Positions 1 to 42,824 of a DNA stretch of 42,824 nucleotides are shown in pieces. The stretch's first letter is position 1. Each line of letters starts with the position of its first letter. The DNA comes from an uncultured Selenomonadales bacterium (GTDB lineage Bacteria > Bacillota > Negativicutes > Selenomonadales > Selenomonadaceae), in contig CALDHY010000088.1 of the NCBI GenBank assembly GCA_937901445.1, forward strand, positions 1 through 42,824, in the 5' to 3' direction. The position numbers and the translations under genes were made by a program. The notes below the pieces were generated by a model. That model was not told where the DNA came from. It did not search any database and worked only from the letters and a program-made list of their open reading frames with translations.

Positions 1-10
1 GCGGGCGCGG

Positions 11-66
11 CACTTTTTCTTTGGTACTTTCTTTTTTTGCTGTTGAAAAAAGAAAGTACATTTAAA
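11..66. repeat. GTACTTTC hairpin element, copy 1
   Basis: A perfect 14-bp inverted repeat: GTACTTTCTTTTTT at 24-37 pairs with its complement at 46-59, with an 8-nt loop. The flanks (CACTTTTTCTTTG before, ATTTAA after) are shared with a second copy at 25772-25823, and a one-arm copy lies at 30421-30441. It lies downstream of the flagellar operon terminator. Function unknown; the stem is A/T-rich and could fold in RNA from either strand. Confidence 0.7.
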
Positions 67-81
67 TATAAAAAAATTTCA

Positions 82-117
82 AGAAAAAAATAAGAGTCAG
101 GGAAAATTCCCCAACTC
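82..117 (-). terminator. Rho-independent terminator of the flagellar operon
   Basis: On the minus strand an 11-bp stem (positions 117-107 with 104-94, two G.T pairs) closes a 2-nt loop and is followed by a T-rich tract (91-82). It lies 22 nt after the stop of the fliT-like gene, so that gene is probably the last of the operon. Confidence 0.85.
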
Positions 118-138
118 CCTTAAATTAAACCGGAAAAA

Positions 139-492
139 TTAATACTTTCGATTAAAAGCAACACTGCTGCGCCCGATCAATGAATTACCCAAATCATAGG
201 ATTTAACCATACTGTTTTGGCGGCGGGATTTATTGAGCCACGCGCGCGCCTTGTACATAATTTCTTTGTCGAGCGGTTTAATTTCTTCAGCCATTGCTTT
301 AAATTCGTCAAGCTGTCGATAATCTTTTGAAGGCAACGCTTCAATTTTTTCAATAAGCTGTGTACGTTGCGGCACAAGTGAAAGGAAAGTGTCGATATCT
401 TGCCTGTCAATAAATTTCAGCAATTCTTTTGTAACTGAAAGGTACGTTTGCCAAAGATTGGCGGCTTGTGTCTTAACTTCATCTTCAGACAT
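139..492 (-). CDS. FliT-like flagellar protein
   Basis: A 117-residue, mostly helical, charged protein that is the last gene of the late flagellar operon, directly after fliS. In many bacteria this slot holds FliT, the export chaperone of the cap protein FliD. Size, helical character and position fit a FliT-type chaperone, but sequence recognition alone is weak. The ATG start has an AAAGGAG site that lies inside the end of fliS, one base separates the two reading frames, and the genes are probably translationally coupled. A terminator follows. The C-terminus (about residues 85-117) is basic and Ser/Asn-rich. It could instead be a lineage-specific protein of this operon. Confidence 0.6.
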   Translation of the reverse strand: MSEDEVKTQAANLWQTYLSVTKELLKFIDRQDIDTFLSLVPQRTQLIEKIEALPSKDYRQLDEFKAMAEEIKPLDKEIMYKARAWLNKSRRQNSMVKSYDLGNSLIGRSSVAFNRKY

Positions 493-493
493 T

Positions 494-892
494 TTAAGAC
501 ACTCCTTTTTTTGCCTTGCCTTTTTCGATACGCGCCTTTTTCATTGCCTCTACCCACGCGTCGCGCAATTCAGAAATAATTTCCTTAGCCTCGACAACTT
601 TTGAAGTATCGCTTTTCATGTTTCCCTCAACAAGCCTATCGAAAACATAATTGTACAACGGAAGCAGTTGGTGTGAAATTTCGTAGTCCATATTCAAAGT
701 TACGCGAAATTCCGAAATGATACGCTGCGCCTTTTGCAAGAAAGTATTGGCGTCCTCGTACTTTTTAGCGTCGATAGCCTCAATTCCTTCATCCATAAAT
801 TTTAAACAACCGTTGTACAGCATCAGCGTCAACTGCTCCGGCGGCGCGTTCAAAACTTGTTGCCGCCGATATTCTTCCGCTGCATTCACCAT
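494..892 (-). CDS. fliS: Flagellin export chaperone FliS
   Basis: A 132-residue helical-bundle chaperone that binds the C-terminus of flagellin in the cytosol and keeps it from polymerising before export. The N-terminal pattern EEYRRQQVLNAPPEQLTLML followed by YNGCLKF is characteristic of FliS, and the length is usual for the family. It lies between fliD and the fliT-like gene, the common order. The ATG is preceded by a GGAGG run about 11-14 nt upstream, a slightly long spacing. The tail is lysine-rich (about residues 118-132). No flagellin gene, its expected client, is in this window. Confidence 0.95.
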   Translation of the reverse strand: MVNAAEEYRRQQVLNAPPEQLTLMLYNGCLKFMDEGIEAIDAKKYEDANTFLQKAQRIISEFRVTLNMDYEISHQLLPLYNYVFDRLVEGNMKSDTSKVVEAKEIISELRDAWVEAMKKARIEKGKAKKGVS

Positions 893-924
893 ATCAACAC
901 CAGCTCCCTCCGTAAAATTATTAA

Positions 925-3381
925 TTATTGAAATGCACCTGTAACGTAATTAAGCTGCGCGCCCAAAAGTGCAAGCGAACTTTCCATTGCGTCATATTTT
1001 TTATAAAGTTGAGTTTCAAACGCCTTCATCATACGTTGGAAGTTACTCATTTTAGTTTGAAGTTCGCGCATCAAGTTATTTAATTCGCTGTCTTCAGTAA
1101 CGCCTGCAGTAGTTCCGGAAACAGCTTTAACGCTCTTCATACTGTTCATAAAGACATCGCCGAGTCTCTGTGCAACGCCATTGAAAGAAGATCTTTCAAC
1201 TTTCTTTGTAACTTCAACGCCATCTTTCAAAACGGCTGTACCTATTGAATTATTGGTTGTCCAAATTTGTTTGCCGTTGACTTCCCTCAAGTATTGAGTT
1301 TCGCCGCTGTCAAGTTTTGCAAAAATATTATAAACGGCGTCGGGGTCTTCGGCAAGTGCGGCATTGAGTTTATCTTCGTCAAGGGTAAGTTGCCCTTTCA
1401 AGCCGGTTGTAGAAACGCCGACTGAAAAAACAGTATTGTACTTGCCGCTGATACCGTCAACTTTTTCAGATACGGCGGAGCGAAGTTCGGTAATAATTTT
1501 GCCAAGCGTGTTATCGTGGTAAAGTAAACCGGCTTTAGCTTTTTCTTCCCATTTTTCGATTTGCTCTTCCTTCATATTTTCTTTTTGAGTGGAGGTAAGC
1601 GGTTTATAATCGCTGTTGGGTTTTTCGTCGTACCACTTATAAAGCTTAGTCATAAGCGCGTTATAATCGCTGACAAAAGATTTAACTTTTTCGACAATCG
1701 CTGCTGTATCTTGTGTAACGCTGACTGCAACATTTTTACCATCAGTTTCATTGACGAAGTTATAACTTACGCCGTTTACTGTAGTTTTGTTTGAGTCAAT
1801 GTCATATCTTACGCCGTCAATTTTAACGCTGCCGTTTTCGCCGGAACGTTTTGTTTCTTCGCCTGCCGTAAAGTCTAAGACGCTTCCAGTGAGTGCACCG
1901 TTTGAAGATTGTTGCAAGCCGAATGAATCAAACAATTTTTCCGTGTTGGTAGCGGCACCTTTTGAAGTATCGCTGGTAAGTGATATATTAATTTGATTTT
2001 CTTCGCCGCTTTCTTTGTTGTAAAGGGAAAATCTGTCTTGAACTGAATCATAAGTGGCGCGGACGTTTGTATTTTGGCTGTTAATTTTTGAAGCAAAATC
2101 ATTCAAAGTAAAGCCGTTTACAAGATCTCCGTAAGTGATTTTAATATTTTGGTCGCCGGTATTTGTAATGGTAGTACCGGTGGTGTTAGCTTTTGCAGTG
2201 TAAGTAATATTATTTACAGTAGTAATATTGCCGTCAAAAGCAACAGTTTGTCCGTCAATCGTTCCACCTGCGTTTGTGCCGCTAAAAGTTTTGGTAAAAG
2301 TTGTCGACGAATCTGATATGCCGGAAGAATTTCCAAAAAACAGTATATTTGCAAAGTAGCCGTTATTGACAGAAGAATTTGCAGTTGTGAATTTTGAATT
2401 TGCGCTCTCGGAAGCTGATATTGTAAATTTACTTTGAGAAGTTATATCTGCGGTATTTGTTATTGAAATTCCGCCCGAACCATTATCAGTAGTCAAACTT
2501 GCCTTAAGCGTCAATCCGGCATCTTCAAATTTTGCATTAAGATTTGTTAAGAAATTTCCAACTGTATCATTTAAATCTTTGAAAGAAAAACTTATATCGG
2601 CTGATGTTTTACCGTCGTTGAAAGTATAAGTAAATGCAGTTTCAGTGCTTGTAGAGTTATTGGAAAAAACGTTTCCAATACCGTTGTCGTCAAACGTGCT
2701 GTACACCGTTGAACTTGCATTATATCCGGAGCTAAGTTTTCCGGTTGAAGTTGCCGCTGTAGCAATGCTTGTAATTATAACTTTATGTTCATTATCATCT
2801 GAATCTGTTGAGGCGTCGGGGCTTGCCGTTGCAGTTACGGCGTTTTCATCACTTGATGCCAAAAGCCCGTTCTTGCCGTCATTGAGTGAAAAGAAAATAG
2901 CCGTATCTGTTGCGTTATATTCAGTTGCAGTGCCGCCAATACTTATAGTGCCGTCAGAACTTTTTGTAAGTGTACCGCCAAACAAAATGCTTTGAAGTTG
3001 ATTTTTTAATTTGTCGTTGTCGTTTTCACGTTCCATTTCTGTACCGATTAAGTAAACATTTGACGCGAGGCTTTCAACGTTGACGTAGTGCGTCATGATG
3101 GCGGCGGTTGCGTTAGCCGTTGCTGAAACTGACGTAGAATCAGAACTTGACGCGCCGCGTGCGTTCATATTGCTTGACATTTTATACTGTGAAAGAGTGG
3201 AGCTGTTGAAAGTTTGAAGTTCGCCGTAAAGGCTGAGAAATTCGGATTTCTTCCACTCATTTTTAGTATACTTTTGTTGCATTTTGTCATATTCGTTTTG
3301 CTTGCTGAGCATACCGACCTTAACCATAGATTCAACATCGAGACCGGAGCCGGACAAGCCGTAAATTCCATTAACGCCCAT
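925..3381 (-). CDS. fliD: Flagellar hook-associated protein 2 (filament cap) FliD
   Basis: FliD forms the cap at the filament tip and assists flagellin insertion. The N-terminal domain (about 1-110) begins MGVNGIYGLSGSGLDVESMV, a typical FliD_N start. The C-terminal FliD_C domain (about 520-818) has the pattern LTLDEDKLNAALAEDPDAV and a heptad-rich tail. At 818 residues it is longer than most FliD. The extra length is a Ser/Thr/Asn-rich middle region (about 130-500), presumably surface-exposed and variable. The ATG has a strong AAGGAGGG site. A hairpin with a T tract lies between flaG and this gene, so its expression may be partly uncoupled from upstream genes. Confidence 0.95.
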   Translation of the reverse strand: MGVNGIYGLSGSGLDVESMVKVGMLSKQNEYDKMQQKYTKNEWKKSEFLSLYGELQTFNSSTLSQYKMSSNMNARGASSSDSTSVSATANATAAIMTHYVNVESLASNVYLIGTEMERENDNDKLKNQLQSILFGGTLTKSSDGTISIGGTATEYNATDTAIFFSLNDGKNGLLASSDENAVTATASPDASTDSDDNEHKVIITSIATAATSTGKLSSGYNASSTVYSTFDDNGIGNVFSNNSTSTETAFTYTFNDGKTSADISFSFKDLNDTVGNFLTNLNAKFEDAGLTLKASLTTDNGSGGISITNTADITSQSKFTISASESANSKFTTANSSVNNGYFANILFFGNSSGISDSSTTFTKTFSGTNAGGTIDGQTVAFDGNITTVNNITYTAKANTTGTTITNTGDQNIKITYGDLVNGFTLNDFASKINSQNTNVRATYDSVQDRFSLYNKESGEENQINISLTSDTSKGAATNTEKLFDSFGLQQSSNGALTGSVLDFTAGEETKRSGENGSVKIDGVRYDIDSNKTTVNGVSYNFVNETDGKNVAVSVTQDTAAIVEKVKSFVSDYNALMTKLYKWYDEKPNSDYKPLTSTQKENMKEEQIEKWEEKAKAGLLYHDNTLGKIITELRSAVSEKVDGISGKYNTVFSVGVSTTGLKGQLTLDEDKLNAALAEDPDAVYNIFAKLDSGETQYLREVNGKQIWTTNNSIGTAVLKDGVEVTKKVERSSFNGVAQRLGDVFMNSMKSVKAVSGTTAGVTEDSELNNLMRELQTKMSNFQRMMKAFETQLYKKYDAMESSLALLGAQLNYVTGAFQ

Positions 3382-3414
3382 TGTAAATCCCTCCTTGAAA
3401 AAATGTGCGTAATT

Positions 3415-3449
3415 TAAAAATAAGCGTCAAGAGTTTCCAACTTGACGCT
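3415..3449 (-). terminator. Hairpin terminator or attenuator between flaG and fliD
   Basis: A perfect 9-bp inverted repeat, AGCGTCAAG (3423-3431) and CTTGACGCT (3441-3449), is followed on the minus strand by TATTTTT. It lies after the flaG stop and before the fliD ribosome binding site. It may reduce read-through into fliD-fliS-fliT rather than end the operon, because no clear promoter was seen between it and fliD. Confidence 0.65.
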
Positions 3450-3507
3450 CAATGCAGATATGACGCTTGGGCGAATTGCAAGATCAACTTACAATATCGC
3501 AAAAGTA

Positions 3508-3987
3508 TCAAGCACTTTCATCAATAAAAGTACCGATAAAGGCGTCCATCCAGATTTTTCCTTTAACAATGTTTTTAACCATTTCTTCCGGCGGCAATTC
3601 TTTAATAACGTCTCCGCTTTCTTTGTCTACCAGAGCGACGGAAAACATTCCGGCTTCTTTGTGGTAATTGAACTCAAGGTTAGCGTTAATTTTGCTCATA
3701 AGCTTGTTAAGTTCTTGAGTAATGTTTTGAAGAGCCTTTTCATCCATCGGTTTTTTGAGTTGGACTTCAACATCATCTTGCGCCTTTTTGTTGGTGTCGG
3801 CGTCAGTTTGAATGCTTTTTGCGTCCACAATGAAACGACTCTGAGAGTTTACCGCTGTTGCCGGCGCGTCAAAATTTTGTGCATTTTGCGCGTTTTGATT
3901 TGCGCCTTCACGAGCAGTAGCGTTGTACCTTTCAGCCGCGTTTACCACGACTGCCGCCGAAACGACATCTTGCAGCTTCCCTACCAT
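3508..3987 (-). CDS. flaG: Flagellar protein FlaG
   Basis: FlaG is a small protein of late flagellar operons, linked in other bacteria to filament length. The C-terminal two thirds (about 80-159) match the family: an amphipathic helix (LQNITQELNKLMSKINANLE) followed by short beta-strands and the signature KESGDVIKELPPEEMVK. The N-terminal part is Ala/Asn-rich and poorly conserved. An in-frame ATG nine bases upstream touches the AAGGAGG site, so the ATG at 3987 (MVGKLQDVV) with proper spacing was chosen, giving 159 residues. It lies between csrA and fliD. Confidence 0.9.
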   Translation of the reverse strand: MVGKLQDVVSAAVVVNAAERYNATAREGANQNAQNAQNFDAPATAVNSQSRFIVDAKSIQTDADTNKKAQDDVEVQLKKPMDEKALQNITQELNKLMSKINANLEFNYHKEAGMFSVALVDKESGDVIKELPPEEMVKNIVKGKIWMDAFIGTFIDESA

Positions 3988-4072
3988 TTTTTTCATCCTC
4001 CTTAAAATATGCCACTCGAGATCTGCGGTTTACAATGCAAAGTTTTTTATGCCGCCTTTTCTGATTGGCGTT

Positions 4073-4297
4073 TTATTTCAGGGGCAGTGCGTTATGAAGA
4101 TCTACGCTCCCCAGCTGTGCAGCCGCCCTCTGATTTTCTTCTTGTATCGCCCGATAAATTTCGCCGCGATAAATTTTAATATCCTTTGGTGCATCAATAG
4201 CAATTCGCACGTTCTCTCCCTGAACTTCAACGACATTTATGACGATATTGTCGCCAATCATAATTTGTTGGCGCGGCTTTCTCGTCAAAACGAGCAT
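4073..4297 (-). CDS. csrA: Carbon storage regulator CsrA
   Basis: An RNA-binding post-transcriptional regulator of 74 residues that in Gram-positive-type systems represses flagellin translation. The start MLVLTRKPRQQIMIGDNIVI and the segment VRIAIDAPKDIKIYRGEIYR contain the RNA-binding faces, including the GLy/Arg-type VxIAIxAP and HR/YR positions of the family. The tail is slightly long. The ATG has an AGAGGAGG site in the 17-nt gap after fliW. The adjacent fliW encodes its protein antagonist, so the FliW-CsrA-flagellin switch is probably present; the flagellin target lies outside the window. Confidence 0.97.
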   Translation of the reverse strand: MLVLTRKPRQQIMIGDNIVINVVEVQGENVRIAIDAPKDIKIYRGEIYRAIQEENQRAAAQLGSVDLHNALPLK

Positions 4298-4314
4298 TTG
4301 TTAAACCTCCTCTG

Positions 4315-4749
4315 TCATGCGTTAGGGAAGAGACGTTCTTTTGTGGTGTACTTTGATTTTTCAAGTACGATTTGTTTTGCCTTCATGTTTTCGGTATTGA
4401 GTACAATTGGTGCAAGTAAATTTGTTGTCATGTAACGAATACTGCCGTTTGGAATTGTGATAAGCGAATAATAGAAAACTTTAGTTTTTTCCGTAATTTC
4501 GAGTTCTTCCAACGTTTCGTCGTCAACTTCAAATTTATAATCAGGGAAGAACAAGAAAGGAATTGTGAGTAAGAAAGCCAAGTCCGGTGATTTCAAGGAT
4601 TGCATGAAGTAGTACGGGCTTTCTTCGTCATAAGGAAGAATAATAAATTCGTGTTCGTTCTCAAAGGCGGGGATACCGTCTTTAAAAGTTACAATTCGCT
4701 TTTCGTCAATTTCAATTTCACCAAATCTGCTGGTATTAACTTTTCTCAT
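4315..4749 (-). CDS. fliW: Flagellar assembly factor FliW
   Basis: FliW binds CsrA and flagellin in alternation, tying flagellin translation to filament export. The start MRKVNTSRFGEIEIDEKRI and the motif FKDGIPAFENEHEFIIL are characteristic. Family length is about 140-150; here 144. An upstream in-frame ATG at 4764 exists, but the run GGGGGCAGG lies between it and the ATG at 4749, so 4749 is the better start. It is followed 17 nt later by csrA, the standard arrangement. Confidence 0.95.
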   Translation of the reverse strand: MRKVNTSRFGEIEIDEKRIVTFKDGIPAFENEHEFIILPYDEESPYYFMQSLKSPDLAFLLTIPFLFFPDYKFEVDDETLEELEITEKTKVFYYSLITIPNGSIRYMTTNLLAPIVLNTENMKAKQIVLEKSKYTTKERLFPNA

Positions 4750-4821
4750 TAATCCTGCCCCCATTGCTAATTACAAATTTGTTAAGATTAACAAAAAACA
4801 AGACTGCCGAAAAGCTGAATA

Positions 4822-5403
4822 TCAAGCGTAAATATCGTATTTGTTCATTGTCACATAACGGCGAATGTAGCCTTCACTTTGCAGATACGTATGCAGACTT
4901 CCGGGCTTGTAATGGATATTTGCGAAAGGTTCCGGCTCAATTTCTGTAGAAAATTCGCCAATCTCCGGTTCTCCTACGACTTGTGCGGGAGTGTAAGTAA
5001 ATTCCGGACCGTCCATTAATTCAAATTCAACAAGATTTTCAGGTTCAACATTGTAGATTTCATTGTGTATTTGCTGTTGAATATCGTCTCCGGGTTTACC
5101 GCCGTTTTCGGCGCGTTCCCATGCAATTTGCGTCCGCCGTGAAGTTCCCGATTGAACATCTGAAAGTCCTTTCTGTCCAAATTCGCGGGTTAAATCTGTA
5201 AGGTTGCGTGCGCCCCAAGCGCGGCGGCTCGGATAGTTATTAATTTGCAGTACAGGTTGACTAACGCCTTGATTGGATCTGCCGGGTTCAAAATTGGTGT
5301 GGACTTCTGCCGGTATATAGGTGCTTTTGTCAATTCGCCCCATATGATTTCTAATGGTTGTTTGCGGCAATTCGTGTCTTGTGTTTAATCTCAACATTTG
5401 CAT
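4822..5403 (-). CDS. DUF6470 (YviE-like) flagellar-operon protein
   Basis: A 193-residue protein in the slot between flgL and fliW that in Bacillus-type operons is held by YviE. Recognisable features of DUF6470 are an N-terminal LRLNTRHELPQTTIRNHMG segment, a central helical region (about 60-120) and a C-terminal LHTYLQSEGYIRRYVTM segment. Function is not established; the position suggests a role linked to FliW/CsrA or hook-filament junction assembly. An AGGGGGTAAT site precedes the ATG. No signal peptide or membrane segment is visible. Confidence 0.8.
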   Translation of the reverse strand: MQMLRLNTRHELPQTTIRNHMGRIDKSTYIPAEVHTNFEPGRSNQGVSQPVLQINNYPSRRAWGARNLTDLTREFGQKGLSDVQSGTSRRTQIAWERAENGGKPGDDIQQQIHNEIYNVEPENLVEFELMDGPEFTYTPAQVVGEPEIGEFSTEIEPEPFANIHYKPGSLHTYLQSEGYIRRYVTMNKYDIYA

Positions 5404-5453
5404 TTCTATTACCCCCTTTCGTCAAAAAATCCTGCCAATTTTATAAAAAAATT

Positions 5454-6998
5454 TTACAAGTAGTCAACTAAAGATTGTGGCAAGACTCTGCCGCCGAGTG
5501 AAAGTGCAAGGTTGTAAACAGTTGTAAGTTGCATTAAATCTGTAGCAAGTTCTGCAACGTCCGAACTTTCAAGGTCTGAAATATCGCCGGTAAGAATTGC
5601 GTCTTGATTATCGAGCATTTCAGAAACATTGTCATAAAGCTGGAGTCTTGCGCCCAAAGTTGTTTGAGCTATATTTAAATTGGAATGTGCAACGTCCGCT
5701 AAAGTTATTCCGTCGGAACTGAGCCAACGAGCATCGCAGGCGTTGGTTTTATTATAAACGGTCAGCATATTATTCAGCATTGCCGTACCGGATTTATCAT
5801 TGCCGGAATATTCGTTGTCAAAAATATCACAACCGAATAAATCTTGTCCGGTAACGTTTACAATATCGCTGCGGGTATCGGTTGCGCCGTTGAGTTTTAC
5901 CATTGAAATATGATTGTCATCGCCGCTGTAAGTTACAACTTGTTGAGCGATTGTTTTGAAATGTAAAGTTGTAGTTTCGCCGTCTAAAGTTACTGAAATT
6001 CCGGCGGCTCCTGTATCGTTAATAATTCCGCGATTATCAAAGTATGTACTTACCATAACGGAGGCGAAATCTTCGCATTGTTCAATAGCATCTTTTAAAT
6101 CATCTTCGCTTACGTCGTCGAGATTGGCGGCAAGCGTTGTAATATAAGTGTCAGAATCCGAACTTTCGCCAATTCTTTTTAAGGCGCGTTTTAAATCGTT
6201 GTCAGTGCTTGTACCGTCGATAACGGCGGCGATAGCGTCAGAATCTGCCGCTTCGATGGTGCTTGCGGCTGTATCTTCAGTCATACGAAAATCGGCGGCA
6301 GCATATTCGCTGGCGTCAACTTCGGTAATGTAATTATAGCCTTCAGAAATTAAATCTGTATAATCATCAGTTACAAAGTCTTCAGAATAGATAAAGCCAC
6401 TGTTTGTATCGAGAAAATACGTATTATTTGAATCGTCATACAGTGTAAGCATTTGATAAAGTTCGGTATTGACATTGCCGCGTGTACCCTTGAAAAATTC
6501 TGCTTGCTTTGCGTCAAGATTTTTTGCAAGCCCGCGCGCCAAATCTCCGCTGGACATTGTGAAAGGTTGCGTTGTATCTTTTTGCCCTGCAAAGAGGAAA
6601 CGGTCTCCAAGTTGGTAATTGCAATTTGACATAACTTCTTTAATGGTGGAGTCCATTTCTTTTGCGATAGATTGTGCGTCAGATTCTGAAAGATAAGTAT
6701 TCGCCGCCTGATTAGCTTTTGTTGAAAGAGTTGCAACGTTATCAGCCATATTTTGAAGTATTGCGTCGGAATTTTTCATCCACGAATTGGCGGAATTAAC
6801 ATTTGCAGTATAGGAGGCGTTTTCATTTTGCGTGAACTGATAGCGCATTAAATTTGAATAAGCAACGGGATCATCACTGCCGCGATGAATTTTGGAACCG
6901 TCAGCCTGTTCAAAAAGTCTTTGTTGTTTTGTGTACGTTCTATTTAAAGCATTTTTGTAGTTATACAAAAAATGTACACTACTCATACGAACAGCCAT
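5454..6998 (-). CDS. flgL: Flagellar hook-associated protein 3 FlgL
   Basis: FlgL is the second junction protein between hook and filament. The N-terminal flagellin-like helix contains SSVHFLYNYKNALNRTYTKQ and the near-invariant GSKIHRGSDDPVAYSNLMRY. The C-terminal helix ends ALSLGGRVLPQSLVDYL. At 514 residues it is longer than many FlgL. The middle region (about 150-400) is Asp/Ser/Thr-rich and probably a surface domain. An AAAGGAG site precedes the ATG; a second in-frame ATG at residue 5 is possible. It lies 30 nt after flgK. Confidence 0.95.
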   Translation of the reverse strand: MAVRMSSVHFLYNYKNALNRTYTKQQRLFEQADGSKIHRGSDDPVAYSNLMRYQFTQNENASYTANVNSANSWMKNSDAILQNMADNVATLSTKANQAANTYLSESDAQSIAKEMDSTIKEVMSNCNYQLGDRFLFAGQKDTTQPFTMSSGDLARGLAKNLDAKQAEFFKGTRGNVNTELYQMLTLYDDSNNTYFLDTNSGFIYSEDFVTDDYTDLISEGYNYITEVDASEYAAADFRMTEDTAASTIEAADSDAIAAVIDGTSTDNDLKRALKRIGESSDSDTYITTLAANLDDVSEDDLKDAIEQCEDFASVMVSTYFDNRGIINDTGAAGISVTLDGETTTLHFKTIAQQVVTYSGDDNHISMVKLNGATDTRSDIVNVTGQDLFGCDIFDNEYSGNDKSGTAMLNNMLTVYNKTNACDARWLSSDGITLADVAHSNLNIAQTTLGARLQLYDNVSEMLDNQDAILTGDISDLESSDVAELATDLMQLTTVYNLALSLGGRVLPQSLVDYL

Positions 6999-7028
6999 TT
7001 GAAAAAATCTCCTTTCAGTAGATTTTTA

Positions 7029-8777
7029 TTATCTGCCGACAGTACCGGTATTATTGACGAGTCGGTCTAAGCATTCGTCCATTGTACTAAGGCAACGGGA
7101 GCACGCGCCGAATCCTTTTTGAAATTTAATCATGTCAGCAAGTTCTTCGTTCCAGTCAACGCCGCTTGTAGCGTCGCGCCAATTTTGAATTTGATCCATT
7201 ATTAAAGCTTGTTCGGAAACGCTTGTATCCATAGCCTGCGCGGCAACGCTTAACTTTGTCATTTCAGATTTATAGTAAGCGTTCAAACTGAGCGCGCCAA
7301 TGGCAGTTACGGTATTTTGAGTTTCGGTGTATCTTGTAACGGCGTAAACATTGGATCTGCCGGCAGAAACAATGTTATCGTAGGACATATTGAAAAGTTC
7401 GCTCATATAAACGGCGTTTGTGCCGTCGGCGGTGCGTCCTGCCCAATCGATTAAATGTTCCTGCATATCTTCTTCAGTCATTATCGTTGTATAATCTTCG
7501 TTGTTATCGTAAGCGGACGCGGCGGCAACGTATCTGTAACCGCCTGTTTCTTCAAAGTCTGCGTTTGTTGCAAGTGCGCCGAGAATTTTTACGCCGGTAA
7601 GTTTCAAAATATCGCCGTATTCGTCTTTGCGATAAATACCGCTGGATTCTCTGATTGTTACGTAGGTATATTTATTGACTTCATCATAGTTGTAGACATA
7701 TTGAACGCCGGTTTCACCATAAAAATTTCTGGTATCCGGAACTGAAATAGTTTTGCCGTCATCGTCATAAATTGTATTTCCGGAATCGTCTTTTGCGGCT
7801 GTAAGGTTGCCTGTCAAATCGTAGCCTTGTTTATGTTGATCATTAAAAGTTGTCAACATAAACGCCGCCATATTCGCCAAATCTTCGACGTAGTGGCGGC
7901 ATTGGTCTATAGCGTCAAATTCTGCGCGAATCGAGCCGCTTTCCGGTTTGAAGTTCGCTTTACTTTCAGCAATGTTAATAGTGTAGTCGATAACGCCGTA
8001 ATCTACGCCGTATTGGGAGCTGTTGACGCCCTTTGTAAATTCCAAGTGAAGTCTGTCTACGCTTGAAACTAAAGTTATACCGCCGCAAGTTATATTGTAC
8101 GCGCCGAAATCGTCTTCATGAACATTGATATTGATATATTTTGATAAATTATCTGCCAAAAGGTCGCGTTGGTCGCGCAGATCGTTAGCGTACGCGCCGT
8201 CGGCTTCTTGAGCGATAATCAAGCCGTTAATACTGGTAATATCTTCCATAATCTGATTTATTTCAGTTACGTGAATTTCCATTTGGTCATACATATCTTT
8301 AATTTGGTCGCGCAGTTGAACGCCTGCATTTGTAAGAGAATCGCTGAAAGCTTTTCCCTTTTCAATGACGGCAACGCGGCTTGCAGAATCTGAAGCATTT
8401 GTAGAAAGATTAAGCCACGCCTTGTAAAATTCTTGGAGTGAATCTTCAATACCGCTTTGATTTGTATCGTTGAAAACAGCCTCGACTTTGTCAAAGTTTT
8501 TGGCGCACATATCATAGTAACCTTCTTTTGAAGTTTCCGTACGAAATTGAACGTCAGCATAGATATCGCGGGCGCGTGTAATTGAGGCTGCGTCAACGCC
8601 CGTACCGATGGCAAGTCCGCTTGTAGTATAATCAGCTTTGGTTGCAACGGGGTTGACTGTTTGCTTGGAATAGCCTTTTGTATCTGCGTTTGTTATGTTG
8701 TGTCCGACGGTGTTTAATTGCATTTGGTTGATATAAACACCGCGCACCATTGTATTTAAGCCTGTGAAAGTTGACAT
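7029..8777 (-). CDS. flgK: Flagellar hook-associated protein 1 FlgK
   Basis: FlgK is the first hook-filament junction protein. The N-terminus carries the axial-protein signature (QMQLNTVGHNITNADTKGYS, residues about 17-37), and the C-terminus has the second axial segment, ending in the coiled region before GRxLSTMDECLDRLVNN-type residues. The length of 582 is normal for the family with a central variable domain. An AGGAG site precedes the ATG. A heptamer-repeat array separates it from the upstream flgN-like gene. Confidence 0.95.
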   Translation of the reverse strand: MSTFTGLNTMVRGVYINQMQLNTVGHNITNADTKGYSKQTVNPVATKADYTTSGLAIGTGVDAASITRARDIYADVQFRTETSKEGYYDMCAKNFDKVEAVFNDTNQSGIEDSLQEFYKAWLNLSTNASDSASRVAVIEKGKAFSDSLTNAGVQLRDQIKDMYDQMEIHVTEINQIMEDITSINGLIIAQEADGAYANDLRDQRDLLADNLSKYININVHEDDFGAYNITCGGITLVSSVDRLHLEFTKGVNSSQYGVDYGVIDYTINIAESKANFKPESGSIRAEFDAIDQCRHYVEDLANMAAFMLTTFNDQHKQGYDLTGNLTAAKDDSGNTIYDDDGKTISVPDTRNFYGETGVQYVYNYDEVNKYTYVTIRESSGIYRKDEYGDILKLTGVKILGALATNADFEETGGYRYVAAASAYDNNEDYTTIMTEEDMQEHLIDWAGRTADGTNAVYMSELFNMSYDNIVSAGRSNVYAVTRYTETQNTVTAIGALSLNAYYKSEMTKLSVAAQAMDTSVSEQALIMDQIQNWRDATSGVDWNEELADMIKFQKGFGACSRCLSTMDECLDRLVNNTGTVGR

Positions 8778-8796
8778 GTTAGCCGGCTCCTTTTTT

Positions 8797-8870
8797 TAGG
8801 GATTAAGGGCTAGGGGTTAAGGACTAAGGAAAATTTTTTACTAATTCCTTTGCACTTTTCCCTATTCCCT
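8797..8870. repeat. Heptamer-repeat hairpin array between flgN-like gene and flgK
   Basis: On the plus strand, units such as AGGGATT, AAGGGCT and AAGGACT run from 8797 to about 8830. A partly complementary arm (CTAATTCC, CCCTATTCCCT) follows at 8850-8870. The pyrimidine arm on the coding strand ends directly at the flgK ribosome binding site. Next to it an 18-nt perfect palindrome, GAAACGGC-TT-GCCGTTTC (8871-8888), touches the stop codon of the upstream gene. Confidence 0.75.
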
Positions 8871-8887
8871 GAAACGGCTTGCCGTTT

Positions 8888-9346
8888 CTAAACATTAGTA
8901 TCGAAAATGCGGCGTTTACTTTGAGTGCCGGTTTCTGCCGCCGCGCCGTACGTTGGAGTTGCTGATGTTCTTGACAGCACGTTTAAATTAAAGTTGACAA
9001 ACTCTTTGCCTTTATCAGTCAAACGTTTTAGAATTTTCATTTGACTTTGTAATTTAGATTGTAAATCGCTGTTGTGTTTTAAAAGCCGCGTTGCCACGTC
9101 TTTTTTGACTCCGTCCGGTTGAGAATTTATGAACTCGTTAAAATTTTGGAATTTTAATTTTTTCAGATATTCTTGAGACCTTAGGGAATTTTTTGAGAGT
9201 TCGGCAATGGCGGGTTCAATTTGCTTAGTGATTTCAATCATATTTAGCGAATTTTTTTTGAGTGATTCAGTCAAATCGGCGAACAACTTCAGCAGCCGAC
9301 TGCAAAATATTGTTTGCTCTCTTAAAAGAATAATCGTCTCTTCCAT
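8888..9346 (-). CDS. Second FlgN-like protein
   Basis: A 152-residue, predominantly helical coiled-coil protein directly after flgN. It resembles FlgN chaperones in size, helix content and operon position, and shares with the preceding FlgN a C-terminal proline-Thr-Tyr-Gly motif (PTYG, about residue 132) followed by a basic tail. FlgN chaperones deliver FlgK and FlgL to the export gate, so two copies could divide these clients; that is inference. The start has a GAGGTGG site. The stop codon lies in a palindrome and is followed by the heptamer array. It could be an unrelated helical protein. Confidence 0.6.
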   Translation of the reverse strand: MEETIILLREQTIFCSRLLKLFADLTESLKKNSLNMIEITKQIEPAIAELSKNSLRSQEYLKKLKFQNFNEFINSQPDGVKKDVATRLLKHNSDLQSKLQSQMKILKRLTDKGKEFVNFNLNVLSRTSATPTYGAAAETGTQSKRRIFDTNV

Positions 9347-9380
9347 TATCCACCTCGATTGTCAATCTTGCCTTCAAGTT

Positions 9381-9863
9381 TCAAGCTTCATAATCGAATT
9401 TCTTTTGATGAGTAACGATTGCGCCTTTATTGCCGTAAGTTGGTTCAACGAACGCGCCGCTTATTTGATTGAGTTTAAATTTTACTGCATTGAGTGCACT
9501 TTGTGCCAGAATTTGATTGTTATCACGAATTTTCAAAGTGCGCTCGACGTTTTGAGAAAGTTGCTTATGGACAGCCAGCAGTTGTTTCTTGACAAAGGGC
9601 GTTGGAGCCGTTTTATAAAAATCCTCTGCCTTCATATTGGAATTTATGGCGGGGTTATTTTTTGAGAGTTCCAACAGGATTGAGCCGCGTTGTTTTTCCA
9701 GATTTTCAATTTTGGCGGCTATAAGTTGTTCTTGGTCAAGGATTTTTGACAGGGCGTCCATATCAACAGCAACTAAGGCGTCGCGTTTTTTTTCGCCGAG
9801 CTTGGCGAGTTCGTCATAAACTGTGGAAAGATTGTTGAGAATTTCAATTAATTTTTGCCACAT
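9381..9863 (-). CDS. flgN: Flagellar export chaperone FlgN
   Basis: A 160-residue helical protein of the FlgN family, located between flgM and flgK as usual. The N-terminal pattern LIEILNNLSTVYDELAKLGEKKRDALVAVD, in which the helix ends with a conserved DMDALSKILDQEQ segment, is typical. The C-terminal part (about 135-160) contains the client-binding region and a PTYGNKGAI motif. FlgN binds the C-termini of FlgK and FlgL before export. The ATG follows a GAGGCG site, 10 nt after the flgM stop, so coupled translation is likely. Confidence 0.88.
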   Translation of the reverse strand: MWQKLIEILNNLSTVYDELAKLGEKKRDALVAVDMDALSKILDQEQLIAAKIENLEKQRGSILLELSKNNPAINSNMKAEDFYKTAPTPFVKKQLLAVHKQLSQNVERTLKIRDNNQILAQSALNAVKFKLNQISGAFVEPTYGNKGAIVTHQKKFDYEA

Positions 9864-9873
9864 AATCTACGCC

Positions 9874-10158
9874 TCAAAAACGACTTAAAAGCAAACTTGC
9901 AGCGATATTTTCGGATTCGATATAGTAGTTGCCGCTTGAAACTTTTTGTTCAAATTCAGCAACTTTATCTTGTCTTACGTCAGATTCGCCGCGCAATTTC
10001 TTTAATATTTCGCTGAAACTTTGAGCTTCATTCGACAGCGACAGTTGGTCTCGTTTTTGAATGTTTCGTGAAGCGGCTGCCGCGTTTGCATAGCGTGAAG
10101 AGACAACTGCATTTGAAGAATAGATATTCGCCATCGGATTTACATTGTTGACAATCAT
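9874..10158 (-). CDS. flgM: Anti-sigma-28 factor FlgM
   Basis: FlgM holds sigma-28 inactive until it is exported through the completed hook. The C-terminal half has the family pattern DQLSLSNEAQSFSEILKKL followed by R-x2-K-x4-E-x2-V-x3-NYYI and a final helix that binds sigma-28. The GTG at 10170 is possible, but AGGTGG at 10172-10167 is placed for the ATG at 10158 (MIVNNVNPM), giving 94 residues. It is the first gene of the late operon, with flgN 10 nt downstream and a sigma-28-like promoter just upstream. Confidence 0.9.
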   Translation of the reverse strand: MIVNNVNPMANIYSSNAVVSSRYANAAAASRNIQKRDQLSLSNEAQSFSEILKKLRGESDVRQDKVAEFEQKVSSGNYYIESENIAASLLLSRF

Positions 10159-10178
10159 TGATTTCACCACCTGTAGTT

Positions 10179-10205
10179 TTATCTGCGAAAAATAATTTCG
10201 TTTAA
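10179..10205 (-). promoter_or_regulatory. Candidate sigma-28 promoter for flgM operon
   Basis: Minus strand reads TTAAACGA - 11 nt - GCAGATAA, against the sigma-28 consensus TAAAGTTT-N11-GCCGATAA. The -10 part matches in 7 of 8 positions and the spacing is exact; the -35 part is weak. The start site would lie about 14 nt before the chosen ATG, leaving a very short leader. Confidence 0.5.
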
Positions 10206-10253
10206 TTACATATCGAAAAAAAAAGCCCTGTACTTAAGCCGGTTTTAATGATT

Positions 10254-10279
10254 AAAAGGCAAGGAGTTTATTGCCTTTT
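10254..10279. terminator. Bidirectional hairpin upstream of flgM
   Basis: AAAAGGCAA (10254-10262) pairs with TTGCCTTTT (10271-10279) around an 8-nt loop, with A and T runs on both sides. It could terminate transcription from either strand and insulates flgM from the chemotaxis pair. Confidence 0.65.
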
Positions 10280-10286
10280 TAATTCA

Positions 10287-10313
10287 ATAAAAATAACCGC
10301 CTAATTTAGGCGG
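10287..10313 (-). terminator. Terminator after the CheX-like gene
   Basis: The stem CCGCCTAA/TTAGGCGG (10297-10313) is followed on the minus strand by TTATTTTTATT. It lies 10 nt after the stop of the CheX-like gene, so the chemotaxis pair and the flagellar operon are probably separate transcripts. Confidence 0.75.
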
Positions 10314-10322
10314 CTAAATTTT

Positions 10323-10835
10323 TTATTGCGCGGGAAAAATTTCATCCCTGCCAATATACAAATAAAAAGTTCCAACATTAACCAAAAGTTTTATGACGCC
10401 GAAAACTTTTTCAGTTTCGCCAAAACGCGGCGGCTCCAATTCTTCCTCAATGTTTAACGCCGCTGCAATTCTTACAATGACGTGACCGGTTGCAATGTTC
10501 AAAAGTTCAGATACGGCGTCAAAATCTTCATCAAGTGAATCAAGTTGAAAACGCTCATATTTTTCGGCAATTTCGTGGAAGATTTTTTTTTCAGCCAAAA
10601 CTGCAACTACGAAAGAAATTTCACCGTCGATTTTTACGCTTGCTCCGAAATTTGCATTTGGCGGCAATTTTACTGCCGAATCAATTTCAACATTTGAATT
10701 TAAACCGTCGGACAAATATTCGTGCAAGCATTTAAAAACTCCCAATGCTACAGAATAATCTAACTTCATAACGTCGCGCAGATTTTCATAGCAGGCGGCG
10801 AAATTTTTTTCTTGCTCGAAATTGGCGGGCGTCAT
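10323..10835 (-). CDS. CheX-like chemotaxis phosphatase domain protein
   Basis: A 170-residue single-domain protein resembling CheC/CheX, which dephosphorylate CheY-P. The segment SELLNIATGHVIVRIAAAL (about 105-125) carries the E-x2-N motif of the active-site helix, and the C-terminal strands (KVFGVIKLLVNVGTFYLYIG) fit the fold. Its ATG overlaps the stop of the upstream CheY-like gene (ATGA), so the two are translationally coupled and likely work together. Whether it is active as a phosphatase or is a divergent sensor-type CheX cannot be told here. Confidence 0.75.
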   Translation of the reverse strand: MTPANFEQEKNFAACYENLRDVMKLDYSVALGVFKCLHEYLSDGLNSNVEIDSAVKLPPNANFGASVKIDGEISFVVAVLAEKKIFHEIAEKYERFQLDSLDEDFDAVSELLNIATGHVIVRIAAALNIEEELEPPRFGETEKVFGVIKLLVNVGTFYLYIGRDEIFPAQ

Positions 10836-11335
10836 TGCGGCTCGCCGCCTTCATCCGTTTCTTGCAGTTTTTTTGCCTCCTCTTCAGCTTTTTTCAAGTT
10901 TTTGATTCGGACTCTGCAGATAGTTTCAACGGCGCGGACAATTTGTTCTTTGGTATAGGGTTTTTGAATAAAATCTATTGCGCCCATTTTGAGAGTTTGC
11001 ATTAATTTTTGAGGAGTGCCGGCTGATGACAGCATAACTACCGGTACATTTGGGCTAATTTCACGAATTGTAGAAAGTGCCTCAATCCCGCCGACTTCCG
11101 GCATAACTATATCTAAAATAATTCCGTCCGGTTCCTGTTCCAAAACGAGGCTGATTGCCTCTTTGCCGTTTGACGCTTCTATAACTTCACAGCCGAGCCT
11201 TTCGAGTTCGTCGCGCAGTTTTTTTCTCAAAAGTTTTGAATCGTCCGCAATGAGCAGGCGCATTTGTTTATTATTAATCAATTTAATTGGTGTGCCTGTC
11301 GAAATTTGTCCGCCTTGATTTTCTGTAGGGTTCAT
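10832..11335 (-). CDS. CheY-like response regulator with short N- and C-terminal extensions
   Basis: A 167-residue receiver protein. The domain starts at about residue 25 (MRLLIADDSKLLRKKL), with the acidic pair, the phospho-acceptor Asp in ILDIVMPEVGG, the Ser of VVMLSSAG and the Lys of DFIQKPYT. No output domain follows; the C-terminus is a charged helix (about 148-167). The 24-residue N-terminal extension is supported by an AGGAGGG site before the first ATG and none before the internal ATG. It overlaps the CheX-like gene by 4 nt, so a phosphorylation-dephosphorylation pair near the flagellar operon is likely. Confidence 0.88.
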   Translation of the reverse strand: MNPTENQGGQISTGTPIKLINNKQMRLLIADDSKLLRKKLRDELERLGCEVIEASNGKEAISLVLEQEPDGIILDIVMPEVGGIEALSTIREISPNVPVVMLSSAGTPQKLMQTLKMGAIDFIQKPYTKEQIVRAVETICRVRIKNLKKAEEEAKKLQETDEGGEPQ

Positions 11336-11352
11336 TAATCTTCCCTCCTATA

Positions 11353-11381
11353 AATTTAAATTCATTGTCAACTTTTGGCAA
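11353..11381 (-). promoter_or_regulatory. Candidate sigma-A promoter for the CheY-CheX pair
   Basis: Minus strand TTGCCA - 17 nt - TAAATT, about 20 nt before the ATG of the response regulator. Both hexamers match 4 of 6 positions with ideal spacing. Confidence 0.4.
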
Positions 11382-11453
11382 TTCTAACATTCACTGAAAA
11401 TCAGTGTCAAGCCGCTAAAATAAATTATTTGTACATTTTACGACTAAAAATCT

Positions 11454-11503
11454 CTAAACCTTAGCCCTTAAACCTTAGCCCTTAATCCTTAATCCTTAAC
11501 CTC
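11454..11503. repeat. Heptamer-repeat array at the end of the antiporter gene
   Basis: About seven tandem units of the type CCTTAAT/CCTTAGC on the plus strand (GGATTAA, GGGCTAA on the coding strand). The array begins inside the coding sequence: the last codons (Val-Lys-Asp) and the TAA stop of the antiporter gene are built from the repeat. Only one arm is visible here. Confidence 0.8.
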
Positions 11504-12985
11504 TACTTTTGCACGTACAATAAACATTACCAAAACTAAGCAGGCAAAACTTACACCAAGTCCGAGCCAGCCGTTTTGAGTGAAGCCGTCAACCAAAAAT
11601 CCCACAATACAGCAAGCCGAAACTGTCAAAACATAGGGGACTTGCGTTTCAACGTGTTCAAGGTGGTTACACTGCGCGCCCGCCGATGCTAAAATTGTTG
11701 TGTCAGAAATTGGCGAGGCGTGATCTCCGCCTACTGCGCCCGACAAAATCGCCGCTATGCAAAGTACCAACATTTGATAAGTTTCCGGCGTCAAACTTAT
11801 TACCGCCATTGCTATTGGAATTAAAATACCGAAAGTTCCCCAGCTTGTTCCCGTTGCAAAGGCAAGCCCTATCGCCACTAAGAAAAATATTACCGGCAAG
11901 AAAACTGCAAGTTGCGCGTTTTCGTGTACGATCATTCCAACATAGCCGCCCAAATTTAAATAATCACTGCCGCAAATTCCGGAAAGTGTCCACGCAAGGC
12001 AAAGAATAAAAATCGCCGGAACCATCGCCTTAAAGCCCTGCGCGAAACATTCGCAGAATTCGGCAAACTTGATAACGCCACGCGGCAAGTATAACAACCC
12101 TGTAAAAATCAGCGCAATAAATGAACCTAAGGCAAGCGCGGCTGAAGCGTCACAATCTGCAAAGGCGTCCGCAATACTTTTACCTTCGTTAATTCCGCCG
12201 GTGTACAACATACCGTAAACGCACGCCGCAATTAAAACCAACAGCGGTAAAACCAAATCGATAATCTTGCCGTTGCCGCCGGTGTTTTGTTCAGTTTGTG
12301 CAGTGTCTTTGTATTCGGCGGGAATTTTAAATTCTTGCACGGCTTTACCCATTGTAGCATAATCTCTGCCGCTTACAATTATAAAAATCATAAAGCACAT
12401 TGTCAAAATTGCGTACAAGTTAAAAGGGATTGTTTCAAGGAAAAGTGCGAAGCCGTCAATATCTGAACCTTCAGGCAGTGAAGAGCCGACAGCAGCCGCC
12501 CAACTTGAAACAGGCGCAATGATACAAATTGGCGCGGCGGTTGCGTCGATAATGTACGCAAGTTTTGCGCGGGCGATTTTAAATTTATCTGTAACGGGAC
12601 GCATAACTGTACCGACCGTCAAACAGTTAAAATAATCGTCGATAAAAATTAAAATTCCCAAAAACGCCGTTAAGCCCAGCGCAGATTTTTTACCGGAAAT
12701 GACGCGGCGCGCCCATTCGCCGTAAGCGCGGGTTGCGCCGGAGCGCGTTATTGCCGCGACCAAAATTCCCAAAATTACTAAAAACGCCAAAATATTTACG
12801 TTGCCGCCGACTTTGCCTGCCATTATTTCAAAAAATTTTATGATTGACTGCAAAAAGTCTCCGCCGGTAAAAAGCATTGCGCCGGAAAATATTCCTATGA
12901 TTAACGAAAAATAAACTTCTTTTGTTGCCAGTGCCAAAATGATTGTGATTATTGGCGGCAAAAGTGAAATTGCGGATGTTTCCAT
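11489..12985 (-). CDS. NhaC-family Na+/H+ antiporter-like membrane protein
   Basis: A 498-residue polytopic membrane protein with about 11-12 hydrophobic segments. Family marks are LIFIDDYFNCLTVGTVMRPV (about 113-132), the segment YIIDATAAPICIIAPVSSWA (about 143-163) and GTSWGTFGILIPIAMAV (about 375-392), all typical of the NhaC antiporter family (PF03553). It probably exchanges Na+ for H+ or moves an organic substrate in exchange, as some family members do. The ATG has an AAAGGAAG site. The next gene on the same strand is a YjiH-type membrane protein. The C-terminal residues VKD come from a heptamer repeat. Confidence 0.85.
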   Translation of the reverse strand: METSAISLLPPIITIILALATKEVYFSLIIGIFSGAMLFTGGDFLQSIIKFFEIMAGKVGGNVNILAFLVILGILVAAITRSGATRAYGEWARRVISGKKSALGLTAFLGILIFIDDYFNCLTVGTVMRPVTDKFKIARAKLAYIIDATAAPICIIAPVSSWAAAVGSSLPEGSDIDGFALFLETIPFNLYAILTMCFMIFIIVSGRDYATMGKAVQEFKIPAEYKDTAQTEQNTGGNGKIIDLVLPLLVLIAACVYGMLYTGGINEGKSIADAFADCDASAALALGSFIALIFTGLLYLPRGVIKFAEFCECFAQGFKAMVPAIFILCLAWTLSGICGSDYLNLGGYVGMIVHENAQLAVFLPVIFFLVAIGLAFATGTSWGTFGILIPIAMAVISLTPETYQMLVLCIAAILSGAVGGDHASPISDTTILASAGAQCNHLEHVETQVPYVLTVSACCIVGFLVDGFTQNGWLGLGVSFACLVLVMFIVRAKVEVKD

Positions 12986-13008
12986 TTTAAAACTTCCTTT
13001 CAGTCAGT

Positions 13009-13071
13009 TTTTAGGGACTAGGATATAGGGATTAAGGATTAGGGAAATTTCCTTAACCCTTAGCCCTTAAA
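13009..13071. repeat. Heptamer-repeat hairpin between the YjiH-like and antiporter genes
   Basis: On the coding (minus) strand TTAAGGGCTAAGGGTTAAGG, then the turn AAATTT, then a pyrimidine arm of CCCTAAT/CCTTAAT units, ending a few bases before the antiporter ribosome binding site. The first unit supplies the TAA stop of the YjiH-like gene. The two arms can pair into a long hairpin. Confidence 0.85.
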
Positions 13072-14434
13072 AAATAAAATGAGCGGCAGGAGCGGCAATT
13101 AAAATGCTGATAATTGTGCGCTCCAAAAACAAAATGAAAAGTTCAGGCAGGTTGACAGGAATTTTTGAACCGAGAATCAAGCCGCCAACTTCAGAAAGAT
13201 AAATCAACTGCGTAACTGAAATTACAGCCACGATAAATTTTGACATTGGAACGGTTATGGTTTTTGCGGCGATAATTGACGGCGTGAACATATCAGTAAA
13301 GCCTACAATCATTGTTTTTGAAACTTCAGCGGCTTGCGGTACGTCCAACGCATTTAACAGCGGCAAAAACGGCGCGCCCAATGTTTCAAAAAGCGTTGTA
13401 TGATTAGCCAAAACCAATGCAAGCGTTCCAATGCACATTACAACCGGCAAAACTCCGAACCACATACCGGCGGCGTTTTTAATTGCGTTTTCCATAAATT
13501 GTTCAAAGCCGCGATATTCGCCGACGCGTTGTTTAGCCAGTGCAATCCCGTATTGCAATGATGAAGTATAACCTTCAGGCAGTGTTTCGCCCATTGCTTT
13601 ACCGGGTACAAGGTATTCATCTTTCTTTAATGAGAGCGGCGGGATTCTAGGCAAGATTAACGCGCAGACAATACCTATCGCGCAGATTAAAAGATAATAC
13701 GCGCCGAAATATTCCATTAAGCCGACCTGCGCGAGTACAACGATTGAAAAAGTTATCGACACGGCAGAAAAAGTTGTCGAAATAATAGCCGCCTCACGTT
13801 TTGAATAGTAGCCGCCTTCATATTGATTGGCAGTCAACATAACGCCGAGTGTACCATCGCCGATCCAACTTGTTATACAGTCAACCGCCGCGCGTCCCGG
13901 AATTGTAAAGACAGGGCGCATTATTTTTGTTAGAAGCGCGCCAATAAATTCCAAAAGTCCAAAATCTAAAAGTAAAGGCAGTAACAACCCCGCCAATAAA
14001 AATATTACAACCAAAACTGTAAGCAAGTCATTCAAAACAAAGCCGCCGTTGTCAGCTGAAGTTATCAGCGAAATTACGCCGCCGTTTTCATCGTCCGCGC
14101 CAATTCCAAGATACGTCAGCCACAAAAAGACCGCGCCAACAATTCTGATTAAAACCCAAATTGCCGTCGTCGAAAAAGTATTTGCGACTATAGGATACGT
14201 GGCAATAAAATTCGGCTTGCCCAAAAAAATAACTCCCAGTACAGCCGAAGTTGTAACGATAACTAAACAAAGCAACGGTAAAAAATCGCCGATACTGTTG
14301 CTAATTATATCAGCGATAATTTTTACAACTATTGTCCAGCTGTCGTCATATTGTACGGGAATCATAAAAAGAATTATTCCAACTATTGACGGGACTAAAA
14401 ATCCCGCCAGTGAGCCTTCTTTTTTTTGCTCCAT
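13067..14434 (-). CDS. YjiH-family membrane protein with nucleoside-recognition (gate) domain
   Basis: A 455-residue membrane protein with about 10 hydrophobic segments. The region around CITSWIGDGTLGVMLTANQYEGGYYSKREAA (about 186-215) is typical of the gate/nucleoside-recognition fold found in YjiH proteins and in spore-maturation protein relatives. The substrate is unknown. The start context is poor: GGGAG lies 14 nt before the ATG. It is followed on the same strand by the NhaC-like antiporter, with a heptamer hairpin between, so the two may be cotranscribed. An octamer-repeat hairpin lies upstream. Confidence 0.8.
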   Translation of the reverse strand: MEQKKEGSLAGFLVPSIVGIILFMIPVQYDDSWTIVVKIIADIISNSIGDFLPLLCLVIVTTSAVLGVIFLGKPNFIATYPIVANTFSTTAIWVLIRIVGAVFLWLTYLGIGADDENGGVISLITSADNGGFVLNDLLTVLVVIFLLAGLLLPLLLDFGLLEFIGALLTKIMRPVFTIPGRAAVDCITSWIGDGTLGVMLTANQYEGGYYSKREAAIISTTFSAVSITFSIVVLAQVGLMEYFGAYYLLICAIGIVCALILPRIPPLSLKKDEYLVPGKAMGETLPEGYTSSLQYGIALAKQRVGEYRGFEQFMENAIKNAAGMWFGVLPVVMCIGTLALVLANHTTLFETLGAPFLPLLNALDVPQAAEVSKTMIVGFTDMFTPSIIAAKTITVPMSKFIVAVISVTQLIYLSEVGGLILGSKIPVNLPELFILFLERTIISILIAAPAAHFIF

Positions 14435-14460
14435 GATTTTATAAAATACTCCCTTCTATA

Positions 14461-14552
14461 TAGTGTGGTAGTTTGGTAGTGGTGTAGTTTGGTAGTTTTG
14501 TGTTTGTGCTATTCCACTATCCAACTATCGCACTATCACACTACAAAACTAG
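14461..14552. repeat. Octamer-repeat hairpin (TAGTGTGG family), intergenic copy
   Basis: About five octamers of the type TAGTTTGG (14461-14500) are followed by about five of the type ACTATCCA (14509-14552), giving a roughly 90-bp imperfect hairpin. It lies between the YjiH-like gene and the autotransporter terminator. The 16-mer CCACTATCCAACTATC (14514-14529) recurs exactly at 21610-21625 inside the recT intron. Confidence 0.85.
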
Positions 14553-14585
14553 GGCGTATTTTATAACAAAAATCTTTTCCCTGCA

Positions 14586-14612
14586 ATAAAAAAAGCGGCT
14601 GATTTTTGCCGC
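14586..14612 (-). terminator. Terminator of the autotransporter gene
   Basis: The minus strand reads GCGGC - 8 nt - GCCGC followed by TTTTTTT and then ATTGCAGGGAAAA. It lies about 20 nt after the autotransporter stop. Confidence 0.8.
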
Positions 14613-14634
14613 CGTAAAATTCCTCGCGCAGATT

Positions 14635-16482
14635 TTAAAAAGACTTTGAAATTTTCGCCATTGCAGTAACGCCGCGTTGATGTCCTGCCCAACCGGTTGC
14701 ATTTATATCGACTGCCCAAGGATTATTTTTGAGCGGTTTAATAACCCAGCCAATTTCCAACATTCCGCTTGAGCCGCTGTTGCCCGCGCTTCTTGTCGAA
14801 AGATTTTTTGAAAGATACGTTGCCGAAATTCCGTCGGTGTGTTCGTATTGATAAGCAAACCCTGTATAAATCCTGCTGATTTTACTTATGCGCGTTGTCA
14901 ATCTGTAACCAATTCTGAATCTGCCGCTGTCAGCTGAAGAAATTTTGTATTGGTCGCCGTAAGGATTTAAATCAGCGTTCATACCGCCTTGATGGGCGTG
15001 ATAGTATGTGGCGTAAACGTCAAGCAAATTATTTTTGCCGAGTCGAAGATTTTTACCGAGTTTCAAATGTCCCGCCATTGCCGTTGCGTCCGTGTCATAG
15101 GAAACTCTTTGTCCAAAAGTCTTGTCCATATTTTCAGAGGCAAAATCAGTTTTAACTTTACCTGCGCGAAAACTGCCTTCAACGTAAAAGCCATTATTCC
15201 ACATATTGCGAAAAACGCCTCCGCCTGCAATATATTTTGTGGAGCCTGTGCCGTGCGTGCCGTCAGTAAGGTAAGAATCGTAATTGCCGTGCGCGTAGTC
15301 GATTATTGGCGCAAATGCTAATTTACCCGCGCCGCCGTTATTAAGCGTGCGTGCAAGTCCCAAATCAAAACTTGTACTTTTCATATCAACGTACGCGCCG
15401 TCGCCCGCCTTTGTGCGTAACGAGCCGCCGCCCGCACTTGCAAAAATTTCCCAGCCTTTCGGCTCCATAACTTGAATATCAGAAACTTCAGCCGCGTCTG
15501 TGTCGTCGTTATCATCTTCAAAATCAAAATCTAATCCTGTTGCAGGCAAATTGTTATTGTCTAAAACTGTATCCAAAGTTTTAATCGAAGTTAAACCCGC
15601 ACTCAAGGGAATTGCTTGAGTTTGAATGTTCAAATCTTGAGGTACGCTGTCAATAGTTGCAATAATATTGGAGCCGGAATTTGAAACAGTCAAGCCATAA
15701 TCGAGAGAAACGCCCTCTGTTAATGTGCCATAAGTTGTATCAGCATCTGTGATAAAGCCGTTGGAATTTTGGATCAGGTTAATTGTATCGCCGACCGCCA
15801 AATTTGAATTGCCTGCAACAATGCCCGCACGAATTGTAACGCCGCTTAAATCTGTAGTCGTCGAAACTGCAGTCTCCGTACCTGTAGCCACCGAACCTGT
15901 AAGCGTCAACATTGTATCGCCACTTGAAACGTCATTCGGTATATAAAAATTCAAATTGTCGAAGTTGTAAATATTTTGCGCGGAAATATTTTTGTTGTAG
16001 ATGTTCAAAACATTGCCTGAAGTTTCGCCGCTCGGCGCGTAACCGCCATAAATATCATAAAAAGTGCCGCCGTAAAGATTGACAATGTTATTTGAGGCGT
16101 CTCCGTCCCAAGAATAACCGCCATAAACGCTATAAAAAGTGCCGCCGTTGATAGTCAAGGTATTACCTGTAACATTTCCGGAAAAAGAATAACCGCCATA
16201 AACATTACCAAAAGTTCCGCCGTTGATAGTTACCGTGTTATTTGTGGCGTCTCCGGACTCGGGATAACTTCCATAAATTGTACCATAGGTATCATCTTCG
16301 CCAAGTTCTGTTGTTTCACCATTTATGGAATAATTTGTTTCATTAACTTCAACAGTATTATCTGAAGATTCTTCAGGTAGAACTTCTACGCTTTCGGCGT
16401 GGACAATCCCGCCGCTTGTTATAAAAGGCGTAACTACTCCGACCGCAACGCTTGCCAATAAAAGTTTCTTCTTTGCTTTCAA
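14635..16482 (-). CDS. Autotransporter with GGTF-x2-YGGYS repeat passenger
   Basis: A 615-residue type V secreted protein. Residues 1-29 are a signal peptide (basic start, hydrophobic core, cut after VHA). Residues about 60-165 hold four or five units of about 25 residues with the core NTVTINGGTF-x2-VYGGYS-x-SGD, suggesting a short beta-helix. The C-terminal 270 residues form an autotransporter beta-barrel domain (PF03797 type) with alternating strands and a terminal phenylalanine (AKISKSF). The passenger is short and no protease or adhesin motif is seen. The start is TTG with GGGAGG nine bases upstream. It is probably monocistronic, with its own promoter and terminator. Confidence 0.88.
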   Translation of the reverse strand: MKAKKKLLLASVAVGVVTPFITSGGIVHAESVEVLPEESSDNTVEVNETNYSINGETTELGEDDTYGTIYGSYPESGDATNNTVTINGGTFGNVYGGYSFSGNVTGNTLTINGGTFYSVYGGYSWDGDASNNIVNLYGGTFYDIYGGYAPSGETSGNVLNIYNKNISAQNIYNFDNLNFYIPNDVSSGDTMLTLTGSVATGTETAVSTTTDLSGVTIRAGIVAGNSNLAVGDTINLIQNSNGFITDADTTYGTLTEGVSLDYGLTVSNSGSNIIATIDSVPQDLNIQTQAIPLSAGLTSIKTLDTVLDNNNLPATGLDFDFEDDNDDTDAAEVSDIQVMEPKGWEIFASAGGGSLRTKAGDGAYVDMKSTSFDLGLARTLNNGGAGKLAFAPIIDYAHGNYDSYLTDGTHGTGSTKYIAGGGVFRNMWNNGFYVEGSFRAGKVKTDFASENMDKTFGQRVSYDTDATAMAGHLKLGKNLRLGKNNLLDVYATYYHAHQGGMNADLNPYGDQYKISSADSGRFRIGYRLTTRISKISRIYTGFAYQYEHTDGISATYLSKNLSTRSAGNSGSSGMLEIGWVIKPLKNNPWAVDINATGWAGHQRGVTAMAKISKSF

Positions 16483-16510
16483 AATAAAAACCTCCCAAAA
16501 TTTAAAGCTA

Positions 16511-16540
16511 ATATTAAATTAGCAAAAGATATTTCTGCAA
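16511..16540 (-). promoter_or_regulatory. Candidate promoter of the autotransporter gene, with overlapping palindrome
   Basis: Minus strand TTGCAG - 18 nt - TAATAT about 30 nt before the TTG start. A perfect inverted repeat, GCTAAT-5 nt-ATTAGC (16507-16523), covers the -10 box and could be an operator. Confidence 0.45.
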
Positions 16541-16561
16541 GTACAAATATTTTCCTGCAAC

Positions 16562-16584
16562 AAAAAAGGCGGCTTAACACCGCC
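16562..16584 (-). terminator. Terminator of the lipoprotein-cyclase operon
   Basis: Minus strand GGCGG - loop - CCGCC followed by TTTTTTG, then TTGCAGGAAA. It lies 8 nt after the cyclase stop. Confidence 0.85.
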
Positions 16585-16591
16585 AAAAGTT

Positions 16592-17764
16592 TTAATCGTG
16601 AACTTCATCTGAAGAATATCTGACGTAACAAGCCTTACCGTTTTCCTTTGATTGATAAAGGGCTTTATCTGCCAAAAGGTAAAGTTTTTGGAAGTTGTAA
16701 CCTGTTGAATCAGTGCCAATACCAATGCTGCAAGAAAAATGTTGAGCCGGACCAACTGTCATTGCGGCAAGTTCATTTAAAATTTCCTGCGAAATTTCGT
16801 CCGGGCGTTTCAAATGTTCAGCCGACATTTGCGGCATAAATACCATAAATTCATCGCCGCCAATTCGCCCTATAAGGTCGTGCGTACGAAAAGCCCTTAC
16901 CAATACCGCCGCAAAAGATTTTAAAACGTCATCGCCGACCGCGTGCCCGTACGTGTCATTTATCGTCTTAAAGTTGTCAAAGTCAAAAATCAAAAGTACC
17001 GAAACTTCATCCGGTTTTTGGGTGTCGATAGTTTTTTGAACTTCTTCCTCAAACGAACGCTTATTATATAAACCCGTCAATAAATCGTGCTTGCTCTTTT
17101 TATCGGCGTCTTCATATTCATTGGATAAACGACGTACACACCAGCGAATAAATATCAACGCAATGACCATAATTATTAACGCCGCCATCAGCATTGTTAA
17201 AATATAATTTCGGATTATATTTTCAAAGCCGGCGGTTGACTGCGACGCCATAAGCGCGCCGGTAACTCTGTTATCGCTTGCTTGCCTGATTGGTATAACG
17301 TAAGCTTGACAAGTTCTGCCGTTAATTTTGATATTTCTGCACCAAAGTTGATCGCCGTGTTTCAACGTGTTGTTGTAGATATAATCTATTGCAGTTGTTT
17401 CAACGAAGCGCGAGCCGTGTCTGTCAATTATCGAAGTCATTTCCGGTGTATCTTCAAAGAAAAAAGTTATGTCAACGTTTGTTTGCTTTTTTAAATCGTC
17501 AACAATCGAAGTTTCAAGCGAAACATTAAAATTCATACCGCGCCAAACATTGCCGTCGGCTTTTCTGCCGTAATCGCCATAACCTTGACTTGAATACAGA
17601 GCCAACGCCGCAAGGGCAGTAGATTTTAAATTTCCCTGCTTTTCGTCATAGAGGCTGGATTGAAATTGCATAAAGCCGATTATTAATGAAGTAACGGCAA
17701 AAACCAAAATAGGTATACAGTTTGCCAAAAAAAGTTTTGTATCATATCGCATATTGAGTTTCAT
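16592..17764 (-). CDS. Membrane diguanylate cyclase with periplasmic Cache-like sensor
   Basis: A 390-residue protein probably making cyclic di-GMP. Membrane helix 1 lies at about 11-32, a periplasmic domain at about 35-185 that looks like a single Cache fold (FFFEDTPEMTSIIDRHGSRF, GDQLWCRNIKINGRTCQAYV), membrane helix 2 at about 190-212, and a GGDEF domain from about 228. The active-site motif GGDEF is intact (about residue 304), and RTHD, an RxxD inhibitory site, lies five residues before it. It follows the binding-lipoprotein gene by a few bases. GTG 17773 is possible, but ATG 17764 fits the AGGGTGAG site better. The lipoprotein may present a ligand to the sensor domain; that is inference. 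Confidence 0.9.
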   Translation of the reverse strand: MKLNMRYDTKLFLANCIPILVFAVTSLIIGFMQFQSSLYDEKQGNLKSTALAALALYSSQGYGDYGRKADGNVWRGMNFNVSLETSIVDDLKKQTNVDITFFFEDTPEMTSIIDRHGSRFVETTAIDYIYNNTLKHGDQLWCRNIKINGRTCQAYVIPIRQASDNRVTGALMASQSTAGFENIIRNYILTMLMAALIIMVIALIFIRWCVRRLSNEYEDADKKSKHDLLTGLYNKRSFEEEVQKTIDTQKPDEVSVLLIFDFDNFKTINDTYGHAVGDDVLKSFAAVLVRAFRTHDLIGRIGGDEFMVFMPQMSAEHLKRPDEISQEILNELAAMTVGPAQHFSCSIGIGTDSTGYNFQKLYLLADKALYQSKENGKACYVRYSSDEVHD

Positions 17765-17774
17765 AATGCTCACC

Positions 17775-18743
17775 CTAAATTGAATCTTTGTTAATGACGT
17801 TTACGCCGGTATCGATTCTTTCATTTGTTTTAGTGTAAGTTCCCTGCAAAGTTTCTACAGCAATTTTAACTCCTTCGTAGCCCATACGTTGCGGTTTCTG
17901 TTGCAAAGTTGCATATAAATAACCTTCGTACATTAAAGTTAAAACGGCGTCTGAAGTGTCGAATCCCATTACAATTTGTTTAGAAGCGGCGGCTTTCATT
18001 TGTTCGCCCAAATTTCGCGCAGTTCTTTCATTGGAGCCGAAAAATGCAATATATTCCGGGTGCGCGGCGGCAAAATCTTTCAGCGATTGATCGTTATCTT
18101 CCATGAAGAAAGTATTGTCAAGTGTAAATTCCGTACCTTCAAACGCTTTTCTGAAACCTTGAATTCTTAAATTTGTACTTGTAACGTTGTCTTTATTGGC
18201 AGTGACGCCGATTATACCTGAAGTAATTCCGGCGTCTTCAAGTCCTTGTTTAAGAGTTTCACCGGCGATAGTTCCAGCCAATTCGTTATCAGTTGCCAAA
18301 AAAGCCACGCAGTCATATTGGGCGGCGTTATCGACGTAAATAAATTTTACTCCGGCTTTTGTGGCTTTATCGATACTTTCATTGACGCCCCACGGGGAAC
18401 TTGCCGCAAGTATAATGGCGTCCGCGCCGTCTGCAACAGCTTTATCGATACATTCCATTTGCGGCGCGTCTTCGTTGACGTCGGGACCCGTCCATACGTA
18501 GTCAACCTCGCCCAATTCTTCGACTGCTTGACGGCAACCTAAATCTATTGTTTTCCAGAAATCGTCAGCCAAATCCATTGTAATCAGATAAATCTTGTAC
18601 TTTTTTTCGTCGCCCGTTTCATTTGTACCGCTTGAATTTGAATCACGAATAACGACAACATCAGGCTCATTGCCGCAACCTGCACAAAATATCGCCGTCA
18701 ACATCAGCAGGAAAATGATTTTTAAAAATCTGTTATGTTTCAT
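17775..18743 (-). CDS. Periplasmic sugar-type binding lipoprotein (RbsB-like)
   Basis: A 322-residue type I periplasmic binding protein. The signal peptide ends in the lipobox AIFCAGC, with the acylated Cys at about residue 23. A Ser/Asn/Gly linker follows, and then the two-lobe fold: YKIYLITMDLADDFWKTIDLGC, DGADAIILAASSPWGVNESI, KAGVKFIYVDN and KQIVMGFDTSDAVL are in the usual order. No ABC ATPase or permease gene is near; the only partner in the operon is the cyclase. This suggests a sensing rather than transport role. The ATG at 18743 starts the signal peptide, although GGAG is 12 nt away; an upstream GTG (18761) is less likely. Confidence 0.88.
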   Translation of the reverse strand: MKHNRFLKIIFLLMLTAIFCAGCGNEPDVVVIRDSNSSGTNETGDEKKYKIYLITMDLADDFWKTIDLGCRQAVEELGEVDYVWTGPDVNEDAPQMECIDKAVADGADAIILAASSPWGVNESIDKATKAGVKFIYVDNAAQYDCVAFLATDNELAGTIAGETLKQGLEDAGITSGIIGVTANKDNVTSTNLRIQGFRKAFEGTEFTLDNTFFMEDNDQSLKDFAAAHPEYIAFFGSNERTARNLGEQMKAAASKQIVMGFDTSDAVLTLMYEGYLYATLQQKPQRMGYEGVKIAVETLQGTYTKTNERIDTGVNVINKDSI

Positions 18744-18802
18744 AGCAATTACAATCTCCACAATTTATTTAGAAAAATTCTGCAACGCTAAATTTTTTCC
18801 TG

Positions 18803-18843
18803 CAAAAAAAATAACAGCCAAAAATTTATTCGACTGCTGATTA
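18803..18843 (-). terminator. Weak terminator-like hairpin upstream of the lipoprotein gene
   Basis: Minus strand AATCAGC - 17 nt - GCTGTTA followed by TTTTTTT and TTGCAGGAAA. The stem is short (4-6 bp with a bulge). It lies after the stronger larB terminator, in the 226-nt gap before the lipoprotein gene. Confidence 0.4.
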
Positions 18844-18956
18844 AAAAAATTTTATCTGTAATCTTGACACTGCGCCGCCATTTTAATTTTCCACTGCAAA
18901 AAATTTCATGAAAATGACGGAAACTTATTTTTCGAGTATAAATCATTTCCTGCAAC

Positions 18957-18977
18957 AAAAAAAGCGGTATTAACCGC
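18957..18977 (-). terminator. Terminator overlapping the larB stop codon
   Basis: Minus strand GCGGT - TAAT - ACCGC followed by TTTTTTTG and TTGCAGGAAA. The TAA stop of larB lies in the loop. Confidence 0.85.
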
Positions 18978-19737
18978 CGAGTTTGTTAATCTTGCTTGCC
19001 AAAACTCCCGCGCCGAATCCGTTATCAATGTTGACGACAGAAACGCCCGCCGCGCAACTGTTCAGCATTGCCAAAAGTGCCGCAATTCCATTAAAAGCCG
19101 CGCCGTAACCAATAGAAGTTGGAACGGCGATAACCGGTTTATCTGTCAAGCCGCCGACAACGCTTGCAAGCGCGCCTTCCATTCCGGCAACCACAATTAT
19201 TACATTCGCCGCCTCAATTTCTTTCATATGTGCAAAAAGCCTGTGAATCCCTGCAACGCCGCAATCATAGGCAGTTTCAACGGTATTTCCCCAAAGATAC
19301 GCCGTAAGCCGCGCCTCTTCGGCAACCGGCATATCACTTGTACCCGCGCTCAAAATTAAAATTTTTTTATCTGCGCGACGCTCAATTTGTTTCCTGTCAA
19401 CGTAAATCATTTTTGAAATTTCGTCAAATTTTGCGGCAGGTACGGCGTCCAGCAGAAATTGATATTTTTCAAAATCTGCGCGAGTTGCAATTAAGTTACC
19501 GTTGCTGCGTTCGTAAAGGGATTTAAAAATTGTGCGCAGTTGCTCCTTAGTTTTACCGGCGGCATAAACAACTTCAGGAAAACCTTGTCGAAGTTCCCGC
19601 GCGTGGTCAATGCTTGCAAAGCCCAAATTTTCTACCGAACTCAACGAAATATTTTTCAGTTGATTCATTATTTCAGATTTACTAACTTTACCACTTTTAT
19701 AACTGTCAAGAATTTCAGATAAATTTTCTTCAGTCAA
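18970..19737 (-). CDS. larB: LarB, nickel-pincer cofactor biosynthesis carboxylase/hydrolase
   Basis: LarB carboxylates and hydrolyses nicotinic acid adenine dinucleotide in the first step of the nickel pincer cofactor of lactate racemase and relatives. The C-terminal AIR-carboxylase-like domain is clear: KKILILSAGTSDMPVAEEA, GVAGIHRLF, VVAGMEGALASVVGGL, PVIAVPTSIGYGA. The N-terminal 90 residues form the helical LarB extension with FGFASIDHARELRQGFPEVVY-type residues. The TTG at 19737 is 10 nt after AAAGGAG; the GTG at 19746 is too close. It overlaps the HxlR gene by 8 nt. No larC, larE or larA is in this window. Confidence 0.88.
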   Translation of the reverse strand: MTEENLSEILDSYKSGKVSKSEIMNQLKNISLSSVENLGFASIDHARELRQGFPEVVYAAGKTKEQLRTIFKSLYERSNGNLIATRADFEKYQFLLDAVPAAKFDEISKMIYVDRKQIERRADKKILILSAGTSDMPVAEEARLTAYLWGNTVETAYDCGVAGIHRLFAHMKEIEAANVIIVVAGMEGALASVVGGLTDKPVIAVPTSIGYGAAFNGIAALLAMLNSCAAGVSVVNIDNGFGAGVLASKINKLGG

Positions 19738-20086
19738 AATTATCACGCTCCTTTAGATATTCGATATAAATTTTGCCCCAAATTTCTATGCTGTCAAGTA
19801 CCGGCTGAAAACTTTTGCCAATTTCGGTTAAGGAATATTCGACGCGCGGCGGCACTTCAGGGAAAACTTCACGCTTAATAAATCCTTCCTTTTCCAAAAT
19901 TTTTAATCTTTGTGATAGAGTGGTTTTTGTAATTTTAAAAATTCTCTGCAATTCGCCGAATCTTTTTGTACCGCTTGAAAGTTCCTGCAAAATTGGCACT
20001 GTCCATTTTCTTTGCAAAAATTGTTGCGCTGTCATAAACGGACAAACGCCAAACAAATTTTTTTGCTCAAATTCAATTCTTTTCAC
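19730..20086 (-). CDS. HxlR-family winged-helix regulator
   Basis: A 118-residue DNA-binding protein. Family marks are the N-terminal Cys-Pro (GVCPFMTAQQFLQRKWTVPIL, Cys 15), RFGELQRIFKITKTTLSQRLKILEKEGFI (recognition helix) and PPRVEYSLTEIGKSFQPVLD. The Cys is the redox-sensing residue in some HxlR proteins (YodB, HypR), so a thiol or quinone signal is possible. The GTG at 20086 has GGAGG six bases upstream. The gene is divergent from an NAD(P)-binding oxidoreductase, the usual target layout, and overlaps larB downstream. Confidence 0.9.
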   Translation of the reverse strand: MKRIEFEQKNLFGVCPFMTAQQFLQRKWTVPILQELSSGTKRFGELQRIFKITKTTLSQRLKILEKEGFIKREVFPEVPPRVEYSLTEIGKSFQPVLDSIEIWGKIYIEYLKERDNFD

Positions 20087-20101
20087 GGCTAACCTCCACA
20101 A

Positions 20102-20133
20102 TAGTTTAATACAGGATACCTTTTATCAAACTA
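20102..20133. promoter_or_regulatory. Candidate HxlR operator in the divergent intergenic region
   Basis: The inverted repeat TAGTTT (20102-20107) / AAACTA (20128-20133) brackets a 20-bp centre. It sits between the HxlR gene and the plus-strand promoter of the oxidoreductase gene. Assignment rests on position and symmetry only. Confidence 0.35.
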
Positions 20134-20141
20134 AAGACTAC

Positions 20142-20169
20142 TTGAAATATTTTAGCAATTTGATACAAT
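20142..20169 (+). promoter_or_regulatory. Sigma-A promoter of the NAD(P)-binding oxidoreductase gene
   Basis: TTGAAA - 16 nt - TACAAT, about 30 nt before the ATG. Both hexamers match 5 of 6 or 4 of 6 consensus bases. Confidence 0.65.
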
Positions 20170-20200
20170 TTCGGCAAATGAAAATTGGAGGTTGTTAAAA

Positions 20201-20830
20201 ATGAAAATTGCAGTAGTAGCGGCAAATGGTAAAGCCGGTCGTTTAATCGTCGAAGAGGCAGTTAATCGCGGCTTGGACGTTACAGCCTTTGTTCGCGGCG
20301 AAAATAAATCCGTTGCAAAAAAATCTGTGCAAAAAGATATTCTTGCATTGACGAAAGACGACTTAAAAGGCTTTGACGTTGTAATTGACGCGTTCGGCGC
20401 GTGGAAACCTGAAGACCTTCCCAACCATACCAAAACAAGTCAGCACCTTTGCGATTTATTGAGCGGCACTGATACACGCCTTTTGATTGTTGGAGGCGCG
20501 GGCAGTCTTTTTGTAAATAAAGAACATACTGTACAAGTTAAAGATACGCCGGAATTTCCAAAAGAATTTGTACCGCTTGCAACGGCTCAAGCAGATGAAC
20601 TTGTTGAACTTCGCAAACGCAATGACGTTAAATGGACTTTTGTCAGCCCTGCCGGAGATTTTCAAGCGGACGGCGAGCGCACGGGCAAATATATTTTGGC
20701 GGGCGAAGAGTTTACACTCAACAGCAAAGGCGAAAGCATCATCAGCTATGCAGATTACGCAGTTGCAATGATTGACGAGGCAACGAAGGGCAACAACATT
20801 CAAAAAAGAATTTCTGTTGTACGTGAATAA
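20201..20830 (+). CDS. NAD(P)-binding Rossmann-fold oxidoreductase (atypical SDR, YhfK-like)
   Basis: A 209-residue cytosolic protein. The start MKIAVVAANGKAGRLIVEEA carries a G-x2-G-type dinucleotide loop, and VVIDAFGAWKPEDL, RLLIVGGAGSLFV and KWTFVSPAGDFQADGERTG follow the order seen in NAD(H)-binding atypical SDRs. The substrate is unknown; several relatives are induced by quinone or thiol stress and governed by an HxlR regulator, as the divergent gene here suggests. The ATG at 20201 has GGAGG nine bases upstream; an earlier TTG (20192) lies within the site. A bidirectional terminator follows. Confidence 0.85.
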   Translation: MKIAVVAANGKAGRLIVEEAVNRGLDVTAFVRGENKSVAKKSVQKDILALTKDDLKGFDVVIDAFGAWKPEDLPNHTKTSQHLCDLLSGTDTRLLIVGGAGSLFVNKEHTVQVKDTPEFPKEFVPLATAQADELVELRKRNDVKWTFVSPAGDFQADGERTGKYILAGEEFTLNSKGESIISYADYAVAMIDEATKGNNIQKRISVVRE

Positions 20831-20852
20831 ATTTTAATTCGCAAAAAACAAA

Positions 20853-20885
20853 GCGGCAGGTTAAATTACTTGCCGCCTTTTTTAA
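20853..20885. terminator. Bidirectional terminator between convergent oxidoreductase and recT genes
   Basis: GCGGCAGG (20853-20860) pairs with CTTGCCGC (20869-20876); TTTTTT follows on the plus strand, and a T-rich tract (complement of 20843-20852) follows on the minus strand. It ends both convergent genes. Confidence 0.85.
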
Positions 20886-20887
20886 TT

Positions 20888-21985
20888 TTATTTTTCGTCG
20901 CCGGAATTTCTTTCGACGCCAATAAATTCACTGAAGGGGATAACTTTTTCTTCGCCGTCGGGTTCATTGTCAACGTAGCGTAAACCGTTTTCAGTTACAA
21001 CGGCTTGATCTGCTTGCAGAGCCGTTGCTAAATCTGCGCCCTTTTGGTCGATTGACATAATACCAAAACCGCTCAAAAGTCTTTTCAAAACGGTTTTCTT
21101 TGCCATTGCGTCAAAATTCGTACTCCATACAGAAGATTTTTTGCCGCTCTTTAAATCGTAGGCGTAACTTTGAGAATATTTCTGCGCGTGCGCTTGAATT
21201 TCTTCAACCGTCATGTACAAAGATTTTCTGAAGCCGTTCAAAAGTTCCATGTAAGACACATAGCCGACAATTTTATCTGAAAGTTTTTCGCCGCGTATAA
21301 TTTCGCCGGTTATAAAATCTACGTCCTTAATTTGCCCTTCATAAACTGCGCCCGAATTTAAAGTTGAATATAAACCGGAACGCATTGCAAGTTGTACTAA
21401 ACCTTTCCCACTTAATCCATCGATTTACCATTTCGACGGCGCGGACTATCTCTTCAACTTTTAAAGTTGCCGTGCACTTGGAGGAGCAGCTCATTTTCTC
21501 CCCTACGCCGCTACATTCATCACGGCTAGTCTCTACACTGTTTTACAACAGCACGGTATTACCCTTTGTAGTGTGGTAGTGCTGTAGTTTTTTTTACTAT
21601 CCCACTACCCCACTATCCAACTATCCCACTATTTTGGCGGGTTTCACCGTTAGCCTTTCGACACCCCCGAGCAACAGGGTTCACACGGTTTTAATTGAGC
21701 AGTTTTTGTTTACCCAATTTGAAATTGCGCTTGATTTTTGTACGGTACAATGTAAGCAAAACCTAAACTTGGATTTATCGGCAACTTCAACGCCGCCGCA
21801 ATTCCTGCCGCACTCAAAATTGAATTGGACGAACATTCTTGTAACTTTGAATTGGTGCGGACGATTGTTAAAATTGAAGAAATAAAACTTGCCGACGAAT
21901 TGTCGAGCAGTTCATCAAAACGATTTTTGACTCCGACAGAATTTAAAATTTGCTGCAGAGTTGATGAACTATCAGAAGGTTTCAT
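20888..21985 (-). CDS. recT: RecT single-strand annealing recombinase, split by a group I intron
   Basis: Exon 1 is 21985-21712, exon 2 is 21408-20888. Joined they give 265 codons, 264 residues, the usual RecT size. Exon 1 ends PYKNQAQFQIG and exon 2 continues with Trp-Lys-Gly-Leu-Val-Gln-Leu-Ala-Met-Arg-Ser-Gly; the Trp codon is formed across the junction (T | GG). The joined stretch is the conserved RecT core. Exon 2 then has NSGAVYEGQI and WSTNFDAMAKKTVLKRLL. RecT anneals complementary strands and is usually phage-borne, but no exonuclease or other phage gene is near. The start at 21985 has AAAGGAG eight bases upstream; it follows the YnbB-like gene by 27 nt and may share its transcript. 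Without splicing, translation stops right after exon 1. Confidence 0.9.
21409..21711 (-). ncRNA. Group I intron (303 nt, no ORF) in recT
   Basis: Intron numbering runs from 21711 (i1) to 21409 (i303). P1: exon end UUGGGU pairs with i12-17 GCUCAA, with U.G at the splice site. P3: i62-66 ACGGU with i186-190 GCCGU. P4: i70-73 ACCC with i148-151 GGGU. P6: i161-165 CUGUU with i170-174 AACAG. P7: i181-185 GACUA with i264-268 UAGUC, within the conserved AGAGACUA and GAUAGUCC elements. P8: i243-248 CAACUU with i252-257 AAGUUG, then J8/7 AAGAGA. The intron ends in G. Exact removal restores the recT frame and conserved residues. An octamer-repeat hairpin fills the P5 region (about i78-143). No homing endonuclease is present. 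Splicing itself is inferred. Confidence 0.9.
21569..21634. repeat. Octamer-repeat hairpin inside the recT intron
   Basis: On the plus strand, TAGTGTGG-type units (21569-21588) are followed by four or five ACTATCCC-type octamers (21596-21634). The 16-mer CCACTATCCAACTATC (21610-21625) is identical to 14514-14529. In the intron RNA it forms the P5 extension, a peripheral place where extra sequence is tolerated. Confidence 0.85.
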
Positions 21986-22012
21986 TTCATTCGCTCCTTT
22001 CATAAGAAAAAA

Positions 22013-23245
22013 TTAATCTGATAAACATTTTGCCGCGTTTAGAATTGCAAGTGCCGCGTGTTCAAAAGTCAAGCCGCCCTGCAAAAAAACTGTGTACGGT
22101 TCCCTTAGCGGACCATCTGCGCTAAGTTCTATTGACGCGCCCTGTACAAAAGTTCCTGCCGCCATTATAACTTTGTCTTCATAGCCGGGCATTTCCCAAG
22201 CTTCAGGTACTGCAAAGGAATCTACCGGCGAAAAACTTTGAACTGCGCGACAGAATTTTATTAACTTTTCGGCGGATTTTAATTCTATTGCTTGAATAAT
22301 ATCACTGCGCGTTTCATTTGGCAAAGGGCGCGTGTTGTAACCTAAACTTGAAAAAATTCCCGCCGCAAAAATTGCCGCCTTTATTGCTTGCGCTGTTACG
22401 TGCGGAGCCAAAAATAATCCTTGATATAAAAGGCGCGGTGTCCCTAAACTTGCGCCTAATTCATTGCCCATACCCGGCGCGGTTAATCTGTATGATGAAA
22501 GTTCGACAAGTTCACTTTTGCCGACGATATAGCCGCCGGTTGGAGCAAGCCCGCCGCCAATATTTTTTATCAAACTGCCCGCGCAAATATCCGCGCCTGC
22601 TTCCACCGGCTCGCAAGTTTCCACAAATTCGCCGTAACAATTATCAATGAAAGTTACACATTTTGGATTTACGCTTTTAATCGTCGCGCAGATTTTTTCA
22701 ATATCAGAAATTGTCAAAGGCTCGCGCCTTGAATAGCCGCGTGAACGTTGAATCAGTGCAAGCTTAGTTTTTGACGTGACAGAATTTTTTACCGCCGCCA
22801 AATCGACTTTACCATTTTGTAAAGCAACTTCACGATAATTGACGCCAAATTCTTTTAAACTGCCGCGCGCGGGATTTTTCCAGCCGATAACAGTTTGCAT
22901 TGTATCGTAAGGTTCGCCGGTTACTGAAATTAATTCGTCATTCGGTCGTAAAATTCCAAATAAAACCGTTGCAAGCGCGTGAGTGCCGCTAACAAATTGA
23001 GTTCGTACAAGCGCAGATTCTGCCTTGAAAATCTTTGCAAAAAGTTCGTCAAGTTTTTCCCTGCCAATATCGCCGTAAGCATAGCCGCTGGAAGTTTTGA
23101 AGTGCGCATCAGAAACTTTTAACTCTCTCATCGCGTCCAAAACTTTCAGTGTATTAATTTCTGAAATTTCCTCGACGCGGCTAAAATTTTCTGCAACGTC
23201 AACTAAAATTTTTTTCTTTAACTTTAAAAGTTTTTCAGATAACAA
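22013..23245 (-). CDS. YnbB-type methionine gamma-lyase family protein (PLP enzyme)
   Basis: A 410-residue fold-type I PLP enzyme of the family annotated as methionine gamma-lyase-like or aluminium resistance protein. It shows ALVRTQFVSGTHALATVLFG (cofactor phosphate site, about 74-94), FIDNCYGEFVE (PLP-ring Asp, about 200) and AGSLIKNIGGGLAPTGGYI with the probable Schiff-base lysine (about 231). The real substrate in this family is uncertain; the name rests on distant similarity. The start is TTG with GGAG eight bases upstream. A 49-bp piece of its 5' coding region is duplicated 237 bp upstream. recT follows on the same strand after 27 nt. Confidence 0.88.
   Translation of the reverse strand: MLSEKLLKLKKKILVDVAENFSRVEEISEINTLKVLDAMRELKVSDAHFKTSSGYAYGDIGREKLDELFAKIFKAESALVRTQFVSGTHALATVLFGILRPNDELISVTGEPYDTMQTVIGWKNPARGSLKEFGVNYREVALQNGKVDLAAVKNSVTSKTKLALIQRSRGYSRREPLTISDIEKICATIKSVNPKCVTFIDNCYGEFVETCEPVEAGADICAGSLIKNIGGGLAPTGGYIVGKSELVELSSYRLTAPGMGNELGASLGTPRLLYQGLFLAPHVTAQAIKAAIFAAGIFSSLGYNTRPLPNETRSDIIQAIELKSAEKLIKFCRAVQSFSPVDSFAVPEAWEMPGYEDKVIMAAGTFVQGASIELSADGPLREPYTVFLQGGLTFEHAALAILNAAKCLSD
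23166..23214. repeat. 49-bp duplicated segment, copy inside the YnbB-like gene
   Basis: Matches 23403-23451 in 48 of 49 positions, in the same orientation. It encodes residues KILVDVAENFSRVEEI near the N-terminus of the YnbB-like protein. Confidence 0.85.
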
Positions 23246-23273
23246 ATTTTCAACTCCAATTAATATAAAATCG

Positions 23274-23301
23274 ATTTTAAAGGGGCTGACGTGCCCTACA
23301 A
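23274..23301 (-). promoter_or_regulatory. Candidate sigma-A promoter of the YnbB-like gene and recT
   Basis: Minus strand TTGTAG - 16 nt - TAAAAT, about 29 nt before the TTG start. Confidence 0.55.
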
Positions 23302-23402
23302 GGCGTGATTAAACCCTTTTGGGTATAATTTATCAAAAAAATTTTTTAACCTGCCTTAAAATCAAATTTCGACGTTAAAATCCCTTGAATTTTATTTAAA
23401 AG

Positions 23403-23451
23403 ATTTCCTCGACGCGGCTAAAATTTTCTGCCACGTCAACTAAAATTTTTT
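23403..23451 (-). pseudogene. Duplicated 5' fragment of the YnbB-like gene
   Basis: On the minus strand this reads KILVDVAENFSRVEEI, then Phe and a stop, so it is a dead copy of 16 N-terminal codons of the downstream YnbB-like gene. There is one mismatch to the live copy. Confidence 0.7.
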
Positions 23452-23525
23452 GTAGTGTAACAATTTAATTTTAAATAGTCAATCGCCGATTTTCAATCAA
23501 CCTCAACAATTTTAAAAAATTTATT

Positions 23526-23552
23526 TAATATAACTGTTGAAATTGCCGAATT
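23526..23552 (+). promoter_or_regulatory. Candidate sigma-28 promoter of the FliD-like gene
   Basis: TAATATAA - 11 nt - GCCGAATT, compared with TAAAGTTT-N11-GCCGATAA. The first five bases of the -10 part and the spacing are exact. It overlaps a sigma-A-type promoter. Confidence 0.4.
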
Positions 23553-23565
23553 AATAATATAAAAT
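23537..23565 (+). promoter_or_regulatory. Candidate sigma-A promoter of the FliD-like gene
   Basis: TTGAAA - 17 nt - TAAAAT, a near-consensus vegetative promoter about 48 nt before the ATG. Confidence 0.55.
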
Positions 23566-23612
23566 ACTTTTAGTTAGTTAAAGGATTTTTTTTCAAGGAA
23601 GGGTGATTTTTT

Positions 23613-24443
23613 ATGGCAAGCAATATTACAAACATGTTGGGCGCAGCGAATTATTCATATCTGTTCAACAATTCGACGCAACGTCAAAATTCTATCAATG
23701 CACTTTGGCAGAATTACGGCTCTTTTCAATCTAACGCCACAAACAACCTCGCCGCATTACAAGAAATTCGCCAAAATAAAGCCGCCGTCGTTGACAGCTA
23801 CAACGAAGCTAAAGACACTTTCTACGCAGAATTTGACAGCAGTATGTCTTCACTCAAAAAATCTGCAGCCAATATTAAAAACTTCGATTTCAACGTTGGC
23901 GAAAACGCCATTACCAAAACTGCCGAAACTGATAAAGATGGTAACGTTGTAAAAGACAAAAACGGCGCAACCGTTATGAAAACTACCTATAGTAAAGAAA
24001 TGCAAGGCGCACTTGACGCCGTAAAAGAACTTGTCAACAACTATAATGACGCTCTCGGCTTTTTGCAGGATAACAGCGCAGTTTCAGGGCGCGTAAGCAG
24101 AATGGCTTCAAATTTCGGCGATACAACCTACCGCTCCTCACTCTATGAACAAATTGGTATTAACGTCGGCAAAGACGGCACACTTTCAATCGACGAAGAA
24201 AAACTTGCTGATTCCATTGCCAATAACCCCGACAAAGTTTCAAGAATTTTGGGCAAAGACGGACTCGCCGGTAAAGCTGAACAACACGTCAATACAGCTA
24301 ACGGGCAAAGAAATAATCTTTTCCCAAGCGCAAAATCTATGCTCGGTTCCCAACTTGAACAAGCTAATATTTATACCGGCAAATCTATGCTTAATATGTC
24401 TATGATTTCAAACATTGGTAACTTGGTTAATATGATGTTCTGA
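23613..24443 (+). CDS. Short FliD C-terminal-domain-like protein
   Basis: A 276-residue protein not tied to a named family with certainty. Its second half resembles the FliD cap protein: VKELVNNYNDALGFLQDN, SSLYEQIGINVGKDGTLSIDEEKLADSIANNPDKV and a helical C-terminus ending MISNIGNLVNMMF. The true FliD in this window has LTLDEDKLNAALAEDPDAV at the matching point. The N-terminus (MASNITNMLGAANYSYLFN) lacks the FliD_N domain. No signal peptide is visible, so it could be a flagellar type III export substrate. It is monocistronic, with an AAGGAAGGG site, its own promoters and a terminator. Confidence 0.65.
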   Translation: MASNITNMLGAANYSYLFNNSTQRQNSINALWQNYGSFQSNATNNLAALQEIRQNKAAVVDSYNEAKDTFYAEFDSSMSSLKKSAANIKNFDFNVGENAITKTAETDKDGNVVKDKNGATVMKTTYSKEMQGALDAVKELVNNYNDALGFLQDNSAVSGRVSRMASNFGDTTYRSSLYEQIGINVGKDGTLSIDEEKLADSIANNPDKVSRILGKDGLAGKAEQHVNTANGQRNNLFPSAKSMLGSQLEQANIYTGKSMLNMSMISNIGNLVNMMF

Positions 24444-24446
24444 TTT

Positions 24447-24500
24447 TAAGGGTTAAGGATTAAGGGTTAAGGGTTAAGGGCTAAGGACTGAGGATTTTTC
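24447..24500. repeat. Heptamer-repeat array after the FliD-like gene
   Basis: About six plus-strand units (TTAAGGG, TTAAGGA, CTAAGGA) begin 5 nt after the TGA stop and run straight into a terminator hairpin. Confidence 0.85.
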
Positions 24501-24514
24501 CTTAGTCTTTTTTG
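24486..24514 (+). terminator. Terminator formed by the end of the heptamer array
   Basis: GACTGAGGA pairs with TCCTTAGTC (9 bp, one G.T) around a T-rich loop, followed by TTTTTTG. The upstream arm is the last heptamer unit of the array. Confidence 0.8.
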
Positions 24515-24515
24515 T

Positions 24516-24544
24516 TTGCAAGAAATACGAAATTCTGTTATGAT
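24516..24544 (+). promoter_or_regulatory. Sigma-A promoter of argC
   Basis: TTGCAA - 17 nt - TATGAT, placed directly after the preceding terminator and 35 nt before the start codon. Confidence 0.7.
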
Positions 24545-24578
24545 AATTCAACGATTTTTTTGTAAAGGAGAAGATTCT

Positions 24579-25616
24579 TTGATAAAAGTAAGCGTAATTG
24601 GAGCAACCGGCTACGCGGGCGCAGAATTACTTTCAATTTTGCAACGTCATCCGCAAGTTGAAATTGCTCATATAACTTCAGAAAGTCATACCGGTAAAAA
24701 AATTGCCGAATTGTACCCGCACTTGAACGGGATTTATAATTTGACGCTTGAAAGTTTACAAGATATTCAAGAAATTGGAATGGACAGCGATTTTATTTTT
24801 ATTGCCTTGCCGCACGGGCACGCAATGGACGTTGGGAAAATGCTGGAAATTTTCCCTGTAAGAATAATTGACTTGGGCGCAGATTATCGTTTTGACAATA
24901 CAGAAATTTATGAGCAATGGTACGGCGTCAAACATACGCACAAAAACGCGCCGCGCGTTTACGGGCTTGCAGAAATTTACCGTGAAGATATTCGTACAGC
25001 AAAAATTATCGGCAACGCCGGCTGTTTCACTACTGCATCAATTTTGGCACTTGCGCCGCTTGTACGTCATCGCTTGATTGAATTTGATTCAATTATTATC
25101 GACGCGGCGTCGGGCGTATCCGGCGCGGGCAGGAGTCCAAAACTCGGTAACCATTTCCCGGAACTCTACGACAATTTTAAAGCTTACAACGTGGCGCATC
25201 ACAGACACACGCCGGAAATTGAACAAGTGCTTGAAAATCTCGGCGGCGAAAAAATTGTTTTGAACTTCACGCCGCACCTTGTACCAATGTCGCGCGGAAT
25301 TTTGGCTACTTGCTACGCTAAGATTAAAGAAAATGTAACCGCCTCAACAATCGACGCCGCTTTTTCCAAAATGTACGGCAACGAAAAATTTATCAGACTT
25401 TTGGGGCGCGGCGCGTATCCTGAAACAAAATTTGTACGCGGCTCCAATTATTGTGATATTGGATGGCACATTGACGAACGCACAAACCGCGTTATTGTAC
25501 TTTCTGCGATTGATAATTTGGTTAAGGGCGCGGCGGGACAAGCCGTCCAGAATTTGAACATTGCGGCGGGCTTTGAAGAATCCACCGCGCTTGACATTGT
25601 ACCTTTTTACCCTTGA
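24579..25616 (+). CDS. argC: N-acetyl-gamma-glutamyl-phosphate reductase ArgC
   Basis: ArgC reduces N-acetylglutamyl phosphate to the semialdehyde in arginine synthesis. The NADP loop is VIGATGYAGAELL (about 5-17), the catalytic Cys lies in GNAGCFTTA (about 147), and the later HHRHTPEIEQVL and FTPHLVPMSRGIL are typical. The TTG at 24579 with AAAGGAG eight bases upstream gives 345 residues, the standard length; an upstream ATG in the same frame (24540) lies in the promoter. No other arg gene is next to it, whereas argCJBD operons are common, so the pathway genes must be elsewhere. Confidence 0.95.
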   Translation: MIKVSVIGATGYAGAELLSILQRHPQVEIAHITSESHTGKKIAELYPHLNGIYNLTLESLQDIQEIGMDSDFIFIALPHGHAMDVGKMLEIFPVRIIDLGADYRFDNTEIYEQWYGVKHTHKNAPRVYGLAEIYREDIRTAKIIGNAGCFTTASILALAPLVRHRLIEFDSIIIDAASGVSGAGRSPKLGNHFPELYDNFKAYNVAHHRHTPEIEQVLENLGGEKIVLNFTPHLVPMSRGILATCYAKIKENVTASTIDAAFSKMYGNEKFIRLLGRGAYPETKFVRGSNYCDIGWHIDERTNRVIVLSAIDNLVKGAAGQAVQNLNIAAGFEESTALDIVPFYP

Positions 25617-25639
25617 GATTTATAAAAAGTTATCAAAAT

Positions 25640-25770
25640 AAAAAACCGGCTGAAATTTTAGCCCGTCATCGATTTTTACCCGGGCGTATGAATGACGATA
25701 ACCCGTAGGACGCGGCGGCAACCTGTGAATTACTTTTTATTCGTCGCGAAAAATCCTGACGGGCGATAAA
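25640..25770. other. Structured intergenic element between argC and rfaE1
   Basis: GC-richer than the flanks. The 8-bp perfect inverted repeat GCCCGTCA (25661-25668) / TGACGGGC (25757-25764) closes a segment of about 88 nt that holds a further CGGG/CCCG pair (25681-25684 with 25702-25705). A small stem, GGCT-8 nt-AGCC, lies just before it. No open reading frame fits. It could be a structured RNA, a leader for rfaE1 or a small mobile repeat; no known riboswitch class was recognised. Confidence 0.45.
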
Positions 25771-25771
25771 A

Positions 25772-25823
25772 GCACTTTTCTTTGGTACTTTCTTTTTTGC
25801 TTCGGAAAAAGAAAGTACATTTA
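25772..25823. repeat. GTACTTTC hairpin element, copy 2
   Basis: GTACTTTCTTTTT (25785-25797) pairs with its complement at 25806-25818. The sequence and flanks match copy 1 at 11-66. It ends 45 nt before the rfaE1 start. Confidence 0.7.
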
Positions 25824-25868
25824 ATAAAATAAAAAAAATTTTTAAACCTTAAGAAAGAAGGTGACGTT

Positions 25869-26879
25869 TTGCAAAAACTTGAAGAAATGGCGAATAAGTT
25901 TCGCGGCAAAAGAATTTTGGTCGTAGGTGATATGATAGCCGACGTTTATTTGAATGGAAAAATTACCCGCGTTTCACGTGAAGCTCCCGTTTTGGTACTT
26001 GAAGAAATTGGAAAAACAATAGTAGCGGGCGGCGCGGCAAACGTTGTATCAAATTTGGCTGAACTCGGCGGCGATGTTTACGCGGTCGGAGTTGTCGGCG
26101 ATGATTATTACGGCGAAAGTTTGAAAAATATTTTGAAATGCCACAAAGTCCACATTGAAGGAATTGTAACAGATAAAACCCGCCCGACAATTTCAAAAAC
26201 GCGCGTAATTGCAGGCGGGCGCGCCACTGTCAATCAGCAAGTTGTACGTATTGACAGGGAAGAAAAAGACCCGCTTTCAAAAAAAATGGAGGCGGCGTTA
26301 ATCGCAAAACTCGACAAAACTTTAAATAACATTGATGGAATTGTTTTAAGCGATTACGGCTCCAACACGATAACAAAGGCTGTTAAAACTTTAGTAATAA
26401 ATTTCGCAGGCAAGCGTAAAATTCCAAATATCGTTGATTCTCGTTACAATATCGGCGATTATGAAGGCGTGGGATTCGTCAAGCAAAATGATTCTGAAGT
26501 TGCCGCCTTCGTAGGCACTCAAATAACTGATATGACTTCATTAATCAGCGCGGGCAGTGAACTTTTGCGCAGATTGAATGCTAACGGCGTCTTAATTACG
26601 CGCGGTGAAGCGGGAATGAGTTTATTTGAACGCGGCGGCGCAGTTCATCATATTCCGGTAAGCAACAGAAGTGAAGTTTTTGACGTATCCGGCGCGGGCG
26701 ATACTTGCATTGCGGCTTTTATTTTAGGGTTGACTGCCAATTTTACGCCGGTTGTTTCTGCACGAATTGCAAACTACGCCTCCGGAATTGCGGTTAGAAA
26801 ACTCGGTACAAGCACGGTTAATATTAGAGAATTGATTGAGGTTTTGGACGCCGCGCAGTTCGTCAACAGGGGTTACTGA
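25869..26879 (+). CDS. rfaE1: D-glycero-beta-D-manno-heptose-7-phosphate kinase (RfaE domain I)
   Basis: A 336-residue PfkB-family kinase that phosphorylates heptose 7-phosphate at C1 on the way to ADP-heptose for LPS. KRILVVGDMIADVYLNGKI (about 14-32) and GGAANVVSNLAELGG (about 56-70) are N-terminal sugar-kinase motifs, and DVSGAGDTCIAAF (about 276-288) holds the catalytic Asp and anion hole. The start is TTG with AAGAAGGTG upstream. The gene for the second activity follows one base after the stop, so the two halves of the usual HldE fusion are separate here. Confidence 0.95.
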   Translation: MQKLEEMANKFRGKRILVVGDMIADVYLNGKITRVSREAPVLVLEEIGKTIVAGGAANVVSNLAELGGDVYAVGVVGDDYYGESLKNILKCHKVHIEGIVTDKTRPTISKTRVIAGGRATVNQQVVRIDREEKDPLSKKMEAALIAKLDKTLNNIDGIVLSDYGSNTITKAVKTLVINFAGKRKIPNIVDSRYNIGDYEGVGFVKQNDSEVAAFVGTQITDMTSLISAGSELLRRLNANGVLITRGEAGMSLFERGGAVHHIPVSNRSEVFDVSGAGDTCIAAFILGLTANFTPVVSARIANYASGIAVRKLGTSTVNIRELIEVLDAAQFVNRGY

Positions 26880-26880
26880 A

Positions 26881-27345
26881 ATGTTAATTGAAAGAAATTT
26901 AATCGCTGAAACTTGCAATGAAATTCGGCAGAGCGGCAAGAAAATTGTTTTTACCAACGGCTGCTTTGATATTCTGCACGTCGGGCACGTTCGATACTTG
27001 ACGGCGGCTAAAAGTTTTGGCGATATTTTAATTGTCGGCTTGAATACCGATGAATCTGTAAAAATTTTGAAGGGCGAAACGCGCCCCATTAATAACGAAA
27101 AAGACCGCGCTGAAGTTTTGCTCGGTCTTAAGGCTGTCGATTATGTAGTTTTGTTTGGCGAACGTACAGCTGAAAATCTTGTCGCGCAGGTTAAGCCGGA
27201 TATTTACGTTAAGGGCGGCGATTATACAGTTGATAAAATTCCTGAAGCTAAAATTGTTCAAAGTTACGGCGGCAAAGTTGAACTTGTTCCATTCGTTGCC
27301 GGTCATTCAACCACAAGCATTATAAAAGCTCTCGCCAATAAATGA
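26881..27345 (+). CDS. rfaE2: D-glycero-beta-D-manno-heptose 1-phosphate adenylyltransferase (RfaE domain II)
   Basis: A 154-residue nucleotidyltransferase that makes ADP-heptose from the product of RfaE1. KIVFTNGCFDILHVGHVRYL contains the HxGH motif, and GLNTDESVKILKG with RPINNEKDRAEVL is typical of the cytidylyltransferase-like fold. The ATG at 26881 is one base past the rfaE1 stop, so coupling is likely; earlier in-frame starts lie inside rfaE1. The next gene follows after 15 nt. No gmhA, gmhB or hldD is visible. Confidence 0.95.
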   Translation: MLIERNLIAETCNEIRQSGKKIVFTNGCFDILHVGHVRYLTAAKSFGDILIVGLNTDESVKILKGETRPINNEKDRAEVLLGLKAVDYVVLFGERTAENLVAQVKPDIYVKGGDYTVDKIPEAKIVQSYGGKVELVPFVAGHSTTSIIKALANK

Positions 27346-27360
27346 AAGGTCTTGAAAAAT

Positions 27361-28845
27361 ATGTACGGCGCAATTTTAGGCGATATTATAGGCTCGCGCT
27401 TTGAAGGCAGGCGGCGCGCCATTAAGACAAAGAATTTTGAACTTTTTACTGAACGCAACCGGTTTACCGATGATACAGTTTTGACTGTTGCAGTTGCCGA
27501 CGCACTTTTAAAAATTCGCAATTCTGCCGACGTCAATTCTTCAGATGAATTTAAAAAGTGCTTGCAAAATTGGGGCAATAAATATTTTCACAGCGGCTAC
27601 AGTCGCAGTTTTAAACATTGGATTTTGGCAGAAAACCCTCAACCTTACGGCGGCTACACCAACGGCTCGGCAATGAGAGTTTCGCCGGTAGGCTGGTTTT
27701 TTGATTCTTTGTCTGCAACCAAAATTTTTGCCAAACTTTCTGCCGCAGTAAGTCATAATGATCCTGAAGGAATTTATGGCGCGGTATCGGTTGCCTGCGC
27801 GATTTTCCTTGCAAGAAACGGCGCGTCTAAAGTTGACATAAAAAATTTTATTGAGAAAAATTTTAGTTACAATCTTTCAAGGACACTTGACGAAATACGC
27901 CCGGTATACGCGCCTTATACGGCTTGCAGTGAATCTGTACCTGAAGCGATTATTGCTTTTCTGGAATCAAGAGATTTTGAAGACGCTATAAGAAATGCAG
28001 TTTCATTAGGCGGCGATGCAGATACTCAAGCAGATATTGCCGGAAGTATTGCGGAGGCTTTTTATGGCGTTCCCTACGAATTGAAACTTGAATGCCGCAA
28101 AAGATTAACGCCTGAAATGCTTGAAGTTTTGGACAGATTTTACGCTGAAATTTCAAGTGAAAAGCCGCAAGAAAACTTTGATAACGTTCAATTTGTAGAT
28201 TTTCGCAGCGGGCAAATTATAGATAACCCGCCGCTTGACGTAAAAACTTTTGACGATTTAACGCCGCTGAAAGATTTGCTTGAAACTGATTATGAAAATT
28301 TCTACGGCAAGATTAAATATTTTATTGACAACGTCAGGCTTTTTACCGGCGATATTACGAATTTGAAAGTTGACGCCATTGTAAATTCGGTTAATACTCG
28401 AATGTTGGGAAGTACACTTAGCAGAATGATTCAACAAGTAGCCGGCTTAAAACTTGCTGAAGCTTGCAAAGAATTAAAAAGTTGCAACGTCGCTGAAGCA
28501 AAAATTACCGGCGGTTTTAACCTGCCCGCAAAGAATGTTATTCACGCCGTCGGACCCAAGTACTTCAAAAAAATTAAGGATACGCTTTTACTTTCTGTCT
28601 GTTATATGAATATCCTGGATCTTGCACGAGAAAATAATTTGCACAGCGTGGCTTTACCGGCAATTTCAACCGGCGCGCGCAAATTTCCGGTAAGTCTTGC
28701 GACGTACATTGCAATTAATTCGGTTAGCGATTGGCTGAATGATTATCCCGAATACGATATGAAAGTTGTTTTCGTGAATCTTGAAGAACGCGGGACGGAA
28801 ATTTATAAAAAGCAGATTCTCAAATACACGGCGGAAAATTTTTAA
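27361..28845 (+). CDS. ADP-ribosylglycohydrolase - macro domain fusion protein
   Basis: A 494-residue two-domain protein. Residues 1-265 are a DraG/ARH-type ADP-ribosylglycohydrolase: MYGAILGDIIGSRFEGR, RFTDDTVLTVAVADALL and GGDADTQADIAGSIAEAFYG carry the acidic residues that bind two metal ions. Residues about 320-494 are a macro domain: GDITNLKVDAIVNSVN, ITGGFNLPAKNVIHAVGP and ALPAISTGARKFP. The usual glycine-rich catalytic loop after the Asn is replaced by LGSTLSRMIQQ, so this half may bind rather than cleave ADP-ribose. It starts 15 nt after rfaE2 with AAAGGT ten bases upstream; a TTG at 27352 is too close. No ADP-ribosyltransferase partner is in the window. Confidence 0.88.
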   Translation: MYGAILGDIIGSRFEGRRRAIKTKNFELFTERNRFTDDTVLTVAVADALLKIRNSADVNSSDEFKKCLQNWGNKYFHSGYSRSFKHWILAENPQPYGGYTNGSAMRVSPVGWFFDSLSATKIFAKLSAAVSHNDPEGIYGAVSVACAIFLARNGASKVDIKNFIEKNFSYNLSRTLDEIRPVYAPYTACSESVPEAIIAFLESRDFEDAIRNAVSLGGDADTQADIAGSIAEAFYGVPYELKLECRKRLTPEMLEVLDRFYAEISSEKPQENFDNVQFVDFRSGQIIDNPPLDVKTFDDLTPLKDLLETDYENFYGKIKYFIDNVRLFTGDITNLKVDAIVNSVNTRMLGSTLSRMIQQVAGLKLAEACKELKSCNVAEAKITGGFNLPAKNVIHAVGPKYFKKIKDTLLLSVCYMNILDLARENNLHSVALPAISTGARKFPVSLATYIAINSVSDWLNDYPEYDMKVVFVNLEERGTEIYKKQILKYTAENF

Positions 28846-28873
28846 TACCGCCCGACGGCGAAAGTTGCCTTTT

Positions 28874-29464
28874 TTATTTTTTCCGGCGCAAATACCACAC
28901 AATTAAAACTATCGCGCAGATTATTACAAAGGCGATGCTTGCCTCGTGTCCTAATTCCAAAAGATATTTCCAGTTTTCGCCCAACATTATCCCCGCGTAC
29001 AAAATTAACGCAGTCCACGGCAAACTTCCCGCAAATGTATAAAATAAAAACGCCGGAAAATTTACCCGCGCGAATCCTGCCGGTAAAGAAATAAACGTTC
29101 GTACCACCGGCAACATTCGACTAAAGAAAACTGCGCGAATACCGTACTTATCAAACCAGCGTTGCGCCAAATCTACGTGCGATTTCTTTATAAAAAAATA
29201 TTTGCCGTACTTATCGACGAACGCCCGCCCGCCCGTACTTCCTACCGCGTATGCAAAAATGGAGCCGAGCATTCCGCCTGTCATCCCTGCCGTCATTGCG
29301 CCGGTAAATGTCATTTGTTCATCAAATATCAAGTAGCCTGCAAATCCCAAAATTAATTCACTCGGAATTGGGATGCAGGCATTTTCCATTGCCATTAAAA
29401 CTGCTACCGCTATGTAGCCGTATGAATTTATAAATTGTAAAAAAACTTGAGAGATTTCTTCCAT
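28874..29464 (-). CDS. DedA-family membrane protein
   Basis: A 196-residue inner-membrane protein of the DedA/SNARE-associated family, members of which help recycle undecaprenyl phosphate or lipids. The motifs ENACIPIPSELILGFAGYL (about 23-42), GSTGGRAFVDKYGKYFFI, FFSRMLPVVRTFISLPAGFARVN (with the family Arg residues) and the C-terminal hydrophobic segment are all present. The ATG at 29464 has AAAGGA upstream; an earlier TTG (29482) overlaps that site. It is convergent with the fusion gene and divergent from rbgA. Confidence 0.9.
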   Translation of the reverse strand: MEEISQVFLQFINSYGYIAVAVLMAMENACIPIPSELILGFAGYLIFDEQMTFTGAMTAGMTGGMLGSIFAYAVGSTGGRAFVDKYGKYFFIKKSHVDLAQRWFDKYGIRAVFFSRMLPVVRTFISLPAGFARVNFPAFLFYTFAGSLPWTALILYAGIMLGENWKYLLELGHEASIAFVIICAIVLIVWYLRRKK

Positions 29465-29492
29465 TAATTTTTTTCCTTTCAAATTTTTAAAA

Positions 29493-29526
29493 TTCCCTAA
29501 TCCCTAGTCCTTATTCCCTAATCCTT
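29493..29526. repeat. Heptamer-repeat array upstream of rbgA
   Basis: About five plus-strand pyrimidine units (CCCTAAT, CCCTAGT, CCTTATT, CCTTAAA) end directly at the GGAGG site of rbgA. Only this arm is present. It also lies 29 nt upstream of dedA on the other strand. Confidence 0.75.
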
Positions 29527-29544
29527 AAAACTGGAGGTTTTATT

Positions 29545-30393
29545 TTGAACGAAATACAATGGTTTCCCGGTCATATGAAAAAGACTCAAGAATTAATCGC
29601 CGAAAATATTAAGCTTGTCGATTTAATTATTGAAGTGCTTGACGCAAGAATCCCGCTTTCAAGCCAAAATCCACTGCTGCAAGAAATTATTGGCGATAAA
29701 CCGAAATTAATTGCATTGACAAAATCTGACTTAGCCGCAAATTTAGATTTATGGTTAAAATATTTCGGCGATAAAAATATTACTGCCGTTGCCGTTGATT
29801 CTGTCAAAGGCGCAGGGATAAAAAATTTAATCGCCGCCGCAAAAAAAATAGCCGCGCCGAAAACTCACAAGCTTGAGAAATTCGGCGCAAAACCGCGCTC
29901 TGCACGCGCTATGATTGTCGGTATACCGAATGTCGGTAAATCTACTTTGATTAATCGTTTAGGCGGCGTCAATCGTGCTAAGGCTGAAAATCGCCCCGCC
30001 GTTACCCGTTCAAAACAGTGGATTAAAATTGATAACGGCTTAGACTTACTCGATACGCCCGGCATTTTGTACCATAAATTTGAAGATAAAGATATTGCGC
30101 TGAAACTTGCTTGGACGTACGCCATTAACGACGAAGTTTTAGATATTGAAGAAACGGTTTATCTGTTGCTGGAAACTTTAGCCGCAAAATTCCCCGCCGG
30201 TCTTATTGAACGTTACAAGCTTGAAAATTTACCAACTGAAGGACACGAAATTTTAAATCAGATTGGAATTAAACGCGGCTGCATTCGGCGCGGCGGCGTT
30301 GTTGACATTGAAAAAACTGCGCGACTTATCCTTTCAGAATTTCGCGCAGGTAAAATTGGCAAAGTTAATCTTGATGATTTGCCCGCCGAATAA
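29545..30393 (+). CDS. rbgA: Ribosome biogenesis GTPase RbgA (YlqF)
   Basis: A 282-residue circularly permuted GTPase needed for late assembly of the 50S subunit. The N-terminal motif WFPGHMKKTQELI is diagnostic. The G4 motif TKSDL (about 58) comes before G1 GIPNVGKSTLIN (about 125) and G3 DTPG (about 168), as expected for permuted GTPases. The C-terminal RNA-binding domain includes RGCIRRGGVVDIEKTARLIL. The start is TTG with GGAGG seven bases upstream. This is a Firmicute-type housekeeping gene and supports the taxonomic placement. Confidence 0.95.
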   Translation: MNEIQWFPGHMKKTQELIAENIKLVDLIIEVLDARIPLSSQNPLLQEIIGDKPKLIALTKSDLAANLDLWLKYFGDKNITAVAVDSVKGAGIKNLIAAAKKIAAPKTHKLEKFGAKPRSARAMIVGIPNVGKSTLINRLGGVNRAKAENRPAVTRSKQWIKIDNGLDLLDTPGILYHKFEDKDIALKLAWTYAINDEVLDIEETVYLLLETLAAKFPAGLIERYKLENLPTEGHEILNQIGIKRGCIRRGGVVDIEKTARLILSEFRAGKIGKVNLDDLPAE

Positions 30394-30420
30394 TTTTTTC
30401 TAGAATAAAAATTTTTATTG

Positions 30421-30441
30421 TAAATGTACGTTCTTTTTCCG
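30421..30441. repeat. One-arm copy of the GTACTTTC hairpin element
   Basis: Its reverse complement matches 25803-25823 in 20 of 21 positions. It is fused directly to a heptamer array at 30440. Confidence 0.6.
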
Positions 30442-30486
30442 TAGCCCTTAATCCTTAATCCTTAGCCCTTAATCCTTAATCCTTAA
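30440..30486. repeat. Heptamer-repeat array after the TSCPD gene
   Basis: About six units of CCTTAAT/CCCTTAA type on the plus strand. On the minus strand the first unit supplies the TAA stop codon of the TSCPD gene (ATTTAAGG). Confidence 0.85.
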
Positions 30487-30728
30487 ATTTGGTCAATGGC
30501 AAGCGCGAGTTGATCTGCGCAACTTGTACCGCGTGAGCCGCAAGGATTGCCGCGCAAAATATCAGCAATTTCTTTGGCGTCTTTGCCTTCAACAAGTTTG
30601 CTGATTGCCGGTAAATTGCCGGGACAGCCTCCAATAAATTGAACGTTATGAAGTTTGCCTTCGTCGTCAATGCTGAAGTTAATTTGTTTGGAGCAAGTGC
30701 GCTCCGTTTGATAAGAATAATTTTTCAT
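30483..30728 (-). CDS. TSCPD-domain protein (TIGR03905 type)
   Basis: An 81-residue protein matching the small TSCPD family, related to the C-terminal zinc-type domain of vitamin B12-dependent ribonucleotide reductases. Four cysteines stand out: TERTCSKQI, GGCPGNLPAISKL, NPCG and TSCADQLA. These may bind metal. Function is not established. The ATG has a GGAGAG site. The stop codon lies in a heptamer array. It follows the YdjM-like gene by 12 nt. Confidence 0.88.
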   Translation of the reverse strand: MKNYSYQTERTCSKQINFSIDDEGKLHNVQFIGGCPGNLPAISKLVEGKDAKEIADILRGNPCGSRGTSCADQLALAIDQI

Positions 30729-30740
30729 TTTAAATCTCTC

Positions 30741-31292
30741 CTAAAAATTTAATCCGGCGAATATGTCTAGTATCTTTTCGCCAATTTCTTTAATATTAAT
30801 ATTTTGTATAAATTGTGTCAAATTAATTTCGGCGTTTAAAATTTCTCTGAAACTGAACGCCACGCACGCCGTAACAATTAAAAAAGTCCAAAAATATTCG
30901 CCGGTTGAGCCTACTTTAAAAAGTTTGAGCCCGTGCTTTTTTTTTGTACTGAAAATTGGAACCTTGCCGCAAATTCCATCTTCCGCAATGTGCAACAACG
31001 CGCCAATTAAAATATAGCTTAGAAGGTTGCAAAGTATTTCGGCGATTGGATTTTTAAAATAAAAATTGACGCCCTGAACTATTATCAACAAAAAAAAATA
31101 TAACGGCGGGAAATGAGACCACGTGCGATGCTTTTTGCGCCACTTCCAGTAAGCAGTACTTTCTTTTGGCGGGGAGCCTTCGACTTTGTCGGGAATAACC
31201 GCGCCCGCTATACCGGCTGCCACTGCAAGGGCGTCATTTGTCGCCGCGTAAACTATAAAGCCCGTCGTTATCTGATGATTTATCCATTTCAT
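30741..31292 (-). CDS. YdjM-like (DUF457) membrane protein
   Basis: A 183-residue protein with about four hydrophobic segments. The pattern INHQITTGFIVYA, GAVIPDKVEG, KKHRTWSHFP and LLHIAEDGIC, with conserved His and Asp residues near membrane boundaries, fits the DUF457 or metal-dependent-hydrolase membrane family (YdjM, LexA-regulated in E. coli). Biochemical function is unknown. No clear Shine-Dalgarno site; the ATG lies just after the fliB stop, so translation is probably coupled. Confidence 0.75.
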   Translation of the reverse strand: MKWINHQITTGFIVYAATNDALAVAAGIAGAVIPDKVEGSPPKESTAYWKWRKKHRTWSHFPPLYFFLLIIVQGVNFYFKNPIAEILCNLLSYILIGALLHIAEDGICGKVPIFSTKKKHGLKLFKVGSTGEYFWTFLIVTACVAFSFREILNAEINLTQFIQNINIKEIGEKILDIFAGLNF

Positions 31293-31295
31293 ATT

Positions 31296-32516
31296 TTAAA
31301 ACTGCAACATACTTTGCATTATTTCCAACAGGTTTTCTTTATCCTCAAAATGTTCCTGAATTATTTTTATGTATTTGAGGTTATGTTCGGTATTATTTAC
31401 GTGCCAGCCGATAATTTTGACTAATTCAGATTCGTCAAGTTGTTCATTGGCTATCGAAATTGAAAGTGTAAAAAGCTCCAACATTTTATAAATCGTCACG
31501 AAAACACCGTAGTTCAAAAAGGTTCTGTCATTAAACCTAAAGGGGTACAAATTTACAAATAATTCATTAACAAGATAATTTTCAAAAATCGTTCCGAAAC
31601 GGCTTAAAATTTTTTGCCGCTCCTCGCCAAGTGCCAAATAATTTTCTGCTACGGAACTGATTTTTACGGTATTATTTTCGTCAAGCTTAATCTTTAAAGC
31701 ATTAATTACATCATCCAGAAATTTTCTGTCTGCAGACATTTTGGCGTTTTCATCGCTGTACAATTTTTCAAAAATATCAAGCATAATTCTCATATGTTCG
31801 TGAGCGTTAAATGTTAAAACGGCTGAAAATTGTGCGGATTGTTCTTGCAGGAAACTTTGACTTTGATAAATGGGACTTAATTTTTCAAAGTCTACGGTTC
31901 GTTCATTTCTAAAAAGTTCATCTATCTTGTCAAAGTACAATCCCAACATCAAAAGGCGTTGGTCGATTGTCAGGGAGCGTTCTTGCAAAATTTTTATTTG
32001 GGTTTCTTGTATTGTTAAAAAACACTTTCGGATATTTTCCGGCAAAAGGTTTTGAGGTATGACTGATTTATGAAGTTTTTTGGGGACTTCGATTTTTTCA
32101 AATTTCATTGGTTCTTTTGAGAGTAAAATTAAATTTGCGGCTACAGGGCAGGTCAAAGTTAGCGAGTTTTCATAAAAATCTTCAATGTGCCACGTAACTT
32201 GCGGGTACGTCGCGCAGGATTCAGACAAAAAATCTTTGCCGTATTTTAGCCGGATACCGCACAAATTATCCTCTGTCAAAAAAGGACAGTTTTTATTTTC
32301 GTCAAGTTTTATTGAATAAGATTTTAATTCGTCGTTAGTTGTAATTTGCCGTGTTATTTCTCTTGCTACACTTTTTGGCTTTAAGTGCGAATATTTTTTG
32401 TAAGTTTTTTTGTCAATGCTGATGTTCCAATTTCTGCAACAACGCGCGGAGCAAGCTTGCCCGTCACATTTAAATTTGCTGACGTATTCCGGCTGAAAGT
32501 ATTTATAAGTTGTCAT
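31296..32516 (-). CDS. fliB: Flagellin lysine-N-methylase FliB
   Basis: A 406-residue protein that methylates lysines of flagellin. The N-terminal cysteine cluster (FKCDGQACSARCCRNWNISID, Cys near 16, 21, 25, 26), the next pair NCPFLTEDNLCGI and the later SCATYPQ form the Cys-rich motif typical of FliB, thought to hold a metal centre. The rest is helical. The ATG has a GAGGT site. It is far from the flagellar operon and sits downstream of bamA, with a 27-nt gap. Confidence 0.85.
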   Translation of the reverse strand: MTTYKYFQPEYVSKFKCDGQACSARCCRNWNISIDKKTYKKYSHLKPKSVAREITRQITTNDELKSYSIKLDENKNCPFLTEDNLCGIRLKYGKDFLSESCATYPQVTWHIEDFYENSLTLTCPVAANLILLSKEPMKFEKIEVPKKLHKSVIPQNLLPENIRKCFLTIQETQIKILQERSLTIDQRLLMLGLYFDKIDELFRNERTVDFEKLSPIYQSQSFLQEQSAQFSAVLTFNAHEHMRIMLDIFEKLYSDENAKMSADRKFLDDVINALKIKLDENNTVKISSVAENYLALGEERQKILSRFGTIFENYLVNELFVNLYPFRFNDRTFLNYGVFVTIYKMLELFTLSISIANEQLDESELVKIIGWHVNNTEHNLKYIKIIQEHFEDKENLLEIMQSMLQF

Positions 32517-32543
32517 ATGCTACCTCATATTTTTAACTATTAA

Positions 32544-34487
32544 TCAGAAACCGCCGCCGATATTAAAGTGGAATCTGCCGCCTTGAGAGCCGCGCCCGTA
32601 ATCCAAGCGCAAAGGTCCGAGCGGTGTATTCAATGCAACGCCTAAACCCGCGCTGCCGTAAATATCGCCGCCGTCAGGGAAAAAGCCGCTGTCCCAAGTG
32701 CCGCCCCAATCCGTGAAAACAATTCCTTGAACTTTCTTTGCAAGCGGGAAACGATATTCAAGCGTGCTTAAAAACATTCGGTTGCCTCTGAATTGGTCGT
32801 CACGATAGCCGCGCAGTGTATTTTGTCCGCCGACCCTGAATTGGTTAAATTCTGTTAAATCGCCGTGTCCGACACCGTAAGCAGATTTAAACGCCCATAC
32901 TTGCGAATGATCGCCCGCCTTGAAAAATTGCTGGTGGTCAATATCATACTTTTGAAAAGTAAAATCTCCGCCCCATAAGCCGCCAAATTCGCCGGTAAGA
33001 GCAACCCTGCCGCCGGTTGAAGGATTATAAATATTGTCGCGCGTGTCTGTTACGTGCTGAAAAATTATCGCCCGCGTAACGCCGAAATTTGCATTGCGCC
33101 AATCTGCGCCCGCCGCGCCGCTGCGATCTCCTGCGTTGCCGCTGGATACGTGCCTTACATAGGCGTCTTTTCTGTGTCGAATTGTCAAGTAGTTGGTAGA
33201 ATATTCACTTTGCGGACGGCTTACAGTAACTTCACCGCCGGTATATTTTCTCATATAACGTTCTTTCAAGTTGCCCTGTGTATCGTAATCGTAAAATTCG
33301 TAAGTGCGGTTATAGTATCTTAAAGTGGCGGCAGTTTCTTTACTGTCAAGCCACGGTCTTTTATAGGCAAAAGTAAAGCCGTGCGCGTCAGATTCTTCCG
33401 CGCTTTTTTCAAATGAAAGTGAAATTGCGTCGCCGGTTCCTCTAAAGTTTGTATCTGAAATGCTTACACTTCCCAGCAAACCGTCACGCGTGCTGTAACC
33501 TGCGCCTACGCCGAAAGTTCCCGTGCGTCTTTCTTTTACGTTGACTTCCATTATTATTGCATTCGGTTCAACGCCCGGCAACATTTTTACATTGACATCT
33601 TCAAAATATCCCAAGTTGTAAACGCGATCCATACTGCGCCGCGCCAATTTTGCATTGAAAGGCTCGCCGGTTTTTTGGCGCATTTCGCGCAGTACAACAT
33701 AATCTTTAGTTTTCTTGTTGCCCTTGACGCTGTAACCTTCAAGCGTGCTTTCATTAATTTTCAAAGTCAGCAAGCCGTCTTGGTCAACGTTCATATCAGT
33801 AATTTTCATTAAAATATAGCCGTCTTGATGGTACTTTTCCTGAATCGCCCGCAAATTGTCATCTAAAGTAATTCGATTGATTACGGAATTTCGGCGAACG
33901 GTTACAAGTTTATTTAAATCTTCAACCTTGTAAAGCGTATTTCCGATAATTTCAACCTTTCGCAAAACAGGATTTTCCATAGCGTGATAAGTTACAAGCA
34001 CGCCTTCAGGAACTTCTTGAAAAGTTTGATAAGCTTCATAAAAATAGCCGGTATTAATAATTGCATCGCGGTCGCGCATCGCAATATCTGCCGAAAATTC
34101 TTCGCCGACGCGCGCCATAATCGCCGCCTTAAGTGTTGGAAGTGTAGCATCGCTTGCGCCTTCGTATGCAATATTGACAATCGTTTTACCGTTAAATTTG
34201 CTCATGTATTCTTTCATCATTTCTAAACTTTGTAAAACATTGTCAGGCGTTGTTTGTTGTTCGGTAATTGGATTATCGCCGGTATTTTCGGTAGGAGTTT
34301 CAGTTTGCGGATTGTTGCCGGTATTTTCAGTCGGAGTTTCAGTTTGCGGATTGTTGCCGGTATTTTCAGCCGGAGTTTCATTGGCTGCAGCATTAGAATT
34401 TTCGTTTGGTGTTTCGTAGTCTTTAAAGCCCATATACAGCGGCATTGTCAAAAGTACCGCCATGCAAATTGTTGCTTTTTTTTTCAA
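32544..34487 (-). CDS. bamA: Outer-membrane assembly factor BamA
   Basis: A 647-residue Omp85 protein that folds beta-barrels into the outer membrane. Residues 1-20 are a signal peptide. Residues about 35-80 are a low-complexity linker with 13-residue repeats of ENTGNNPQTETPT. Three POTRA domains follow (about 95-330), fewer than the five of proteobacterial BamA, then a C-terminal barrel with LRGY in the lid-lock loop (the VRGF/Y motif), ending in GGGF. The start is TTG with AGGAGGT upstream. It lies downstream of tamB; no skp/ompH or lpx gene follows, unlike many Negativicutes. Confidence 0.9.
   Translation of the reverse strand: MKKKATICMAVLLTMPLYMGFKDYETPNENSNAAANETPAENTGNNPQTETPTENTGNNPQTETPTENTGDNPITEQQTTPDNVLQSLEMMKEYMSKFNGKTIVNIAYEGASDATLPTLKAAIMARVGEEFSADIAMRDRDAIINTGYFYEAYQTFQEVPEGVLVTYHAMENPVLRKVEIIGNTLYKVEDLNKLVTVRRNSVINRITLDDNLRAIQEKYHQDGYILMKITDMNVDQDGLLTLKINESTLEGYSVKGNKKTKDYVVLREMRQKTGEPFNAKLARRSMDRVYNLGYFEDVNVKMLPGVEPNAIIMEVNVKERRTGTFGVGAGYSTRDGLLGSVSISDTNFRGTGDAISLSFEKSAEESDAHGFTFAYKRPWLDSKETAATLRYYNRTYEFYDYDTQGNLKERYMRKYTGGEVTVSRPQSEYSTNYLTIRHRKDAYVRHVSSGNAGDRSGAAGADWRNANFGVTRAIIFQHVTDTRDNIYNPSTGGRVALTGEFGGLWGGDFTFQKYDIDHQQFFKAGDHSQVWAFKSAYGVGHGDLTEFNQFRVGGQNTLRGYRDDQFRGNRMFLSTLEYRFPLAKKVQGIVFTDWGGTWDSGFFPDGGDIYGSAGLGVALNTPLGPLRLDYGRGSQGGRFHFNIGGGF
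34270..34386 (-). repeat. 39-bp tandem repeat encoding the BamA linker
   Basis: Three near-identical 39-bp units on the coding strand encode the ENTGNNPQTETPT repeats; the last unit is slightly diverged (GDNPITEQQ). Such repeats can change copy number by slippage. Confidence 0.75.
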
Positions 34488-34698
34488 AATTTTACCTCCT
34501 AGTTTTCTAAGGTTTAAGTAAATTTTATTTGAATTTGTTGAAAAAATTTCTTGCAGTAAAAAAAATCTGCCCGTACGTGCGCTACAATAGCCCTACAATC
34601 AATTTTTCACGCGTCAGTGTACATTTTTATCAAAAAATTTTCAATGTGGCTTAAAATCGATTTCAGGCGGTATTTAGCTTTTTCAACCATCATTAACC

Positions 34699-37600
34699 TT
34701 AGAATTTATATCTTGCTTCAAGACTGAAGATGAATTCGCGTTTTTCTTTTTCGACCGTAAAGCCCAAATTGTCATTAATATCATACTGGAAACCGTAACG
34801 AGTGACTCTTTCGCCGTTAATTCCCTGCGTATACTTCAACATTAATTTGTCAGTAACGTACTTGCCGATTGAAATATTAAATTCCTCGTTGCGTTGCCCC
34901 GTGTCAATTTCTTTGCTTGCAAAACTGTCTAAGGCACTGCCGGAACCGCTTGAAAATATAAATCTGTCAAGCCCCAAATTTCTTTTTACAGTGTCTTCAA
35001 CATCGCCCAAAATACTCATCTGCAAGCCTATCGCCAAAACGTCTGCCATTGACATATTTGAAGTTTGGTTGCCGTAAGCGTCGCGCAGAGTCAAAATTTG
35101 TACAATTTCAGTTTGCGATTTTTCAGGATTGGAAGTCAATTTAATATCCATATTATTATCTAAAGTGCCGGTTACAGCCAATTCAACTCGAATATCTGTA
35201 AGGCGCGTATCTGCCCTGAAATTGACACTTGGAAGAAAAGAATCCATTTGATTAAAGTACAATTCGCCCTCGCGTACGTCAAAAACTGTTGAGATATAAT
35301 TCAACGTTGCGCCGCGTTTCACTGAAATAATTCCTGAAGGTTTAGGATGCCGCGTTGTTCCTTCGTATTTAACATTTCCGGTTAAGTACATATTATACAA
35401 CCGCGAACTGTAAAAGTGAACTTTATCGCCTAAATTTATTGCAACGTCCAATAAAATTTCGGGCAGTTCGTCATCTGAATCAGGAATGGCAGGAATACTG
35501 AATAAACATTTATCAAAATCAACGTGCCCCGAAACTTTTGGTAAAGTCCTGCGGAAAAAAGTTTCTTCGGTCAAAGAAAATTCTGCATTGAGAGGACCGC
35601 TGAAAAAATCACTTTGAATATCCAGCGCGTCAGCCACAAAGTCAAATTTGTAATTGCTAACTTTAAAATCTGAAAAATTTAAGCCGCCGGTAAGTGCGAA
35701 ATTACCCGCGCCAATGTTGCCGGAAAAATCGTCAACAAAAAATCTGTTGCCTAAAAATTCTGTTGAAATGTTGATATGTTCGATTAAATTTTTCATCCCG
35801 TTAATTTTTACCGTGCCGTCAGCAAGGGAAATTTTGCCGTTAATTTGAGGATTGGAAGCGGTGCCGGTGATTGTCAAAGTACCCGCCATTTCGCCGGTTG
35901 CCCAACCGACCATTTTGCTTAAAACAGGAAGTAAGCTTAAATTTGCCTCGTCAAGCGAAACTTGCAAATTCATTTCCGCGCCGGGATAATCATTTTCAAT
36001 ATAAAACGCCTCAACAGGGATTGTACCCTTTGCGCCCAATTTGTAAACTTTTTCGCCAATCGCACTTTCGACTGTCATTTCAACAACTTCAAAAATCCAA
36101 TCCTTGAAAGTTACGTGCCCGCGCAATAAATCAAAAGTAGAGCCTTTAATACCGCCCGTTGCACTCAAAACCAAATCGCCGACGGGATTATTTATATCGC
36201 CGGTAACTTTTGCATGTAAATCTGTAGTACCGACAAAATCTGCGTCAACGCCCGCCATTGCGCCGAAAACTCCAAGTTCAATGCTTGTTGCCTTTGCAAG
36301 TAAATCTAAGTTGCCGTACAAATTGGCGTTGCCTGAAACTTCAAATACGCCTTTTTCGCCCTGCAAGCCGCGCAGATTATTTATAGTTGCCACATAATTA
36401 AGTACGTTTAAATCAATTAAAACATCGTGTAAATCGTAAGTACCGACCGCGCCCTTTTCAATGTTGCCAATTAATTTGACGGCGGGATTATCATAATTGC
36501 CGCCGAGTTCAATGTTGCTGGTTAATTCGCCGTGCAAAAATTTAAGATTTTTATTGGCAAGAGCCGCCATTGCCTCAACATCTGCTTTTTCAACAGTAAC
36601 AAGCCCGCTCATTGCCTTGCTTGCAATATCTGCCGTAAGTTGCATTTCATACTTGCCGCGCCCTTGATTAAATTTCACGTCGTCCAAAACTACAGTATTA
36701 CCCGTTGCTCCAATGTGCCCCGTGATATTTTTCAAGTCAACGCCGTTAAACGTCAACAATTCAGAATTAATTTGCCCGTCAAATTTCGGCGCGTCAATAT
36801 TACCGCTTATCAAGCCTTCAAATTTTGCCGTGCCGCTGACTTCATACGGGAATTGACTTTGAAAACGCCGCAAATCTATTTCACGCCCGCTAACTGTAAA
36901 ATCCATTTCAAAACTTTTTATATTTATCGTGCCGTTTAAAACCATGTCAATCATTGGCGTTATAATTTCAAAATCCTGAAGCCGGAAATTGCCGCCCTTT
37001 TCAATGAAATAATCGCCGCGCATACTGCTGATTAAAAAACCGCGATAACTGCCGTATTGCATTTCGACGTAGCCGACAAGATCCAAATTGGTAAAATCAA
37101 AATTTTTAAAACTTCCCTGCGCCCTTATTGTATTGTCAATTTTGCCGGTTAATTCTTGAGTAGGCGCGAGCAATTCAACAATACCTTCAAGGCGCGCTCC
37201 GACTGTATCAAGGCGAACGTTCAAAGTTTGTTCCTTAAAATTAATCCAGCCGTCCATAATTTGCCATTGTTTGTTGCCGTCTTTTACAAGTTCAAATGAT
37301 TCAAAATTGACAGCGTCCAAACTGCCGGATATTGCCAAATTTATATTGTCAAATTCTTGATTGAAAGCTTTACCGGGTAACTTGTGGCGCGGGTCTCCTA
37401 TCGCCGTAAGCGTCAAGGTAAGTTGCGGGTTATCAATATCGCCGTGAATCGAGCCGTTAAAATCACTCAAGCCGCTAATTTCAATGGCAGGGTTAAACTT
37501 TTTCGCCAAACTTAAATCTACATGCGCCGCGTAAAAATCCAAGTCTAATTTTTTTGTGTCAACTAAAGTACCTTCAAGATTGATTGTGCCGTGATTGGGC

Positions 37601-39108
37601 AGCGTCAAATTAAGGTAGTCAAACTTTATATCGTCTTCCTTAAGATAGAATGAAGCGTCAAAGTTGTTGACTAAAAAATTTTGGTAAGAAATATTTTGCC
37701 CGCTTGCCGAGCCGTAAACGTTCAAAGTTTTTAAATCTGCGCCCGTGCCGTTCAGTGCAACGTCTGCATCAACGTCGCCGAAAACGGGTATATCTGCGCC
37801 GAGATAATTTCTGACTGCAAGCAAATTAATTCCGTGCGCCTTCAAGTGCGCGTTGTAAGCTAAAGTTTGTGCGGTTATTTCAAATTCGCCGGTAACGGAG
37901 CCGCCAAAACTTTCAGCATAAATGTTTGACAGAAAAACCGCGTTGTTGACGTACTTTAATTTTGTGCTGATATTTCGTGCAGAAAGATTTTCATAACCGA
38001 GATAATTTGATTTTATATCTGCCTCAACTTTAGGATCTTTAACCGTGCCGAAAACGTGCGCCGTAAAACTTGCGCCGCCGTCAATTCCAATATTTTCAAT
38101 AATTGCTGAAGGTACAAAATAATCTGATTTGGCGTCTACGTCAAAAAACATTTCGTCTGTATCGGTGCGAATTTTGCCGCTTACGGTTGCACTTTGCCCG
38201 TTAGCCGCCGCGCTTGCGTTAATAATATATTCTGAATCAGTGAAAGTTGACGAGCCGGAAATACCGGTAATTTCAGTGTCTTCAATTCTAACTGCGCCGT
38301 TTGTAAAATCTGTGAAGCCGCTGTAACTTAAAAGTTCGCCGCGCCGCAAAATGTTTAGTACAATATTATTTGCTCTGCCCTTGTGAATCGTGATATTTTC
38401 AGGCAAAGTATTTTCGGGCAGGTACGGTAAAATTTTTAAAATATCTGCAGTATCAATAATTGCGTTAATAATTTGCTTATTTGAGCCCAAAGTTCCGGTG
38501 GCGTTAATTTGACTGCCCAAAGTTTCGGCTGAAAGTTTTGTTTCAATGGCGGTCATATCTGAACAATCAGCGGTTGCCTCTATATTTTCGACTGAAATAT
38601 TTTTGCCGTCAAATTCCGCCGTAACCGTACCCTCGCGCAGATTTATTTCAGCGTTAAACTTACTTTCGCCCGTGTCTTTTATTTTTATATCTTGAACGTT
38701 CCAAGAATTATCGTCGCGCTTTTTTATGAACGCCTGCGCGCCGGTAATATTAATTTCGTCAATAATCCCCGCGCCCTTTATCAAATAATCTAAGTCTATG
38801 AGTTTGAAAGTAACTTTAGCCTTGTCAACCTGCGCGATAAGTTCATTGTTTTTATCGAAAACTTCAATGTTGTTGACAATCAACGCGCTGTCTTGCATGG
38901 AAAAAAGATTTAAATCCTCAACTAAAAAATTGCCTACTTTAACTTGAGTACCGATAAGGTCGGAGGCAAATTTTTCAATACGATTTATAGTGTCGGGGCT
39001 GTTCAGCAATTCGTGAAGGAGCGCGTCACGTTTTGCAAACAAATAAAAACCGCCGAAAATAGCGGTTGCAAACAAAATCCCAATAAAAATTTTCAGGAAC
39101 TTTTTCAA
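34699..39108 (-). CDS. tamB: Translocation and assembly module TamB-like (AsmA/DUF490) protein
   Basis: A 1469-residue envelope-spanning protein. The N-terminal membrane anchor is FLKIFIGILFATAIFGGFYLF. A long run of beta-strand repeats with many VSGKI-, ISGNID- and INGKISL-type turns follows, expected to form a lipid-carrying groove, and ends in a C-terminal DUF490 domain (about 1170-1469) finishing in RYKF. In diderm Firmicutes TamB acts in outer-membrane lipid homeostasis. GTG 39117 lies too close to AAAGGAG, so the TTG at 39108 was chosen. It lies between tolC and bamA, whose product is its expected barrel-side partner. Confidence 0.9.
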   Translation of the reverse strand: MKKFLKIFIGILFATAIFGGFYLFAKRDALLHELLNSPDTINRIEKFASDLIGTQVKVGNFLVEDLNLFSMQDSALIVNNIEVFDKNNELIAQVDKAKVTFKLIDLDYLIKGAGIIDEINITGAQAFIKKRDDNSWNVQDIKIKDTGESKFNAEINLREGTVTAEFDGKNISVENIEATADCSDMTAIETKLSAETLGSQINATGTLGSNKQIINAIIDTADILKILPYLPENTLPENITIHKGRANNIVLNILRRGELLSYSGFTDFTNGAVRIEDTEITGISGSSTFTDSEYIINASAAANGQSATVSGKIRTDTDEMFFDVDAKSDYFVPSAIIENIGIDGGASFTAHVFGTVKDPKVEADIKSNYLGYENLSARNISTKLKYVNNAVFLSNIYAESFGGSVTGEFEITAQTLAYNAHLKAHGINLLAVRNYLGADIPVFGDVDADVALNGTGADLKTLNVYGSASGQNISYQNFLVNNFDASFYLKEDDIKFDYLNLTLPNHGTINLEGTLVDTKKLDLDFYAAHVDLSLAKKFNPAIEISGLSDFNGSIHGDIDNPQLTLTLTAIGDPRHKLPGKAFNQEFDNINLAISGSLDAVNFESFELVKDGNKQWQIMDGWINFKEQTLNVRLDTVGARLEGIVELLAPTQELTGKIDNTIRAQGSFKNFDFTNLDLVGYVEMQYGSYRGFLISSMRGDYFIEKGGNFRLQDFEIITPMIDMVLNGTINIKSFEMDFTVSGREIDLRRFQSQFPYEVSGTAKFEGLISGNIDAPKFDGQINSELLTFNGVDLKNITGHIGATGNTVVLDDVKFNQGRGKYEMQLTADIASKAMSGLVTVEKADVEAMAALANKNLKFLHGELTSNIELGGNYDNPAVKLIGNIEKGAVGTYDLHDVLIDLNVLNYVATINNLRGLQGEKGVFEVSGNANLYGNLDLLAKATSIELGVFGAMAGVDADFVGTTDLHAKVTGDINNPVGDLVLSATGGIKGSTFDLLRGHVTFKDWIFEVVEMTVESAIGEKVYKLGAKGTIPVEAFYIENDYPGAEMNLQVSLDEANLSLLPVLSKMVGWATGEMAGTLTITGTASNPQINGKISLADGTVKINGMKNLIEHINISTEFLGNRFFVDDFSGNIGAGNFALTGGLNFSDFKVSNYKFDFVADALDIQSDFFSGPLNAEFSLTEETFFRRTLPKVSGHVDFDKCLFSIPAIPDSDDELPEILLDVAINLGDKVHFYSSRLYNMYLTGNVKYEGTTRHPKPSGIISVKRGATLNYISTVFDVREGELYFNQMDSFLPSVNFRADTRLTDIRVELAVTGTLDNNMDIKLTSNPEKSQTEIVQILTLRDAYGNQTSNMSMADVLAIGLQMSILGDVEDTVKRNLGLDRFIFSSGSGSALDSFASKEIDTGQRNEEFNISIGKYVTDKLMLKYTQGINGERVTRYGFQYDINDNLGFTVEKEKREFIFSLEARYKF

Positions 39109-39126
39109 GACAAACACTCCTTTTTT

Positions 39127-39170
39127 TAGGGATTAGGATATAGGGACTAAGGAATAGTGAAAATTTCTTA
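39127..39170. repeat. Heptamer-repeat array between tolC and tamB
   Basis: Plus-strand AGGGATT, AGGATAT, AGGGACT and AAGGAAT units at 39127-39155, an AAATTT turn at 39160-39166 and a short arm at 39166-39170 that includes the TAA stop of tolC. The pyrimidine arm on the coding strand ends next to the tamB ribosome binding site. Confidence 0.8.
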
Positions 39171-40601
39171 ATCTGTCATAGGCGTGGCGTCTGAAAGGTC
39201 AATCGTAACGGTAGGTTGAATTTCTTGAAGTTCCGGAACTTCAGCATAATCAGTAGTAACGGCGGAATCTGCGCGAGCGTCTGCGGCGTCTTTGCCTTCA
39301 GCTTCAGCATTGACATAACGTACAACGTCAATACTAACGGGAATACCCATAGCTTTATCAAGGTCTGCCTTAGCGGTGTTGTAAGTGTAAAGCGCGTTGT
39401 AATAGTTATTTTTGGCTTGAGTAAGTTTATCTGAAGCGTCTGTAACGTCTAAGTTTGTACCAACACCGGCGGCGTATCTTACCTGCGCAATTTTAAAATC
39501 TTCCTCTGCAGAGGCAATGGCAACGCGGGTAGTGGCAATATTTCTTTCAGCCGCGCGTAAAGTTAAAAAAGCACTTTGAACTTCCAACTGAACGCCTTCA
39601 CGAGTTTCAGCAGCCGTTTCTTCAGCCGCCGCCAAACTTGCCTTTGCACTTTCAACTTCAGCCGCCGTTACGCCGTTATCAAAAATATTCCAACTTGCAG
39701 AAATTCCCGCCGTCCAACTGTCGCTGTAACTGTCACTGAAAGGCGATTTACCGTTCATCCCCTTTGTAGCAACCGCGTTGACTGTCGGGCGATAACCGCT
39801 TTTCGCACTGCGTACGCCGCTTTCAGCTTGCTTTACTGCATAATCTGCCGCCGCAATGTCAGGGCGATTTTCCAGCGCGTAAGCCGTACAATCTGCCAAA
39901 TTTAAATTGTAGGGAGTGTAGGTAAGCTGATCTTGCGCCCTAATTATTGTATCTGCCGGAAGTAATAAATAATTGCTTAAAGTTGCAACTGCAACATCAT
40001 AATCATTTTGCGCCGAAATAAGAGCTTGCTGGGCGTTTGCCAAATTAACTTGTGAAGATAAAACGTCAGCCTTTGCTACTGTACCTGCGCGAAATTGCGC
40101 GTTGACGTTTTGTAAATGTTCCTGCATCGTACGAACATTTTCACTGTAAACTTCAATTTCGTTGCGGCATCTTAAAACATTGAAATAATAATTCGTGGCA
40201 GTTTGTCTGATGGTCTGCAAAGAGTTTTCAAGTTCCATATCAGCCGAATTAAGACCGTATCGCGCAGCTATTCGCCCTTCTTTTAAAGAACTGCCGGCGT
40301 AAAGCGGATATGAAACAGTGGCAGTATTTGAGAAAAGCCTGTGATTGTAACTGTCATATTGGGAGCCGCCAACTGCATTTGCGGTTGAATCCCAAGAAAG
40401 GCGGGGACCGGAATTGCGGCGCGCTTGACGCAGTGCCCAATAAGCACTTGCACGACTTGCGATTGAACGTTTGACGGTGCGGTTATTTTCAAGTGCGCGC
40501 TGAATTGTTTCATCAAGATTTAAATCTACAATGTCAACCGCACTTGCTGAATTTGCAACGGCAAGAATCGCCGCTGAAATAAGAGCGAATTTACGAAACA
40601 T
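39168..40601 (-). CDS. tolC: TolC-family outer-membrane efflux protein
   Basis: A 477-residue outer-membrane channel protein. Residues 1-21 are a signal peptide (cut after SASA). Two OEP repeats are seen: the first (about 25-225) with LNLDETIQRALENNRTVKRS and a helical pair, the second (about 235-430) with ENRPDIAAADYAVKQAESGVRSA and VRYAAGVGTNLDVTDASDKLTQAKNNYYNALY. The last 45 residues are acidic and Thr-rich. It lies between mlaD and tamB; no inner-membrane efflux pump is in the window, so its partner may be elsewhere. AAAGGAAG precedes the ATG; its stop lies in a heptamer array. Confidence 0.9.
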   Translation of the reverse strand: MFRKFALISAAILAVANSASAVDIVDLNLDETIQRALENNRTVKRSIASRASAYWALRQARRNSGPRLSWDSTANAVGGSQYDSYNHRLFSNTATVSYPLYAGSSLKEGRIAARYGLNSADMELENSLQTIRQTATNYYFNVLRCRNEIEVYSENVRTMQEHLQNVNAQFRAGTVAKADVLSSQVNLANAQQALISAQNDYDVAVATLSNYLLLPADTIIRAQDQLTYTPYNLNLADCTAYALENRPDIAAADYAVKQAESGVRSAKSGYRPTVNAVATKGMNGKSPFSDSYSDSWTAGISASWNIFDNGVTAAEVESAKASLAAAEETAAETREGVQLEVQSAFLTLRAAERNIATTRVAIASAEEDFKIAQVRYAAGVGTNLDVTDASDKLTQAKNNYYNALYTYNTAKADLDKAMGIPVSIDVVRYVNAEAEGKDAADARADSAVTTDYAEVPELQEIQPTVTIDLSDATPMTD

Positions 40602-40618
40602 AGTAAAACTTCCTTTCG

Positions 40619-40707
40619 TTTTAAGGATTAAGGATTAAGGATTAAGGATTAGGGATTAAGGATTAGGGATTAGGGATTTTCCTTAACCCTTAGCCCTTAA
40701 TCCCTAA
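40619..40707. repeat. Longest heptamer-repeat hairpin, between mlaD and tolC
   Basis: About eight plus-strand AAGGATT/AGGGATT units (40621-40677) and a complementary arm of CCTTAAC, CCTTAGC and CCTTAAT units (40680-40707) with the turn ATTTTCC. On the coding strand the first unit supplies the TAG stop of mlaD (TTTTAGGG), and the other arm ends next to the tolC ribosome binding site. Confidence 0.9.
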
Positions 40708-41993
40708 AAATCATATTTCAAGCCGAAATAGGCGGCGCGTTCGTCTTTGTGATTAAGATGGTGGAACTGCGCGAGCAATGAGGCGTTGTCTGTAATTTTG
40801 AATTGAGACTTCAGGCGAAGATTAAAATCATTAGGATCAAAAGCTTCAGCCGAAAAAGTAGCCGCGCCCGCGTAAGCATCAACTGCCACGCCCGGTTTTC
40901 CGGCGATAATTCCTGCGCGCGCTCCAAAATCTTCCCAGCGTTTTGCAATTTGCGCGTTTAATTTCGAGCCGTCGCCAATATCCTCAACGCCCAAATTCAA
41001 GCCGGTACCGTCTTTTGAAATTTCCAAGTTTAAATTTGTATTCCAATCGTGATTTTTGCCGCTGTAAAGCATTTCAACAGAAGGATTAAATTCAACTGCA
41101 GTTGCCGCACCGTCAACTTTGCCCAAAAGACTATTTGCGCGTTCAGAAATTTCTTTGGCGTTTGCAACCGTCGCCTTTAAATCTTCGGCAACTTTTTTAT
41201 CACCGAGTGCGCCGTTCATATTGTTTGCAATTTCGGCAACAGATTTTGTCGTGGCGGCAATATTTGAAAGCGTGGCTTGCAGTTGTTGGACAGTTTGCGG
41301 GTCGCCGGCGAATTTGTCAAGATTAGCCGTCATATGTTCAACAGTTTTCATTGTAGTATTCATCGAAGTTAAAAGCGCGTTCATTTGTTGCGCCATTTGA
41401 TTAACTTGACCTTCGTTTGTGGCGGCTATTCTGTCAAAAGTTTCAGTGAGTTTGTTGACGTGTTCAGAGGCTTGCTTTAAGTTATCGCTCATTTCTACGA
41501 CAGATTTTTGAAAGGCGTCATTGCCGATAATTTTTTCAACGTCTTGTAAAAGTGTATCGACTTTGCCCATAACTTTATCCATACTTTCAAAGATTGAATT
41601 CATATCAGCTTCTTCAGTAACTTTGATTGAATCGCCGTTCATCAAATAATCGCCGTTGTCAATACCGGGCGTAATGTTTACAAACTTTGAACCCATAACC
41701 CCTACGCTGGTAATATTCGCCGTTGAATTATCAGGGATTTTTATATTTTCATCGATTTTCATTGTGACAAGGACGCCGCCATTTGCATTAACGATAGAAT
41801 CAACTTTGCCGACAGGAACGCCGCTAAGGCGCACGTCTGCTGAAGATTCAAGCCCCAAAACTTGTCTGAAAGGCGCGTACAAAATAAATTGCTTGTCAGA
41901 GCCAAAATCTATTTCGCCCAAGCCGATAAGCGCGGCACTCAACATTGAAAGCCCGCCAATAGCAAACGCGCCTACTTTTGCTTCTGCACTCAA
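40704..41993 (-). CDS. mlaD: MlaD-like MCE protein with C-terminal beta-barrel-like domain
   Basis: A 429-residue phospholipid-transport protein. Membrane anchor about 9-27. MCE domain about 33-120, with SSADVRLSGVPVGKVDSI and VGVMGSKFVNITPG. A long amphipathic helical region follows (about 135-290, with DTLLQDVEKIIG and MNALLTSMNTTMKTVEHM), then about 130 residues of alternating beta-strands from VEFNPSVEMLYSG to a final YFGLKYDF, typical of an outer-membrane barrel end. Proteobacterial MlaD lacks these last parts. A similar one-protein bridge has been described in Veillonella parvula. The start is TTG with AGAGGTGAT, 12 nt after mlaF. Confidence 0.88.
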   Translation of the reverse strand: MSAEAKVGAFAIGGLSMLSAALIGLGEIDFGSDKQFILYAPFRQVLGLESSADVRLSGVPVGKVDSIVNANGGVLVTMKIDENIKIPDNSTANITSVGVMGSKFVNITPGIDNGDYLMNGDSIKVTEEADMNSIFESMDKVMGKVDTLLQDVEKIIGNDAFQKSVVEMSDNLKQASEHVNKLTETFDRIAATNEGQVNQMAQQMNALLTSMNTTMKTVEHMTANLDKFAGDPQTVQQLQATLSNIAATTKSVAEIANNMNGALGDKKVAEDLKATVANAKEISERANSLLGKVDGAATAVEFNPSVEMLYSGKNHDWNTNLNLEISKDGTGLNLGVEDIGDGSKLNAQIAKRWEDFGARAGIIAGKPGVAVDAYAGAATFSAEAFDPNDFNLRLKSQFKITDNASLLAQFHHLNHKDERAAYFGLKYDF

Positions 41994-42005
41994 ATTATCA
42001 CCTCT

Positions 42006-42728
42006 TTAAAGCACGCGGAAAAATTCTTTAATGCGCCGGTCGTCAATCTTTTTAAAATTTTCAACCGTATCAACAGCAATTAAATCGCCGCTGTAAACCA
42101 TTGCAATTCTGTCAGCAATTCGGCACGCACTAACCATATCATGAGTAACAACAATGCTTGTGACATTCAAGGCTTTTTGTGTTGAAATAATCAGTTCGTC
42201 AATCTTGTTGGTAGTTACGGGATCCAAGCCGCTTGAAGGTTCATCGTAAAAAATAATTTTCGGCTCAAAGGCAATGGCGCGGGCAAGTGAAACGCGCTTT
42301 TTCATACCGCCTGAAAGTTCATTGGGCATAAGCTTTTCAACGCCTTCAAGTCCGACCTGCGCGAGTTTTTCCTTAACAATCCGGTTAATTTTTTCACGCG
42401 GCAAATTGGTATGTTCGACAAGACCGAACGCCACGTTGTCTCCAACAGTCATAGAATCGAAGAGCGCGGAATATTGAAAAACCATTCCCATTTTTAATCG
42501 AATTTTTGTCATTTGTTCTTCATTAAAATTTGAAATATCTTCGCCGTCAATTAAAATTTTGCCGCTTGTAGGTTTAATTAACCCGATCACAAGTCTAAGC
42601 AAAGTGGACTTGCCGGAGCCGCTGCCGCCGATAATAGCTAAAGTTTCGCCGTCGGGAATAGTTAAATTTATATTGTTGAGGGCGCGTTTTTCGCCGAAAA
42701 ATTTTGAAACGTTGACAATTTCTATCAT
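42006..42728 (-). CDS. mlaF: MlaF-like ABC transporter ATP-binding protein
   Basis: A 240-residue ATPase of the Mla phospholipid transporter. Walker A GGSGSGKST (34-42), Q-loop region MVFQYSALFDSMTVGDNVAFGL (typical of MlaF), signature LSGGMKKRVSLARAIA, Walker B KIIFYDEPSSGLDP and the switch His in VVTHDM are all intact. The frame stays open to the window edge, but the ATG at 42728 has GGAG upstream and starts the domain (MIEIVNVSKFFG). mlaD follows. The permease gene mlaE is not visible and may lie beyond the right edge. Confidence 0.93.
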   Translation of the reverse strand: MIEIVNVSKFFGEKRALNNINLTIPDGETLAIIGGSGSGKSTLLRLVIGLIKPTSGKILIDGEDISNFNEEQMTKIRLKMGMVFQYSALFDSMTVGDNVAFGLVEHTNLPREKINRIVKEKLAQVGLEGVEKLMPNELSGGMKKRVSLARAIAFEPKIIFYDEPSSGLDPVTTNKIDELIISTQKALNVTSIVVTHDMVSACRIADRIAMVYSGDLIAVDTVENFKKIDDRRIKEFFRVL

Positions 42729-42824
42729 AGAGACTCCAAGATTTAAAAAAAAGAAATTTAGTGATGGTGTCGCCCGCCGCACTCCGTTTTTACCGGCAAC
42801 GTTAAAATTTCTGCAACGCATGCA

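Follow-up and report, generated by a model that had tools for sequence, protein, structure and literature searches.

The recT gene in the window, by which we mean the whole stretch of 42,824 nucleotides analysed here, is split by a 303-nt group I intron that carries no ORF. We regard it as highly likely that this insert is a group I ribozyme from a lineage tied to one recT codon, that it splices as predicted, and that its history comprises arrival by homing, the loss or original absence of an endonuclease, the uptake of a repeat and near-neutral persistence. The features on which this reading is built are collected in Table 1.

Table 1. Positions in the window of recT, its intron, the paired elements of the intron and the neighbouring gene.
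Feature	Position	Strand	Details
Methionine gamma-lyase gene	22013..23245	(-)	directly upstream of recT; Pfam PF06838
recT exon 1	21712..22003	(-)	Pfam RecT profile 2-61; ORF 21710-22003
Group I intron, 303 nt	21409..21711	(-)	no own-strand ORF of at least 60 aa inside
recT exon 2	20888..21408	(-)	Pfam RecT profile 63-187
P1	21695..21717	(-)	exon strand UUGGGU 21717-21712, guide GCUCAA 21700-21695; U.G at splice site
P3, 5' strand CCGUGU	21683..21688	(-)	partner 21475-21470
P3, 3' strand GCACGG	21470..21475	(-)	pairing counts over 12 introns
P4, 5' strand ACGGU	21646..21650	(-)	partner 21557-21553
P4, 3' strand ACCGU	21553..21557	(-)	pairing counts over 12 introns
P7, 5' strand GACUA	21527..21531	(-)	partner 21448-21444
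P7, 3' strand UAGUC	21444..21448	(-)	pairing counts over 12 introns
P7-P9 half (P7, P7.1, P7.2, P3', P8, P9, terminal G)	21409..21538	(-)	match of model R1
Dispersed hairpin repeat, 8-nt units (TAGTGGGA-like arms), in the P5 loop	21568..21631	(-)	about 64 of 303 nt

On the minus strand, the end of exon 1 at 21712 reads ..CAAATTGGGT with T as its final base, and exon 2 begins at 21408 with GGAAAGG. When exon 1 is read onward, its last T and the first intron bases AA form a stop codon (QIG*), and gene callers report the split recT as two fragments. The exons, of 292 and 521 nt, add up to a whole number of codons, and counting from the second ATG of exon 1 gives 265 codons including the stop, in agreement with the 265 in-frame codons that the preliminary description had expected after intron removal. 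That description had also proposed a comparison with intronless recT homologues, and in 88 related recT loci (47 genome and 41 viral), exactly one codon separated the RecT halves in 80, including all 47 genome loci, every one of which was uninterrupted. The exon-1 match was offset or ended early in four loci (extrapolated gaps of -3 to 48 nt) and was not found in another four.

The elements that had been read from the window alone, namely P1 with its U.G pair, P3, P4, P6, P7, P8, J8/7 and the terminal G, are all present; the helices were counted as cells paired over 12 aligned introns, and P6 was inspected only. Pairing was found in 72 of 72 cells for P3, 60 of 60 for P7, 59 of 59 for P8 and 84 of 84 for P9, as well as in 75 of 84 for P1, 58 of 60 for P4 and 34 of 36 for P5. 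P7.1 (48/48 cells) and P7.2 (72/72) were likewise found between P7 and P3' in the pairing of all 12 introns; we take the intron to be of IA type, with P7.1 and P7.2 at this place as IA2 features. Changes on both sides of a pair occurred in five of seven pairs of P1, three of six of P3, three of four of P7.1, four of six of P7.2, four of five of P8 and six of seven of P9, and two pairs of P4 covary; no pair of P5 showed such a change, and P7 is invariant and hence gives no covariation. The covariation of P1 weighs most because one of its strands is protein-coding exon. Slid controls gave less pairing in every helix, with the exception of the hairpin after P3, for which one shift reached 0.90. 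The splice-site pair was U.G in 10 of the 12 aligned introns and U-A in two (L111 and L119), whose longer P1 region is displaced by the alignment. A T before the intron and a terminal G were present in all 13 introns taken, the ends of two of them (L127 and L128) having been set by motif. Furthermore, the RNA fold had a z-score of -3.3, with none of 100 shuffles as stable. Two conserved hairpins, which to our knowledge are not part of the standard group I core, were also observed in the 12 aligned introns between P3 and P4 (about 21634-21682 in the window; motif GTGAAC..ATTRCTC..GGTGT), and this motif marks many introns in other phage genes as well.

Kinship with other introns was assessed with a covariance model of the P7-P9 half (R1), which was built from 11 relatives with the window left out. 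Its single match in the window (138.3 bits, E 2.7e-30) spans 21538..21409, with its end at the 3' splice site that had been proposed. The ORF-less group I intron of the preliminary description is confirmed with its boundaries unchanged. The T4-like nrdD intron scored 73.6 bits against R1. Over 189 genomes of the order of L003, eight matched at E 1e-4; ORF reading of the seven examined put the match in nrdD three times, in recT twice, and once each in a tail tube gene and a DNA polymerase gene. As a separate observation, related introns lie in apparently chromosomal nrdD (anaerobic ribonucleotide reductase) genes at L137, L138, L139 and L117, with up to three R1 matches per locus.

The general models of Rfam behaved differently from R1. 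The preliminary description had held that a lack of hits to group I models, together with solely unspliced RNA, would count against an intron, and the first of these was indeed found, in that the insert had no Rfam match at the gathering threshold; the best match in E-value mode was Intron_gpI, with 17.4 bits (gathering 50) and an E-value of 0.034 for 371 nt. The same threshold was reached by none of the 13 intron-bearing loci, the T4-like nrdD locus L120 included, and even with E-values of up to 1 allowed, Intron_gpI was not matched by L109, L119 or L120. Since the general model misses the known T4-like nrdD intron, the sub-threshold score therefore reflects a limit of that model, which overlooks this intron lineage. 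The Rfam score is weak evidence; the gathering cutoff is a convention of the database and describes no biological property.

A DNA search of 189 genomes of the family of L003 gave matches in 11 at E 0.01, three of them strong. In two genomes of the Selenomonadaceae (L109 and L111), recT is split at the same codon as in the window, and both introns hold an ORF with GIY-YIG (by Pfam) and NUMOD-like parts; no homing endonuclease ORF was present in the ORF list of the window copy. A further genome, represented by two contigs (L110 and L119), has a copy without an ORF, and the host of this copy is a phage tail tube gene next to a sheath gene. Among viral contigs, the P7 motif was found at nine loci, eight of them distinct and all flanked by recT halves, and a GIY-YIG-like ORF was recognized by reading in seven of the eight distinct copies (L123 being seen in part), with L129 lacking one. 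A separate 5' motif marked 94 viral stretches, from which 80 loci were listed, and recT was the host gene in 20 of these 80. At the 20 recT loci, the exon-1 match stops at profile positions 84-87 and the exon-2 match begins at 82-87. R1 matched 73 of the 80 listed loci at E 0.001 or better, with the 20 best scores all at the recT loci, a biased split in that R1 was built with eight of these and L126 is a duplicate of one.

A later alignment of introns from 47 sources, a subset of the loci, yielded a tree of 129 columns with SH-like support, in which 18 of 21 recT introns grouped with L119, L206 and L168 in one clade (0.954); L205, L210 and L215 fell outside it, and the window intron paired with that of L109 (0.931) within it. 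The introns L206 and L168, near relatives of the recT introns, have GIY-YIG-like ORFs and lie, by reading, in a phage head-region gene. When the intron DNA was searched against phages, the 20 matches listed of 226 were all to T4-like phages and extended over 29% of the query; against plasmids there were two short matches, and scanning viral sequences for the L109 endonuclease yielded no confirmed case. The recT members of the lineage sit at the same codon whether in phages, a prophage or chromosomes, and a GIY-YIG gene usually lies in their P6 loop.

Further interrupted copies could be recognized in the protein collection, from which alone the truncated RecT halves are known. The same internal Met is the start of 16 of the 26 best exon-2 protein relatives, the window's own included, and seven of the 18 fetched exon-1 relatives (of 21) end exactly at Q(I/L)G. 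The longest contig is 6625 for both P0022 (exon 2) and P0123 (exon 1), as expected of the halves of one gene. These protein ends suggest that other rumen Selenomonadaceae carry the intron in recT. It was also observed that P0021, a truncated recT exon 2, and P0149, a GIY-YIG protein, share 16061 as their longest contig, a hint that the window's type of recT may also occur with a copy that encodes an endonuclease. A protein named 'group I intron endonuclease' in the database (P0176) has GIY-YIG, NUMOD-like and RecT domains; it probably reflects translation that runs on from such an intron into recT exon 2.

The recT gene of the window lies among cellular genes, such as those for an AIR carboxylase-like protein and a diguanylate cyclase. 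In a PHROGs scan of ten window proteins, recT alone matched a phage DNA-metabolism family, five others having no match and four matching families of unknown or other function. At the orthologous locus of a goat rumen MAG (L001), recT is intronless and directly follows the same methionine gamma-lyase, and in L002 one gene separates the two. The recT of L109 is likewise among cellular genes (PHP, Ham1 and RNase PH), and that of L111 among phage genes. Apart from the window, recT of rumen Selenomonadaceae (L001-L036) adjoins cellular genes in the loci checked, namely L001, L002, L003 and L005. With such neighbours, this recT gives the impression of a gene resident in the chromosome, and the window copy looks like one in an ordinary bacterial chromosome.

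Comparison with L109 bears on how the intron came to be there. The introns of the window and L109 are 91-94% identical in their matched parts, and the RecT proteins 54%; the introns are far closer than the proteins, and therefore the intron moved horizontally. The same site is occupied in divergent recT alleles, and intronless alleles also exist. Old vertical inheritance, by which an ancestral Selenomonadaceae recT would have held the intron and most lineages would have lost it, is in our view unlikely: it draws on the several rumen Selenomonadaceae recT alleles that seem interrupted at the same codon, whereas it is opposed by the 47 genome loci without interruption, by the position of the closest intron in so divergent a recT, and by the near relatives in other genes, that is, the tail tube gene of L119 and the head-region gene assigned by reading. 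Over the first 20 nt of exon 2, L109 matches the window at 19 and ranks first of 94, with intronless L019 at 18; in the 120 nt that follow, L109 falls to rank 36 and the first three places go to intronless L001, L003 and L002. This pattern could represent co-conversion during homing, and it is only suggestive because L019, which lacks the intron, is nearly as close.

None of the other 11 aligned introns has the repeat in the P5 loop; a second copy of this repeat lies near 14468-14543 of the window. Searching with the intron gave 16, 48 and 61 matches in G001, G002 and G003, mostly to the repeat part, and 1, 2 and 2 matches in G004-G006; as an observation apart (L089-L108), some genomes of rumen Selenomonadaceae contain the hairpin repeat tens of times. 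As compared with its relatives, the window intron is one whose P5 loop has received a repeat insertion. This 64-nt insertion, unique among the aligned introns, and the missing ORF are what speak for a descendant of group I introns that has lost the ability to splice and left recT a pseudogene. We consider such decay quite unlikely, given that the window copy can form 53 of the 55 pairs tested (a count in which P4 was scored with the wrong partner), that the repeat occupies a peripheral loop and that both exons are open. Exon 2 is, moreover, under purifying selection to judge from its dN/dS of about 0.09-0.18 against four intronless relatives, an average that also covers the time before insertion. 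The window intron is very probably functional, that is, self-splicing. That recT was broken by an unrelated mobile or repeat insertion with no intron involved can practically be discounted: a dispersed repeat does make up part of the insert, but the same site recurs in many recT genes, the junctions are exact, the core covaries and R1 matches. A group II intron, an intein or an IStron is unlikely given the group I core and the lack of a coding insert.

For the self-splicing ribozyme favoured here, we propose that the intron would fold during transcription and use guanosine to cut after UUGGGU, whereupon the exons would be joined to encode full-length RecT, with the stop codon at the junction presumably halting ribosomes ahead of the ribozyme. 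Homing driven by an endonuclease would have brought it to the chromosomal recT from a donor of phage or prophage type. The window copy would have lost its endonuclease or arrived without one, a tolerant loop would then have taken up the repeat, and the intron may now be carried along, nearly neutral, by a gene on which selection still acts. A more speculative idea, which we hold to be doubtful, is that the lineage parasitises the gene of an annealing recombinase able to repair the break made by its own endonuclease, so that its homing and its host's recombinase supply would be tied to splicing, and the chromosomal copies of rumen Selenomonadaceae would serve as a reservoir from which phage recT genes are infected anew and as a splicing-controlled switch on host and prophage recombination.

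With this intron, recT, a common phage recombinase gene, joins the hosts of group I introns, with a single codon occupied time and again in phages, a prophage and chromosomal genes. The endonuclease-bearing, ORF-less and repeat-invaded copies form a natural series for studying the passage of introns from phage to bacterium.

Among known systems, the introns in nrdD and sunY of T4-like phages, which we take to be IA2, resemble the window intron in the architecture of P7, P7.1, P7.2, P8 and P9, and have phage protein genes as hosts; the T4-like nrdD intron aligns with it at 72.7% over 88 nt. They differ in that the host here is recT rather than nrdD and that the window copy is ORF-less in a cellular gene setting; a possible further difference lies in the two extra hairpins that the window lineage has between P3 and P4. 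In the accessible part of one review, group I introns are described in the bacterial chromosomal protein genes recA and nrdE of Bacillus, some introns of the Bacillus cereus group resembling those of phages (PMC3984707). These genes and hosts are other than ours, and the bacterial protein genes that this part mentions do not include recT (PMC3984707). Phages of Streptococcus thermophilus have group IA introns in lysin genes (PMC5601072), which, as far as that article was available, are like the window lineage in being group IA introns of phage protein genes and differ in the gene; it lists recT without an intron in it, and the title of a work that it cites names deletion derivatives. No recT intron was reported in the available portions of PMC5601072, PMC6316719, PMC8987985, PMC7938551, PMC7824862 and PMC6690015, and the earlier impression that no group I intron had been described in recT held for the open PMC literature, so far as its texts were accessible. 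Set against these published systems, the intron is of a known kind; what appears new is its host gene, the site at which it recurs and the repeat nested within it.
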